64,000 bases of DNA, from assembly GCA_026018925.1 (NCBI GenBank), contig JAKSZU010000002.1:54516337-54580336 (forward strand), written 5' to 3'. The position numbers and the translations under genes were made by a program. The stretch is from Tupaia tana. Taxonomy: Eukaryota; Chordata; Mammalia; Scandentia; Tupaiidae. How positions within the stretch are numbered: the first letter of the stretch is position 1; each line of letters starts with the position of its first letter. The notes under the pieces are model-generated. The model searched no databases, was not told the DNA's origin, and saw only the letters and a list, made by a program, of their open reading frames with translations. Of the stretch, positions 1 through 64,000 are shown one piece after another.

Positions 1-540
1 TTTTGTCTGATGTGATGGTAAAAGAAGAAAGTTGCTTTTCCTTAGCAATTGAAGTTTTTCTGAGTGTATTTACTGTAAGTAATGAACTTTAATTACTTTT
101 GCAATTACAGCTTATTTGATTGAATTTTCCACTGACTGCACAAAACATCTGTCCTACTGGGACCATGCATAGTCTCTGATCTGGGTACAATATGTTGTTA
201 AAATATAGTAACATCTGCAGTCCATTAATTTCTAAAGCAATAGTCAAGTTGGACTTCCAAAAATGTCCAGCCAAGTTTATACTTGGGAATTCTGTTTCTT
301 TGTTTTCCATCTAAGGGGGCTGTGACAATGCATGCTTTCTGCCTTGTTTTAGTGTCTACTTAGTGTTTTATAAAGAAATATAAGCAATTAACATAGTTTT
401 TTACTGACTGCTAAAATTTATTCTTACTCTATTAACTTTTCCCTGAGATTATAAAAATAAAAATGGTAAAAAGACACCTCATTATAGTTTTACTGACATT
501 AGGATGCTGTTACTGGACTGCCAAATGATATAAAGAATTT
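1..540. other. unannotated AT-rich sequence
   Basis: I see no recognisable repeat, splice-bounded exon or RNA gene here. A 73-codon open frame on the minus strand has no recognisable motif and fits chance. Confidence 0.5.
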
Positions 541-799
541 TTTTTTTTTTTGGAGAGGTTTTTGCTATAGGGCGCGTGTGCTCGCCAGACAGACAGAGAG
601 AGACAGAGACAGAAAGCGAGAAATCACTCCCCAGGGGGGATGGTCACGCTGCAATCCCTTCTCCTCCATTCTCCTCTCGGGATCTTGGGCACGCATGCAC
701 ACGCTCCCAGCGTGAGTTTTAAGCCACCGGGTCTGGGACGCGAACCGCGGTCGACTACGTGTGAGTACAGCGACATAGCCATTACGCTAACTGCTGGTT
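541..799 (-). mobile_element. tRNA-derived SINE, antisense
   Basis: A poly(T) run leads into TGGAGAGGTTTTTGCTATAG, a CT/GA-rich body and a tRNA-like head ending ...CTAACTGCTGGT. This is the reverse complement of the window's main SINE. The head keeps the region matching a Pol III B box (GAACCGCGG instead of the ideal GGTTCGANTCC complement). Flanks carry AAGAATTTTTT on both sides, a likely target-site duplication. CpGs are well preserved, so the copy is fairly young. Confidence 0.85.
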
Positions 800-3528
800 T
801 TCAAGAATTTTTTTGAAGATAACACCTTTGTGTGGATTTTTTTTTTTGAAGACTTTCTAAAGTTACTTGAAAACTGGGAAAGAGGCTCCTTGTAATGCAC
901 AAACTTAATTTTGTCTGAAAGTATACTGAAGGACTACTATTGTCATTGCCCTTGTTTCCTGTTCCTCACAGAATATTCTGACTAAACACAGACTCTCTAG
1001 TAAAGTCTAGAGATCATTTTGTGTGCCTTTATCTTTCTGAGAAAACATGAGGCATAAAGAAATCACAGAGAAGGAATAAAGTTGATATAAGGATGCTCAG
1101 TTCAGCCACCAGTGAAGTTCATTCATTTCTCTTTAGACTTTGGAGCCATCAGCTCATCTTACCCATGTTTGGTTTGTGGAGCTCAGCCAATGACAATGGT
1201 TACTCATTCCAATGCTCAAGATGGGAAAATATCGCCCATCCTAGTCTCTGTTAGAAAATCACGATCATAGAAACTGCTCATGTCTTGCTTCCTTTTTATC
1301 CTTTGCCTTGTTATGGATTTTTGGCCATTGAGATGAGGTTGGAAGTAATGGATGCCATGTCCACGGTTGCTTTGTATCCTCCTCTGTTCCCTTCACAGTC
1401 CGTCCTGGACATTAAGTGCAGCAGATGGCAGAGTTATAAGACAAGGGGCTGCTTTATGTACATTATTCAGATATGACAGTAAGAAACATTTTTAGTGTTT
1501 CATTTATGAGATTTAAATTGGTTGCAACTCTCATTAAATTATACTAGCACCATTAATAAACAACTCATGCAAGCCATAAATAACCCTAGTTAGGTAGTTA
1601 TTATTGTACCTACAAGAGCGAACATTCCCTAAAGAGGATTGACTATGAATATTTGATATTAACTGAAGTATGTATTTTCTTGGTTTCTCAGTTCAATAAC
1701 ACATAAAATTCAAATCCGTGTGTGTGTGTACTGGAAAACGAATGGCTATTCAACTATCAACTTAGCAAACAAATGACAAAAATAGTGCAATGTTATTTTT
1801 ATAAAGACCTAAGAGTAGACTCAGGAAGCACTCATGGATGCATGATTGTATAAATAGGGGCAAGAACCAGAGAATCGTCAAGGGTCAAGGAAGGGGTAGA
1901 ATGACCTTTCAAAGATGATTGCCTGAGAAGGTTTCAGCAATCCATAGCACCTACGGGTGCCCAGAGGAAACATCGTTGCATGTCATCACCAATTTGAGAC
2001 CCTCCAAATACAAACTTCTAGATTCATATTTAAGGCTCTTTCCTCACTACCTATTATGGTATGGATGAAAACACACTGCTAGAGAAGGGCTGAGCCCCTG
2101 AAGGTAGTGTGATGCACCCTTTCTACTACTTAAATGGTATTTAAACATCCTACAATGTCTACAATGTGTTCATTTCCTGTGGTAGATTTACAGTGTGTGA
2201 TGGGAAATCCATTTCTTTTCTTGTAGATGCTAAATTCATTACCTTGACACAGAATTTAGACTCACTCTTTGCACTTGCTGTCATAGCAACCAGTACCAGG
2301 CACTTTTTCTTTCTATTTTGCCTTTCACTGGAAGCAAAGCAGTCAAATGTAGCAGTAAGCACTGTATCCCACAAAAAAATATATTTTTCAAAGATACCTA
2401 ACACCGTTATGCCAAGGGTCCCTTCAACTGTTACCTCTGTAGGGTATATACTTCAGACATCAGAATCACATAGACCACAGCAGTCTAAGCTGAGGAAATT
2501 TCCTTTTTTCTTTTTCCAATTTATTCACAGCAGTCAGAGTTCTTTGAAATAACAGATGTAATGGATTTTTTTTTTCTTACCTATTCAACAACATTCTCTG
2601 TGAGGTATGATTATTATCAGAGTCAAACCCTGGACAGGTATTAGACTTAAGCAATCCAAACACTGTTGTGGCTTAGAATAATATCATATGAAACTTCTAC
2701 ATGGGTTGACGTGTCATATGTTTTCTCTTCAAGAAAGGAAAGAAAACCATAAACTTACTATGACAACAGGTTGTCCTGGTTTCCTAAATAGATGGGGGAA
2801 AATTATACAAATCAAAACAAAGGTAATGATTTTTCTTACTATGAGTATTAGTAGGGTTGACTTGGAGTGGTGACTGAAGAGGAAGAGGAAGAGGAAGAGG
2901 AAGAATATCTGATTGTTTGCCTGACTCTCACAAGATCCTGTTTTTAAGGGTCCGGTGTGCAATATGACACCATGTATCAGGATAGGGTGCGGGCCCACAA
3001 AGAGCAATATCATGAGAGAATCATGAACACACTGTGCAAATGTAAGGCTATGTCACTGCCAGTCTATTTACTAATGAGAAACAATCATCTAGCTCTGTAC
3101 GTTCTAAGGGCTCAAACCACCACGTCCATCTGGTTTTACTTACTTTGACAGCCTAACTTCCATTTAAAAGCAGATATATCACAGTGACTAAAGAAGGGGT
3201 TAGTTTGTACTTTTCTTACCTGTTTTTCTGTCTTTATCAAGTTTATTCTTACCTCCTCCTACAACAAAAATATTTTCTAGTTAGTGATTATTTAATTTCT
3301 CTCCAGATTCTTAGGTTTCAAATAAATCCATGTCTATACAATAAGGTTCCACTGTTACTTATTTCTATTTACTTCTTCCTAAACCTTTTGCCTTATCAAG
3401 CATTATTATACTTACTCACTAAGTTAGGATTAGAGTCATAGTAATGAATTTGAGTAACACATAGTATAGATAATGTGATTGCTATTAAGGCAGAGCACTT
3501 TAAACTTTACATCAAAATTCTGTTCAGC
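800..3528. other. no gene seen; contains (GAAGAG)n at 2,876-2,904
   Basis: A stretch of 2.7 kb without a SINE or L1 I can recognise. A 128-codon plus-strand frame at 2,166-2,552 overlaps an antisense frame, has no family-like motif and no splice or promoter context. The only clear repeat is a short hexamer microsatellite near 2,876-2,904. Confidence 0.45.
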
Positions 3529-3826
3529 GGGACCAGCAGTTAGCGTAATGGCTATGTCGCTGGACTCCCATGTAGTTGACTGCAGTTCAAGTCCTGGACC
3601 CAGAGGCTTAAAACTCACGCCGGGCACATGTGCATGTGTGCCCAAGATTCTGAGAGGAGAATGGAGGAGAAGGGATTGTGGCGTTACCATCCCCCCGGGG
3701 GGTGACTTCTCATTTTCTGTCTTTCTCTCTGTCTTTCTGGCGAGCTCATGTGCACTATAGGAAAACAAAACAAAACAAAACAAAACAAAACAAAAAAAAA
3801 CCCTCTCCAAAAAAAGAAAAAAAAAA
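3529..3826 (+). mobile_element. tRNA-derived SINE, full length
   Basis: The element begins GGGACCAGCAGTTAGCGTAA, with an A-box-like TAGCGTAATGG and a B-box-like AGTTCAAGTCC. It continues through the GGAGGAGAAGGGATTG body motif and the TCTGTC-rich block to CACTATAGG, then an (AAAAC)n tail. The flanking duplication is approximately TCTGTTCRGC (one mismatch), just before the head and after the tail. It serves as a good reference copy of the family. Confidence 0.88.
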
Positions 3827-3899
3827 TCTGTTCGGCTACTCGATGAATACTAAGGCATAATTACATTGATCAACAAATACTGGCATTTGTAAAACCATC

Positions 3900-4150
3900 C
3901 AGGCTATTCTTTCCACTGTTCCCCAAGAGGGACATACACTCAACAGAGAGAGACACAGAGAGAAGGATAGGACGAAAGCACCTCCCAGTGGTCATGCCAC
4001 AATTCCTTCTCTTTCATTTCTTCATCCTGTCGGGATTTGGGCTATGCACATACACATTCTCAGCATGTTTTTCAGTCAACAGAGCTAAAATTCAAACTGT
4101 GCGGTTGGCCTTATGGAATCTAGCTCCTTTAACCAACAGGTCACAGGGTA
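3900..4150 (-). mobile_element. older diverged SINE, antisense
   Basis: The order of motifs is the same as the main SINE (GA-rich block, CACCTCCCAGTGGTCATGCCA, ATTTGGGC..GCACATACACA, tRNA-like head with TTAACCAACAGGTC), but divergence is much higher. It probably belongs to an earlier subfamily. Ends are approximate. Confidence 0.6.
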
Positions 4151-6019
4151 TAGCCCATGAATAGTTAATTAAAATAACATGGTAGGATATTTGAACATGA
4201 GTGAATTATATAAGGCAGATATAAAACCTAAGAAAAGTATGATGAGTGCAAATTCAGATTCAATAAGTGTTTGAAGGGCTATAGACTAGGTAGATCCTGT
4301 AGCAGATATAGAAGTATATAAATTATAGCATTCTTCCTCAGGCAGCTGGTTTAGTGCACAAGAACTGAAACAACAAGATTTTGATAATTTGCCACCAATT
4401 AAATGTGTTAGCAAGAGGACAGGTAAATTATTAGCAAATGACTAAAAGGGGAAAGATCATAAGGTTGTGGAACTTGATAGATGTAACTAAAGAAAAAGTT
4501 CAAGGTTGAAAGCCAATGGTGGATAAGGAAGAGGCATTGTGTCATATGAGAGATGCAAGACTATAAAATTTATCATAAAAGATTACTCATGGGTCTGAAT
4601 TTGACTAGGGCAGGGTATGTGTTAAAGTGATAACTAAGGGAATTGAATGAGGAAGAATTCGTTTATCGGCTTTCTGGGTGAGTATGATGGTTGAACATCA
4701 AGGTACTGTCCTAAGGTGGGAGTCATAACATGATGAGTAAAGAAAGGATATTGTTAAAAAGTTGGCAGAACTAAATTACCAAATAAATACAGGACATGTA
4801 TGTGGGATTGGGTAGTGGCCAACTGGCCCAACTTGGGAAAGGTTCTTGGTTTGCATCCTAGGATGTCCTTGAGCACCACAGGTGCACTCGTGCCTTTGAT
4901 TCGGGCTGAGACTGGACATGGATCATTGTATGAAGGCCTATGCAGGGGCGGGGGGGAGAATCCCTGCCTCCCTCTCTTTCCAATTTTAAGAATGCCTGCT
5001 TTACATTGCATGTATGTTATATTGTAACATTGAATAAAGACTCTTACTTCTCCCCTCTCCGTGTTTTTATATTCAGTCCACTGCAAAAAATTCCTATTTG
5101 GTGATTATAGAAACTAGTCCAGGCAACTTCCACTGCTGTCCATTGTGCCTTGATCATTATTTGTGAATGAAAGCAGGTGATCTCCTGAGATTGAAAAATA
5201 ATTGTACTTAACCTGAAATACAAAACACGGAGACATTGCATTTATGAATTTTACCCATGCAGAAAATTTATCTATGGCCAGTTAGTTGAAAATGTTCACA
5301 AGCGACATGCATAGGAAAATAAACTGAATTCTTTCATACACCTCTCATGTCATTGTGTTAGGGCAGAAAGCTAGAGAGACCAAGTTCATACTGATTATTA
5401 GCAGAATTAAATATTTTTCTAATTCATTGCAAACCAACAGCACTCTGAGAAAGGAGTGGCAGTGGAGTAAGGACACTCAACGGAGAGGGCAGGAACCAAT
5501 GCTAGTCACACATTGCTAATGCCCATGGATTCTCTGAGAGGCCTGGTCTCCTGTCCCAACAATACGGGTTAGATTTACTTGTGCTGTATCTTTGTGTTAT
5601 TGTGGGAGGACTCCTCATGGATTAGTGTCCTGCTTCTCCAGCTTTAAGATTAGTTTGAATATTTAAATTGACCACAAAATAACAGGGTCAAAGTGTTAAG
5701 GTCATGATGAACAAAGGCTGAAGAAGTGTTCCAGATTAAGGGGACTAAAGAGACCTGAATTAAAGATAATGTTTGGTGTGGGATTGGATCTTGGATCAGA
5801 AAAGTGACAACTGGCAGAATATGAATAAGGTCTCTAATAGTGTTGTATTGATGTTTGCTGATTGAATATTATACTGTGGGAAGTCTGAGAAAAGGGAAAG
5901 TGGATATTATTTGTATTGTTTTTGTGACTTTTCACTGTCTAAATTTATTTAAAAATTAAAGTTAAAAATAAAAATATAGAAGATTAAAAAATGTTACTAC
6001 TAGGAAGACATTTACCAAT
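4151..6019. other. no gene seen
   Basis: Unique-looking AT-rich DNA. At 4,960-5,060 a pyrimidine-rich stretch is followed by GAATAAAGACTCTTACTTC, which resembles the polyadenylation region of a retroviral LTR or a processed transcript. I could not find the other LTR landmarks, so it is not called. Confidence 0.4.
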
Positions 6020-6040
6020 CAACCTATTTTTCTTTTTATG

Positions 6041-6271
6041 GAGAGGTTTTCGCTATAGGGCGCATGCGCTCGCCAGACAGACAGAGAGAGACAGAGAGAC
6101 AGAAAGCAAGAAATCACCCCCCAGGGGGATGGCCACGCTGCAATCCCTTGTCCTCCATTCTCCTCTCGGGATCCTGGGCACGCACGCACACGCGACCAGG
6201 TCCGGAACGCGAACCGCGGTCAACTACATGGGAGTCCAGCGACATAGCCATTACACTAACTGCTGGTCCCC
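6041..6271 (-). mobile_element. tRNA-derived SINE with internal deletion, antisense
   Basis: Reverse complement of the main SINE from GGAGAGGTTTTCGCTATAGG to CTAACTGCTGGTCCC. Flanks repeat CAACCTATTTTTCTTT(TT)ATG almost exactly (6,020-6,040 and 6,272-6,290), a clear target-site duplication. About 20 bases that normally hold GGCGTGAGTTTTAAGCC are missing next to the B-box region. CpGs are well kept, so it is young. Confidence 0.88.
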
Positions 6272-6299
6272 CAACCTATTTTTCTTTATGAGCAGTGTT

Positions 6300-6525
6300 T
6301 GAGAATGCAGGCTGTGGCATTAGAATTCCTGGATGTGAATCTCAATTCTTTCATCTGCTAAAAGTGTAACTTTCAAATTAGTTGATCTCCAAGTGCTTCA
6401 GTTTCCTCATCTATAAAATGGCAAAAATAATTCTTTTAGTGAGGTTGTGAATATTGAATGAATTACTGTAAACAAAGAGCTTGAAAAGTGGCAAATTACA
6501 TAGATATTTGGTAAAATTATGAAAA
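6300..6525 (+). mobile_element. MIR (ancient tRNA-derived SINE)
   Basis: The segment carries the MIR order: GGATGTGAATCTCAATTCT, then CTTCAGTTTCCTCATCTATA, AAAATGGCAAAAATAATTCT, then GAGGTTGTGAATATTGAATGA and a region like AAAGAGCTTGAAAAGTGGCA. The core CTCAGTTTCCTCATCTGTAAAATGG-type block is well recognisable. MIR is shared by all mammals and long inactive. Confidence 0.8.
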
Positions 6526-8834
6526 CTGTGCAGTGACAAGTGTTACATAGAGAATATTAGAATGAAACAGTGTTATTACTTCTATCTCTAGGAGAAAAAC
6601 TATGCATAAAGCTGTCTATTTGCCAGCTAGGAAGGTGGTTGGACCAGTTATTGATCAAGAAAGAAACAAATAGATGCTATGAAGGTTCTAACATTGCCCA
6701 GGAGAGCACAGGAGTACACAGATACAGGGTAATAAGCCAGGAGAAACTTAATGAAGCATTTTTTAGGATTTGAGGAACCTCATTAATAACTAAGACAGTA
6801 TTTCTGAAAAATAATGTAAGGTATATGAAGTGAATTTCCATTCAGTATATAGACCCAAGACATGTTGGATTCTATTCTTGAAAATGTTATTTTTAACATA
6901 TGCATCTGCTTTGAACCTTCTGCAGTGCAGCACACAGAAGGGAGATTGTGGTTAAGATTAGCATTAGGAACCTCAACATTCCAACACAGCACGGCCTACA
7001 GGAAGGGGGAAAGAGTTTCAAATACTATAGGTTGTGAAATGATGTCATAGGAAAATCAGAACTGGGGTCATAACTATAGTTGATGTGGTACAGCATAACT
7101 TAATGCATAGTATTGACACTATGGCTTTGCTGTGAACCCTGGCTATGGAACATGAACTTGTCAAATTTTATAACACCAAATTTTGCTCATTCTATGAACT
7201 CAGCACTTTTCTGAGAAACTTTGAAATCGAGCTTTAAACTGTAAAATTAATATAATGAGTGTTAGAATTGAACAAAGTATAAGATCGACTGAATAGGATA
7301 CCTAACTCATTCTTTGCTTTCAGACTATAATCCTCAACTATTCTTCAATGATAGCAGAGACTACCATTAGCTATGGCAGCCATGGTCCAACCAGGAAACA
7401 GGGCTCACTAAATCGCAGAAGCAAAGAAGAGAGACTCAAGAGGTTGCTTTAACCCCTAGAGATGGAGGGGTACGGAGAGAAGGGCTATGTGTGAGCCTAG
7501 AGCTAAAGAATGTCTCTTGTGATCAACATCTCAGAACCATTAAGATAAAGGATGTTTGTCAGGGGGCTAGAATCATGTAAAATGCTGCCTGAGGAATAGA
7601 AAAAGGTGAAGAAATACTCTTATTTTTTCTCTCTTTCCACCCTTAGCCTTCTACTAGCAGCTAAACATGCCTGAAAGTCAACTGATGAGCAAATATGGAA
7701 AACATATTTTGTGGGACCAGGTCAAGGATGGGTGGGGGGCAAGCCCCTGTAAAATGTCTTGACCTATGTCTGAAACAACAATTGGAGCAGGTACTTTAAT
7801 AGCAGCTTCCCCATGTAGGTGCTGTTCCTGTAATTTTTCAGAGCAGGTCTGTGAAATGGTTATTATCATCTTTGGAGGTGAGGAGCCAGAATCCTGAAAA
7901 GGTTCTTAGTTTGCAGAGACAGAAAGGAACAAAGACCACCTGGTTCTACACACATTCATTTTCCTTTTCTTGGTATCTTTATAGCACTGAAAAACTTGCT
8001 TTTTCGTATACTGAACCTGTAGAACTTAAAACTCTGGAGCTAAAAGAGACTACTCATCCAATCTGACTTGAAAGATGCAAAACCGAAGTCTGGAAACATT
8101 TTCTTAAAGTCATATATCTTGACCTGAGTGGAAACTAGAGCTTAAAGTTTCTTTAAGAAGTTGAGAAATTATAATCAATATTTAACCTATCATATGTTCT
8201 CTTATTCTCTGCACAAAGTCACTGAGGAATTTCAGCAGGGATGGGAGGAAGAGTTCAAGTGAAAGGCGTTTGCTTTGAAGAGGCGAGGGAACATTTGTGC
8301 ATGCTCAGTCACCTCTAATTTTCCTATCTAGACTATCCACTAAAGTCAAGGGGGAAGGAAGAAGATAGGACATTAGGAGTGTAAATTGGAATTACCTGCT
8401 GAGAGAATGGGACGTGAGTATGATTAGGAATGGATACAATGATGTTAATATCTAAGAGAGCATTGAAGATGCACCCAGACCAGCTGAGGGCAAGCAGGAG
8501 TGTGAGATGGTGCCAATTAAGCATGACTATCTGCTTTCATTAGTAGTGTCTATGGTTCTGAGGAAGAAATAAGACAGTGAGCTTTTAAGCTGATTCAGCA
8601 TTCTATAATATAATGGTCTGGCAGGTGAGTCTGATTAAATAGTAAGCAAACCAAGAGCTTACCTAACTCAGGACAGAGGAATTGATGGACTCTGATAAGG
8701 TAGTGTTGAGGAAAACAGGACTTTATGGGTTTAAATTTAGACTTAATGATAGAAAGGTACTGGGAGAAGTGAATGCATAGACTGAGAGCAGAGTATGATT
8801 TATACGTTTAAGGTTTTAAGACTGTGTAGTTCAG
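6526..8834. other. no gene seen; possible MIR remnant at 8,045-8,140 (minus)
   Basis: Mostly unique-looking DNA. At 8,045-8,140 the sequence GATGCAAAACCGAAGTCTGG...TTAAAGTCATATATCTTGAC resembles the reverse complement of the MIR core but is heavily decayed. No open frame longer than about 70 codons shows a recognisable motif. Confidence 0.4.
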
Positions 8835-8905
8835 GGCCAGCAGCTGCCATGGTGGCTAAGACACTAGACTCCCACATGGCCACCCATGGTTCAACAACTC
8901 AAGCA
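8835..8905 (+). mobile_element. SINE head fragment
   Basis: The sequence GGGCCAGCAGCTGCCATGGT ... ACTCCCACATGGCC ... GGTTCAACAACTC is the tRNA-like head of the second SINE subfamily (the one with CACATGGCC rather than CATGTAGTC). The body and tail are absent, so this is a 3'-truncated or eroded copy. Confidence 0.55.
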
Positions 8906-8993
8906 AAAACAGATAAATGCTGAAACAATATATTGGCTGAAATAACTTTAAATTTGAATTTTAGATAAAACACATTGAATGTTTTAGTTGTTC

Positions 8994-8996
8994 TAC

Positions 8997-9008
<12 letters not shown>
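8994..9008. repeat. target-site duplication, left copy
   Basis: TACATGTGCATTTTT occurs here and again at 12,568-12,582, exactly flanking the composite element. The right copy is followed by AAAGG, so the original site reads TTTTT/AAAGG, an L1-endonuclease-type nick site on the plus strand. That is the strand expected for an element whose poly(A) reads out as poly(T) here. Confidence 0.92.
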
Positions 9009-9027
<19 letters not shown>

Positions 9028-9032
<5 letters not shown>

Positions 9033-9411
9033 TTTATTTTATTTTATTTTTTTTTTTATTACATTGAATTACATATAACTTTACAGTGTATTACATTGCT
9101 TTTTCAAAAGGGAATGCCATGCATGTCAGTCAGTACAGAGACATTAATCTCCCCGCTTCAACATTCAATATCTTTCCTATGTTTCCCCCAATCATTATTA
9201 TTATTATTCTAATTATTTTTTATGATAAACATGATTTTTTTTTTTCCAATTATCAGATCATAAAGTTCCCAACAATAGGGAACATAGGCTCCACTCAGGG
9301 CTGGACCAAGGGTGGGTCTCGTGCAGCCCCGCAAATGTAGGTGAATTTCCATGGAACACAGTTTCAGGAATGCGGCTCAGGAAATCAGAGATGGCCATCA
9401 ACTGATGCGGC
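9028..9411 (-). mobile_element. 3' terminal segment of the composite element
   Basis: After the A-rich tail (TTTTA-type runs to about 9,060), 9,061-9,240 matches the solo copy at 53,341-53,560 on the other strand. Shared landmarks are GACATGCATGGCATTCCC and AAGCAATGTAATACACTGTA in element orientation. Its length, position and tail resemble the L1 3' UTR ends at 22,190, 46,440, 46,880 and 62,530, though sequence similarity to those is weak. The part at 9,241-9,411 is found nowhere else in this window. Confidence 0.7.
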
Positions 9412-10537
9412 ACGCGGGGCAGACCCCGGCCAGGGCACACGGGGCAGACCCCGGCCACAGCACGCGGGACAGAGCCCCGGCCACGGCACGCGGGGCACAC
9501 CCCGGCCAAGGCTCGCGGGGCACACCCCGGCCAAGGCTCGCGGGGCAGACCCCGGCCAAGGCTCGCGGGGCACACCCCGGCCACGGCACGCGGGGCACAC
9601 CCCGGCCAAGGCTCGCGGGGCACACCCCGGCCAAGGCTCGCGGGGCACACCCCGGCCAAGGCTCGCGGGGCACACCCCGGCCACGGCACGCGGAGTCAGA
9701 GCCCCGGCCACGGCACGCGGGGCAGACCCCGGCCACAGCACGCGGGACAGAGCCCCGGCCGTGGCACGCGGGGCAGACCCCGGCCACGGCACGCGGGACA
9801 GAGCCCTGGCCGCGGCACGCGGGGCAGACCCCGGCCGCGGCACGCGGGGCACACCCCGGCCAAGGCTCGCGGGGCACACCCCGGCCACGGCACGCGGGGC
9901 ACACCCCCGCCAAGGCTCGCGGGGCACACCCCGGCCAAGGTTCGCGGGGCACACCCCGGCCAAGGCTCGCGGGGCAGACCCCGGCCAAGGCTCGCGGGGC
10001 ACACCCCGGCCACGGCACGCGGGGCAGACCCCGGCCGCGGCACACGGGGCACACCCCGGCCGCGGCTCGCGGGGCACACCCCGGCCGCGGCTCGCGGGGC
10101 AGACCCCGGCCGCGGCTCGCGGGGCACACCCTGGCCAAGGCTCGCGGGGCAGACCCCGGCCAAGGCTCGCGGGGCACACCCCGGCCATGGCACGCGGGGT
10201 CAGAGCCCCGGCCACGGCACGCGGGGGCAGAGACCCGGTAGGGCCGGACCTACGGGTAGGGCATGCGGAGCAGAGCCCCGGCCACAGCACGCGGGGCAGA
10301 CCCCGGCCGCGGCACGCAGGGCAGACCCCGGCCAAGGCTCGCGGGGCACGCCCTGGCCAAGACTCGCGGGGCAGACCCCGGCCAAGGCTCGCGGGGCAGA
10401 CCCCGGCCAAGGCACGCGGGGCAGACCCCGGCCACGGCACGCGGGGCAGACCCCGGCCAAGGCACGCGGGGCAGACCCCGGCCACGGCATGCGGGACAGA
10501 GCCCCGGCCACGGCACGCAGGGCAGAGCCCCAGTCGG
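9412..10537. repeat. 25-bp CpG-rich minisatellite (VNTR)
   Basis: About 43 head-to-tail units, mostly 25 bp, with some 26- and 27-bp variants carrying GGGACAGAG or GGGGTCAGAG. The unit pattern is GGGGCA(C/G)ACCCCGGCC, then A/G-rich GGC, then CGC. One counted unit is 20/25 G+C, and units contain three or four CpGs. Variants (CAC vs CAG; AAGGCTCGC vs ACGGCACGC) are interspersed. The unit contains CGGGG-CACA-CCCCG, a short hairpin. With 25-bp units every frame repeats after 75 bp, and CG-rich units lack stops, which explains frames of 448 codons (plus) and 415 codons (minus). I do not regard these as genes. Confidence 0.93.
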
Positions 10538-10682
10538 GCCGGACCTCCAGACAGGGCACGTGGAGCGGAGCCCCAGCGCCCTGACCCCGCGCCCCAGCAC
10601 ATGGAGTGGAGCCCCCGCGCCCACCTCCCCACCCCCGCGCGCCGGCACGTGGAGCGGAGCCCCCGCCTGCCTCCCCTGGACG
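10538..10682. repeat. degenerate GC-rich margin of the VNTR
   Basis: This part keeps the composition of the VNTR but has a longer period. CACGTGGAGCGGAGCCCC-like motifs recur at about 10,557, 10,599 and 10,644 (spacing about 42-46 bp). The GGGCCGGACCT motif at 10,536 also occurs at 10,241 inside the array, next to a similar GGAGC(A/G)GAGCCCC. This marks a repeated block boundary. Confidence 0.75.
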
Positions 10683-11171
10683 TTTAATTGTATCTAGTAC
10701 TTCTTGTATATTATTCTCAAAGTTTTGGGCCATTTTCTCAGTCTTTATGGTGGACCTTCCTAGGCCAGCCATTTTCTTTTCTACATTAGAGATTCCATTT
10801 TCTGAATGATCTAGTCTGCTTTAAATACTTTCAAGGGAGATTTTGACTTCTTGTATTATAGCCTTCATCTCTAACAGGTCCATCTGATTCTTTTGTAAAG
10901 TGTGAAATTCCTCTTTTAGATCTTGCATGTATTACCTCACCTCCTAGAACTCTTCAGCTCCTTTCTTCTTCCCCTTCAGCAGTTCCTTGTCTCTCTTCTC
11001 TTCAATCTCTGTTAGCTTTGCCATTATGAATGATCTGAGTTGTTTATCAGACATTTCCATGAATTCCCTTGAACTGTGTGTGGATGAAGAGGAGCTATCC
11101 GTTTCAATTGGAGGAGAGGCATTTTCCTGCTTCCCCATATTTCTTGTGGTCCTGCAGCGATTTCTAGTCAT
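10683..11171 (-). pseudogene. truncated L1 ORF1 (N-terminal part) with premature stop
   Basis: The start codon complement CAT lies at 11,169-11,171, in the same context as the half-L1 copy at 48,414-48,416. The predicted N-terminus begins MTRNRCRTTRNMGKQENA, then a serine-rich patch, MSDKQLRSFIMAKLTEIEEK and a lysine-rich helix. The frame ends at a TAG (10,941-10,943) where the half-L1 has a Gln codon (CAG). Further down, homology resumes at the region encoding KTEKMAQ(N/K)FEN.IQEVLDTI and then stops abruptly at the GC-rich margin. The RRM and C-terminal RNA-binding domains of L1 ORF1p are gone. The product, if made, would be about 75 residues without the RNA-binding part. Confidence 0.8.
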
Positions 11172-11385
11172 CTGGTGGATGGTCGGTTTCTTCCCAAACT
11201 TTTGAAGTTTAATATGAGGGTTGAGAAGTGTGCAGAAAAGGAAGCAGCGAGAGGGAAACAATACCAACAACAACAGAAAAAAACAGACAAGAAACAGAGA
11301 AATGGAAGAGAAAAGCTTTGGAATAAGTCTAAAAGAGAAAAATTGATATTAAAAAAATTTCAATAAAGATCAAAAATTAGAAAAC

Positions 11386-11411
11386 CGCGCGGCGCGCTAG
11401 CGCGCCGCGCG
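11386..11411. repeat. perfect 26-bp CpG palindrome
   Basis: Each arm is CGCGCGGCGCGCT read inward, and the centre is CT/AG. Pairing is perfect over 13 bp per arm (checked base by base). It sits between the monomer array and the ORF1 leader. A decayed copy lies at the equivalent place in the half-L1 (48,795-48,820), with changes mainly of the CpG to TpG/CpA type. It could form a strong hairpin in RNA or serve as a dyad protein site. Confidence 0.9.
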
Positions 11412-11585
11412 AAATGTCTACATCTCAGGAGCCATGGAGCAGGCTGTCTCTTGAAGAAGGGCTGTTCTGGGAGGAGGAGAGGGGATTATTAACAAAACAA
11501 AGGCCTAGGAGGGAGGGGCCAAAGGGCCCTGTAAGAAGCCTCACCTTAAAAAATTCTAAAAAGCAAAAATTAAAAAAAAAAAGAC

Positions 11586-11620
<35 letters not shown>

Positions 11621-12567
11621 GAGGTAAAGAGAGAGACCAAGATTGATTCAGAGACAGGAGATATGAAAGGGGTTTTCCTACCATGTGGGATTTTGTATGC
11701 TGGAGGCCCAGTTAGGAGTGGGACATCTTTCTTTCTCCCAGCATGTCTACATCTCAGGAGCCATGGAGCAGGCTGTCTCTTGAAGAAGGGCTGTTCTGGG
11801 AGGAGGAGAGGGGATTATTAACAAAACAAAGGCCTAGGAGGGAGGGGCCAAAGGGCCCTGTAAGAAGCCTCACCTTAAAAAATTCTAAAAAGCAAAAATT
11901 AAAAAAAAAAAGACAGACAGACAGAGAGAGAGAGAGAGAGAGAGTGAGAGGTAAAGAGAGAGACCAAGATTGATTCAGAGACAGGAGATATGAAAGGGGT
12001 TTTCCTACCATGTGGGATTTTGTATGCTGGAGGCCCAGTTAGGAGTGGGACATCTTTCTTTCTCCCAGCATGTCTACATCTCAGGAGCCATGGAGCAGGC
12101 TGTCTCTTGAAGAAGGGCTGTTCATGTGGGATTTTGTATGCTGGAGGCCCAGTTAGGAGTGGGACATCTTTCTTTCTCCCAGCATGTCTACATCTCAGGA
12201 GCCATGGAGCAGGCTGTCTCTTGAAGAAGGGCATGTGGGATTTTGTATGCTGGAGGCCCAGTTAGGAGTGGGACATCTTTCTTTCTCCCAGCATGTCTAC
12301 ATCTCAGGAGCCATGGAGCAGGCTGTCTCTTGAAGAAGGGCTGTTCATGTGGGATTTTGTATGCTGGAGGCCCAGTTAGGAGTGGGACATCTTTCTTTCT
12401 CCCAGCATGTCTACATCTCAGGAGCCATGGAGCAGGCTGTCTCTTGAAGAAGGGCTGTTCATGTGGGATTTTGTATGCTGGAGGCCCAGTTAGGAGTGGG
12501 ACATCTTTCTTTCTCCCAGCATGTCTACATCTCAGGAGCCATGGAGCAGGCTGTCTCTTGAAGAAGG
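11412..12567 (-). promoter_or_regulatory. tandem L1-type 5' UTR monomers
   Basis: Copies begin (plus coordinates) at 11,682, 12,009, 12,123, 12,232, 12,346 and 12,460, each with CATGTGGGATTTTGTATGCT. The one from 11,682 is long (327 bp). The next are 114, 109, 114 and 114 bp, and the last is cut at 108 bp by the insertion end. A further partial long copy runs 11,412-11,681. Short monomers lack a 213-bp block (GGAGGAGAGG...GGTTTTCCTA, with a (GA)n tract). L1 elements of mice and several other mammals use tandem 5' UTR monomers as promoters, so promoter activity is an inference by family. Similarity to 48,824-49,260 shows the L1 origin. Confidence 0.82.
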
Positions 12568-12582
12568 TACATGTGCATTTTT
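12568..12582. repeat. target-site duplication, right copy
   Basis: Exact second copy of TACATGTGCATTTTT. It joins directly to the last base of the monomer array (...GAAGAAGG) and is followed by AAAGGATATG. It defines the 5' end of the composite insertion. Confidence 0.92.
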
Positions 12583-12629
12583 AAAGGATATGATGATTAT
12601 AAAGAACTTAGTAGAATACCTGGTACTAC

Positions 12630-12855
12630 TTATTTATTTTTTGAGAGATTTTTGCTATAGGGCATGTGTGCTCACCAGAGGGACAGAGAGATAGATAGTG
12701 AAAAATCACACATCCCCAGGGGGGATGGCCACACCGCAATCCCTTGTCCTCCATTCTCTTCCTGATTTGGGGTACGCATGTACATGCACCTGCCTGGTCT
12801 GGGACTTGAACTGTGTGAGTCCAGCGCCCCAACCATCATGCCATCTGTTGGCACC
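12630..12855 (-). mobile_element. tRNA-derived SINE, antisense
   Basis: TTTTTTGAGAGATTTTTGCT opens the reverse complement of the main SINE. It ends in the head with ACCATCATGCCATCTGTTGG. Flanks share imperfect (C/T)CTGGTACT(A/T)CTTA, a degraded target duplication. The internal GTGAGTTTTAAGCC segment is reduced, as in the copy at 6,041. Confidence 0.8.
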
Positions 12856-13457
12856 TATCTGGTACTTCTTACTTTAGCTCTCATCTCATCTGTCTAAAGG
12901 GTCTTTATCTAATACCATACTTATTTTCTTCTTCCCAGCCTCAAATCCTAGCCCTTACCTTTGCCTTAGTCCTCACCTCCCTCAACCACATTGTCATGTT
13001 TTCTTTCTCCTTGTGCCATTCTCTGAGCTGAATTTATTTAAGTATATATCTATTAATAGCTATCATCTATCCATTTTTTTCTCATAGATTTATTTATTCA
13101 TTTATTATTTGCCTAAAGATGATCTCTCCCATTGGAAAAGATTTTTTGAGCAAGGTTAGCAATGTACAAAAATCTGTGCTCAAGGTGGGCATCAGCAGTC
13201 CTCAAGGTGCTGGCAATGGAGAAGAGGAATACGAGTCAAGGGAAAGAGTCTTCAGTGAATGTGGAACGTCATCTGGATATTGGTGGATGGCAAAAACGTA
13301 AGTAGAAAGAGGTTACCTTAGCCAGACAGAGAGGAAACATGATGCTGTGAAAAGAATTTCATTTGGAGGTTCAAATTTCCACTTCACTTCAAAAACAAGA
13401 TCAGTTATTTAATTTGTTTGAACTTTACTTTCTTGGGCATTGTATGTGTAAAATCCA
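12856..13457. other. no gene seen; weak MIR-like stretch at 13,345-13,450
   Basis: Unique-looking DNA. At 13,345-13,450 GGAGGTTCAAATTTCCACTT ... AGTTATTTAATTTGTTTGAA has the spacing of a plus-strand MIR but weak identity. Confidence 0.4.
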
Positions 13458-13459
13458 TA

Positions 13460-13801
13460 CAGTAGTTACCCATTAACCGTGTGTGTGTATGTGTGTGTGT
13501 GGGGGGATTGTTCTAAGACCCCTCCCCAGTAGACGCTGAAATGGAAGATAGTGCTGAATCCTGTCTGCACTGCTTTTATCTGAAAACCAAGTGCAGCATA
13601 TGTAAAGTGAGTACACCAGACAAAGGGATGGTTCACAGCCCAGGTGAATGGGATTAGGATGGCATGTCATTTCATCACACTACGCAGGGGAGTGAGACAT
13701 TTAAAACTTCTGGACCTTTTGATTTAATAGTCTTGGACCATGGTTGACTGTGGGTAACTGAAATTGCACTAAGCAAAACAATGAATAATGGGGCATTACT
13801 G
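13460..13801. mobile_element. Tigger/pogo-like MITE
   Basis: A 342-bp element bounded by TA and inverted ends (left CAGTAGTTACCC, right GGGCATTACTG). Inside are GGGGATTGTTCTAAGACCCC near the left and GGTTGACTGTGGGTAACTGA near the right, both typical of non-autonomous Tigger-type (TcMar) elements in mammals. No transposase is encoded. The TA flanks fit the TA target choice of the superfamily. A short GT-rich run lies near the left end. Confidence 0.72.
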
Positions 13802-13803
13802 TA

Positions 13804-14599
13804 TTTCATGGAATTGAGGTAAGAATTATGAAAAACAATAATAACATCCTGAGACAAGGCCAGTCATGTTTTGATCTGCTCATAACAACTGGGCATAAAT
13901 AATAATCCATCCTACCTTCTGAAACAAGAATGATAGGATAATGATTGAAAATGTTGGTGAGAATTTGAAAAAACTGACCTTAAAATACAAGAACAACAAA
14001 CAGTCTGTTTTAGAGGAAAAAGATCATGGGGGATGTAATGGAAATATTATTCTATAAAAATACAAAGTTTGTAGTGAAGTATTTTGACAATTGAATGGAG
14101 GTTCCATGGGTTTACTGGAGTCGGATAAGTAAGGGAAGGTTGAGGAAGGGAAGGGGCTGAACTGGATCTGGGCAAAGCTGGGTCTGTCCAGAGGGGACTT
14201 AGTGTGGACTGAGACTGAATCATAAGCCGTGGAAAGTAGCACTTAGAATAGAAAGTGGAATGTGGGCTGTGCCAGGATTCCAATAGAATTTATGTGTGAG
14301 TACTATTTTTTAAAAAAATGTTCACTTCTACGGAATTTTAATGTCAGTTATGTATGAAGGCTCTAGAATCATCATTGATTCACTCAACTTAGATTTCAGT
14401 TCCTGGCTTCTATTGGCTTCTTGGGGCAGGACTGAGAAAGTTTCAGAAGCATAGTTCTCTGGGTTTTTAAAGGGATCCCAAGAAGACTGATCAGTATGGT
14501 AAATGAATCCCTTACATTTTTGTTCTTTTGATTAGAACAAAGTAGGAACTTGTTAGTGCTTTCTGGTATGAAGAAAGCAGTGTGGAGAGGTTCAAAGAT
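13804..14599. other. no gene seen
   Basis: AT-rich DNA without a repeat I recognise. Antisense frames of 72 and 78 codons at 14,024-14,283 overlap each other in different frames and carry no family signature. Confidence 0.4.
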
Positions 14600-14604
14600 C
14601 ATAA

Positions 14605-14790
14605 GCTGTACACTTAGATAGGACTGTGTTCGAATCTCCAGTTTTTTAGTGGTGTAAATTTTGGAACATAATTCAAGCTTCCATGAATTCTTTATTTTCT
14701 CCTGTAAAATAAGGGCAATAATAATAACCTTTCTAGGTATTCATGAGCATTAAGGAAGAAAACATGAGTATGCACTCTATTATACTGGAG
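14605..14790 (+). mobile_element. MIR
   Basis: GGACTGTGTTCGAATCTCC (B-box-like), then a region of the type TTCTCCTGTAAAATAAGGGC, AATAATAATAACC and TATTCATGAGCATTAAGGA follow MIR order on the plus strand. Confidence 0.7.
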
Positions 14791-14869
14791 ATTTGAATAA
14801 AGGTTCATTTTTCCCACTCAGTATTTACAAGTTGCCCTTACAATTTTGAAAAATGATTTATCTTATTCT

Positions 14870-15005
14870 TTCAATAGTCAGTAAAATATGTTTTGAGCAT
14901 CTGCTATGTGTAGTCCCTTTGGCAAGTATTGTGAGGATTATGTGGAGAAGGTAGGACGTAGCCTTGGCCTTTATAGAACTTATAGACTAGTGTATTTTAT
15001 GATCC
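14870..15005 (-). mobile_element. L2-like 3' end, antisense
   Basis: TGTTTTGAGCATCTGCTATG, CTTTGGCAAGTATTGTGAGG and CTTTATAGAACTTATAGACT correspond to the reverse complement of the L2 3' end (the GAGCACCTACTATGTGCCAG type block). Confidence 0.55.
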
Positions 15006-18000
15006 AGATTTTTGATGATTAAAACCATTGGGCAATGGTGTAAGTGTAACTCATCAAGCCCATATTTTATCAGGGCACTTCTACTCAATGCTAATTTCCA
15101 CCACCCTCTGACCTCTAATGAAAGAGTTTTCATTTAGTGGGTAACATGTTTATTTCAGAGCATTGAGGAGTTAGCTCTCCATCTGTCACCTCTTCTTGTG
15201 CTATTACTGCTTTAATCTTTACATCGAGCTATTTACAACGAAGTGAAAATACGAATAGCGATATTTTCAATCAGAGAAATAATGTCAGCTTTTATGTAGT
15301 CTCATTCCTTCGGAGTAATGTACTTCCCTGTGACACATGAAACATCACTGTCAGAATTGTGAATCAGTATTTCATATTCAAAAGTATGAGAAACCACATC
15401 TATCTGCCTTTGAAGCTAAGTGAAGAAAATAAAAGGCTTTCGAAATTTTTTAACATAAACCTTACTGTACAGACTTCTTGCAAAAGACAATGTATGCAAC
15501 AAGATGAACTTAGTATCTTTAAATATCCCAAATTGAAATCGTAAGATAAATATATATTCCCAGGCAAAGTGATCTTTAATCATTGCAGTAGTACATTACA
15601 AGAAGATCTCAGATTTCTCAGAATACACACCCTGATGTGAATCACGTCAGGGCTTTGTACGAAACACTTATTCAGCATAAAGAAGCTGGAGGAAACTGCA
15701 TTGCCCTTCCCCCTTCATTTTCACTTTTCATGCTCCCTTCCTCCCTTGGGAAGATGCATGCTTGTTTCATTTGCGCTCAGCACCAGTGTTACCATAGAAA
15801 CTCGCCTCTTTTTCTTCCCCCTCCCCAGTTACCAAATACAGCTTCTGGACTCAGTGCCAAGACCTCCTCTGTACAGCCTCAATATTCTTTCAGTGTTTAG
15901 ACAAATCTGTTGGAAAATGTTGTTTGCATTTTTTTCCCCCCGGCAGTGTTATAACTGCATCTTTTGTGTAATCCATTTCCCATGGATCTGCTCATATTCT
16001 AAAAAAATTTCCTTGTCTCCTTTTTGTACCAGAGTTCTAAAAAATATATTATTTGGTCTGACTTTTAATAGGGCATAAAATGTAACTCAGGATCACAGTG
16101 ATTCCGTTCTTGGTAGCCAGTTTCATCAAGTACTGAATTTCCTACTTTGTGTACCTAATTTCTGTACTTTTGCAGATGCTTTCTGTTTTGCAAAGATTAT
16201 AGCAGTAATATCTAATTTTTAAAAATTCTACCAGTTTTTAAAGTTATCTCTCATATGTTAGAAGCCCATTGAGATTCATCTGTGAACCTTAAATTATTCT
16301 AGACATCATCATTCAGGTGTTTAAATAATATTTTGCCATCCCCCACTATTGAATGTACAGTTATATGTCATAGGTAGTGCATTTTATACAGACTTGTAGA
16401 GTATTGTTTATGACTTAGTCATTCTAATACTCATATATGCTGGCACAAAAAGTTATGCTGGTGAAATGACTTTGTATCTTTTCACCCCCTTTATAGTTAC
16501 TTTTGCTTATAAATGTCTCAAACATTAAAAAGGCTCAGAAAAATATCTATTTAACATTTTTATCATAAATAAATCATACAAACCAGCGTGGGTGTCCCAT
16601 TATGCTGACATTGCCCTTGTTTTCATACTAAATATTTATACTTAAAAATCTAAATAATTATTTGAAAAAAATACCTCTGATAAACAGAAGAGGGAGCAAT
16701 ATTTCCTTATTTGACGCAGAATGGCGTGTTGTTGTTTTTTAAATTCCTATTTTAACTTTTTTTTCCTAAATGTAAACCTCCTCTTCCATGATCTGTGCTG
16801 TTGATTTTCTTTTTTTTTTCTTTCTATTTATGGGAGGAGGAGTGTCTAGAGGTGGCAGGATAGGACCACCCATTTTGATCAAGGCAACAAAGGTTAAATT
16901 CTTTCTGGTTAGCTACTTTCTCTTAGGATATATAGTTAAATATTAGAAATCTTTGTCTTCTACTGTATATTTTTACTTGCAACAATACTTATTAAAAAAA
17001 ATCTGCTGTGCCACTTTACAAAAGAGCTCTGGCTTTGTGTAGTCAAATGCAGTGAATGTGTGCATTCTCCAGGGCTTGCCCTGTGAGAGACTGTCTCCCT
17101 GTTGTTCTCACTCTGAGCTGTGTAGGAGCGGAGCACATCTGAATAACAGAGTCTTTTCTGCCTGGTGCAATCCTGGATTGTTACAGTCTAGAGGCCAGCC
17201 ATGCTGTCACCGGCACAAATTGATTTAACCATCAATTGCTGTGGTCATTAAAGCTGCTAAAAGTCCCCGCCAAACTGATGAATTGCAACTGAATGTGAAA
17301 TGAGTCTCTAAGTCCCTTTCCCACCATCTCATATCAAAGGCTATTGTATCCCTGCAAAGTAAAGGGTCGGAGGTTCAGGCTGGAGTTCAACAATGGGCTC
17401 TGTCAGGGGATAGAGCTCCATTCACTCTGGCACTCCCAATTACAGTCAGCCTTCCATACCTTATTGTATAAAATTTGCATCCAACTAATACATTGAATTA
17501 TTGGCATACTTGAGTGTCAAAGGAGTCATTGAATAGTTTGTCCTTAAAATACATGGAATTCTAAGCATCTGGTGGCTACTGGGTCATGACAATGAAGTGA
17601 TTCCCTGGTTTTTCATTACTTGCAAAAGGACTAATTTTCTCGGAGCTCAGATTTAATACTTTTGAACATTATGCACAACTTCTTCCACATTCACAGTCAT
17701 GAATCCATTTCTAAATCATTGAAGGCAATGGTAGGGGAAGAATGCTACTGTCCCCACCTAACAATAATACAATTAAAATTTTTAAATGATTCAATCTCTT
17801 TGAGGCCAAAATAACTATGAAAAATTGTAACTATAAGTTATGTTTTTTACCTGAAGAACAATGGAGAGCAAAAAAATATGATTCAAAATCCAAATCACAT
17901 TTAGACACAGATTTCAATATCCAGAAAATTTTGTTAATTCTTTAAAAATATAATAGGTTAGAGTCTAGGTTTTATGGGTAAGCCAACCAAAGGCCTATGA

Positions 18001-19706
18001 ATTCATTGGATAATGAACATGCATATATTGCTTGTAATGATTACTTTAGTTAGCCAATAACTATGTGGAGATGAAAGATTACTGAAATTAAATTCTCCAA
18101 GCTCTGATACTAATTAGCAGGGAATTTCAGAAGATTTAGAATTTTGTAGTAACATTAATATGCTCTTGTAGGTCAGAAATTTTATTCTGTCCTATCACAT
18201 ACTTATCTGAGTGATACTTTCATATTCAATCTTGATTTTGCTATGTCACATAATTCTATTTATATATGCATTTGCATGTGAAATTTGCGGAGGTTTTAAA
18301 TATTTTAAACCATTTAAATATTTATGATAATACTCAAGGACTATATAAAGAATTCTTATTTTTATTTCTAGAGTTTTATATTATCTTTTCTTTTACTCTT
18401 TTCAAACTTCACAATTGTATTACTTTAGCCACTAATGTTTTCCAAGATGTGTAGAAGATGCTCTGTAGAAGAAATGTGACTTTCAAGATCAAAGGATGAG
18501 AACTCCATGTCTATTCTGGCATCCCCAGACTCTTTGCTTGTTTCCTTTCCCTACATCATCTTGCCAGGTGGTGCTATCAACAGGGCTGAGAAGCAAAACA
18601 AACCTGACTTAATATTGTAATGGAGTTACATGCACATGAAGTGGAGAAGAAATCAAGCAAAACCAGTAACCATCAGAGAGTCATAGACAAGAGAAAGGAA
18701 GGGAGATTTGCTTAAGATTCACTGCATACATCAGGGGTTCAGGCGGTTGAGATGTATTGATAACGAGTTGGCAGACAGATCCAGGTTTGTGTTGCCCTAG
18801 ACTCTATTTACAATGGACTTTGAGACTCTAGTAACTGTGTGTGTAGACATCCATCAGTAAGAACTGTTACATTTTGCCAAAGTTCCAAATGACCCTTGAA
18901 GAAAGTCACTGGATTCTTGTCTTTAAAATAAATCTATTGTTCAGCAAAAGGGGGGAGGGAGGGAGATGAGGAGAGAAACAGAATCTTGCTTGGGAAAATA
19001 GAAAAAGAAAAAAAAAATTGACCCTAAACTGTTTAAACATTATAAAGCAAATGGAACAACTATGTTTCATGACCCAAATAATGATAGTACATTTCAGATG
19101 AAATTTAATATGGTAATCAGTTCTTTTCATAATCTTGAGTCACAGAAGAGCACTAGAAATAATACGTTCATTTGTGAGATGAAATGTAAGTAATACAGTT
19201 TCATGTATTCTCTCAGAGATGATTTACCTCTGGTTATCTACTCTGGGTCAACAGTTTAAAATTGTTTTTAACATCAATGTGGTAGTGATATTTCTACATT
19301 TATCATAATTGTTCATTTATAACCTCATTTACTTAAAAATTCTTAAGCGGGATTGACTTGAGAATAGTCCTACTTTAGTGTTATATAAATAACTTGAGGT
19401 TTCTAGTACCTAAAAAAGTATACATTGGAAGATAGGTTCTTATTGAAAATATACTTACCAGGATACCATGGTACAGAGTTTTGTAAAGCCTATAATCAGC
19501 TTTAAAATTTTTTTCTTTAATACTTGCATATATATATTTAAACAGTTTAAGAGGACTTCAATAAAAATTTCATCATTTTCTAATGCATTCGGGAGAACCA
19601 CAAGCTTTCCTATTTTGTTTGTAAATATTAGAATGCAGCGCATGAATGAATATGTGTAAGGTAAATGAATACAGTCTCAGAATACTGCTGTAAAAGAGGA
19701 CAAAGA
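15006..19706. other. 4.7-kb repeat-poor stretch, candidate conserved non-coding region
   Basis: No SINE, L1, MIR or DNA transposon is recognisable, although the window average is about one SINE per 2-3 kb. The portion at 17,030-17,460 has balanced composition and low-complexity-free sequence with TTGATTTAACCATCAATTGC and CATTAAAGCTGC, AT-core motifs of the kind homeodomain proteins bind. No convincing coding frame is present. The longest, 125 codons at 15,701-16,078, overlaps another frame and looks like chance. Conservation cannot be judged from one sequence. Confidence 0.4.
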
Positions 19707-19962
19707 AAGGCCAACAGATGACATGGTGGTTAAGGTGCTGGACTCCCACATGGCCGACCACAATTCAAGTCCTGGAACCTGTGGCTTAAAAAATCACACT
19801 GGGCACGTTTGTGTGCATAACCAAAGTCCTGAAAGGAGATTGTAGGAGAAGGGACTGTGGTATGGCCATCCTCCCTGGGGGGTGATTTCTCACTTTCCCT
19901 CTCTCTCTGTTTCTGGCAAGTTCATGCACACTATAGCAAAAATATAAAGGAAAAAAAAAATA
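19707..19962 (+). mobile_element. tRNA-derived SINE, second subfamily
   Basis: Head GGCCAACAGATGACATGGTG GTTAAGGTGCTGG with CCCACATGGCCGACC, a B-box-like AATTCAAGTCC, the GGAGAAGGGACTG body motif, the TCTCTCTCTG block and CACTATAGCAAAAA followed by an A-rich tail. The GGTGGTTAAGG head separates this subfamily from the AATGGCTATGTCGC subfamily. Confidence 0.82.
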
Positions 19963-20478
19963 GGAGGAAAAAATGTATGCCCATTTTACAGCCAGGTAAA
20001 TTAAGAGTTTGAATTTTGGTTAATTTTGACTAGGAAAACTCAGATTAGAATTTTAGTCTTCTGTGTGAAAGGTTCATTCATTTCACTCTGGTGATTCCAT
20101 AATAATTTAAGATTGAAAACATGGCAGAGAAATCTTTAAGCCATTTTAGAAAAAATTTTAATTCTTTTCATAGCAATTGTAGACTTTCATGCTCAAACTA
20201 AAGAGCATTGTGTTTCTCGTTGTGTTTGGTCACATTTTCTAACAGAATCAGTATGCAAATGTTATATTATGTATTACTTTTCAAAAATATCATATTGCCT
20301 ATTTCTAAATTTTAATGTCTTGATTTTTAATTCTCTTAAAGATTATTTCTTTGTTTTCTTTTACCTAAAAAATTTAATTTTGAAAGTTTATCAGCTTGTT
20401 TTTATTTTCATTTAATTCAAAATATTTTAAAATTTCTCTAGGGATTTCTTTTGATCCATGTGTTATTTAGAAGTGTGT

Positions 20479-20697
20479 TAGGCCAGCCCCATAGCTTAGT
20501 GGTTAGGGAGTTGGATTCCACATGGCTAAAAATACATACCACGTACATATGTGCACATGCCCCAAGTCTTGAGAGGGTAGAGAAATGGAGGACAAGGGAT
20601 TACAGTGTGACCATGTCCCATTATGGGGTATGTCTCTATGTCTCTCTCTGTCTGAGTCTCTTTCTGGTGAGTGCACATTCCTTCTGGCAATTAAAAA
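20479..20697 (+). mobile_element. SINE inside L1
   Basis: Head GGCCAGCCCCATAGCTTAGT GGTTAGGGAGTTGGATTCC, then a shortened middle (the B box is lost), the GGAGGACAAGGGATTAC body motif, TCTCTCTCTGTC and GTGAGTGCACATTCC. It is a diverged member of the second SINE subfamily. Confidence 0.7.
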
Positions 20698-21294
20698 TTG
20701 AGTGTTGCTTAGTTTCTTTTCAGTCATTGTTCTGTTATACTGATGTTAAGTTTAATTCTGTTATACTCTGAGAGGAGACATTGTAAGATTTCTATTCTTT
20801 GAAACTTGTTAAAGTGTGTTTGATGGTCCAGAATGGGGTCTATCTGCAAATATTCCATGTGAGCTTAAGAAGAATATGTATTTGCTATTGTTGGATACTG
20901 TAGTCTATAGCTACTCAATATATCCAGTTGATTGATGTTGTTGCGTTCAACCGTGTGCTTAATGATTTTCTGCCTACTTGATCTGTCCATTTCTAATAGA
21001 GACGTGTTAAAGTCTCCACCTATAATCAAATAAATGAATTCATCTGTTTATTCTGGTAGTTCTAGCAGTTTTTGCCTCATGTGTTTTTATATTCTGTTGT
21101 TAGGTGTATTCACTTTAATGATTGTTACGTATTCTTGGAAAAAGACCCTCTATTAGTATATAATACCCTTGTTTAGTCTCTCGTAATTTTTCTTGGTAGA
21201 AATCTTCTCTGTTTGAAATCAACATAGTTACTTTTTTTAAAAAATGTTTTGCATTAACATGGTATCTCTTTCTTCATCATTGTGTTTTTTATTT

Positions 21295-21515
21295 TTTAAA
21301 TTTGTTCATTTATTTCTTCTATAAGTGAATGAGAGAAAGACCCCAACAGAGTCTTGATACCATGATTGATATCCTGCCTTCAGTCAGACCTAGATAACGA
21401 ACAGATAGATACATTCACAGAGCTCTCTGGATTTGAACTGGAAACATTCCCATGTTGTATTGCCTTGCAGAGCATCATATTTTAGCACCATGCCACTGTC
21501 TGGCTTTTAATCTAT
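21295..21515 (-). mobile_element. old tRNA-derived SINE inside L1, antisense
   Basis: TTTATTTCTTCTATAAGTGA, GAGAGAAAGACCCC, GGATTTGAACTGGAAACATT (B-box-like complement) and TTTTAGCACCATGCCACTGT read as a diverged reverse-strand SINE that splits the L1 homology. The family assignment is tentative. Confidence 0.5.
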
Positions 21516-21850
21516 ATAAACATTTATGTTTAAAGTGCTTTTTTTCTATAGACAACATATAATTGGGTCTCGTTTCTTGATCCACTCTGATGTTATGTAA
21601 CTAGTGCATTTAGATATCAACACTGAAAAGTGATTCTTGATTTGTTACTGTTTTGTATTGGTTACCCCTGTACTTTATTTCTCTTTTTCATTTTTTAGCT
21701 TTTCCAAGTCATCATTGTCACAGAAGAAAGGAAAATCAATTTTGAGATTCATGACAGTGCTACATATGCCTGGGCATAACAATAAACATCCTCTACTGTG
21801 CTTGTTTTCTTATTACCTGCTGCTACTCTATTTCATTGCTCCTATATCTT

Positions 21851-22129
21851 CTTTTCTTTTCTTTCTTTTTTTTTTCTTTTTGGAGAGGTTTTTGCTATAG
21901 GGCACGTGTGATCGCCAGACAGACTGAGAGAGACAGAGAGACAGAAAGCGAGAAATCACGCCCTAGGGGGGATGGCTACACCGCAGTCCTTTCTCCTCCA
22001 TTCTCCTCTTGGGATTTTGGACACGCACGCACACGCGCCGGGCGTGAGTTTTAAGCAACCGGGTCCACGCAAACCACGGTCGACTACATGGGAGTCCAGA
22101 GACATAGCCATTATCCTAACTGCTAGGCC
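21851..22129 (-). mobile_element. tRNA-derived SINE, antisense, young
   Basis: A poly(T)-rich end leads into TTGGAGAGGTTTTTGCTATA and a nearly complete body, ending with a head CTAACTGCTAGGCC. Flanks share CCTATATCTT (21,841 and 22,128). CpG sites (CACGCACGCACACGCGCC) are intact. Confidence 0.87.
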
Positions 22130-23370
22130 CTATATCTTTTTTTTTCTATGTTTTATTTTTCTATTTATTTATTTTTACAGTTTTAAACTTACCTTTAATC
22201 ATTGTACATCTTTACAGTGTTCAAAATATTTTTTTCCCAGCCTGAATGTAGTACATATCAGTCAAGTGAAATATACTACATACATTATCATCAAGAGATA
22301 ACTTGTTAGTTTTGTGTCTTTAAATTTTTTTTTTTTTCTGGTGTTGCCCTCCCTCCAAACTCCTATAAACCTCACCCTCCTATACTGTCTCTGGTATCTA
22401 TAGTTACCTCCCTGCTATAATACCTTCCAATATTTCAGTTTCTGTGATGGAGTGTGGGCATTCAGTATATATTAAGCATGGATATATAATGCTTATCTTT
22501 CATAGTCTTGCTTGTTTCACTTAAGTTAAATCTTCAATAGTCATCTAAGTTGTATCAGATGTCAGGGTTTCATTTTTTTTTTATGGCTTAGTAATATTCC
22601 ATAGAGTATATGCCTCATTTTTTCAATTTGGTCATCTGTTCTTGGACATTTGAATTGATTCCATATGTTAGCAATTGTGAATAATGCTGCAATAAACATG
22701 AATGTGTAAATGCTTTTCTGACTGAATATTTTCCTATTTTTGGAGCAAATATAGGGGAGTTGAATTACTGGATTATATGGTAGTTCTATTTGGAGGTTTT
22801 TGAGGAGCCTCTGTATTGTTCTTCACAGTGGTCATATTAATTTACATTCTGACCAGCAGTGTAGGAGAGATCCCTTTTAACTGCAGCCTTGTCAGCACTT
22901 TTCCTTCTTTATTTCTTAGTCATTCTTACTAGAGTTAAGTGGTATCTCACTGTGGGTTTGATTTGCATTTCTCTATGATAAGAGATGCTGAGCATTTTTT
23001 CAGAATTTTTTAGCCATTCATGTATCTTCCTTTGCCATTGTCTGTTTAGCTTATTTGCCTATTTTTAAATTGGATTTTTTTTTGGGGGGGTGGAGCTGCT
23101 TGAGTTCCCTGTATATTCTGGTTATCAGTGCCTTGTCTGAGGCTTAGTTTGCAAATATATTCTCCTGTTCTGAGTGATGTCACTTTACTCTGTTGTTTCT
23201 TTTGCTGTGCAGAATCTTTTTAGTCTGTTGCACTCCCACTTGCCAATTTCTAGGATTGTTACCTGTGCTGTGAGGGTCTTATTTATGAAATATTAGTCTA
23301 CTACAATGTCTCCAAGGGTTGCCCCCCGCCCCGCCCCCTATGTTTTCTACCAGCAGCTTTATAGCTTGAA

Positions 23371-23649
23371 TTTTTTTTTTTTTTTTTTTTTTTTTGAGAG
23401 AGAGAGAGAGATATTTTTGCTATAGAGTGTATGTGCTCACTGGAGAGACAAAGAGAGACGAAAGTGAGAAATCACCCCTCAGGGTGTATGACCATGCCAC
23501 AACCCTTTCTTCTCCATTTTCCTCTTGGGCTTTTTGGGCACTCATGCACACACACCTGGCATGAGTTTTAAGCTGCTGGGTCCAAGAATTAAACTGCAGC
23601 TGACTACATGGGAGTGCAGCAGCATAACCATTATGCCATCTGTCAGTCC
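23371..23649 (-). mobile_element. tRNA-derived SINE in L1, antisense
   Basis: A poly(T) run and (GA)n are followed by ATATTTTTGCTATAGAG, the standard body and a head ending ATTATGCCATCTGTCAGTCC. TATAGCTTGAA / TATAGTTTGAA on the two sides is the target duplication with one change. Confidence 0.82.
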
Positions 23650-24337
23650 CTATAGTTTGAAATTTATGCTTTGATTTTTGATCCAGTTTGAGTTGATTTT
23701 TGTTAATGGTGAGAAAGAGTGGTCCAGTTTCATTTTTCTGCAGGTTGATACCACTTTTTCCAGAAGCATTTTCTTTCCCCACTGGACTGTGTTTTACCCT
23801 TTGTCAAAAATAGGTTGACTGTATGTTTGTGGTTTTATTTCTATGTTCTCTATTCAGCTTCATTGGTCTACACACCTGTTTTTGTGCCAGTACCATAATG
23901 TTTTTTATCATCACAGCTTTGTAATATATTTTGAGGTGATGAAGTGAGATGCCTCCTCCTTTCCTTTTTTCCCCTTTGGAAAGTATTGCTTTATCATTAT
24001 GGAGACTTTTGTGATTCAAGATAAATGTTATCATTGTGTTTACTATTTCTGTGAAGAATATTTCTGATAATTTGACTGGAATTTCATTAAATTTGTAGAT
24101 TAATCTGGGTAGGATTGATATTTTGATTAATTCCTTCAATCCAGTAATTTTGGATGTATTTCTACTTTGTGTATTATTTTCAATTGCTTTTTAAAGTTTT
24201 TCATAGTTTTTGCTGTAAAGGTATTTCCTTAAGTTTATCCCTGAGTATTTTATTGGTTGATTGATTGATTGTGGATATTGTAAGTAAAATTGTTTTAATC
24301 AATTCTACCTTGGTTGTTGTTGTATAAAAATGCTATA

Positions 24338-24426
24338 GATTTTGAAGCCACTGAGTCCAGGACTCAAACCATGGTCGACCACGTGGAAGTCAGGCAGCAT
24401 AACCATAACATCAGCTGCTGGTCCCA
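24338..24426 (-). mobile_element. SINE head fragment in L1
   Basis: Only the tRNA-like half is present: GAGTCCAGGACTCAAACCAT, GTCGACCACGTGG, CATCAGCTGCTGGTCCC. The body and tail are missing. Confidence 0.65.
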
Positions 24427-24589
24427 AGATGTTGCATTTTATTAAATGCCCTCTCTGTATTAATTAATATGATCATATGATTTTTATCTTTCCTTCTATT
24501 AATATGATGCATTACATTTATTGTTTTTTTGTATGTTGAACCACACTTGCATCCCTGAAATAAAGCCTACCCAGTCATCTTGTATAATC

Positions 24590-24848
24590 TTTTATTTTTA
24601 TTTATTTTAGGTCTTTGCCATAGGGCATATGCACTCTTTGGAGAGAGAAAGGGAGAGAGAGGGTGACAAATACACCCCCCCCCCCAGGGGAATAAACACA
24701 TCACAACCCTTCTTCTCCATTCTCCTGTCAGGATTTTGGGCACACAAGCACATGTACCTGGCATGATTTTTAAATCACTGGTTTTGGGACGCTAATCAAA
24801 TTCAGCCTTGTGGGAATCCAGTGCCTTAACCACTACATCAGCAGGTAT
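24590..24848 (-). mobile_element. tRNA-derived SINE in L1, antisense
   Basis: TTTATTTTAGGTCTTTGCCA, TAGGGCATATGCACTC, a GA-rich block, a poly(C) run and a head with CCTTAACCACTACATCAGCA. It belongs to the second subfamily and is moderately diverged. Confidence 0.75.
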
Positions 24849-27092
24849 ACTTTTAATGCATTGTTGGATACAATTTGCTAGTACCTTGTTTAGAATTTTT
24901 GCATATGTATTTATTATTCATTATAGTATCAGTCTGTAGTTCTCTTTGGATTATGTCCTTGTCTTTGGGGGGCATTAGGATGATTGAGGCTCCATAGAAT
25001 GAATGTGGGGGGGTAGTTTCTTTCTTTGGATCTTTAGAAATAGTTTGAGAATTACAGTTAGCTTTTCTTTAAATGTTTGTCAAATACAAAAATGGAATCA
25101 TTGTGACCTGTGCTCTTCTTTTTGGAATACTGTTTATTACTGATTCAATCTCATTGCTTTTTATTGGTTGATTTTGACATTTCTACTTCTTCTTGATTCA
25201 TTCTTGCTAAATTTTGTGTGTCCAGAAATTATTCATTTTCATCTAAGTTTTCTTACTGGTTTATAGTCACTCATAGTATTCTCTCATCTTTTGTATTTCT
25301 GTTTTAATGCATGTTTCATTGCTGATTTTATTATCTGTTTTCTTTTTTATGTTCTTCTTGATTAGTCTAGATAATGGTGTGTCAATATTGTTTATCTTCT
25401 CAAAGAATCAGCTTTGAGTTTCATTTATTTTCTGTATAGTTCTTTTAATCTATATTTTATTTATTTCTGCTCTAATCATTATTTCCTTTCTCCTGATATT
25501 TTTGGAATTTTTGTTGTTGTTTTCCAGTTCCGTGAGGTGTGTTAAGTTGTCTATTTGCCACCTTTTTATTTTTTTCTTGTGAGTACTAATTGCTATGAAC
25601 TTCCCTTTCATTACTGCTTTTGCTGTGTTCCATAGGTTATGAAAATTTAGGTGCTCATTATAGTTGGTTTCAATGACTCTTTTGATTTCAGTCTTAATTT
25701 CATCAGTGGTTGTAAAGTCTTTTAGGAGTAGGTTGTTTAGTTTCTATGTATGTGCGTATTTTCCAGGGTTCATTCTGCAGTTGTTTTTAAGTTTGATTCC
25801 ATTGTGATCAGAAAAGATGCTAGATATAGTGTCTGTACATTTGAATTTGTAAAGACTTGTTTTGTGCCCTTGCATGTGGTCAGTCTTTGAAAATGTTCCA
25901 TGTGGGGGGAGAAAAAAATATGCATTTTTGTGGTTGTTAGGTGAAATATTCAATAGATGTCTGCCTGGTCCATTTGATTTATGGTATCACTTAAATACTG
26001 TATAATTTTATTTTTTGTATAGATGATCTATCCAGAGGAGACAGTGGGTTGTTAAGATTCCCAACAATTAGTGTGTTTCAGTCTCTCTCTCTCCCTTTAG
26101 ATCTAAAAGTCTTTCTTTCAGGTATTTTGGTGCTTCAGTGTTGAGTGTATCTGTTTTTATAAGTGTTATATCTTCTTGGTGAATTAGACCTTTTAGTACT
26201 ATATAGTGTCCCTCCTTGTCTCTTAAGGTTTTGTCTTGAAGTCAATTTTGTCTGATATCAGTATCATGACTCCAGCCTTGTCTTTTTTTGTTTGTTTTTA
26301 TTTTCATGAAATATCTTTTCCTAGTCCTTCACTTATAGTCTATATATGTCTCCATTAGTGAAATGTGTTTCTTGGAAGCAGCAGATAGAGGGTTCCTGTT
26401 TTTGTATCCTTTTGGCCAATCTCTCTGTCTTTTAATTGGAGAATTTTATTCATTAGCATTTAATGTTATTATTGATATTTTTGAATTTGTCCCTCATTTT
26501 GTTAGCCATTTTCTTGATTGGATAGTCTATTTGTCTCTCTTTCTTTGTCCTGGGGTTGCACTCTCCAGTAATTCTTTAATAATTGGTTTAGTGTTGGTAA
26601 ATTCCTTCAGTTTTTGTTTATCTGATAATTTCTTCTTCGCATTTGAAGGATAATCTTGCCAGATATTAGCATTCTTGGTTGAAATTTCTTTTCTTTTAGC
26701 ATTTTAAATATGTTTTTCTGTCATTTCCTAACCTGCACTCTTTCAGTTGAGAGGTCAGATGTTAGCCTAGTAGGATATATTTTGTAAGTAACTTGTTTCT
26801 TTCTTGCCATTTTTAGAATGTTCTCTTTGTTGTGATTTCTACAAATTTGGCTATGATTTTCCTTGGAGAGCCTTTTCTTATGTTCAATCTATTTGGAATT
26901 TTTTGTTTTTACTGAATCTGGGTGTCTGAATGTCTCTCTAGATTTGGATAGTTTTGAGATAGTATTTCATGAAAGATTTTCTATGATTTTACTTGACTCT
27001 GCCTTCTGGAATACCTATCATGCAGATATTTGGCTGCTTAATGGTGTCTAGGATTTATTGGATGTTGTTTTCATTTATAATGGTTATTTTCT

Positions 27093-27348
27093 GGGACCAG
27101 CAGTTGGCATAATGGCTATGTTGCTGGACTCCCATGTAGTCAACCATGGTTTGAGTCTTGGACCCAGTGGCTTAAACTCACGCTGGGCATGCATGTGTGT
27201 GTACCCAAGAGCCCTAAAGGAGAATGGAGGAGTAGGAATTGTGACATGGCCATCCCCCCAGTGGATGATTTCTTGCTTTCTGTCTCTCTGTCTCTGTCTT
27301 TCTAGCCAGCACATGTGCCCCATAGCAAAAAACTCTCCAAAAAAATCC
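27093..27348 (+). mobile_element. tRNA-derived SINE with perfect 17-bp target duplication
   Basis: The element runs from GGGACCAGCAGTTGGCATAA to CCCCATAGCAAAAAACTCTCC plus an A-rich tail. TATAATGGTTATTTTCT occurs exactly at 27,076-27,092 and 27,349-27,365. It lies in the L1 ORF1 region and is clearly younger than that L1. Confidence 0.92.
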
Positions 27349-27533
27349 TATAATGGTTATTTTCTTATCCTTTCTGGTGACTTAGATTAGGTCAGAGGTT
27401 GTCTTCAAGATTAGAACTTCTTTCTTTGGCATTGTCTAATCTCTAATCTGCTGTTGATACTTTCCAAGGAGGTTTTGACTTCTTATATTCCTCAACTCCA
27501 GAAGTTTTGTTTGATTATTTTTTAGGGTGTCTA

Positions 27534-27704
27534 CTTTTTTTTTTTTTTAAAAGAATTATTTTATGTAATTTTATTTATTCATTTATATTTTAATTTGATG
27601 AGAGAGAGAGAGAGAGAGAAAGCCACCAGGTCCAGGACTCAAACCATGGTCAGCCATGTGGGAGTGTCCAGCACCTTAACCACCATGCCACCTGCAGGTC
27701 CTGG
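27534..27704 (-). mobile_element. internally deleted SINE in L1
   Basis: A poly(T)/TTTATT tail, (GA)n, then directly the tRNA-like head with CCAGGACTCAAACCATGGTC and CTTAACCACCATGCCACCTG. The central body is missing. Confidence 0.68.
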
Positions 27705-28500
27705 GTATCTATTTCTTTATGAAATTCTTCCTTCAAGTTGTGAAATGATTTTCTCATCTCCTGGAATTGGTTATCCATTTCTCTTGTATCTCAGTGAGTT
27801 TCATTACAATGAATAATCTGAATTCATTTTCTGACATTTCTGTATTTTCTCATGTTTTATCCATTGGTGAGGAGTTATTGTGTTCCCTTGGAGGAGAAAT
27901 ATTTCCTGGCTTTCTCGTATTTCATGGAGCTCTATTTTGATTTTTATACATCTGGTGCAATATTCACTTTTTGGAGTAGGTTTTGGTAGTTGTATGCTCC
28001 TATACTTACTTAAGATGTGTAGTAACTGGTGCTTTCCGTGTTCTTCTGTGGGTGGAAGAGTTGGACTCTTTGATGGGAGCTTTGGGTAAGATTATCAGGA
28101 AGGATTTTCTCTATTTTCTCACCATTGTAGGGGTGATGTGAGGGAGTTTCTCCCAAGTCTATCTTTAGGCAGCTGATTCCAATCCCATTCACTCTGATCT
28201 CAGCATGGTTGGGGACTGAGCTGTAGAAGTGGAACATCAGGAAGTATCAGAAATTGTGCATAGTGTGTGGACTCATAAGAGTAGGCCCTTTTTGGATCTT
28301 TTTGATGTTGGAGAAGGCCTACATCCTAAGGAGTCTCAGTTAGATGGGAGTTAGCACTCCTGAGGCTTCTTTACTGGTGCCCTGAAAGTCAATAATGGGA
28401 GGGAGCCTGAGCCAGCAGAGGGGTCTCCCAGGCACTGTGAAGAGCTTTTTTTTTTTGTTCCTCTTTCTGGCTTCTGCTCTTCTCCTGCCTTTTATAATTT

Positions 28501-28764
28501 TTTTTTTTTTTTTGAGAGGTTTTCGCTATAGGGTGCATGCACTCACCAAAAAGACAGAGAGAGACAGGGAGATAGAAAGCAAGAAATCACCCCCCAGGAG
28601 GGATGGCCACTCTGCAATCCCTTCTCCTCCATCCTCCTCTTGGGATCTTGAGCACACACGCACATGAGCCCGGCGTGAGTTTAAGCCACCAGGTCCGGGA
28701 TTCGAACCGTGGTCCACTACATGGGAGTCCAGCGACATAGCCATTGTGCCAACTGCTGATCCCA
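28501..28764 (-). mobile_element. tRNA-derived SINE, antisense
   Basis: The poly(T) end is followed by GAGAGGTTTTCGCTATAGGG, body motifs and a head with GATTCGAACCGTGG (intact B-box complement). CCTTTTATAATTTT lies on both sides (about 28,488 and 28,765). Confidence 0.88.
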
Positions 28765-28784
28765 CCTTTTATAATTTTAATATG

Positions 28785-28933
28785 GTTCTTTCTTCACTCC
28801 TCTGTTAGCATATCTATTATACTTTTTTTTTAAGTAGTTGCCCTAGAGTTTGCAATATACATTTGTATAAGTAATCTAAATTGACTTTTATATAACACTA
28901 TACCACTTCAGGGCAGAGCAGATACCTTACAAT

Positions 28934-28983
<50 letters not shown>

Positions 28984-29660
28984 TTCTGAGAGGGCAGGAG
29001 CATTGAGAGGGCAGGAGAGCATGCATGTAAGAGACAGAGAGGTGTATTTTTGACAGACTCTGGCCACATCAAGATCCTTTTTTGCCCCAGGCTCCCAGGT
29101 AACTAGGACTATAGGCAGGCTACAAGCCTGACCTGTTTTGATTGTGTTGAAAACCAATCCTAGGTCTCCCATGTGGCCTCAGCCATCACATAGTGTTCCC
29201 TTCCAGCTTGTGTTGCTGAAGCTGGGCCAACACAATAATTCTATTAATAATTCCTCTCTCCCATGTTTTGTACCATTTCTGCCATTCATTTCACTTGTGC
29301 ATAAACATAAGCATATAATCTTGCTATTATTATTTTGAACCAACTTATCTATTAAATAAATTTAGAATAAGACAAATAAAGGTCTTTATTTACTGACTCT
29401 TTCTCTCATGTTCTTCCTTTCTTTTCATCTAAGTTTCTGATTTATATAATTTTCTTTTCTTCTAAAAATCTTTTTTTAATATTTCTTGAAGGTAGGTCTC
29501 CTGATAACAGGTTTCTTCAATTTTTGTTTGTCTGAGAAAGTTTTATTTCTCCTTCACTTTTGAAGGATAATTTTTTAGAGAGGAGAATTCTAGGCTTCAT
29601 CTTATTTTTTTTTTTCTCCCAACACTAAATATTTACATCATGGTCTTCTTGCTTGTGTTT
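28785..29660 (-). mobile_element. older L1/HAL1-type fragment, antisense
   Basis: GTTGCCCTAGAGTTTGCAAT, ATAACACTATACCACTTCAG and, after a non-matching insert at about 28,985-29,320, ACTTATCTATTAAATAAATT, TTTGTTTGTCTGAGAAAG and CTTTTGAAGGATAATTTT are widespread landmarks of old L1/half-L1 sequences read in reverse. An (AT)n microsatellite at 28,941-28,981 marks the break. Confidence 0.6.
28941..28981. repeat. (AT)n microsatellite
   Basis: About 20 uninterrupted AT dinucleotides. Confidence 0.95.
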
Positions 29661-29749
29661 TTGTCTCAGTCACAGTTTTGGTAAGCCCACAAGCTAACCC
29701 TAGCCAAAATGAGTTAAAAAACAAAACAAAAAAAAAAAAAACAAAGATC

Positions 29750-31747
29750 TTATTTGAAAGGGGGGAAGACCCAACCACAAGAGAGCAGAAGACTCCAAGT
29801 CTGCCAAAAATGAAAGTTGGATTTAAAATAAAAATACCAAGAGTCCTATATAAATGATGGGCTCATTGCAACACGTGATTTACATTCTCTAAGTCTGCTT
29901 TTTACAATATGTGGTAACTGGCTATCCATGAAAACTTCAGGTTGTTTTACCACATGGGGACAAAGTATTCTGAATAAAAGACACTCCTTTGAAGTTTTTT
30001 AAAAGAAAAAAAGTACATGAACATGGAGAACAGAAGCAATTATTGAAGGCCACAACTTCATCCAATGTTTCTGCACTAAGAGCATCATTCTTAGTGGTCA
30101 ACTGCATTGCTAAAGCTAAGAAACACTTTACTATTAGTGAAGAGTCAATCCTGCCTGCTGCTAAGGACATTTGTCATGAACTTTTAGGAGAGATTGCAGT
30201 TCAAAGGAGGCATGTGTTCCTCTTTCAGCAAGCACCATAACTAGACAAGCTGATGAAACAGCAGAAGATGTTGAGGCACAATTCTTAGAGAGGATTAATG
30301 AGTCTCCATGGTACACAATCCAGGTTGATGAATCTACTGATGATGACAACAAGGTGGTAATGCTTGTTTTGTGAGATACTGTGAAATAGTTTCAGGAGGA
30401 TGTGCATAAGGATAACTAAGGGCACTTTTGTTGCCAACCAACACTACACCTGCAGAACTATTCAAGTCTCTTAATGAGTACCTATCAAGGAAACTGACTT
30501 GATCATTTTGGGTTGGTATATGCATGTACAGAGTGGCTGCCATGGCTGGATGGCCTTCTGTTTTCACTGCTTGGGGGTCATGTCTGATTGTGAGTCTATG
30601 CACTGTGTCATCCATAAACAAATGCTGACTAGTCGAAAAGTGCCACCTGAATTTAACAACATTTTACAGGATGTGATTAAAATGATCAGTCACACTCAAG
30701 TACATGTTCTTGACTCGTGTCTGTTCATGCAGCTCTGTGAGGAAATGGATGCAGAAAATATAGATCTCTTATGCATAGAACTGAGATGACTTTCTAAAGT
30801 TAGATCATTGGCCAGAGTTTTTGAATATAAGAGTTGCTCTGGAAATTTCTTTATAAAAACAGTCACCACTAGCAGCACATTTCAGTGACAGAGAATGGAT
30901 TGCAAACTTGTTTACTTGTGTGACATTTTCAACCTGCTCAATGAACTCAATCTGTCACTTCAAAGGAGAACAACAACTGTGTTCAAGTCAGCAGGTAAAG
31001 TGGTTACATTCAAAGCGAAACTGGAATTATGGGGGCAGTGAGTGAACATTGGGATTTTTGACATGTTTCAAATATTAGCAGAGATTTTGAAAGAGACTGA
31101 ACCAGGGTCTTTTTTCCTCTCAGCTTGTGCATGATCACCTATTTCAGCTTTCAAAAAAGTTTGAGTATTGCTTCCCAAATGCAAATGACCCCCAAACTGA
31201 GGAGGAATGGACCTGCCACCCCTTTGTGAATAAGCCAGGGGAATCAACTTTGTCAATCCGGAAGGCGATCAACTGCTTGAGCTCACAAACGAAGGTGGGC
31301 TTAAAAAGTGCATGTGAAATGACTTAAAAATCCCCAAAGTCAAGGTGGAATATACTGAGATTGACACAAAAGCACCGAAAAGCCCAATTTCATTTCCAAC
31401 ATCCTATCTATGAGAAGCAGAGTTTTCTGTGGTAACAGCAACCAAAAGGAGATTGTGGAGTAGATTGGACACAAGCAACACCCTGGAGATTTCACTGTCT
31501 CCCATCACCCCCAGGTGGGACCATCTAGTTGGAAAACAAGCTCAGGGCTCTCAGTGATTTTGCATTATGGTGAGCTATATAATTATTTCCTTATATATTA
31601 CAATGCGGTAATAATAGACATAAAGTGCACAATAAATGTAATGTGCTTGAATCATCCTGAAGGTATCTGCCTCCCCCCTCCCTGGTCCACAGAAAAAGGA
31701 TCTTCCATGAAATGACCTCCTGGTGCCAAAAAGGTTGGGAACTGCTG
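29750..31747 (+). pseudogene. Charlie1-like hAT transposon with decayed transposase
   Basis: Segments of a ZBED/Charlie1-type hAT transposase are readable with frameshifts between them: PLKFFKRKK-like at 29,985, SNVSALRASFLVVNCIAKAK and AAKDICHELLGE (30,060-30,190), DESTDDDNK (about 30,325), CESMHCVIHKQML, FNNILQDVIKMI, QLCEEMDAEN (to 30,790), CDIFNLLNELN (about 30,930), a region like FDMFQ.LAEI (31,060), VNKPGES (31,230) and SPITPR (31,500). After the coding part come CACAATAAATGTAATGTGCT and GGTGCCAAAAAGGTTGGGAA CTGCTG, the Charlie1 3' terminal inverted repeat. hAT transposases cut and paste DNA with 8-bp duplications. This copy is dead. The left end is not clear. Confidence 0.82.
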
Positions 31748-31847
31748 CTCTGGGTGACCCAGTAGCCGCAATGCTGGGGCCACTGGCTCTGGATGATGGC
31801 AATCTGATCCTTCTATTGCACTGTAACGTTTTTCCCTGAAGGACTAG

Positions 31848-32639
31848 GGGATTAGGTGTGTTGACTCTGATTTCTCATTGGCTTTCATTTGATAATTTTG
31901 ATAAAAATTGCCAGATCAATGATTTCATTGGGCTTTGAGAAATGGCATCTTCAGTATTCTATAATTCTTTCTACATTTATTACATTAAGTATTCTATAAA
32001 TTAGAGGACTCTCTCATCAATAACTGTGGCTAGTCAGTTATCTTGGAGGGCTGGATAAAAATCTCGATTCCTTTCTTTTGATTACCGGTCTTCAAGGTGG
32101 TAGGAGCTTGAAGAGCTCTGCAATGGTGACAAATGGAATTTTTCTGCTTTCTCTTTTTGTATCATTGCTATTAACCCCTGAATTTTCCTTGATTCATACT
32201 ATCTATATTCACTACAGTTCCACTACCACCATTATTCCTAGGTAGTTCTCTGGTCCCTTAACCATCTCTTTATTCTAAAAGTCTCTTTCCTATAGGCCTT
32301 CTCTTTTTAAACCTCCCATACCTCTACCCACATAACCTATTTTTAGATGATGACTTTCCTTCCTATTTTACCGAGAAGAGGGAAATACCATTAGAAGTCC
32401 ATATATCCTGGTTCCTGTATCCTTTTGAAATAGCCCAGGTATTTTTGTCAATAGTTCCTTCATTTTTGGCATAAGATGTCATAAGCTCTTCTTGTACCAC
32501 CCTTGACCAAACCTTGAATTAGGTGACCTTAAAAGGAGACCTGGATCTTTTTCAGTGGGAAATTATATAAGAGACCCTAGTTTATATGCTAGGTCTAGAT
32601 ATTTTAAATATTCATTAAAATGAAATTACAAACTTTACT
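31848..32639. other. no gene seen
   Basis: AT-rich unique-looking sequence without a repeat I can name. Confidence 0.4.
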
Positions 32640-32960
32640 CTTTAGAAAGATGCCAGACCTAAAAGGAAAGATGTGGTGGCTCATGCTAGAACATAGATGA
32701 ATCTTGACAACATTATGCTAAGTGAAGGAAACCAGTTACAAAAGGCTTCAGAGGAAAGGGAAAGCAACTTTAATGGGTATGGAATTTCTTTGTGGGTGAT
32801 GAAACTGTTCTAAATTTAAATAGTGGTTATGATTGGGGCATTCTGGAATATAGTGAAATCCATATCGTGTATAAATTACATATTGATGAATAGGTTATTT
32901 AAAAATATATGGTATATAAATTACATATTGATTAATAAGTTGTATAAAAATAAAGATTCA
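32640..32960 (+). mobile_element. old L1 3' end
   Basis: ATGAATCTTGACAACATTAT GCTAAGTGAAGGAAACCAG, then a deletion and TAATGGGTATGGAATTTC, GGGTGATGAAACTGTTCTAA, ATAGTGGTTATGATT follow the 3' end of an old mammalian L1 (L1M type) in the plus orientation. Confidence 0.68.
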
Positions 32961-33589
32961 AAGTTTGGTTTCAAACTAAAAGAAGAACCTGCTGGGCTTA
33001 ATTTAGGCCTTTCTCAGTAATTCAGACTACAGAAGATAAACATCAGTTATTTGTACTGTATTTTAAACATCCTTTATGGTAGTTGTGCTTACACCTAGTG
33101 AATGAAGGATTTTCCCATTTTCTAATTTACTAAGACACCTCCACCCAAATAGATTGCCTACTTCTAAAGTCATCTTACTTTGATTCTGTTCGAGGCTGGG
33201 CACAATTGTGCTATAATTTTAGGGATTGTATATAAAATAAGAATTCATTGGTTACATGCTGGATATAATTAATTCCTTCCCAAATAAGCATATTGTATTA
33301 CATTTAAACATATTAAAGTAGGATGCTAAACTTTATTCTGTGGCTGTTAGTTCTTAGTTGTGTGCAAAGGATACAGTTGTAGGATCTGAGATGAAACTTT
33401 GTGACTGAGTATATTTTATGTACCCTCTTTGCACCTTGTCAGTGTAAAGGTTCCTGTTAGCAGGGGCGATGCATGTAAACATACCAGGTACAGCCCTGGA
33501 GAGGTGAGAGAGCTTCCTGGTACTCCTCAGATGTGGGACATTTCTTTGAAGCTCATGTTCATATTAAAAATCAATATAGTTGTTACATT
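32961..33589. other. no gene seen
   Basis: AT-rich sequence without recognisable features. Confidence 0.4.
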
Positions 33590-35120
33590 TTACTTATTCA
33601 TTTAATAGATATTTATTGCCAGGTGCTATTCTAAGTACTGGGGGGAAAGGTGTGTCAATCTGCCCAAATATCACCCCTATGAAGTTTATATACTAGAAGG
33701 GAAAAGCATATAATAAACAAGTGAACTGGGAAACATTTGGAGATTGCATGATGAGAAGGACAATGGAAAAGAATGAAGTACAGGAGGGAGGAAGGCAGTT
33801 CAATGAGAATATTGTGATTTGAATAGCAGGAACAAAGCAGACCTCCCTGAGAAAAGCAAGACACACTAATATCTAAGGAACAGTATTTGAACCAATGGCG
33901 ATGGTGTGTGCAAAGAGGTGGGGCGGGAATGTGAGTGGTGCATTCAGGGAGTAGTGAGGATACATGTTGCCAATGGAGCAACAAGCACAAGGGAGAATAA
34001 TGGTGGCAAAGCTCAGAGGGACTGGGGTCCGTATCATATGGGCTTTTAGATTCTTTGTCTTCTCCTCTGAGTAAGCTCTGTGAGGGTTTTGAACAGAGAA
34101 GATGATTATTTTGATATGTTTGGAAGAATCACTCTAGTGATTGTCAAGAATCAGACAGTAGGGGGCCAGGAAGGTATTATATAAAACAGATTACTATCGC
34201 TTTAATGTGAGATGGTGGTGGCTTGAATTAGAGTTAGACACTGGCGCTCTCAGCTAGTAGTAATTGTCTGAGTGTGTGTTGGAGGCTGAGATGACAGGAT
34301 TTGCTGATAGATTGAGATGTAAGATAGGAGAAAAGAGAGATAGGAGAAAAGCAAGAAGGTAATGATTTTGTAGATTTCTTCATTTAAGCAGCTGGGAAAA
34401 GGAGATGTTATTTACTGTGATGATGATAACAAAGGGAGGGGCAAACTTTTTATGGGGAAAAAAGGGTTTACTTTTGGATGGCCTGAATTTAAGATGCTAT
34501 TAAATTTCTAAGTGGCTGTGTTGAGGAGGTATTTACGTTCATCCATGAAGAGAATCTAGAGGTAAAAAGTAATGGTCTGGGGACTAGGCCCAGTGGTACC
34601 TGACTCCTCTGTAACTGGAGAAGAGCATTTAGGCATAGACGCAAATAATAGGGTAGATGTGATGGTGAGAGCTCACGAAAGCTTCTTTCTGAGTGCTTCT
34701 GTTTTCCAATGAAATAAGAAGCATGGCCATCTCTAAGAAAGATGAGTTCAAGGTTTCAGGAGAGATGAAGGAAAGAGTCTTTTAAAGGAGTGAGAAGGAA
34801 AAGGAACTAGAGGAGCACAGCCAGAGTGCTTTTTGGGTATAATTGAATTGAAGGTCATAAATTCAACATGAACCCATTTCAGGATGCTTCTATTGTTTAC
34901 TTCATCAATGTTCAGCTGTGTAAGTGAAAGCATAGAGTGAGTGGAGAATTGAATTTAACTAGTATTGCTTTGGACAGGTGACAGCAATGAAGGGAAAGTA
35001 GGGTAAAAGAGTTGAGGGGGTAAAAAGAAGTGACGGTAGTGAAGAATAAGGGATCTTAAATGGAGCAAAGAATTTGACATTGGCGTATTAACATACAGTG
35101 AAAAGGAGGGTGAAGAAAGA
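33590..35120. mobile_element. long ancient interspersed repeat (L2-like start; family not certain)
   Basis: The left end (AATAGATATTTATTGCCAGG, TGCTATTCTAAGTACTGGGG) resembles an L2 3' end in reverse. What follows (ACCTCCCTGAGAAAAGC, TTTTGAACAGAGAAGATGAT, AATCACTCTAGTGATTGTC, GATGGTGGTGGCTTGAATTA, ACAGGATTTGCTGATAGATT) matches the word order of a very common placental repeat. Homology fades after about 34,600. I do not name the family. Confidence 0.5.
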
Positions 35121-35599
35121 TAACTGCATGAAAATTTGCCGTAGGAAGATGTGATACATTTGTTCTTGTGGGTTTTAGTGCCCTTGAGATTGTAAATACT
35201 CTAAGTCCTCAGTAGTGAAATGTGACTTAGGATCACTTTATTATATACAATTTCATTTGATGTGCTTTAATACATCATGGAGGGAGGTTACCAATATTCC
35301 TTGCTCACAGTTACTTTCCCCCAGTGATGAAATTCAAAAAGCACTAAAAATTGGAAATTTTTTCCTAATTCATTTGGTGGCAGAGTCTGCACTCATCTGA
35401 ACTTAACTGGTGGCAGACCATTATACAACATTATGTATTCATTTGTCTTATTGTAAGTAACCCTAATTATTCTGCTGAACTATAGCATGTTTGATTTCAA
35501 GAAACTGCTGGAAACTCTGGCTTAGGTGTTAATACTAAGATACTATGCATACTATGGTATGTGTGCCCTATTAACTTTCTAAAACCTGAGAAAGTCTTG
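35121..35599. other. no gene seen
   Basis: Nothing recognised. Confidence 0.4.
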
Positions 35600-35864
35600 A
35601 CTTCAGAACATTTCATCCAAAGTGTTTTGGATAAGGGACTGCAACATGTATAAACATTCTACTACACATATATCCAAAGAAAAGTGTATCAGTATGTCAC
35701 AAAGATATCTGTACCCGGATGTTTACTGCGGCCTTATGTACAATAGCTAAGCTATAGAAGCAAGCTAAATGTCCACTAATGATGAATGGATCACAAAAAA
35801 ATGTGTGGGGTGTGTGGGGGTGTGTATATTTGATATTAAATGGGTGAGTCTAGAGGATATTATC

Positions 35865-36107
35865 ATTTTTGTTTTTGAGAGATTTTCATTATAGGGCACA
35901 TGCAATCACCAGAGAGACAGAAACAGCATGAAAGCACCCCAGCCCCCAGGTGGGATGGCCACACTGTAATCCCTTCTCCATTCTCTTGGAATTTGGGCAT
36001 GCACATACACATGCCTGGGGTGAGTTTTAAGCCTCTGGGTCTGGAACTCGAATCACATTCAACTATGTAAGATTCCAGTGATGTATCACACCATCTGCTG
36101 ATCCCAG
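35865..36107 (-). mobile_element. tRNA-derived SINE in L1, antisense
   Basis: TTTTTGAGAGATTTTCATTA, TAGGGCACATGCAATCACC and a head with ACCATCTGCTGATCCC. AGAGGATATTATC is duplicated exactly at 35,852-35,864 and 36,108-36,120. Confidence 0.88.
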
Positions 36108-36200
36108 AGAGGATATTATCTTAAGGGAAATAAGCCATGTACAGAGAAAGAAATACCACACGTTCTACCTCATATGTGGAAACTATTAAAATTATCCTCA

Positions 36201-36445
36201 GGGATCAGCAGTTGGCGTAATGGCTATGTCGCTGGACTCCCACGTAGTCAACCGCGGTTCACGTCTCAGACCCAGTGACTTAAAACTCACGCCTGGCGCA
36301 TGTGCGTGCGTGCCCAAGATCCCAAGAGAAGAATGGAGCAGAAGGGATTGCGGTGTGGCCATCCTCCCTTGGGGGTGATTTCTCGCTTTCTGTCTCTCTG
36401 TCTGTGTCTGTCTGCCGAGTGCACACGCCCTATAGCAAAAACCTC

Positions 36446-36485
<40 letters not shown>
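36201..36485 (+). mobile_element. tRNA-derived SINE with (AT)n tail in L1
   Basis: GGGATCAGCAGTTGGCGTAA to CCCTATAGCAAAAACCTCT, followed by (AT)n at 36,448-36,486 in place of poly(A). The B-box area reads GGTTCACGTCTCAG, one inserted or changed base from the ideal. Short TATCCTCA flanks are repeated. Confidence 0.85.
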
Positions 36486-36488
<3 letters not shown>

Positions 36489-36867
36489 TCAAAGAAAGTA
36501 GAAGGATGAACAATGACTGCTAGAGACTGGGAAGGATGGGGCGATGGTAGAAGGATGGTAGAAGGATGTTGACTAGTGGATATAGAATTGCAGATAGCAA
36601 GAATAGTTTCTAGTGTTATACAGTTGAGAATATAGATGGCAACAACTTCATGTGTATCTCAAAGTCAAAGGGAGAATTGTGAATGTTCTGAACACAAGTA
36701 ATGACAAATGGTTGAGATGATAGGTGTGCCAATTTACTGTGAGTGAGTCATTACATCCTGTATTTTTATACTGTAAACTCATGCTGTACCCACACAAATA
36801 TGTACAAGTGTTATATGTTAACAAAAATATAAAAAAGCAAAAACATTCTATTAGAAGAATACTGATG

Positions 36868-36945
36868 TTTGGAGATTTAAGTAACTTGCCTAATGCACTC
36901 ATAGCAAGCATTAGAGTCAGGATTGACCCTAGTTCTGTGTGAGTC
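36868..36945 (-). mobile_element. MIR fragment
   Basis: GGAGATTTAAGTAACTTGCC, TAATGCACTCATAGCAAGCA, AGTCAGGATTGACCCTAG is the reverse of the MIR core and head (the GTAACTTGCCCAAGGTCACA-type block). Confidence 0.6.
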
Positions 36946-37374
36946 CAGGAAATACTGGAATTACCTATGGAACCCACCTTGGTCAACTGCTTTCACCGGA
37001 TATAGAGGTCATCTCTGACTGCTCATTGTACACTAGGGACCTCGGTGTGAAGGAAGAGAAACCCTATGAGAACTCTTATAATCTCATTTGGGATATACTC
37101 AGAGATTCTGGATATACACCAATGGGAGACATCTGCATATAACTTTCTGTATTCACTAGGAAGGCGGGTCAGAATTGGAATAAAAACACTTATTTTAAAT
37201 GTGAGACAGTCAACTCAGAAGCAAAATCTCCCCTTGTAAGTGAACTGACATGTTAGTTGGCACCTGCCATTAGCCGAAATCACCCAGCTGAATGGCTATT
37301 ACATCAACTGTATGAGTTCTCTATCAAAAGGAATTTATCTCCTATAGTAAAAATTCACTTTTTCTACACCCAAC

Positions 37375-37640
37375 TAATGCTTGCAATAACTATCATTCAC
37401 TAAATGTTCACAAATTTCCAAGCACTGTGGTGAAGAACTTATATTCATTATTTCATTTAATGCTAAAAACAACCTTGTGAGTTGTGAGGTAAGTAGTACT
37501 GTTGTCCTTTTCCTGGAAGTCCAAACTGGTAGAAGTTTAGTAATTCTCAAGGTCACATAGCAGATGAATGGGAAATACAGGCTTCCAATCTGACTCAGAA
37601 ACAGTAGTTTATACTCATTTACTTGTCTGCCTTCCTAAGT
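37375..37640 (-). mobile_element. MIR, antisense
   Basis: ATTTCCAAGCACTGTGGTGA, CATTATTTCATTTAATGC, AACAACCTTGTGAGTTGTGA GGTAAGTAGTAC and TCTCAAGGTCACATAGCAGA follow the full reverse MIR order. Confidence 0.82.
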
Positions 37641-37659
37641 AACCCATGATAGCAATAAT

Positions 37660-37676
37660 AATAGCCAGGGTTCATT

Positions 37677-37716
<40 letters not shown>

Positions 37717-37860
37717 CTGTGTGTAAGCTTGCTATCAGTCATACACTTTACACACATTATCTAATTTGGTCCATAGAAAAATCCTAAAAGGTTAATAGCT
37801 AGGAGAACTAATATTCAGATAGTTTTATAAGTGACCTGTGGTGGCTTTAGAGTTACTCTT
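37660..37860 (-). mobile_element. second MIR-like copy split by (GT)n
   Basis: After AATAATAATAGCCAGGGTTC and a (GT)n tract at 37,678-37,714 come ACACTTTACACACATTATCT AATTTGG, AATCCTAAAAGGTTAATAGC, again in reverse MIR order. It sits directly beside the previous MIR. Confidence 0.6.
37678..37714. repeat. (GT)n microsatellite
   Basis: About 17 GT dinucleotides within the MIR-like stretch. Confidence 0.92.
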
Positions 37861-40158
37861 TGCTTTTTTCTTTTACCAATCCAAGGCATTGAAGTCTGAG
37901 AAAAAAAGAGGTTTCTGTATATGAATTATTATCCTGCTATATCTTTGGAGAGCAATTTTAGTTATTAGGGTGTGGTCTTTATAAGGTCATGGTGAAAAAC
38001 AGTGAAAGTATGACTACTCATTCTTTTAGCCTGCAGATTTTCTGCAAGGTTTTCCTGCCCACTTTCCATTTTCTTTTTTTTTCCCTCCCTTTTCTGACCT
38101 TGGAGGATATTTCATGGTGAAAAAGTGAGCAACAGTGACTTTGGTCACTAATGACTTGCTATGCTATTTGAAGGCATTTGATAATGAAGAGGATAGATGT
38201 GGTCATCCTGTCAGTATTTAGCCCTGAAGAAATTGAAGGACCTAAAGCCAGTTCCAGTAGAATGGAAGACTCAGTGTTCTTTTTCTTCTTCCTCCTTTAT
38301 GGTACCTGTAAAGGGGCTAGAAATAAGTGAAAGGAAAAAGAGTGGACAAACTAGGTAAAGGGACTCTGAATGCCCATCTGATATCAGTCCTTGAAAGGCT
38401 GAGCACTGATTCAATAGCTAAAACAGAGGAATGTCTATCACAAGCTCTGGTCACCAAGTGTAAGTGAGAAAGTCAAATAGTAAGACTTCCTTTCTAGTCA
38501 TGGGCTGTTGTTACCTGTCTTATGGATACAATTAAGGGGTTACATATTGGGGTGAAAAAGAGGATAATCCTTTAATCTTTCTCTGTACACCATGAAGGGG
38601 TTCAATAAAAAGTCAGTGAAATACAGTAGGTAGCTATATTTTCTTTAATATTTAAACAAAAATGGAGAAAAGGATGGACATGGATAGACAGGGTACCAAC
38701 ATGAATTGTTCGCTAGTTACCAAAGATGTTGGCCAATCACTTTTGAGAGAGGTTAAGTTCAATTTGTGAAAACTCATGTAGCAATTGTAAGCTGAGAAAT
38801 CTTATTAACAAAAATAACATCAGATGATGTTTCCAGAGTCAATTAACTCAAACATTAGTTCTTAGAGAGGAAACTCTAAGGGTTTAGAAGCATCCCCCCG
38901 GGATCCAGGGATAAAGATCAGCCAGATTCTTCATCACACAACACTTTACATTTCAGAAGAGATTACCAATACAGATGCCTCATCCCAGCCCCTGTCCCTA
39001 GCTAATCTCCACTTACCTTTTGATTAAAGAGAGAGTTTCGGTGACTCCTACCTTTCCAGTATACTTACAGGGAGAGGGAGAGGACCTCACCCTCCCTTCT
39101 GGGGCTGGTATGTGTTGATGTTGGTTCTCCCTCTGGGTCTACACTGTTGTCTGAGGGCATATGGAACCATCAGCTCATTTGCCTTTTGTTCTACACAGAG
39201 TGGCTTTTTTTTTTTTTTTTTTTCTTTTTTTTTTTTTTTGTCATTCTTCTTCCCCTTCCTTGTTTTGTCTTGGGAAAGAAATTCAATGAGCTATCATCAT
39301 CTTCCCATTTCCTAAAATTGATCTATTAGCTAATTTTTACAAGTTGCACTTTGCAATTGATCAATGAACTCCTTGACGACACCCCACCTTGTGTTCATTT
39401 AGAACTCCCTATAATCTCAATCCTCTATTTATCCTTATGGAAACGATTAAGAGAAAGTTCTTTTTGGAGGTTGGGAAGCTTATCCAATATGGCTGTGGCA
39501 CAAAGCCTCTACGGTTGACAGACACTGAAATGTTAGCTGAGACTGGGATGTTTGTGGCTTTGTCTTTTTAAAGAGATTAACTGAACTGGCTGTGTTGTAA
39601 CTCCCTCAATTCTAAAGATGGTGAAAACAATCTGTGTTTTTATTAGCTTCACTTTGGCTTTTATTGATGAGATGAAGGAATTAAGAATAGTTGCACACTT
39701 GGAGAATATTTTGGAAACCTAAAGTGATGGAAGGTTGACCATTAAGATGAATGATTTTTGTTTTCTAAAGAGCAATACATTGTAAGGGTTATTGTAGTAT
39801 CATTCTTGAGTGACTGGTATTATCTTTATCACAAAATATTGTGAAATGTTTCACAAACCTTAGTTTTCTTATTGTAAAAACTGGGGAGATAATTACATTG
39901 ACAGTTATTTTTGTAGCATATTCTGTTTCCTTCTTGGTCCATTTTGTGGGTTAGTTGAGAAAGATACCAAATTAGAATTCCAATTGTTGCTCTTGAGAAT
40001 TCAGTACTTTAGCTAAAAGCTTCCCCATAGGACCATCTTAAGGGTGCTGACAGAATTTGACTCCAGAGTAGACCTGTTTGAGGGCACAGTTTGCCCTCAT
40101 AGAGCTAAACTGCTCTGTTCTGTCAGATACATTAATAGGAGTGTTGACACAAGTGGGT
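37861..40158. other. no gene seen; poly(T) at 39,206-39,239
   Basis: 2.3 kb without SINE or L1 that I can recognise. Two poly(T) runs near 39,206-39,239 lack adjacent repeat sequence. Short frames here translate homopolymers. Confidence 0.4.
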
Positions 40159-40159
40159 T

Positions 40160-40393
40160 TTTTTTTTTTTTTTTCCGTCTTTAACGCCAGATGACATATG
40201 CACAGACATTAGAAAGACTGTGAGAGAGAAAAAGCACCCCCAATGGGCCCGTTCATATCACAATCCTTTTCCCTCTCATTCTCCATCTCATTAGGATCCT
40301 AGGCATGTCTGTGCATGCTTGGGATGATTTTTAAGTCACAGGGGGTGGGACTTGAACTGTGGTTGCACAGCACCTAAGGATGCCAGCTGACAC
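40160..40393 (-). mobile_element. older tRNA-derived SINE, antisense
   Basis: Poly(T), a GA-rich block, AAAAGCACCCCCAATGGGCC, ATTAGGATCCTAGGCATG and GGGACTTGAACTGTGGTTG. Flanks share GACAC(A/T)AGTG, a decayed target duplication. It is more diverged than the main SINE. Confidence 0.7.
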
Positions 40394-40429
40394 TAGTGTT
40401 TCTTTTTTTTTCTTACTAGTTGAAAAGTT

Positions 40430-41060
40430 AAAGAATAAACATATTGTGTGTGTGTATGAAATAGTGTGATATCTTTCCTCACTCACCATATAGGTCACAG
40501 CTAATTCCCTTATAACAAGAGACAGATTAATAAGACCAAAGCATAATAAAGTTGTTTAATAGAAGTTTGATGTGACACAAGAATTTTAAAAGACCCAAAG
40601 AAGCAGGGAAACTGTTTTTGTGTTTAAGTTTAATGAAGAATGGACAGCCATGTAGAAACATGATTGGGCCCAAAGTGTCTGATCTAATGTTAATAAACTG
40701 AATGGGGAAAGCCAGTGAGGCTCATCTGTCCAGACTCTTCTTGATCTCTTTGTGTATCCTTCCTTCCTCCTGGGTATAGGGCAGGACCCCTTCTGGAATG
40801 AGAATCTTATAAGCTACTATCAGACAAGGTAGATCAGAGAATTTCTCCATAATTAGCTCTTACATGAGAAGGTGTCTAATTTCTATGACCTGCCTTGGGG
40901 GGGAAGGGGAGCAGGAGACAGAGGGCAGGAGAAGGTCAGAGAGAAACTTTTCTCAGACCCTTTAAATGTCCATCTGTTCAAAGTACTCACTCAGCATGCC
41001 AGACGCCATACTGCGGGGTATTGTTTCCTGAGGTGCAATAATTGAAAAAAGGAATATGAT
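40430..41060. other. probable ancient LTR-like or other interspersed repeat, not named
   Basis: Phrases such as AGACAGATTAATAAGACCAA AGCATAA, AAGACCCAAAGAAGCAGG and GACCCCTTCTGGAATGAGAA TCTTAT recur in other mammalian genomes as an old repeat. I cannot assign the family or ends from this sequence alone. Confidence 0.35.
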
Positions 41061-42438
41061 ATCTAACTAGAAAAAAAAAAAAATGCAGCAAAAGTTGTTT
41101 TCATTAGCAATGGCACTAGGAGTATGAGTCACTCTGGGTATTTTAAAAATTAAAAACAATTACCAGATGCTTTAGGTTCACCTATGATCACAAGCCTAGG
41201 ACTCCAAGCAAGAATAAAGAACTTATAAAATGACAGAATTGGAAATTGAGACTCTCTAGAGAACCCATGGTTGAGGGATCACAAGCTAGAAACTGAAGCT
41301 CTTTCCTATTACTTTTTCCTTTTATTGAGGCAGGCATCTTATATCTGAAGGAGAGACAAAGCAAAGCACAGCTAGGAAAAAGCAGAGTCAGCAGATCTAT
41401 CAGCCAAGTTAACCTTCTGGAAAATAATAGTCTACGCATTAGGTAAGGAGCATGTCTTCCCATGTGAAGAGCAGCTTGAGACTAACCAAGGAAGATTGTA
41501 ATGCAACTGTGCAAAAGGATTACAAACGTGTTGCTGGGTAATGCAGGATTACTGCATGGAAAAGTGATTATCCTTTGTTACTAGGCAAAAACACAAAATA
41601 CCTCCTGTTCATCAAGAAAGTAGGAACTAAATTAGGAGAAGATAAATACGTATAATTGAGTTTATAATTACTTGATTGTTTGTACACTTTACAGCTACTC
41701 TGCTTAAAAGTTTTATCTGTACTTAGGAATGAAAATAGAACTATGGTCTTTTTTAAAGTACAAATTAATATAGGCTTGGTTAAAAAATTTAGAAAACATA
41801 GAAAAGTATAAAGAAAGAATAAAAAATCACCTCTAATCTCACCTCTAGGATACATACCATTTATGAGATATTTATATATCAATATATTTGAACAGAGTAG
41901 GGTTCTTATTTTACATGTATGTGTTCCTTTGTAGTTTATTATTTTTACTTGGTGTTTTCTGAATTTTCTGTAGAATAATAAATTTAGTTATTATTTGAGC
42001 ATCACTATTTTAAGGCTTTACTTTTATTCCATTGCATGTCTGTATCAGAATGCTTTTTTAACAAATACTGTTTTTAAAATGATCAATCTCTGTAATTCTA
42101 ATCATCCTATTCTTGGCTTCTACCCTTTACCCACAGACACATGTGGTTAGGATTCAAGCCTTCTTGCTGCTAAGGCAAGAGTCCTTTCTTTCATCAGCTA
42201 CTCAGCTTGCAAGACCATATGCCTTCCTACTACTAGAACAGAGGAAGACAATGGCTGATTAGTTAGACATTCTCATACACAACATTTTCTAACTGAGAAA
42301 GCTCAAGGTAAGGCACCAAGGAGTTATATTTAAGGGAATAAAACATTGAAATTGTATATATTTCTGAAAGGATCCTTAAATAGAGACATATTCTGAGAAA
42401 GTTATAAAATCATTCAACATGGGAAAACAAAATTTAAA
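41061..42438. other. no gene seen; possible old repeat at 41,760-42,065
   Basis: AAAGTATAAAGAAAGAATAA AAAATCACC, CTAGGATACATACC and TTTATTCCATTGCATG resemble a common old repeat on the plus strand, heavily decayed. No coding frame is supported. Confidence 0.35.
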
Positions 42439-42455
42439 GTAAGCAATGATTTCTT

Positions 42456-42720
42456 TTTTTTTTTTTTTTTTCCAGAGAATTTTTGCTATAGGGCGCGTCT
42501 GCTTGCCAGACAGAGAGACATAGAGAGACAGAAAGTGAGAAATCACCCCCTGGGGGAATGGCTACACCGTAATCCCTTCTCCTCCATTCTCCTCTCAGGA
42601 TCTTGGACATATGCACACGAAATGCCTGGCATGAGTTTTAAGCTGCCAGGTCCAGTACTTGAGCTATGGTTAACCATGTGGGAGTCTAGTGACGTAGCCA
42701 TTACACCATCTTATGGCACC
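42456..42720 (-). mobile_element. tRNA-derived SINE, antisense
   Basis: The poly(T) end is followed by AGAATTTTTGCTATAGGGCG, body motifs and a head with GTAGCCATTACACCATC. AGTAAGCAATGATTTCTT is repeated exactly on both sides (42,439 and 42,721). Confidence 0.9.
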
Positions 42721-42889
42721 AGTAAGCAATGATTTCTTACAATTAAGGATTGAGTAAAAAGAAAAAAGAATCAACAGCTACTCAGATAACCCTAATTTCA
42801 TTTGCTCTCACATAGCTTGTATGTATGAATTGGAATTATTGCTTAACATTATCATTTGTTGTATTAATGAATAAATATATTCTATTTTT

Positions 42890-43122
42890 CTTTTCATTAT
42901 TGCTAGAAAGAGAGAGTATGTGCCCCCTCCAATGCGACGTGGTGATGCATAATCTTTTTACCACCATTTCTCCACCACATCAAGATTTGGGTTGCATGCA
43001 CACACACGCACATATACACGTCTGGTGTGTTTTTCAGGTCACCAAGGCCAGGATTCTACCTATGGCTCACCAGAATCCAGCCCCTTATGGGGCTCTTAAC
43101 TTCTGCACTAAGGTGCTTACTT
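42890..43122 (-). mobile_element. older diverged SINE, antisense
   Basis: GAAAGAGAGAGTATGTGCCC, the CACACGCACATATACACG block, GTTTTTCAGGTCACCAAGGC and the head remnant TTAACTTCTGCACTAAGGTG keep the SINE order with high divergence. Confidence 0.55.
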
Positions 43123-43124
43123 GA

Positions 43125-44540
43125 TCAATGTATTTTTGATATGTATAAAGTTAACAAAAAAAAAAAAAAAGAAAAAAACTTGTATTATTTACTTACAAAA
43201 TTAATACCTATAGCAAGCTTTACAATTCAAATCACAAGTCAATTCTTATAGTAATATTCCTCTCAAGAGCAGAATGTCTAATTATATACAACATATCTAT
43301 GAAAAAATAAACACACTTCTAATGTAGGCATCTTCAAATACACATTGTCAACAAATTTTATTGCTGTTTCATTTTAAAATGTTGTGGTTCTGCAGAATCT
43401 ATGAACGTAGTTGACAGCAAGAGAAACTTTCTTTTAATTTAATGACTGATTTCCTTGAGCAAAGTAACAAGTTTGAAGTTGGTGTGAAAGAGAAGTCACC
43501 AGAAAGCCTCTTGCACAGTAAGGATGCCCTATATTAATCTGCAATGAGGTTACCAAACTTTGACTGAATCCCTAAGATAGTACAATTCTCATGTGATGCT
43601 ACCTTTCAGAGAATATTAGTGTTGCCATAACCAAGGAGAGGTTTTTATGTTATAAATAAGTAACCATACTCAGGAAAACATGAAATGATCTTCTAAAACC
43701 TTTTCATTCTCTATTTATCGAGTAGAAAAGCAACTAGTGAATTGACCCCATTGCATTTTAGTTCAGCAGCATTAACACAATTACATGAGGGTGCCTGGAA
43801 ACCAGAAATACAGAGTGTAACTTGTCAGTAAGGCGCTTTTACCTATGGGGCCAAATGCATTGCCAGTTTGCAGAATGACTGCATTCTTTCTCTTTCTCTC
43901 TGTTGTTCTTCGTTGTCTCTTTCTCCTTCTTTTCCTTCTTCCTTTTTTTTTTTTTCTTTTAGAAACTATGAAGAAGCATTTTAGTGGATTTTGCCTATTG
44001 ATTATCCATTCCTTCTTCTCCCTTCATTACAGTATTTGGATTCATTCAGGAGTCTAATTCTTGCCCCTCCAACACAGATGTTTCAGAGGAATTTTGTATT
44101 TTCCCTAGCTTTATGGGTGGGCCTGACTAATTGAAGGGCAATATTTTTTCTACAGTGAGTAATTAAGAAAGTCAAGCTTTGGCCATTTAGCAAATAGCAT
44201 TTTCCCTGGCCAAGGAAATGATTCAAGACAAGGATGTATTCAATTCAGGCAAATGAGAAAGAAGGGAAGGCAAAGGCTTTCTTTGAAGGAAATTTCTTCA
44301 TTCTTAACACAGAGACACCCAAAAAAGGGCTTTATTTTCTTTTGAATGCCATTATCTGTAAATATAAGGCCTGGAACTCCACACTCTTTCCTACTCTGAG
44401 AGAAGTCACCTTGGGAATGAACCAACACACAAAGGTCCAGTTGTAAGAACAAAGAAACAACATAAAATCCTAGGTTAAGCCAAATCTAAAAACTTCTTTT
44501 TCTCTAGACATCCAACTACATAAACCAATTAACTGGATTT
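43125..44540. other. no gene seen
   Basis: Unique-looking AT-rich DNA. Overlapping 70-codon frames on both strands at 44,234-44,452 have no recognisable motif. Confidence 0.4.
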
Positions 44541-44550
44541 GTTTTTCTCT

Positions 44551-44713
44551 TTTTTTTTCTTTTTTTTTTTTTTTTTTTTTTTTTTGCCAGAAGGCATGCA
44601 TGCTTATGGGACAGACACAGAGAAAGAGAGAAACTGAGGAAGCACCTCCCTGTAGGGAATGGTCAAACCATAATCCCTTATCTTCAATTTCTCCCTCCTA
44701 TTAAAATTTTAGG

Positions 44714-44754
<41 letters not shown>

Positions 44755-44858
44755 GCATTTGGCATGTTTTTCCAATCACTGAGTCCAGGTGTTAAAGCAT
44801 TCAGTTGGCCATGTGGGATCCAGCCACATTAACCACCATGCAACCAGCTGGCCCAATT
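44551..44858 (-). mobile_element. older SINE with (CA)n expansion, antisense
   Basis: Poly(T) at 44,551-44,585, GCCAGAAGGCATGCATGCTT, a GA-rich block, AAGCACCTCCCTGTAGGG, (CA)n at 44,719-44,752 and a head with CATTAACCACCATGCAACCA. The CA tract grew from the CACGCACACG-like body segment. Confidence 0.72.
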
Positions 44859-45042
44859 TCCTACTTTTAAACCAGACTAATCTGGGTTTAATAGTATTCA
44901 TAGTTGAATAATTTATTTTTTTCCTTCAAATGTGACATTTTATTCAATGCCTACATAAGAGGCTTTGTCATATATCTATAAATATTCTTCTTTAATGAGA
45001 GTGAATGGGTAATAATATAAAAGTTGTAGAACTTTTCAATAG

Positions 45043-45305
45043 GAGCCAACAGATGGTATAGCACTTACATTGCTAGACTCTCACTTGGTTGTCCATGGTT
45101 AGGGTCCTGGACTCCGTGGCTTGAAAATCTCTCTAGGCATACGTGTTTGTGTGCCCAAGATCCAGGAAAGAGAATGGAGGAGAAGGGATTGCAGTGTGGT
45201 CAAACCCCTGGGAGTGATTTCTTACGTTTCCTCTCACTGTCTTTGCCTCTTTCTCCCTCTGGCAAGTTATGTGCCCTGAGACAAAACCCTTTTTAAAAAA
45301 ATAAA
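45043..45305 (+). mobile_element. tRNA-derived SINE, diverged
   Basis: GAGCCAACAGATGGTATAGC, a head with TGGTTAGGGTCCTGG (B-box decayed), GGAGGAGAAGGGATTGCAG and GTGCCCTGAGACAAAACCC, ending in an A-rich tail. Confidence 0.78.
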
Positions 45306-46411
45306 GGAAGTTCTAGAATGCTTTTCTCCCTCTCAGGAGGTACTATGGCACTTCTAAGGAGTCACATACAAGTCTTGGTTGTTTTCAGTAACTGTTATAA
45401 ACTCATGAACGGAAGCTAGCCCTCAATGGATTTGCATAGAGTATGATGAGCAGATTGATTGATTTTCTTTTTATATGATTCTAATAAGTCTAGGATATTA
45501 ATTTGTTTCATTTTCTGCAGACAAATTACATATAACTTTCCTAAACAGGATCTGGTACACAGCAGAAAATCAAGAACTATTTCCGTGTGTATGAGTGAAA
45601 GACTGGATGAATCAATATAGAGATTACATAGATACAAACATAATCCAGCAACCTGAAGAAATAATGTTGATTTTTATAGACAGGCTTTCTAAAGGGACTG
45701 AGGAGTTACACAACACATTATATAGACAACTTCCCAGAAACCATATCCTTTCCATGAAATGCCATTCAAATGATAGCAGCTAAAAATCTCTCTGATTTTC
45801 TCATGCTCACCTGGCACGCTGGGCTTTCTGCAACTCTTAGAGGACCACGTGATTCTATGATTAACAGCACAGAGAGTTTACTTGTGCTGATTTATTTCTT
45901 ATGTGGAATCCATGATGAGAATTTTTTTTTGGTAGATAGAACCCTCCACCTTGGTTCAATGTTTCATTATTTACATCTTTAAAATCTTCCACATCAAGAG
46001 GAGCAATATTTGGGCCACTTTGGTACTCCTTTTACGTAACATCACTCCATGTAACTCCTCCTTTCTTTTTCAAGGTGAAGATAGTTTCTCTTGGTGACTC
46101 TAAACCTGGGTGCCACTGTCTTCAGGTTTCCATGTGCAAATCTTGAAGCTGAAGTGTGGAGAAAATCTTGCTATGTTTAGCCATGGTATGAAAAGATGCT
46201 TTGGGTCAATCAGACACTACATTTAACTCACTGTCAGTACCATAGAAGAGCGGTGGGAAGTCCAGGTTTTGTTCTATGCCCAGTGGCATCTGAAAAATGC
46301 CAGGGGGTGAGAGGACAATAGGGCAGTGATCTCACATATTATCTATACCACTATGCCCTATATAGTACAAACAGATCTGTGGACAGTTATCAACACAGAT
46401 GAGAGAACTTT
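45306..46411. other. no gene seen
   Basis: Unique-looking sequence. No supported feature. Confidence 0.4.
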
Positions 46412-46850
46412 CTTTTTTTTTAATTTAAATTTATTTGTTTATGTTTATTCACTGTACATCATTACAGCATACAAAATGAGATTTTCCATCCAGAGTACAC
46501 TGTATACTGTCTCAATCAAGCACATCAACATACATGTTATTGTCAACAAATAATTTTCCATTTCTTGTTTCCTGTATGTTTTGCTTCCCCCCCCCCCATC
46601 CTTGATTCCCTATCTCTTACCCTCTGCCATCTCTCACTCTCTTCCCACACTGTTTCTGGTATCTATGTTTACTTTCTATACTGTTCCCCCCCCCCATTTT
46701 TATTGAATTACCAAAGATCTTAATTAATCTAAATATTTTCATAGCAAACACAGCTGATATATACATTTCCATGAACACAATTCTAACTTTAGGCATCCTA
46801 TAAAGTAGCACCTAGCTGGGGCTCTATATCTTACTGCGGTTATCGAATGG
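46412..46850 (-). mobile_element. L1 3' end fragment, antisense
   Basis: A poly(T) end is followed by TTCACTGTACATCATTACAG, CATACAAAATGAGATTTTCC, a poly(C) run and CTATCTCTTACCCTCTGCCA, CTGTTTCTGGTATCTATG. The same order is found in the adjoining 3' UTR at 46,870-47,160. It is truncated at its 5' side. Confidence 0.68.
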
Positions 46851-47422
46851 ATTTTTTTTTTTCTGAAACTTTTTTTTTTTTTTGTAACTTAATTTACATT
46901 CTTTCCCTAAGCATCATCACAGCATACAAAATGTGATATCCCATCCAGGATATACTGCATAGTGACTTAATCATGCATATTATTATCAAAAATTTTCCAT
47001 TTATACTTCCTAGAATTTTTTACCCCTCTTTCTGATCCTCTGTCGTTTCCCACCCTCTTCTCCCACTGTCTCTGGTGTCTACAATTGTCTTCCATTCCTT
47101 TTCCACCCACATTGTATTGATCACACAATTTCTTAAATAATCTAACTACTTTCAATGGTAAGTTCATATGGTACTATTAAGAAAACCAGTTTTAACTTAA
47201 ATCATAGAAATGCTAAGGAACTTTGCTTAAAGCCAGGAAACAGGTTAGGATTCTGTTCAAATGGTAGGTGCATGAACCTATCAGTCTCATGTACTTTATC
47301 TTCTGTTCTGGTTCCATTTTTCCTATTAAATTCTGGGATATAATATTCAACTCCAGACTTGTCCCTCTGATTAAGCTGGCCACTTTCTTAGTTTTTGAAC
47401 TCTTCTTTCCATGTGCCTGTAT

Positions 47423-48416
47423 TTAATTTTCCTGATATAGCACACCCTTGAGAACTTCTTGGAGATCTGGTCTGGTGCTGGTAAATTCTTTCAGGTTTTG
47501 TTTATCTGAGAATGTTCTTGTCTTTTCTTCCCACCTGAAAGATAATCTTGCCGGGTACAGTATTCTCAGCTGAAATTGCTTTTCTCTTAACACTTTGAAT
47601 ATATTTTCCCATTCTTTCCTCACTCGCATCGTTTCCGATGAGAGGTCTGCTGTTATCCTGATGGGATGTCCTTTGTAGGTAACTTGCTGTTTCTCTCTTG
47701 CCAATCTTAGTATCTTGTCTTTGTCTGTGGTTTTGGTCAACCTGGCTATAATGTGTCTTGGAGAAGATCTTCTTGGGTTGATTCTATTTAGGGTCCTTTG
47801 TATTTCTTGGGACTGGATCTTTGAATGTCTCTCTAGGTTTGGGAAGTTTTCTTGCAGGATTTCATGAAATAGATTATCAATGCCTTTATGGGTCTCTTCG
47901 CCTTCTGGAATGCCAATTATCCGGATGTTTGGATGTCTGATGGTATCTAGTACTTCTTGTATATTCTCAAATTTTTGTGCCATTTTCTCAGTCTTCATGG
48001 TGGATTTTTCTAGGCCAGCAATTTTCTCTTCTACGTCTGAGATTCTATTTTCTGTATGATCTTACGTGCTTTTAATACTTTCAAGGGAGATTTTGACTTC
48101 CTGTATTATAGACTTCATTTCTAACAGTTCTGTTTGACTCTTTTGTAAAGCATGTAATTCCTCTTTTAGATCTTGCAAGGACTTCCTCACCTCCTGGAAC
48201 TCGTCAACTTCTTTCTCCTTTCTCTTTAGCAGTTCATTTTCTCCTTCTCTTCCATCTCAGTTAGCTTCGCCATTATGAATAAATTCTTTATCAGACATTT
48301 CCATGATTTGCTTTGAACTGCTTGTGGATAAAGAGGAGTTATTTTTTCTCCCTTGGAGGAGAGGTATTTTCTTGCTTTCTGATATTTCTTGTGGTCCTGT
48401 GGTGATTTCTTGTCAT
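47423..48416 (-). pseudogene. L1/HAL1 ORF1 (RNA-binding protein), frameshifted
   Basis: The reading frame from the CAT at 48,414-48,416 begins MTRNHHRTTRNIRKQENT and soon hits a stop (frameshift in an A/T run near 48,340). The downstream 191 codons (47,423-47,998) are open and carry classic ORF1p landmarks: RIIGIPEGEE, ENFPNLERHSK, RHIIARL, AREKQQVTYKG, RILYPARLSF and FSDKQ. This covers the RRM and the C-terminal domain, which normally bind L1 RNA as a trimer. Full length would be about 331 residues, usual for L1 ORF1p. The coiled-coil part is damaged. Confidence 0.82.
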
Positions 48417-48794
48417 CTGATGGATGGTGTGTTTCTTTCGAATTCTTGAAGTTCAATCTGAGTGTTCAGGAGCAAGCAGAAAGAGGTGATCTGGAATCTC
48501 TTTGCCGTTCTGTTGTGATCGCTGGTGCAGCAGATTCAGTAGATATTGAGGAATATGTTAACCCTAATAGCATTTGGATGTTTAGCTACAGTGCCCTTAG
48601 ATCCATCTAGAAACACATTAAATGGATATTGAAGAGTGGAGAGACAAGAAAAAAGAACATGAAAAAAAGAGAAAGAAACAACAAAGAGGAAAAAAAGACA
48701 AAAAAACAAAAAAAATTGTAATTATTGTTTTTCCTTAAAAAACAACAACACCACAACAAAAAATTAAAAAAAAAAAAAAAACAAAATAGAAAAC

Positions 48795-48820
48795 TGCGCA
48801 GCATGCTAGCGTGCCACGCG
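48795..48820. repeat. decayed copy of the CpG palindrome
   Basis: Same position relative to ORF1 and monomers as 11,386-11,411. GCTAGC at the centre is intact. Four pairs are broken, and the differing bases are C-to-T or G-to-A changes at CpG positions, as expected from methylated-C decay. Confidence 0.78.
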
Positions 48821-49280
48821 AAATGACTAGATTGCAGGAGCCATGAGGAATCCTCTTCTGAAGGAAAGCCTCAACTCTCCTGCCTGGGTGGAAGGACCAG
48901 AGGGGATTATTAACAAAACAAAAGGTAGAGCTGAGAGCAAGAGAAAAACTTTACCTTTAAAAAAATCATAAAAAGGAAAAATTACAAAAAAATGAGAAGA
49001 CAGGAGCAGAGAGAGACAGAGACCTCAGAGACACAGAGGCAGAGATAGAAGGCCAGAGGGGCTCCCTACCACACTAGCTTTGTTTGCTGGAAGCTGAATT
49101 ATGAGTAGAAAATCTTCATTTCTCCTGTCCCCTGAAATGACTAGATCGCAGGAGCCATGAGGAATACTCTTCTGAAGGAAGGCCTCAACTATCCTACCTG
49201 CGCAGAAGGACCCAAGAGAACTTTCTTATCCCCATGGGCCAGGATGTGCTTGCTGGGCTTCTGTTTTTAAGACACATACT

Positions 49281-50344
49281 TACCTTATTTTCCATTTCCC
49301 AAAGACATCATTGTATCCCAAGTTTGTTTTTCATTTGGCAATCTCTGTTTTTTCTTCTCTCTTTCTTCATTTGTCACTAATGAAAATGTAGGGACCTCTT
49401 TAGAGTGATCAAACAATAGTCTACTAGTTTCTGACTGTGAATAATCCGATGTGAACTCAATTTCCGAGCCGCTAAGTCTCTTTCCATTGCCTTGAGGAAG
49501 AGAGCCCATTGGGGTAGTTCTTCCATTCTGAATGTGACATTGGAGTATTATTTTTTCATACTACACTATACAGGGATGTGGATTCTTGTCCCTGAACTTC
49601 TGACTACCCTTTTCTTTTAGTATAGTAAAACAATGCCACACAGAAATGGCTATCTTCAGGATTTGGAATGCATATGAACTTATCATATATGGTTTCTCAC
49701 ACAAATGGTGGCTGATCTTGGTCTTTGAATCTGCCTATCCATGTACTGTTCCTGTGATGTGTCACAACACACTGCAAATTATTTTTTTCTTGTCTCTGAC
49801 ACAGTCCTACATGTGAAGTTCTCAAGTTTATGGTTTCACTTAGTCTCTGACAGAACATCCAAAGCCTGCTTAATCTGGATCTTGATTTGGCTAAGTCTGA
49901 GAGACCCCTTTTGCTCATAGAGCTGCATAGAAAGCTCTAACAAACTAGATCAGATCAGAAATTGATTTCTTCCCACCATTCAAAAATCTACAGAAACCAG
50001 GTAATCTGGGATATGATAAAACAGTTAGCTACTCAAAATCCCAATGACCCCAGTTTGTGATTTTATAGAGAAGTTTTTATAGATTTGCTACTTTTAGTAA
50101 ACTTACATACCACTGACACAGTTTGGTTCTCTGGGCAGTCTAATAATTCTGACAGTACTCCCCCAAAGTTGTAACCCCCATTTCAATATTGTCCCTATAG
50201 TAATTTGAATTTCCACTGTTACTACAATGATGATTATGATGGGAGCTTTCTTAACCCTCATTCCTTTATTCAATTACCCAACCAGTTTGATGGTCATGTT
50301 GAAAATATAATCTTGGGAAGTTTGATCATTTTAGTGTATTAGTT
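49281..50344. other. no gene seen
   Basis: Two minus-strand frames of about 74 codons (49,285-49,509; 49,697-49,918) have no recognisable domain or splice context. Confidence 0.4.
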
Positions 50345-50490
50345 CTAGATCCTGCTTTCCCAGACCCACTGCAGATCAGTTGAATCAATATCTTTGAGGA
50401 TGAGAATTTGATATTCTTATTTTTTAAAAGTTTCTCAGGTGATTCCAAGGTGTAACTAAATTTAAGAGCACCTATTTTAATTCAGAGTTC
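50345..50490 (+). mobile_element. MER5-type MITE remnant
   Basis: CTGCTTTCCCAGACCCACTG, ATTTTTTAAAAGTTTCTCAG GTGATTCCAAGG follow the right half of a MER5A-like hAT-Charlie MITE. The ends are eroded. Confidence 0.55.
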
Positions 50491-50657
50491 TGTAGAATGA
50501 GGAAATCTAGGTTTGAAATCCTCATTAATTGTTTCCTCCCACATATACATACTCAACTCTCACATACATAAATCTGGGACTGACTGGCTAAAATTATATT
50601 TAAAGAAGAAAAACACTATAAATCCAAAGTATGTTTATCACTTCAACTGATTTTCTT

Positions 50658-50815
50658 CAAAGGGTTGCGCTGGATTCCCACATGGCTGACCACGCTTTGA
50701 GTCCTGGACCTGGTGGCTTGCTTTCTCACTTTACCTTTCTCTCTGTCTCTGTCTCTCTCTCTAGTCAAATTAAAAAATAATAATAACAAATGAAATAAAA
50801 TAAATAACTAAATAT
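50658..50815 (+). mobile_element. internally deleted SINE
   Basis: The head GGATTCCCACATGGCTGACC, GAGTCCTGGACC, GGTGGCTT runs straight into CTTTCTCACTTTACCTTTCT, TCTGTCTCTG and an (A/T)-rich tail. The central body is missing. Confidence 0.65.
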
Positions 50816-50984
50816 CTAAAAACGAAAATAAATAATGTTTTATTTTTTTGTGTAGTACAAATTTTTGTGGAGAATTTTTGGTAAAAAGAACTCTCCATTT
50901 GTATATAGGTTTCTGTTGCATCTACATCCCACAGAGATTTTTTTCAAGTTTTAATTTATTTATTTCTTCTAGGAGTGGGAGAAA

Positions 50985-50989
50985 CAGAA

Positions 50990-51022
<33 letters not shown>

Positions 51023-51024
51023 AC
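50985..51024. repeat. (GA)n tract
   Basis: GA-rich simple repeat. Flanking TTTATTTATTTCTTCTAGGA suggests it may derive from an old antisense SINE tail. Confidence 0.7.
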
Positions 51025-51295
51025 CCCCTACACACCACTGTCTGACCTCTTTCACAGTTTTGAGGAATCTGTATGTGTCCCTGAGTATTTTCCAGTATTT
51101 ACTGGAACGAATACCTTTCATTTAAAAAACAGTTAAGTCCTTTTGACTAAGCCCTCTCTGAAGAGTAGAAATTAAAGGAGACTCATACCTTCCTGAGGCT
51201 TCAAAGGCTTTGCTGATGAGGACTATGAAAAGACAAGAGTAAAATCAAATTATATATTAAAGTGATAGAGAAAAGCAGTATAGTATTTTAATGGT

Positions 51296-51558
51296 GAGAC
51301 TAGCAGGTGGTACAGTGGTCAAGGTACTGAACTCCAACATGGTTGACTATAGTTCAAGTTATGGACCTGGCACCTTGAAATCACTCCAGGTGCCTGTGTA
51401 CGCATGTCTCAAAGCCTGAGGAGAATAGAGAAGGGATTGTGGGATGGCTATCCCCCTTGGGGGGGGGGGGCGACTTCTTATTTTCTCTCTCTCCAGAGAG
51501 TGCATGCACTCTAGTAAAAATAACTTTAAAAATAAAATGAAATAAAATTTAAAAAAGA
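51296..51558 (+). mobile_element. tRNA-derived SINE, diverged
   Basis: GAGACTAGCAGGTGGTACAG TGGTCAAGG, a head with TAGTTCAAGTTATGG, GAGAAGGGATTGTGGG, poly(G), and TGCATGCACTCTAGTAAAAA, followed by an A-rich tail. TTAATGGT flanks repeat. Confidence 0.78.
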
Positions 51559-51912
51559 TCTTAATGGTTTCGAGGTGAATATCTTTATATCCAAAGAACA
51601 AATTGCTAATACTCTCATTAATTTAATATTGTCAGACTTAGCTGGAAAAGTGCATACAGCACATCAAGTTAACTTTTAATTCCAGATAAACAATGACTAT
51701 TTCTTAGGGTAAGTATGTCCTAGGAAATATTTGGGACATACTTACACTAAAACTTTATCTGTTATTTATATAAAATTAAAATAATTGATAATGCTGTATT
51801 TTATCTGGCAACCGTAAATTTTAGGTAGGTTATTAAAACTTAGTTCGGAAAAATTTGTTTAACTCTTTTTCCCTAGGTTGTCCTCTTAGAAATTAAGACC
51901 TGTCTTCTAGCT

Positions 51913-52065
51913 CAGTGATTTTCAAATGTGTTGTCTGGGAACTTACCTGAAATGCAACTTCCTGGGTTCTACTTCGGATCTAGTGAAAAACCTTTGATTC
52001 AGCAAATTTCGCTTTAACAAACCCTCCAGGTGTTCCTGATACATGTGTGAATTTGAGAATCATTA
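51913..52065. mobile_element. MER5A-like hAT MITE with 8-bp duplication
   Basis: The element begins CAGTGATTTTCAAATGTG and ends GAATTTGAGAATCATTA, imperfect inverted ends. Internal CTTCCTGGGTTCTACTTC and CCCTCCAGGTGTTCCTGAT match MER5A order. Flanks are TTCTAGCT and ATCTAGCT, an 8-bp hAT duplication with one change. Confidence 0.78.
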
Positions 52066-52073
52066 ATCTAGCT

Positions 52074-53340
52074 CACCCCAGTTCTATCAGTTCTATTAAC
52101 TTCTACAAATCTGCATACCCATAGAATTCAAGTTAAGATAAAATAGCATGAGTGTAGAATTCTAACAATATGACCTATTAAAGAAATACTTTCAATGTTT
52201 GACCAAATATGTGATATTTTACAAATTCAACTAATTAAATGTTCTATGTTTTTAGAGCACTCACTACAAAATTGGCACTCAGAATAGAGTTACTTTGTTC
52301 TGACCATCGTCATTCTATATTAATATAATTCACTTTTTCTGAAAAATAGTACGAAAATATCTAGCCCATGAACTTGCTTCCAACAGGCAATCCTCAATAG
52401 TGAATTGTAGTAAAAAGTATTTGATTCTAATACATGCTTTTCCCAAATAACAAGGCCCTCTAACTTCCTGCCTGTTAGTACTTGAGTTCCAAGAAGCACC
52501 ACAGTCAGCCTCAGATTATTATTTCATTTTCACAAGGAAAGAATGAATAATTGAAAATATATATGAGAGCTTAAATAAGATGTTGACTTTAATAGAATGA
52601 GTTTTTCATAAACACATACCAAATGATATTACATGGAACTGGTTTTATTTTGTTGTGTTCAATTCTTATTGCAAAACAAGTACTCCAGGAAGTTCAAAGA
52701 CTGACTACACATCATGATGAGTCAGGGGAGAATGTGATTTGGGTCATTGGTTGAACTGCATTCTATAAAAACAGATCTCTCTTTGTGAAGACAATCAGTT
52801 AATTAGAGGCACGGTTTCAACTACAAACCAGGCCCAGAAATAGAATGTTCTGAATCAGACCAAATGACAGCTTCCTTTTGGAAAAGATCAAGACTTTGAG
52901 AACTTGCTCTACTACAGTTTAGATGACAAGAAAGGCAAGTTTCTAAATTTGTATCTCTATGTAGCTCCATCTATAAAAATGAGTAGAATAATATATTTAC
53001 TCCCTACTTTAGAAACAAATTGTTACAATAAATGAGATGGTTGCAGAAAGATGTTGGTTGCTGTTGCAGTGTTTATGGTAGAGAGTGAAATATTGGAAGA
53101 CATAAAAGCAGTGAAAGTACTTAACAAGAGTAAGACAGTGTGAAATGGGGGGCTGAAGAGAAGAGGATAGAGAAAGATAGCAAGAGAACAGAGAGGCAGG
53201 ACGTTAGTGGGAAACAGATATGGCTTATTACCTGTTGATGATGACATGTATGGTATTATCAACTGGATTGGTCTGAGAAGTATTTCATGATGGGTAAAGT
53301 CTTTTTACAAGCAAAATGAGAAATAGTGATTGACTGTTTA
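52074..53340. other. no gene seen
   Basis: Unique-looking DNA without a recognisable element. Confidence 0.4.
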
Positions 53341-53560
53341 AAAAAATAATTGGAATAATAATAATAATGATTAGGAAAAACAATGAAAATATATTGAACG
53401 ATGAAGTGGGGAGATTAATGTCTCTCTATTGACTGACATGCATGGCATTCCCTTTTGAAAAAGCAATGTAATACACTGTAAAGTTATATGCAATCCAATG
53501 TAATATAAACAAGACTATGATGATAATAAAAATAAATAAATAAATAATTAAAGAAAAAAG
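53341..53560 (+). mobile_element. solo copy of the composite element's 3' terminus
   Basis: AATAATAATAATAATGATTA, GGGGAGATTAATGTCTCT, GACATGCATGGCATTCCC and AAGCAATGTAATACACTGTA match 9,061-9,240 in reverse, ending in an (AAAT)n tail. Only the 3' terminal part is present, as expected of a 5'-truncated retroinsertion. I found no clear target duplication. Confidence 0.75.
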
Positions 53561-55802
53561 ATCTGACACTAACATAAGATCTGTTCTTGGGTAAAATATG
53601 AATACAGAGTAATTAGTCCAAACTTTGTGATATTGACAGACTAGTAGGCTCTGGTATGTAGAACTTCTAGGATATTCAGACTTCCCAACCAGAACCAGGC
53701 CCACCAAATGAGGGCTGGAATGGATGAAAGAAGGGTTGAATAGGCAATGGTGTCAACATTAGACATTTTTATTGTCCTTTCTGAAAGACAGTTCATCAGC
53801 TCTACTCTATCTACTCTATCTACTCTATCTCCTTCTCTATACAGGTTAATGCTGTCAACCAGGTGCCATGGCATTCTTTGGATAGTGCTATCCCAAATGA
53901 CAAAGCCATTCCTTGGTGATAGAATGACCAGTTGAGCCCTCCCTACAAAAAATAAAAACATCAGGATTATCTTCTAATTTTTCGTTATTTGCTTTAAATG
54001 TATATTTAGAGTTAACAGGATTTACCCTTTTCCCAGATTTGATTCTTCAATTCATAATTACTTTCACTTTACAAAATAGTTTCCTGACCTAAGTGAACAT
54101 TATACCACATATCTTTTTACCATTCTGGAATCTAAGACAAGGGAGGGGTTACTGCTTTCAAATGTGCAATGTCTTTACATAACGTAAATGTCAGAGATGG
54201 AGCAATTCAACATCAAATCAAAGAAATCCTTTCTCTGTATACACACCTGAGCTTTTTTCCAAGTTGCATTCTTGGAATAAATGTAACTTTAAATAAATAA
54301 TGTGTTTATGGTTCAAAAATAATTAAAATTAGAAATGTGAGCTAACATAGTTTCTTGAGTAATACCTAAGACTATAGATTTTGGAGAGGTGCCTGCAACT
54401 AGATTAGAGATGATCAGTGAAGATAAGAGGTTAGTATCATTATAAGAAAAAACACAAAAATGCATAGTCATACCTTGAAGTTTTGAAGTTCGTTTCAGAT
54501 TTCATAAAGATGAAAATCAGTTAAGTCCAAATATCAAAGTAGAGGATTAAAGCAATCTGGTTATTTTAAGAAAAGGGTTTAATTACAAAGCCATTCTTAT
54601 AAATTTGGCTTTTCATTTACTTATTTTTGCCAATTCTTTCACCATTCAAGTATATATTTCATGTTGAGAAAACATAACCTCTAATCTCTATTCTCTAAAG
54701 AGTTTTGCTAATCTCTCATTCAAAGGCTATAGGAAAGAAAATAAAAGTAATGTTTATTTGAGTCTAACATGGGCAGGTAATTTTAGAACCTTTTATTTAA
54801 TGTAAAGGTTTTATGTAACATCATTATTAGTTCTGAGAATGAAAGCAGACACTGATTTCTGCACTTAAATATGAATATGATTAGCCTTTGTGCTAGTTAT
54901 ATTTTCTTTGCTGAAACTAAATTAATGCATTATATATTCTATTATCTTAGGGTTTTTTTTTTTTTTTTTAATGTGTGTGTGTGTATGTGTTAGGACATAT
55001 GCTGTGATTTTTAAAAATGTACCCAGTGGTTAATGATATGCTTTTAAAACAGACATTTAGATCTTATTTTGTAATGAGGCACACACGTGGTGTCCATCTA
55101 TCCCTGCTCTGTGGACATCAGAGGATGCCCAGCCACAGGCAGTTACAAGTCTGGAAGAACCTTATGAAACTTCTGGTGAAAACTTGCCTTAAATAAAAGA
55201 ACCTATGTCCCTGGATTTCAACTTTCTTTCAAATTGAGAATTTTTTAGGATTCATATGAGAACTTGTTCTACTACAGTTTAGTAATAAATTGATATTTAT
55301 AAATTTTAATAAATTTATACTAACTTTTCAAAAGTATCAGAGGATTCTTGAAATTCCTCTAGTCTACATCCCCATAGAGACTTCAGTAACCATTTGGGTT
55401 TATCAGATTTATTTTGCATGCTGGTTTTGTCCGTTTTGACTAAGGTTAAACACTAACATTGAAACATTTTCTGTGCCTTACTATTTATTTTGCATTTTGA
55501 GGGGAAGATGACATGAGCATGACTCTAATGCCTGCCTCAAAATGTTTCATAATTGAAAATAGTGTGACTTCAATAGTGTGACAAGTAATTCTTAAAAGGT
55601 TTCATGCTCTGAGATTATAAAAACACATTTAATTTAGATTGGGTATTTATGGGATTTAGTTAACCCAACCCAACACAAAGAGAGTCACCAATTATCACAG
55701 GAAAGGTTCATTTGATTACAAGTTACAGTAATTTTCATGAGCTACCTTAAAAAAATGGAAATTATTATGAGGATATTAAACTGCATCTTAAAGAGCTCAT
55801 CT
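53561..55802. other. no gene seen; short (TCTATCTAC)n at about 53,802-53,832
   Basis: A small tandem repeat (CTACTCTAT type, about three units) lies near 53,805-53,830. The remainder has no recognisable feature, and the poly(T) at 54,953-54,969 is isolated. Confidence 0.4.
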
Positions 55803-56064
55803 TAGAACCAGGCTTGTGGTCTGATGGTTAAGGGAGTTGGATTTCACATTGCCAATCATAGCTCTAATCTTGGTTGGCAGCTTGAAAAATACACTGGGCA
55901 CACGTACATGCCTGGTTTCATATCCAGATAAGATGGAAAAATTAAGAAGGGATAGCAGCATGACCATGCCTCGTTGTGGAAAGTGCTTTCTCCGGCTCCC
56001 TTTCTGTCTCTGGTGAGTGGTAATACCTGCTAGGAAAAAAAAAAGAAAAAAAAAACAAAAAACA
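55803..56064 (+). mobile_element. tRNA-derived SINE, second subfamily, diverged
   Basis: GAACCAGGCTTGTGGTCTGA TGGTTAAGGGAGTTGG, a decayed B box (GCTCTAATCTTGG), TACACTGGGCACACGTACAT and an A-rich tail. CpGs are mostly lost. Confidence 0.72.
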
Positions 56065-57479
56065 CCAGCTTGTAGGCAGGAAGTGCTGTCCAGTCTTAGG
56101 AAAGACAGAAACTGGAAATTAATTGGGCTGTCCACATCCAGTGCTGGCTCTTAACACTTTTGCTACGACTACATGGTCCCTGCCTTTGTTTTTCTCCATA
56201 AAACTGGTTCCTTCTCCATTTTTTTCCTGCAAAATGACTCTCTGCTTTGTGTGTATGTCCATAATCAGCCACATCTAATTTTACATCTCTGCAACTCATT
56301 AAAATGTTACTTTCACATGTTAAAAATTATTAGGTGTGGAAAGAATGCATTAATACAGATACTTTTAAATCAGAGCTCCATGGTAGGTTTTATTATTCAT
56401 TAAGAAAAGAAGTTTTTAAGTTTAGAGAAGGTGAAATTTGTGATGAATATGTTAGAACTATGGTGGATGTGATGAAATTAGTCATGTGCTTTCAGATAAA
56501 TGTGAAGGTTAAATGAATATATTGACTCAAATTTGTTGTTGTAAAGCCAGAAGTGAGCAGTAAAAATTCTGATAAATATAAAAATATTTTAAATATGAAT
56601 GCTTATCAACTGGTAACAGAATGAACATACTTTATTTTGTTTGGGGATAATCTCAAATTCTAACATAAATTCATTTAAACTTAAGTGTAAATTTAAAATA
56701 CATTATGAGCACTGGGAAAAACTAGGATTTTTCTTAGAGAAATAAAAGTGCAGACAGTCAAACCTTTTCATTAGTAATGTACAATATAATTAATATGAAA
56801 ATGTAAAACTGTAGTAGCCTCATTTGTATAACATAACTTTGACTAGGCTATAAATCCAATGAAAACTGGAAAAATAACGTCTACCTTGTCATGGGCTTCT
56901 TTTTTGGGGGGAGAGTTGGCTATTGGTCATTAAAAAATAGGATAATTTAGAAAAGTGATTATTTAAAATTGCAACTTGATATATATTTAAAAGACATATT
57001 GGTAAAACACTTATAACAACTTCTAGAGAATAAATGTTGAAAAAGGTGATATGGAGGTTTATAAGATAACACAGATTGTGATAGCAATACAATATTAGTC
57101 ACAAATAAAGCAGTATTTATCAATTTCTGTGCCATAAACTTACTGTAAACTAATAGATCCACTCACATCGTGAACAGCCTTCTAGATATTTTTTCTCAAA
57201 TTCCAGCTGAATATAAGGATATAACTGAAACATGTTGTTTTTCCACATCTGGCAATTCATTCAACTGAAGAAGTAAGTTTTACACTCCTATGCAAGTTTA
57301 TGATGAACAGCGTAGAACAAAGGTTGAGAGTGATGTAAGTCCTCTGGAAAGACAGTACTCTAGATATGTTATGTGTTTCATACACACTTGTCATATGCAC
57401 ACACAGTAGCTCCCAAAGCTTCAAATAATCAGCAATGCTATTTCAAGTTCAGGCTACTTGCTGCCAGCTCTCCCTCTAA
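56065..57479. other. no gene seen
   Basis: AT-rich sequence without a recognisable element. Confidence 0.4.
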
Positions 57480-57670
57480 CTTACATTCTATACTAAGTAT
57501 CCATAGTCTGATTTGCTACTAATAAAACAATTACTACTTATTTAGCCATTAGCATGCCATAGTTACCACTCTAAATACTTTATAGCTATTAATTTAATCT
57601 TCATAGCAACCCTTTAAAATAGGTATTAGTATCCCTCATTTACAGGTAAGGAGATGCAGACACATAGGGT
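57480..57670 (-). mobile_element. MIR-like repeat, antisense
   Basis: CCACTCTAAATACTTTATAG CTATTAATTTAATC, TCATAGCAACCCTTTAAAAT AGGTATTAG, CATTTACAGGTAAGGAGATG follow the reverse MIR core. Confidence 0.7.
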
Positions 57671-58099
57671 TTGTTATTTATAGGTACAGTGTCTTTTTTA
57701 GTATGAACATGGAGAAAAAATATAAAATACAGACAAGGAGATGGTAGAGAGGTAAATATAGACATAAATATAGCTCTACATTTTATTATAGTTAGTAAAT
57801 AGCGAAGACTTAGGGTTCTGCCTTTCATGTTTTTTTAAAAGAGTAATTAACAAAGTCCACAAATCAGCAGTCTGAAAGAGTCAAACAGTAGCAGAAATCA
57901 ACACTTAGCTTGTAGGTGCAGCAGAATATAAATAAAATGCCTTTCCCCCTCCTCTCTTGTGGCTCTCCTGATGAAGCTTATGCATTTAACTTTCATGATG
58001 TTTCACTCATTCTTTGTTGCCACAGCAACTAAGAATTCCATTGCACTGCTCTTACAGGTATCTTACAAATGCAGGTTTTTTGTTTGCTTGTTTTATTTT

Positions 58100-58131
<32 letters not shown>

Positions 58132-58184
58132 TCTTTAATTTTTAAGGAAGGCAATGAATCACACTTTTACAAACAAAGGTGGCT
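57671..58184. other. no gene seen; (AT)n at 58,103-58,132
   Basis: Only an (AT)n microsatellite stands out. Confidence 0.45.
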
Positions 58185-58456
58185 GGGACTACCAGTTATT
58201 GTAATGGCTATGTCGCTAGACTCCCATGTAATCGACCGTGGTTCGAGTCCCGGACCCGGCGGCTTAAACTCACCCTGGGCATGTGTGCATGCATGCCCAA
58301 GATCCCGAGAAGAGAATGGAGGAGAAGGGATTGTGGCGTGGCCATCCCCCCTGGGGGGTGGTTTCTCGCTTTCTGTCTCTCTGTCTCTCTCTCTTTCTGG
58401 AGAGTGCACACACCCTATAACAAAAAGCTCTCAAAAAACAAAAACAAAACAAAACA
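58185..58456 (+). mobile_element. tRNA-derived SINE with intact B box
   Basis: Head GGGACTACCAGTTATTGTAA with GGTTCGAGTCCCGG, an exact match to the Pol III B-box consensus. The body (CCTGGGCATGTGTGCATGCA, GGAGGAGAAGGGATTGTGGC) and the TCTGTCTCTC block are complete, ending CCCTATAACAAAAAGC plus an (AAAAC)n tail. Flanks share AAGGTGG. It is one of the least diverged copies. Confidence 0.9.
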
Positions 58457-58659
58457 TAAGGTGGTTAATATGGTTACCTACCATTCTTAAGTTTCTTAAA
58501 ACTCAATGAATAAATTTAATGTTTTCTTGGCACTATTTATTCATCTTAAACATCATGTTCTACATAATATTGGAAATAAAAAATGTTCTACATAATATTG
58601 AAAGTGGAAGAATACCAGAATTTTATTAACCTAGCTTCAGGCTATCTATAATAGACCCC

Positions 58660-59320
58660 AAATGTACATACCTCCATTAGAGAAGGTTTTCTGGAGAGAT
58701 GGAACCAAAAGGCTCTATCTACATATCTGTATCTACCTATATACATCTGTATCTATACCATGTATGTCTATTCATCTCTGCAGTAATATATACACTGCCT
58801 ATATTTATCCATTAAAAAGGTACATAAATATATAAATATAGATAAATGTGAGGCGATTTATTAAGAGAACTGGTTCACAAGATTATGGAGGCTGAGACGT
58901 TCCACTATGGGCCTGAAGAAACAGGGAAGCCAATGGCATAGCTGCCTAAGTCCAAAGATCTCAGAACTAGAGAAGCTCATGGTGTAATACTCAGTCTAAG
59001 GCTGAAGGCTTGACTATCTCCACTAGTGCAAGTTATGCAATCTAAAGGCTAGAGAAACTGAAGTTCTAATATTCAAGGGCAGAAGAAGGGTGCCCCAGCT
59101 CCAGAGACAGATCTAATTTGCTTTTCTCTCTCTCTATTCTATTGATATATTGGCCTCAGCTGACTGGATGATACTCACCTACAGTGGGGGGTGAATTTTC
59201 CCACTTAGTCCACTGACTCACAAGTCAGTCTCCTGTGGTGACACCCTCACAAAAACACCCAGAAATAATGTTTTTCTTACTATATACATATTCCTTAATT
59301 TAGTCAAGTTGACGCTTAAA
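58660..59320 (+). mobile_element. ancient interspersed repeat, family not named
   Basis: GATTTATTAAGAGAACTGGT TCAC, GATTATGGAGGCTGAGACGT, CAGCTCCAGAGACAGATC, ACCCAGAAATAATGTTTTTC and AGTCAAGTTGACGCTTAAAA recur in the same order in many placental genomes. A TATC-rich microsatellite lies at 58,710-58,850. Confidence 0.6.
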
Positions 59321-60649
59321 AATCAACCTTCATATTACTTATAATTTATCTATATTTTTAAAATTATCTTTGAAGGGGCTGTACCTTTCTGCAGTTTTGC
59401 CTTTATAATGTGATGCGCCATGTTTTAGGGGAAAAAATATATAGTTCCTTTGCTGTTTTTGAGCTTCTTTTCTTCTTCACTTAATTATTTTAAAAAAATA
59501 TTTCCTAGTTTATTAGTAATTTCTCAAACAGAAACAAGTAGTAGGTGATATACAGTTGTTTCAATTAGGGCTCTAAATACAACCCACACTTGATTAAGCA
59601 AAGAAAAATTTATTATGAGCTCCTTGAGTACCTCATGGAACCCAAAGGTAAAAATGTGGAAGGATGAGAAGACCAAATCTAATGAAGATCTCAAATAGTG
59701 CTTTGATGCTCTCAGTCACTTATCTCCATTTGCATTTCTCTTTGGTTCCATGCTTCTCTCACTGCGGAACAGCTTTAGCAAAATGGTGGAGACACGGACA
59801 ATGACAGCATCAGATTCTACTATCTATGGCCCAAAACATTAGAGAGATTTATTGGGTTAACTCTCTTTTCTCCAAGCTAAGCCAAACAGCGACAAATAAC
59901 AAAATTTTTAAAAGTTATATGGGCTACTCATTGGCCACTTTGGGTCAGATGCCATCCAAAATACAACTAGTACACTCAGGAGGCGGGTTCATGTAACAAC
60001 TTACTTAATTAGTAGCAAGGTTGACTCTTGCCTCCTTTACAAAACTCACCCTTCCAGTGGTTCCTAGACGACACTTTCTCTGTTCTCCTTTTCTCTTTCT
60101 GGGGCTTGTGCTCATTCTCCATTGTTTTTCTCCACATCTGTTTTACCTATTCGTAGTGCCCAGGGCTCATGTTCCTCTCTATTGTACTTAATTTTCATTT
60201 TCTGGTGGTCCCATCCAGGACCCCATTGTTATTAGCATACTATCCACATGTCTCACTTAAAAATTTTTCTCTACCTGAGTTCTCTTCCTTTGTTATACTT
60301 ATCTAAGTAAACTCTCTTCTGTTGAATGTATAATACACATTTCCAACTCAATATGTCTAAAGTGGAATTCTTTAATCACCCCTACCTCCCTTTTATGCCT
60401 CTTGAACTTCTTGCTCTTCCCACTATCTTTTCCATCTTACTTAAAGTAAGGACATTCTATTCTTCTAGCTCTTTAGACCCCAAAACCTTGGAGTCATCCA
60501 TTTTTTTCTTTTTATTTTTCACCTACATCTCTTCTGCAATTCATAAATAAAACTTCAAAATATTAGAATCTAAGTACTTGTATTGTCTCCACTGATACCA
60601 ACTTAATGCAATAAAAAATAGTTTCTTACCAAGAAATTAGAGTATTCTC
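59321..60649. other. no gene seen; old repeat-like stretch at 59,550-59,960
   Basis: GCTCTAAATACAACCCACAC and ATGGGCTACTCATTGGCCAC TTTGGGTC resemble an old common repeat but I cannot assign it. Nothing else is recognised. Confidence 0.35.
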
Positions 60650-63120
60650 TTCCATGATCTCTGTTATTTGGCTTTTTAAATTATGTCTTCTTTGAGAGTT
60701 GTCTGTTCAGCTCATTGGCCTGTTTTTAAAATTGAGTAATTTTTTTTTTTTTTTTTTTTTTTTTTTGGTATTGGGGTAAACTCTTGAGTTCTCTAAATAT
60801 TCTGGTTATCAATCCTTTATATTAAGCATAGTTTGCAAAATTTCCTCCCATTCGATGGGTTGTCTTTTCACTGTAACTATTGTTTCTTTTGCTATACAGA
60901 AGCTTTTAGTTTGATGTTAACCCTACTTTCTGTTTTCAGAATTGTTACCTGCACTTTAGGGGTCTTAGTTAAGAAATCTTTGCCTACTCCAATGCCTTCA
61001 AATGTTTCCCATAAGTGGTTTTATAGTTTCAAATTTTAATTTCAGATTGATGATCCATTTTGAGTTTAATTTTGTTAATGGTGAGAGATAAAGATACAAT
61101 TTTATTTTTCTGCAGGTGGACAACTGGTTTTTCCAGCACTGTTTGCTATAAAGACTTACTTTCCTCTCATTCTCCTTGTAAAATTCAGTTGACTATATAT
61201 TTTGGGGTTTATTTCTGGATTCTCTGTTCTGTTCCATTGATCTGTGTATCTGTTTTCATGCCAATACCATGCTATTTTGATTATTACAACTTTCTAATGA
61301 AATTTGAGGTTTAGTAGGGTGATGTCTCCTGCTTTATTCTTTTTGTACACTATTGCCTTGGTGATAAGAGGGGTCTTCATGTTTTCAAATTTTATACTGT
61401 TTTTTATTTTTATTTCTATTTTTGTGAAGAATGTCACTGGTAATTGTTATGAATCACATTGAATTTGTAAATTAATTTGAATATATTTGACATTTTAATT
61501 ATATTGATTATTATAACACAAGAATAAGGGCTGTCATTTTCATTTTTTCTATCAGATTCAATTCCTTTTTCAGTCTTTCATAGCTCCCTTTGTAAAAATC
61601 TTTCTCCTCTTTGGTTAGATTTACTACTACCTTTTTTGGTGACTATTATAAATGGATTACTTTCTTAAATTCTGCATCAGTCTGTTCATTATTGGTGTAT
61701 TAAAATGGTATAGATTTTTATATATTGGTTTTATATCTTGCAAATTTACTGAATTTACTGATCACTTCTAGGATATTTTTATGAATTATTTTGGATTTTC
61801 TATGTTTATAACCATGCTGTATGTAAATAGGAACAACTTCTCTTCTCCCATTTTCTATTTGAATGCCTTTATTTTACCTACTTGTCTGTTGTGTTGGCTA
61901 AGACGTTCAGTACTATACTGCAAAGGAGGGGAGAAAGCTGACAACAACCTTGTCTTATTTCAGTTTCTGAGGGAAGGGGTTCAGTTTTTCCCATTTACTG
62001 TGATGTTTAGCTATGAGTTTGTCATATATGACTTTCAATTGTGTTAAGAATTGCACCTTCTACACTTTCTTTATTGAGATTCTTAATCATGAAGGAGTGC
62101 AGTATTTTATCAAATGCTTTTTCTGCATCAATTGATACAATTACATGGTTTTTATCTTTTGTTCCATCAATGTGATATATTACAGGTATTGCTTTTCATA
62201 TGTTGAAACATCCTTGCATCCTTGGAATATAGCCTAGTTGGTCATGATGTATAATCTTTTAAATGTGGTATTCAATTCAATTTGCTAGTATTTTGTTGAA
62301 ATTTTTTGCGTCTATATTCTTCAGGGATATTGGTCTGTAATTTTCTTTTATTGGTAGGTACTTGCATGTTTTCGGTATTGGGTGGTAGAGGCTTCATAGA
62401 ATCAGTTGGGGAGGATTCCTTACATTTTCTTTTCTTACTGTGCAATGTTTTATTCAGAACATGTTTATTTACACTCCCACATATCTTTAGCCTCTCTATT
62501 TTTTGTTTCCTTTTTTTCTTTTATACATTCAATCACTATATATCATTTAGCTTGTAAAGTGAATTTACCCAAAGTGAATACACTTTGCACCAGTCCAGTT
62601 GAAGATATACACGTAATTATCAACAGATAATCATCCATTTCTGTGTCCAATAACTGTCTTGCCTCTCTATTTTTCCTCCTTGATTCCTTTCCCCTCACTC
62701 TTCCCCCAATCCCAGCCTCTTCCAACATCATCTCCAGTATCCATAACCATTTTCCCTGTTTCTATCTACCTTACATTTGGATCTTTAGAAATAGCTTGAG
62801 GAGGATTAGTGTTAATTCTTCTTAGAAGTTTTTTACAATTCTGAAGTGAAGTCATTGGAATCTGGGCTTTTTCTTGCTGGGAGACTATTTATTATTGATT
62901 CAATCTCATTGCTTGTTATTGGTATATTCAAGCTTTCTTTTTATTCTTGGTTAAATCTAGGTATATTGTATGTGTCCAAAAATGTGTCCATCTCTTTTCA
63001 GTTTCTAGTTTGTTGGCATAGTGTTCTCTCTTTTGTATTTCTGTGATATCTGTTGTAATTTAACCTGTTTAATTAATGATTTTATTTATCTGGTTCCTTT
63101 CTCTGTTTTTCAGACTTTTT
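60650..63120 (-). mobile_element. L1 ORF2 fragment, antisense, with nested L1 3' end
   Basis: Plus-strand landmarks TGTCTGTTCAGCTCATTGGC, CTTTTGCTATACAGAAGC, TGATCCATTTTGAGTTTAAT, TTGATCTGTGTATCTG, TTGGTCATGATGTATAATC and GATTCAATCTCATTGCT are the reverse complement of the L1 3' half of ORF2. Many stops are present. At 62,428-62,768 an insertion interrupts it. Confidence 0.8.
62428..62768 (-). mobile_element. L1 3' end inserted into older L1, antisense
   Basis: CCTTACATTT occurs at 62,418-62,427 and 62,769-62,778, exactly bounding the interruption. Inside are a T-rich end, AATCACTATATATCATTTAG, ATTATCAACAGATAATCATC and a poly-pyrimidine L1 3' UTR (CCAATCCCAGCCTCTTCC). GCCTCTCTATTTTT occurs twice inside (62,490 and 62,660). 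Confidence 0.72.
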
Positions 63121-64000
63121 ATTTATATTATAGGGTATTAGGATACAATGAAACAATTCCTTCAGTGACTGAAGAAAAAGTATTCTGCTCTAGAGTCCTA
63201 AACATCTCTAAGATACTGTCCAAGTGCGATGGCAGAGTATTATAAAAATAAAATAAAGAATACTATAACAGATGCTCTGTTTTTGTAACTCTCCTGAAGA
63301 TGCAACTTAACAAAAAATATTGCCAACAAAATAAGAATAATTCAGGCAACACTTTCTACAGAGCAGAGCAGTAAAGGGAAAACTGCTGTATGGTAGCCTA
63401 GAGAGTTAGTACTCAAGATTGGAAAATGATGGAAGCTGTGTGGGTGGGGGTAGGTCTCTGAAAAGAAACAGTATTTGATTCTACACATACTTAATAGTGG
63501 AATGAAGAACTTAAAACGTGACAGTATAATGCAGGCACACAATTTTAGAATAACTCTCCTCCACTGCCACCTCCAAATTGGAGTATGGAAATATTAGGGA
63601 AAGAGAGTGAAAAATAAAGGAAAAGAGATCTCAAAGTGGTGAAATTTAGACACTGCGTGCTAACGTCAGGTTGAACTAATAATAAAATTAATATAACATC
63701 GAATAAACAGTTTCTGAGAAATGGCTGTCATGATCATGCTGAGATTTATTTCAGCAGCACATCCATAGTCCTTATCTGAGGGAATTACAGTCTGGCAGAG
63801 AATCAAGACACATATGAGATAATAATATTTGCTGCAAAAATTTAAGGAAGTCAGATTCCATATGAAACAGGGCTTGGTGTGTGGACTACATGTTGAGTTG
63901 GACTTTTAGATCTGGGCACCTCCCATACAAGCCAATGCTTAAAAACTGAGTGTCCTCCCCTCCTGCACTGGCAAGTTCATCCTTATTTTACTTTAGGTAG
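63121..64000. other. no gene seen
   Basis: Unique-looking AT-rich DNA to the window end. No supported feature. Confidence 0.4.

What the first reader, a model, noticed from the sequence alone, without database searches (positions are those of the whole stretch)
9004..12567. A composite, VNTR-carrying, L1-derived retrotransposon that moved as one unit
Parts that normally do not sit together (L1 5' UTR monomers, an ORF1 stub, a CpG-rich 25-bp VNTR and an L1-like 3' end) lie between two exact copies of TACATGTGCATTTTT at a TTTTT/AA site, with a poly(A) tail at the correct end. So the chimera already existed as an RNA before insertion and is a retrotransposon family or a transcribed chimera, not a local rearrangement. 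It would be a non-ape analogue of SVA/LAVA, built on a half-L1 backbone. I know of no named family with this structure, but I could not search.
Basis: partly seen in the sequence, partly recalled or inferred. Interest (0 to 1): 0.88.

Follow-up and report, generated by a model that had tools for sequence, protein, structure and literature searches.

The report
VNTR-carrying half-L1 composite retrotransposon family
This stretch is one copy of a young, repeatedly copied mammalian jumping element that joins the front of a LINE-1 element to a GC-rich tandem repeat, much as the ape SVA and LAVA elements do but made of other parts.

Summary
The 3.56-kb element (minus strand, 12567 to 9009) lies between exact 15-bp target duplications (8994-9008, 12568-12582). 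The host genome holds at least 306 exact copies of the ORF1/VNTR join and 242 of the VNTR/3'-module join (reversed-pattern control 0 each). All 20 copies fetched by the first join have the order L1-type 5' monomers, 5' UTR, ORF1 stub, VNTR (0.55-3.1 kb), 3' module; 19 of 20 reach the L1-type tail (L019 stops short). Target duplications score 10 or more in 20 of 21 copies; 12 of 20 sites are TT/AA; six further copies start inside the VNTR. ORF1 codon 65 is a stop in 21 of 21, so the family is non-coding and most likely moved in trans by L1 ORF2p (inferred). The youngest subfamily is 0.23% from its consensus. Three ORF2-bearing L1 3' ends read lack the VNTR. A second composite with a 19-bp VNTR shares the 3' module. 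It works like SVA/LAVA but is not a member (no Alu-like 5' region). New variant of a known kind. Host unnamed; Dfam/Repbase not searchable here.

The parts
12568..12582 (-). target-site duplication, 5' copy (relative to the element)
   Evidence: exact 15-mer
11414..12567 (-). L1-type 5' UTR monomer array (327-bp monomers plus 114-bp deletion monomers), inferred promoter
   Evidence: array of 370-2926 bp in the 21 copies; related monomers in an older L1/HAL1 at 48823-49185
11196..11413 (-). non-repeated 5' UTR with a CpG-rich palindrome at 11386-11411
   Evidence: palindrome complete in the young consensus, 24 of its 26 bases in the older one
10686..11195 (-). ORF1 stub (about the first half of L1 ORF1). 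ATG at 11136-11138, first in-frame stop at 10944-10946, so 64 codons
   Evidence: 84% to a young HAL1 ORF1
10536..10685 (-). GC-rich edge: diverged first VNTR units, conserved between copies
   Evidence: 93-100% identity in 20 of 20 fetched copies
9408..10535 (-). GC-rich, CpG-rich VNTR of 25-bp units
   Evidence: 547-3069 bp, edge included, in the 21 copies
9222..9407 (-). 3' module, not in the three ORF2-bearing L1 3' ends read; about 82% to a second composite
9009..9221 (-). L1-type 3' UTR tail with A-rich end (the last A residues are shared with the duplication)
   Evidence: 86% to 53341-53559; 76% to the tail of composite B
8994..9008 (-). target-site duplication, 3' copy
   Evidence: exact 15-mer

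Best explanation
This is one insertion of a young, multi-copy, non-coding composite non-LTR retrotransposon. Shown: the order 5' monomers, 5' UTR, ORF1 stub, 25-bp VNTR, 3' module, L1-type tail, A-rich end; hundreds of copies of each join; target duplications; TT/AA sites; 5'-truncated copies; a stop at ORF1 codon 65; two subfamilies. Inferred: RNA polymerase II starts in the L1-type monomers; the RNA ends at the L1-derived 3' tail with poly(A); an L1 ORF2 protein supplied in trans nicks at TT/AA and copies the RNA by target-primed reverse transcription. ORF1p could come from L1 or from the abundant HAL1. The VNTR grows and shrinks between copies. The join to the 3' module has six bases (GTGCCG) common to a VNTR unit and to the related sequence of composite B, which fits a microhomology-guided origin.
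For: 306 exact copies of a 28-bp ORF1/VNTR join and 242 of a VNTR/3'-module join, reversed-pattern control 0 and 0. All 20 copies fetched around the ORF1/VNTR join have the order through to the 3' module, 19 of 20 through the L1-type tail (the fetch was chosen by that join, so only the other parts are independent). Target duplications scoring 10 or more in 20 of 21 (19 of 21 above 10; 420 swapped-flank controls: mean 7.4, 95th percentile 10, maximum 18). TT/AA at 12 of 20 insertion points (L024 dropped, no duplication) against 447 of 13528 A-run starts in the flanks. Six more copies, chosen among the 3'-module hits that were not in the list and so likely to lack that join, start inside the VNTR; 5 of 6 have duplications seen by eye, without a control. 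Codon 65 is TAG in 21 of 21 copies; the HAL1 has CAG there. Divergence from own consensus 0.23% (8 young copies) and 1.85% (13 older).
Against: No transcript or mobilisation data. The driver is inferred: ORF2-bearing L1s with long open frames exist (926 aa at most among 150 scored), but no intact one was read; the one sampled has its C-terminal letters in another frame, and its 3' UTR shows no similarity to this tail. L024 has no target duplication found, and L019 scores at control level, though a 15-bp repeat is seen on a closer look. L019 also lacks the end of the 3' segment and an A-rich tail. Several duplications are short or A-rich (L016, L018, L023, L025), and the control reached 18, so single ones below that are not conclusive. 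8 of 20 sites are not TT/AA.
Confidence: 0.93

Rival explanations
1. It is an ordinary L1 whose own 3' UTR carries a VNTR, with ORF1 C-terminus and ORF2 deleted.
For: Both ends are L1-type, and 5' monomers occur in the host's L1/HAL1.
Against: Three ORF2-bearing L1 3' ends read (window 22137-22600; L022; L062) have no VNTR and no 3' module. In all 14 loci read from the 3'-module search (11 distinct copies) the module directly follows a VNTR; but these are among the top 40 scored of 1194 candidates, so a more distant L1 carrier is not excluded.
Confidence: 0.05
2. It is a spliced L1 RNA reinserted (SpIRE-like), the ORF1/VNTR join being a splice junction.
For: Internal loss between ORF1 and the 3' end.
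Against: In the young HAL1 the sequence at the break runs CGTCC|AAATATCC with no GT donor (the true parent was not read). Splicing would not create a VNTR, and the 3' join carries microhomology.
Confidence: 0.03
3. Local rearrangement, assembly chimera or segmental duplication.
For: Two tandem arrays make assembly harder.
Against: Hundreds of exact joins over many contigs, different flanks, own target duplications, two sequence subfamilies.
Confidence: 0.01
4. It is a HAL1 element with a VNTR, moved mainly as part of the HAL1 programme.
For: The host has an abundant young HAL1 (132 of 132 scored ORF1 hits without stops, 86177 candidates; one read in full has no ORF2; in 16 of 16 sampled others the 500 bp after ORF1 is the HAL1 3' UTR).
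Against: HAL1 is defined by a complete ORF1; here ORF1 is cut, has a stop in 21 of 21 copies and is 84% identical to the young HAL1, and the 3' tail differs.
Confidence: 0.15

Closest known systems
SVA (SINE-R/VNTR/Alu), hominoids
   Same: Non-coding composite with a central GC-rich VNTR of varying length; L1-type insertion footprint; mobilisation by L1 in trans (shown for SVA, inferred here).
   Different: No CT-hexamer/Alu-like 5' region; no SINE-R that I recognise (not compared by a call). The 5' end is an L1 promoter with an ORF1 stub; VNTR unit 25 bp against the 35-50 bp given in PMC5753468 (passages read).
LAVA, PVA, FVA (gibbons)
   Same: VNTR plus 3' end taken from other elements; in LAVA part of the 3' end is L1-derived (PMC4432496, passages read).
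HAL1 (half-L1)
   Same: L1 5' UTR, ORF1 start and an L1-type 3' end, no ORF2.
   Different: HAL1 encodes ORF1p (PMC5753468, passages read); here ORF1 is cut with stops, and a VNTR and another module follow.
Composite B of the same genome (L026 7572-9901 and L043 1-385)
   Same: GC-rich VNTR upstream of the homologous 3' module and an L1/HAL1-type 3' UTR, with a target duplication.
   Different: 19-bp VNTR unit, another 5' part, a longer 3' UTR; the two VNTRs hardly align (one 30-bp hit).

Membership tests
VNTR composite retrotransposons SVA/LAVA/PVA/FVA | central GC-rich VNTR | tested here: met
VNTR composite retrotransposons SVA/LAVA/PVA/FVA | 5' CT-hexamer and Alu-like region | tested here: not met
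   5' end is L1-type monomers in 20 of 20 fetched copies
VNTR composite retrotransposons SVA/LAVA/PVA/FVA | 3' end SINE-R, or AluSz/L1ME, PTGR2 or FRAM parts | tested here: inconclusive
   3' end is a module plus L1-type tail of this host; not compared with the reference sequences
VNTR composite retrotransposons SVA/LAVA/PVA/FVA | hominoid host | tested here: inconclusive
   host unnamed; Alu core 23-mer absent from the 64-kb window with up to 3 mismatches; tRNA-type SINEs instead (by eye)
L1-mobilised (trans) element | A-rich tail, target duplications, TT/AA sites, 5' truncation | tested here: met
   exceptions L019 (no tail) and L024 (no duplication found)
L1-mobilised (trans) element | dependence on L1 ORF2p | not testable with these tools
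   needs a cell assay
HAL1 | complete ORF1 without ORF2 | tested here: not met
   ORF1 cut; stop at codon 65 in 21 of 21 copies
Autonomous L1 | intact ORF1 and ORF2 | tested here: not met
   the 20 fetched copies run from ORF1 stub into the VNTR and 3' module, leaving no place for ORF2

The most novel reading that the evidence does not exclude
VNTR composite retrotransposons arose independently outside the ape lineage. This host carries a clan of at least two (25-bp and 19-bp VNTRs) that swapped 5' parts and VNTRs around one shared 3' module, like SVA/LAVA/PVA in apes. The youngest family is still, or was until very recently, active, fed by an L1/HAL1 machinery.
Probability: 0.65. Interest if true: 0.82.

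Novelty: new variant of a known kind. Interest (0 to 1): 0.74.

Why it matters
Two papers state in their abstracts that VNTR composite retrotransposons are specific to hominoid primates (PMC4432496, PMC7353768); the first also names an ancestral SVA2 in macaque (passages). A second, unrelated set with a VNTR in the same place would show that a GC-rich array between an L1-compatible 5' part and a 3' end is a convergent solution, not an accident of Alu history. It makes the open question of what the VNTR does testable: compare unrelated VNTRs (25-bp, 19-bp, ape 35-50-bp) in one mobilisation assay. The CpG-rich VNTR beside monomers with almost no CpG also allows tests of silencing.

Tried and rejected
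Local rearrangement, assembly chimera, splice product, VNTR native to the L1 3' UTR, and plain HAL1 were considered and rejected or down-weighted as given under rivals. I first read the second composite (L026) as having a tRNA-SINE head; L043 showed that it is inserted into the SINE (target repeated on both sides), and the notebook entry is corrected. A bacterial-genome scan for the contaminant protein P0001 gave 36 pattern stretches, none a relative; a viral-contig scan for the join gave 0; a phage search gave none; Rfam at gathering thresholds found only mir-1302 at 51701-51752. Literature: searches; no listing that I saw pointed to a VNTR composite outside primates, but only open-licence PMC papers are held and I saw listings, abstract starts or passages only (passages: PMC4432496, PMC5753468, PMC5872511; PMC7353768 in the listing). 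Bao and Jurka 2010 on HAL1 is not held. Species: a cytochrome b search of the host was sent four times, never answered, and dropped; from memory the SINEs resemble those of colugos, which no call supports.
Full report
What is there. The exact 15-mer TACATGTGCATTTTT occurs at 8994-9008 and 12568-12582 and nowhere else in the window. Between the copies, read on the minus strand, lie: 5' monomers of 327 bp with a 114-bp deletion form (11414-12567); a non-repeated 5' UTR with a 26-bp CpG-rich palindrome (11196-11413); about the first half of an L1 ORF1 (10686-11195), this region being 82% to an older L1/HAL1 copy in the same window over 563 bp; GC-rich edge units (10536-10685) and a 25-bp VNTR (9408-10535); a 186-bp module (9222-9407); an L1-type tail with an A-rich end (9009-9221). 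The VNTR with its edge has GC 0.80 and CpG observed/expected 0.82, against 0.24 for the window; the monomers here have no CpG, those of the other 20 copies 0-7 each.

It is a family. The window's own assembly is held (2.95 Gb, 1198 contigs). A 121-bp query over the ORF1/VNTR join gave 1295 candidates; 40 were scored and all 40 match at 97-100%. An exact 28-bp pattern for that join occurs 306 times and one for the VNTR/3'-module join 242 times, with 0 for the reversed controls. I fetched 20 copies: 20 of 20 show monomers, 5' UTR, ORF1 stub, edge, VNTR and 3' module in order; in 19 the 3' segment runs to its end, while L019 stops at position 201 of 350. They were chosen by the ORF1/VNTR join, so that join is not independent evidence; the rest is. 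Element lengths are 2295-5456 bp, VNTR with edge 547-3069 bp, monomer array 370-2926 bp over the 21 copies with the window (the length for L024 rests on a weak end).

It moved through RNA. A script found target duplications scoring 10 or more in 20 of 21 copies; L024 failed (7), and L019 (10) is at the level of the control's 95th percentile, though a closer look shows a 15-bp repeat at its two ends. The control of 420 swapped flank pairs had mean 7.4, 95th percentile 10, maximum 18. After shifting over A's shared with the tail, 12 of 20 targets are TT/AA (L024 dropped), against 447 of 13528 A-run starts in the flanks. A-rich ends are plain in the young copies (23-25 of the last 25 bases in 8 of 8) and weaker in older ones (13-22 of 25 in 13; L019, L021, L024 and L025 have 15 or fewer, L024 at an uncertain end and L025 with other letters in between). 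The 3' module found 40 scored copies of 1194 candidates. The 14 loci read from that search (8 cut by it, 6 fetched; 11 distinct copies, four of them seen before) all have the module directly after a VNTR. The 6 fetched ones, which I chose because they were not in the list, start inside the VNTR, as 5'-truncated L1-type insertions do; I see duplications by eye in 5 of 6 (not L040), without a control. L014, L025 and L039 carry other letters between A-rich runs, which may be 3' transductions.

It does not code. ORF1 codon 65 is TAG in 21 of 21 copies; the young consensus has two more stops in the stub, the older one none. The family is therefore non-autonomous. Divergence from own consensus over the 878-bp core is 0.23% (8 copies, young) and 1.85% (13 copies, older; 1.23% outside CpG). 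With a mammalian rate of about 2.2e-9 per site per year (recalled, host rate unknown) that is about 1 and 6-8 million years.

Where the parts come from. Related monomers lie upstream of other L1/HAL1 ORF1s (window 48823-49185; L061). The host has an abundant young HAL1: the ORF1 query P0001 gave 132 scored hits of 86177 candidates, all at 98% without stops; one read in full has ORF1, no ORF2, and a target duplication by eye, and in 16 of 16 sampled others the 500 bp after ORF1 are the same 3' UTR at 97.8-99.8%. The stub is 84% to that ORF1. The break falls after CGTCC or CGTCCA; no GT donor is present in the HAL1 at that place. The 3' tail is 86% to 53341-53559 of the window and 76% to the tail of composite B. 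Three ORF2-bearing L1 3' ends (window 22137-22600, L022, L062) have no VNTR and no module.

A second composite. In the flank of L026 a GC-rich head, a 19-bp VNTR of about 58 units, 270 bp of unique sequence, a module 82% identical to the window's over 143 bp, and an L1/HAL1-type 3' UTR lie inserted in a tRNA-type SINE, with the target repeated on both sides. Its unique part has 40 of 40 scored copies at 96-100% of 2006 candidates, and the exact VNTR/unique join occurs 11 times, control 0; the whole of no other copy was read. The two VNTRs do not align beyond one 30-bp hit. The match to our module begins six bases inside our VNTR (GTGCCG), so the 3' join has microhomology.

Mechanism. Best reading: transcription from the monomers, poly(A) after the L1-type tail, capture by L1 ORF2p in trans, target-primed reverse transcription. 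The insertion footprints are shown; promoter, transcript and driver are inferred. ORF2-bearing L1s with long open frames exist (926 aa at best; 150 scored of 35011 candidates). The end of that one was read: its C-terminal letters lie in another frame than the long one, so it is not shown intact, and its 3' UTR is unlike this tail. The specific driver is open.

Comparison. SVA, LAVA, PVA and FVA share a 5' CT/Alu-like region and a central VNTR and are described as specific to hominoids (PMC4432496, passages; PMC7353768, abstract start in listing), with an ancestral SVA2 in macaque (PMC4432496, passages). This family has the VNTR and the L1-type insertion footprint but not the Alu-like part, so it works like them without being a member. 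It also fails the HAL1 definition (encodes ORF1p; PMC5753468, passages). L1 5' UTRs with tandem repeats are known in horse, mouse and rat (PMC5872511, passages), so the monomers alone are not novel. I found no paper on such a family; Dfam and Repbase were not available, and automated libraries may hold pieces of it under an L1 or HAL1 name.

Host. Unnamed. The Alu core 23-mer is absent from the window with up to 3 mismatches, and the named mammalian ORF1 matches among the 120 listed are 48-57% (baboon, horse, pig and others). That it is no ape is an inference.

One search was added.

Noticed in passing
L026 7572-9901 and L043 1-385 (C364): A second VNTR composite with a 19-bp unit, sharing the 3' module; its unique part is in at least 40 scored copies (2006 candidates).
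   Followed up: partly
L044 1013-3328 and 16 sampled loci L045-L060: An abundant young HAL1 family: 132 of 132 scored ORF1 hits without stops; no ORF2 in the one read in full, and the HAL1 3' UTR directly after ORF1 in 16 of 16 sampled others.
   Followed up: partly
P0001: A protein annotated as Streptomyces narbonensis GCM10010230_68260 is 98% identical to this mammal's HAL1 ORF1: probably mammalian DNA in a bacterial assembly.
   Followed up: partly
window 46420-49185, minus strand: Older HAL1 copy: 5' monomer remains, ORF1 with Pfam Transposase_22 and Tnp_22_dsRBD, directly followed by a 3' UTR, no ORF2.
   Followed up: yes
window 11386-11411: A perfect 26-bp CpG-rich palindrome in the 5' UTR, kept in the consensus of both subfamilies (24 of 26 bases in the older) while the adjacent monomers have almost no CpG; possible factor site.
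   Followed up: no
L014, L025 and L039 3' ends: Other letters between A-rich runs, possible 3' transductions that could trace source copies.
   Followed up: no
L019 3' end: A complete 5' end but the last 149 bases of the 3' segment and the A-rich tail are missing, with a 15-bp repeat at both ends: priming from inside the RNA, or a later loss.
   Followed up: partly
window 51701-51752: Rfam mir-1302 match.
   Followed up: no
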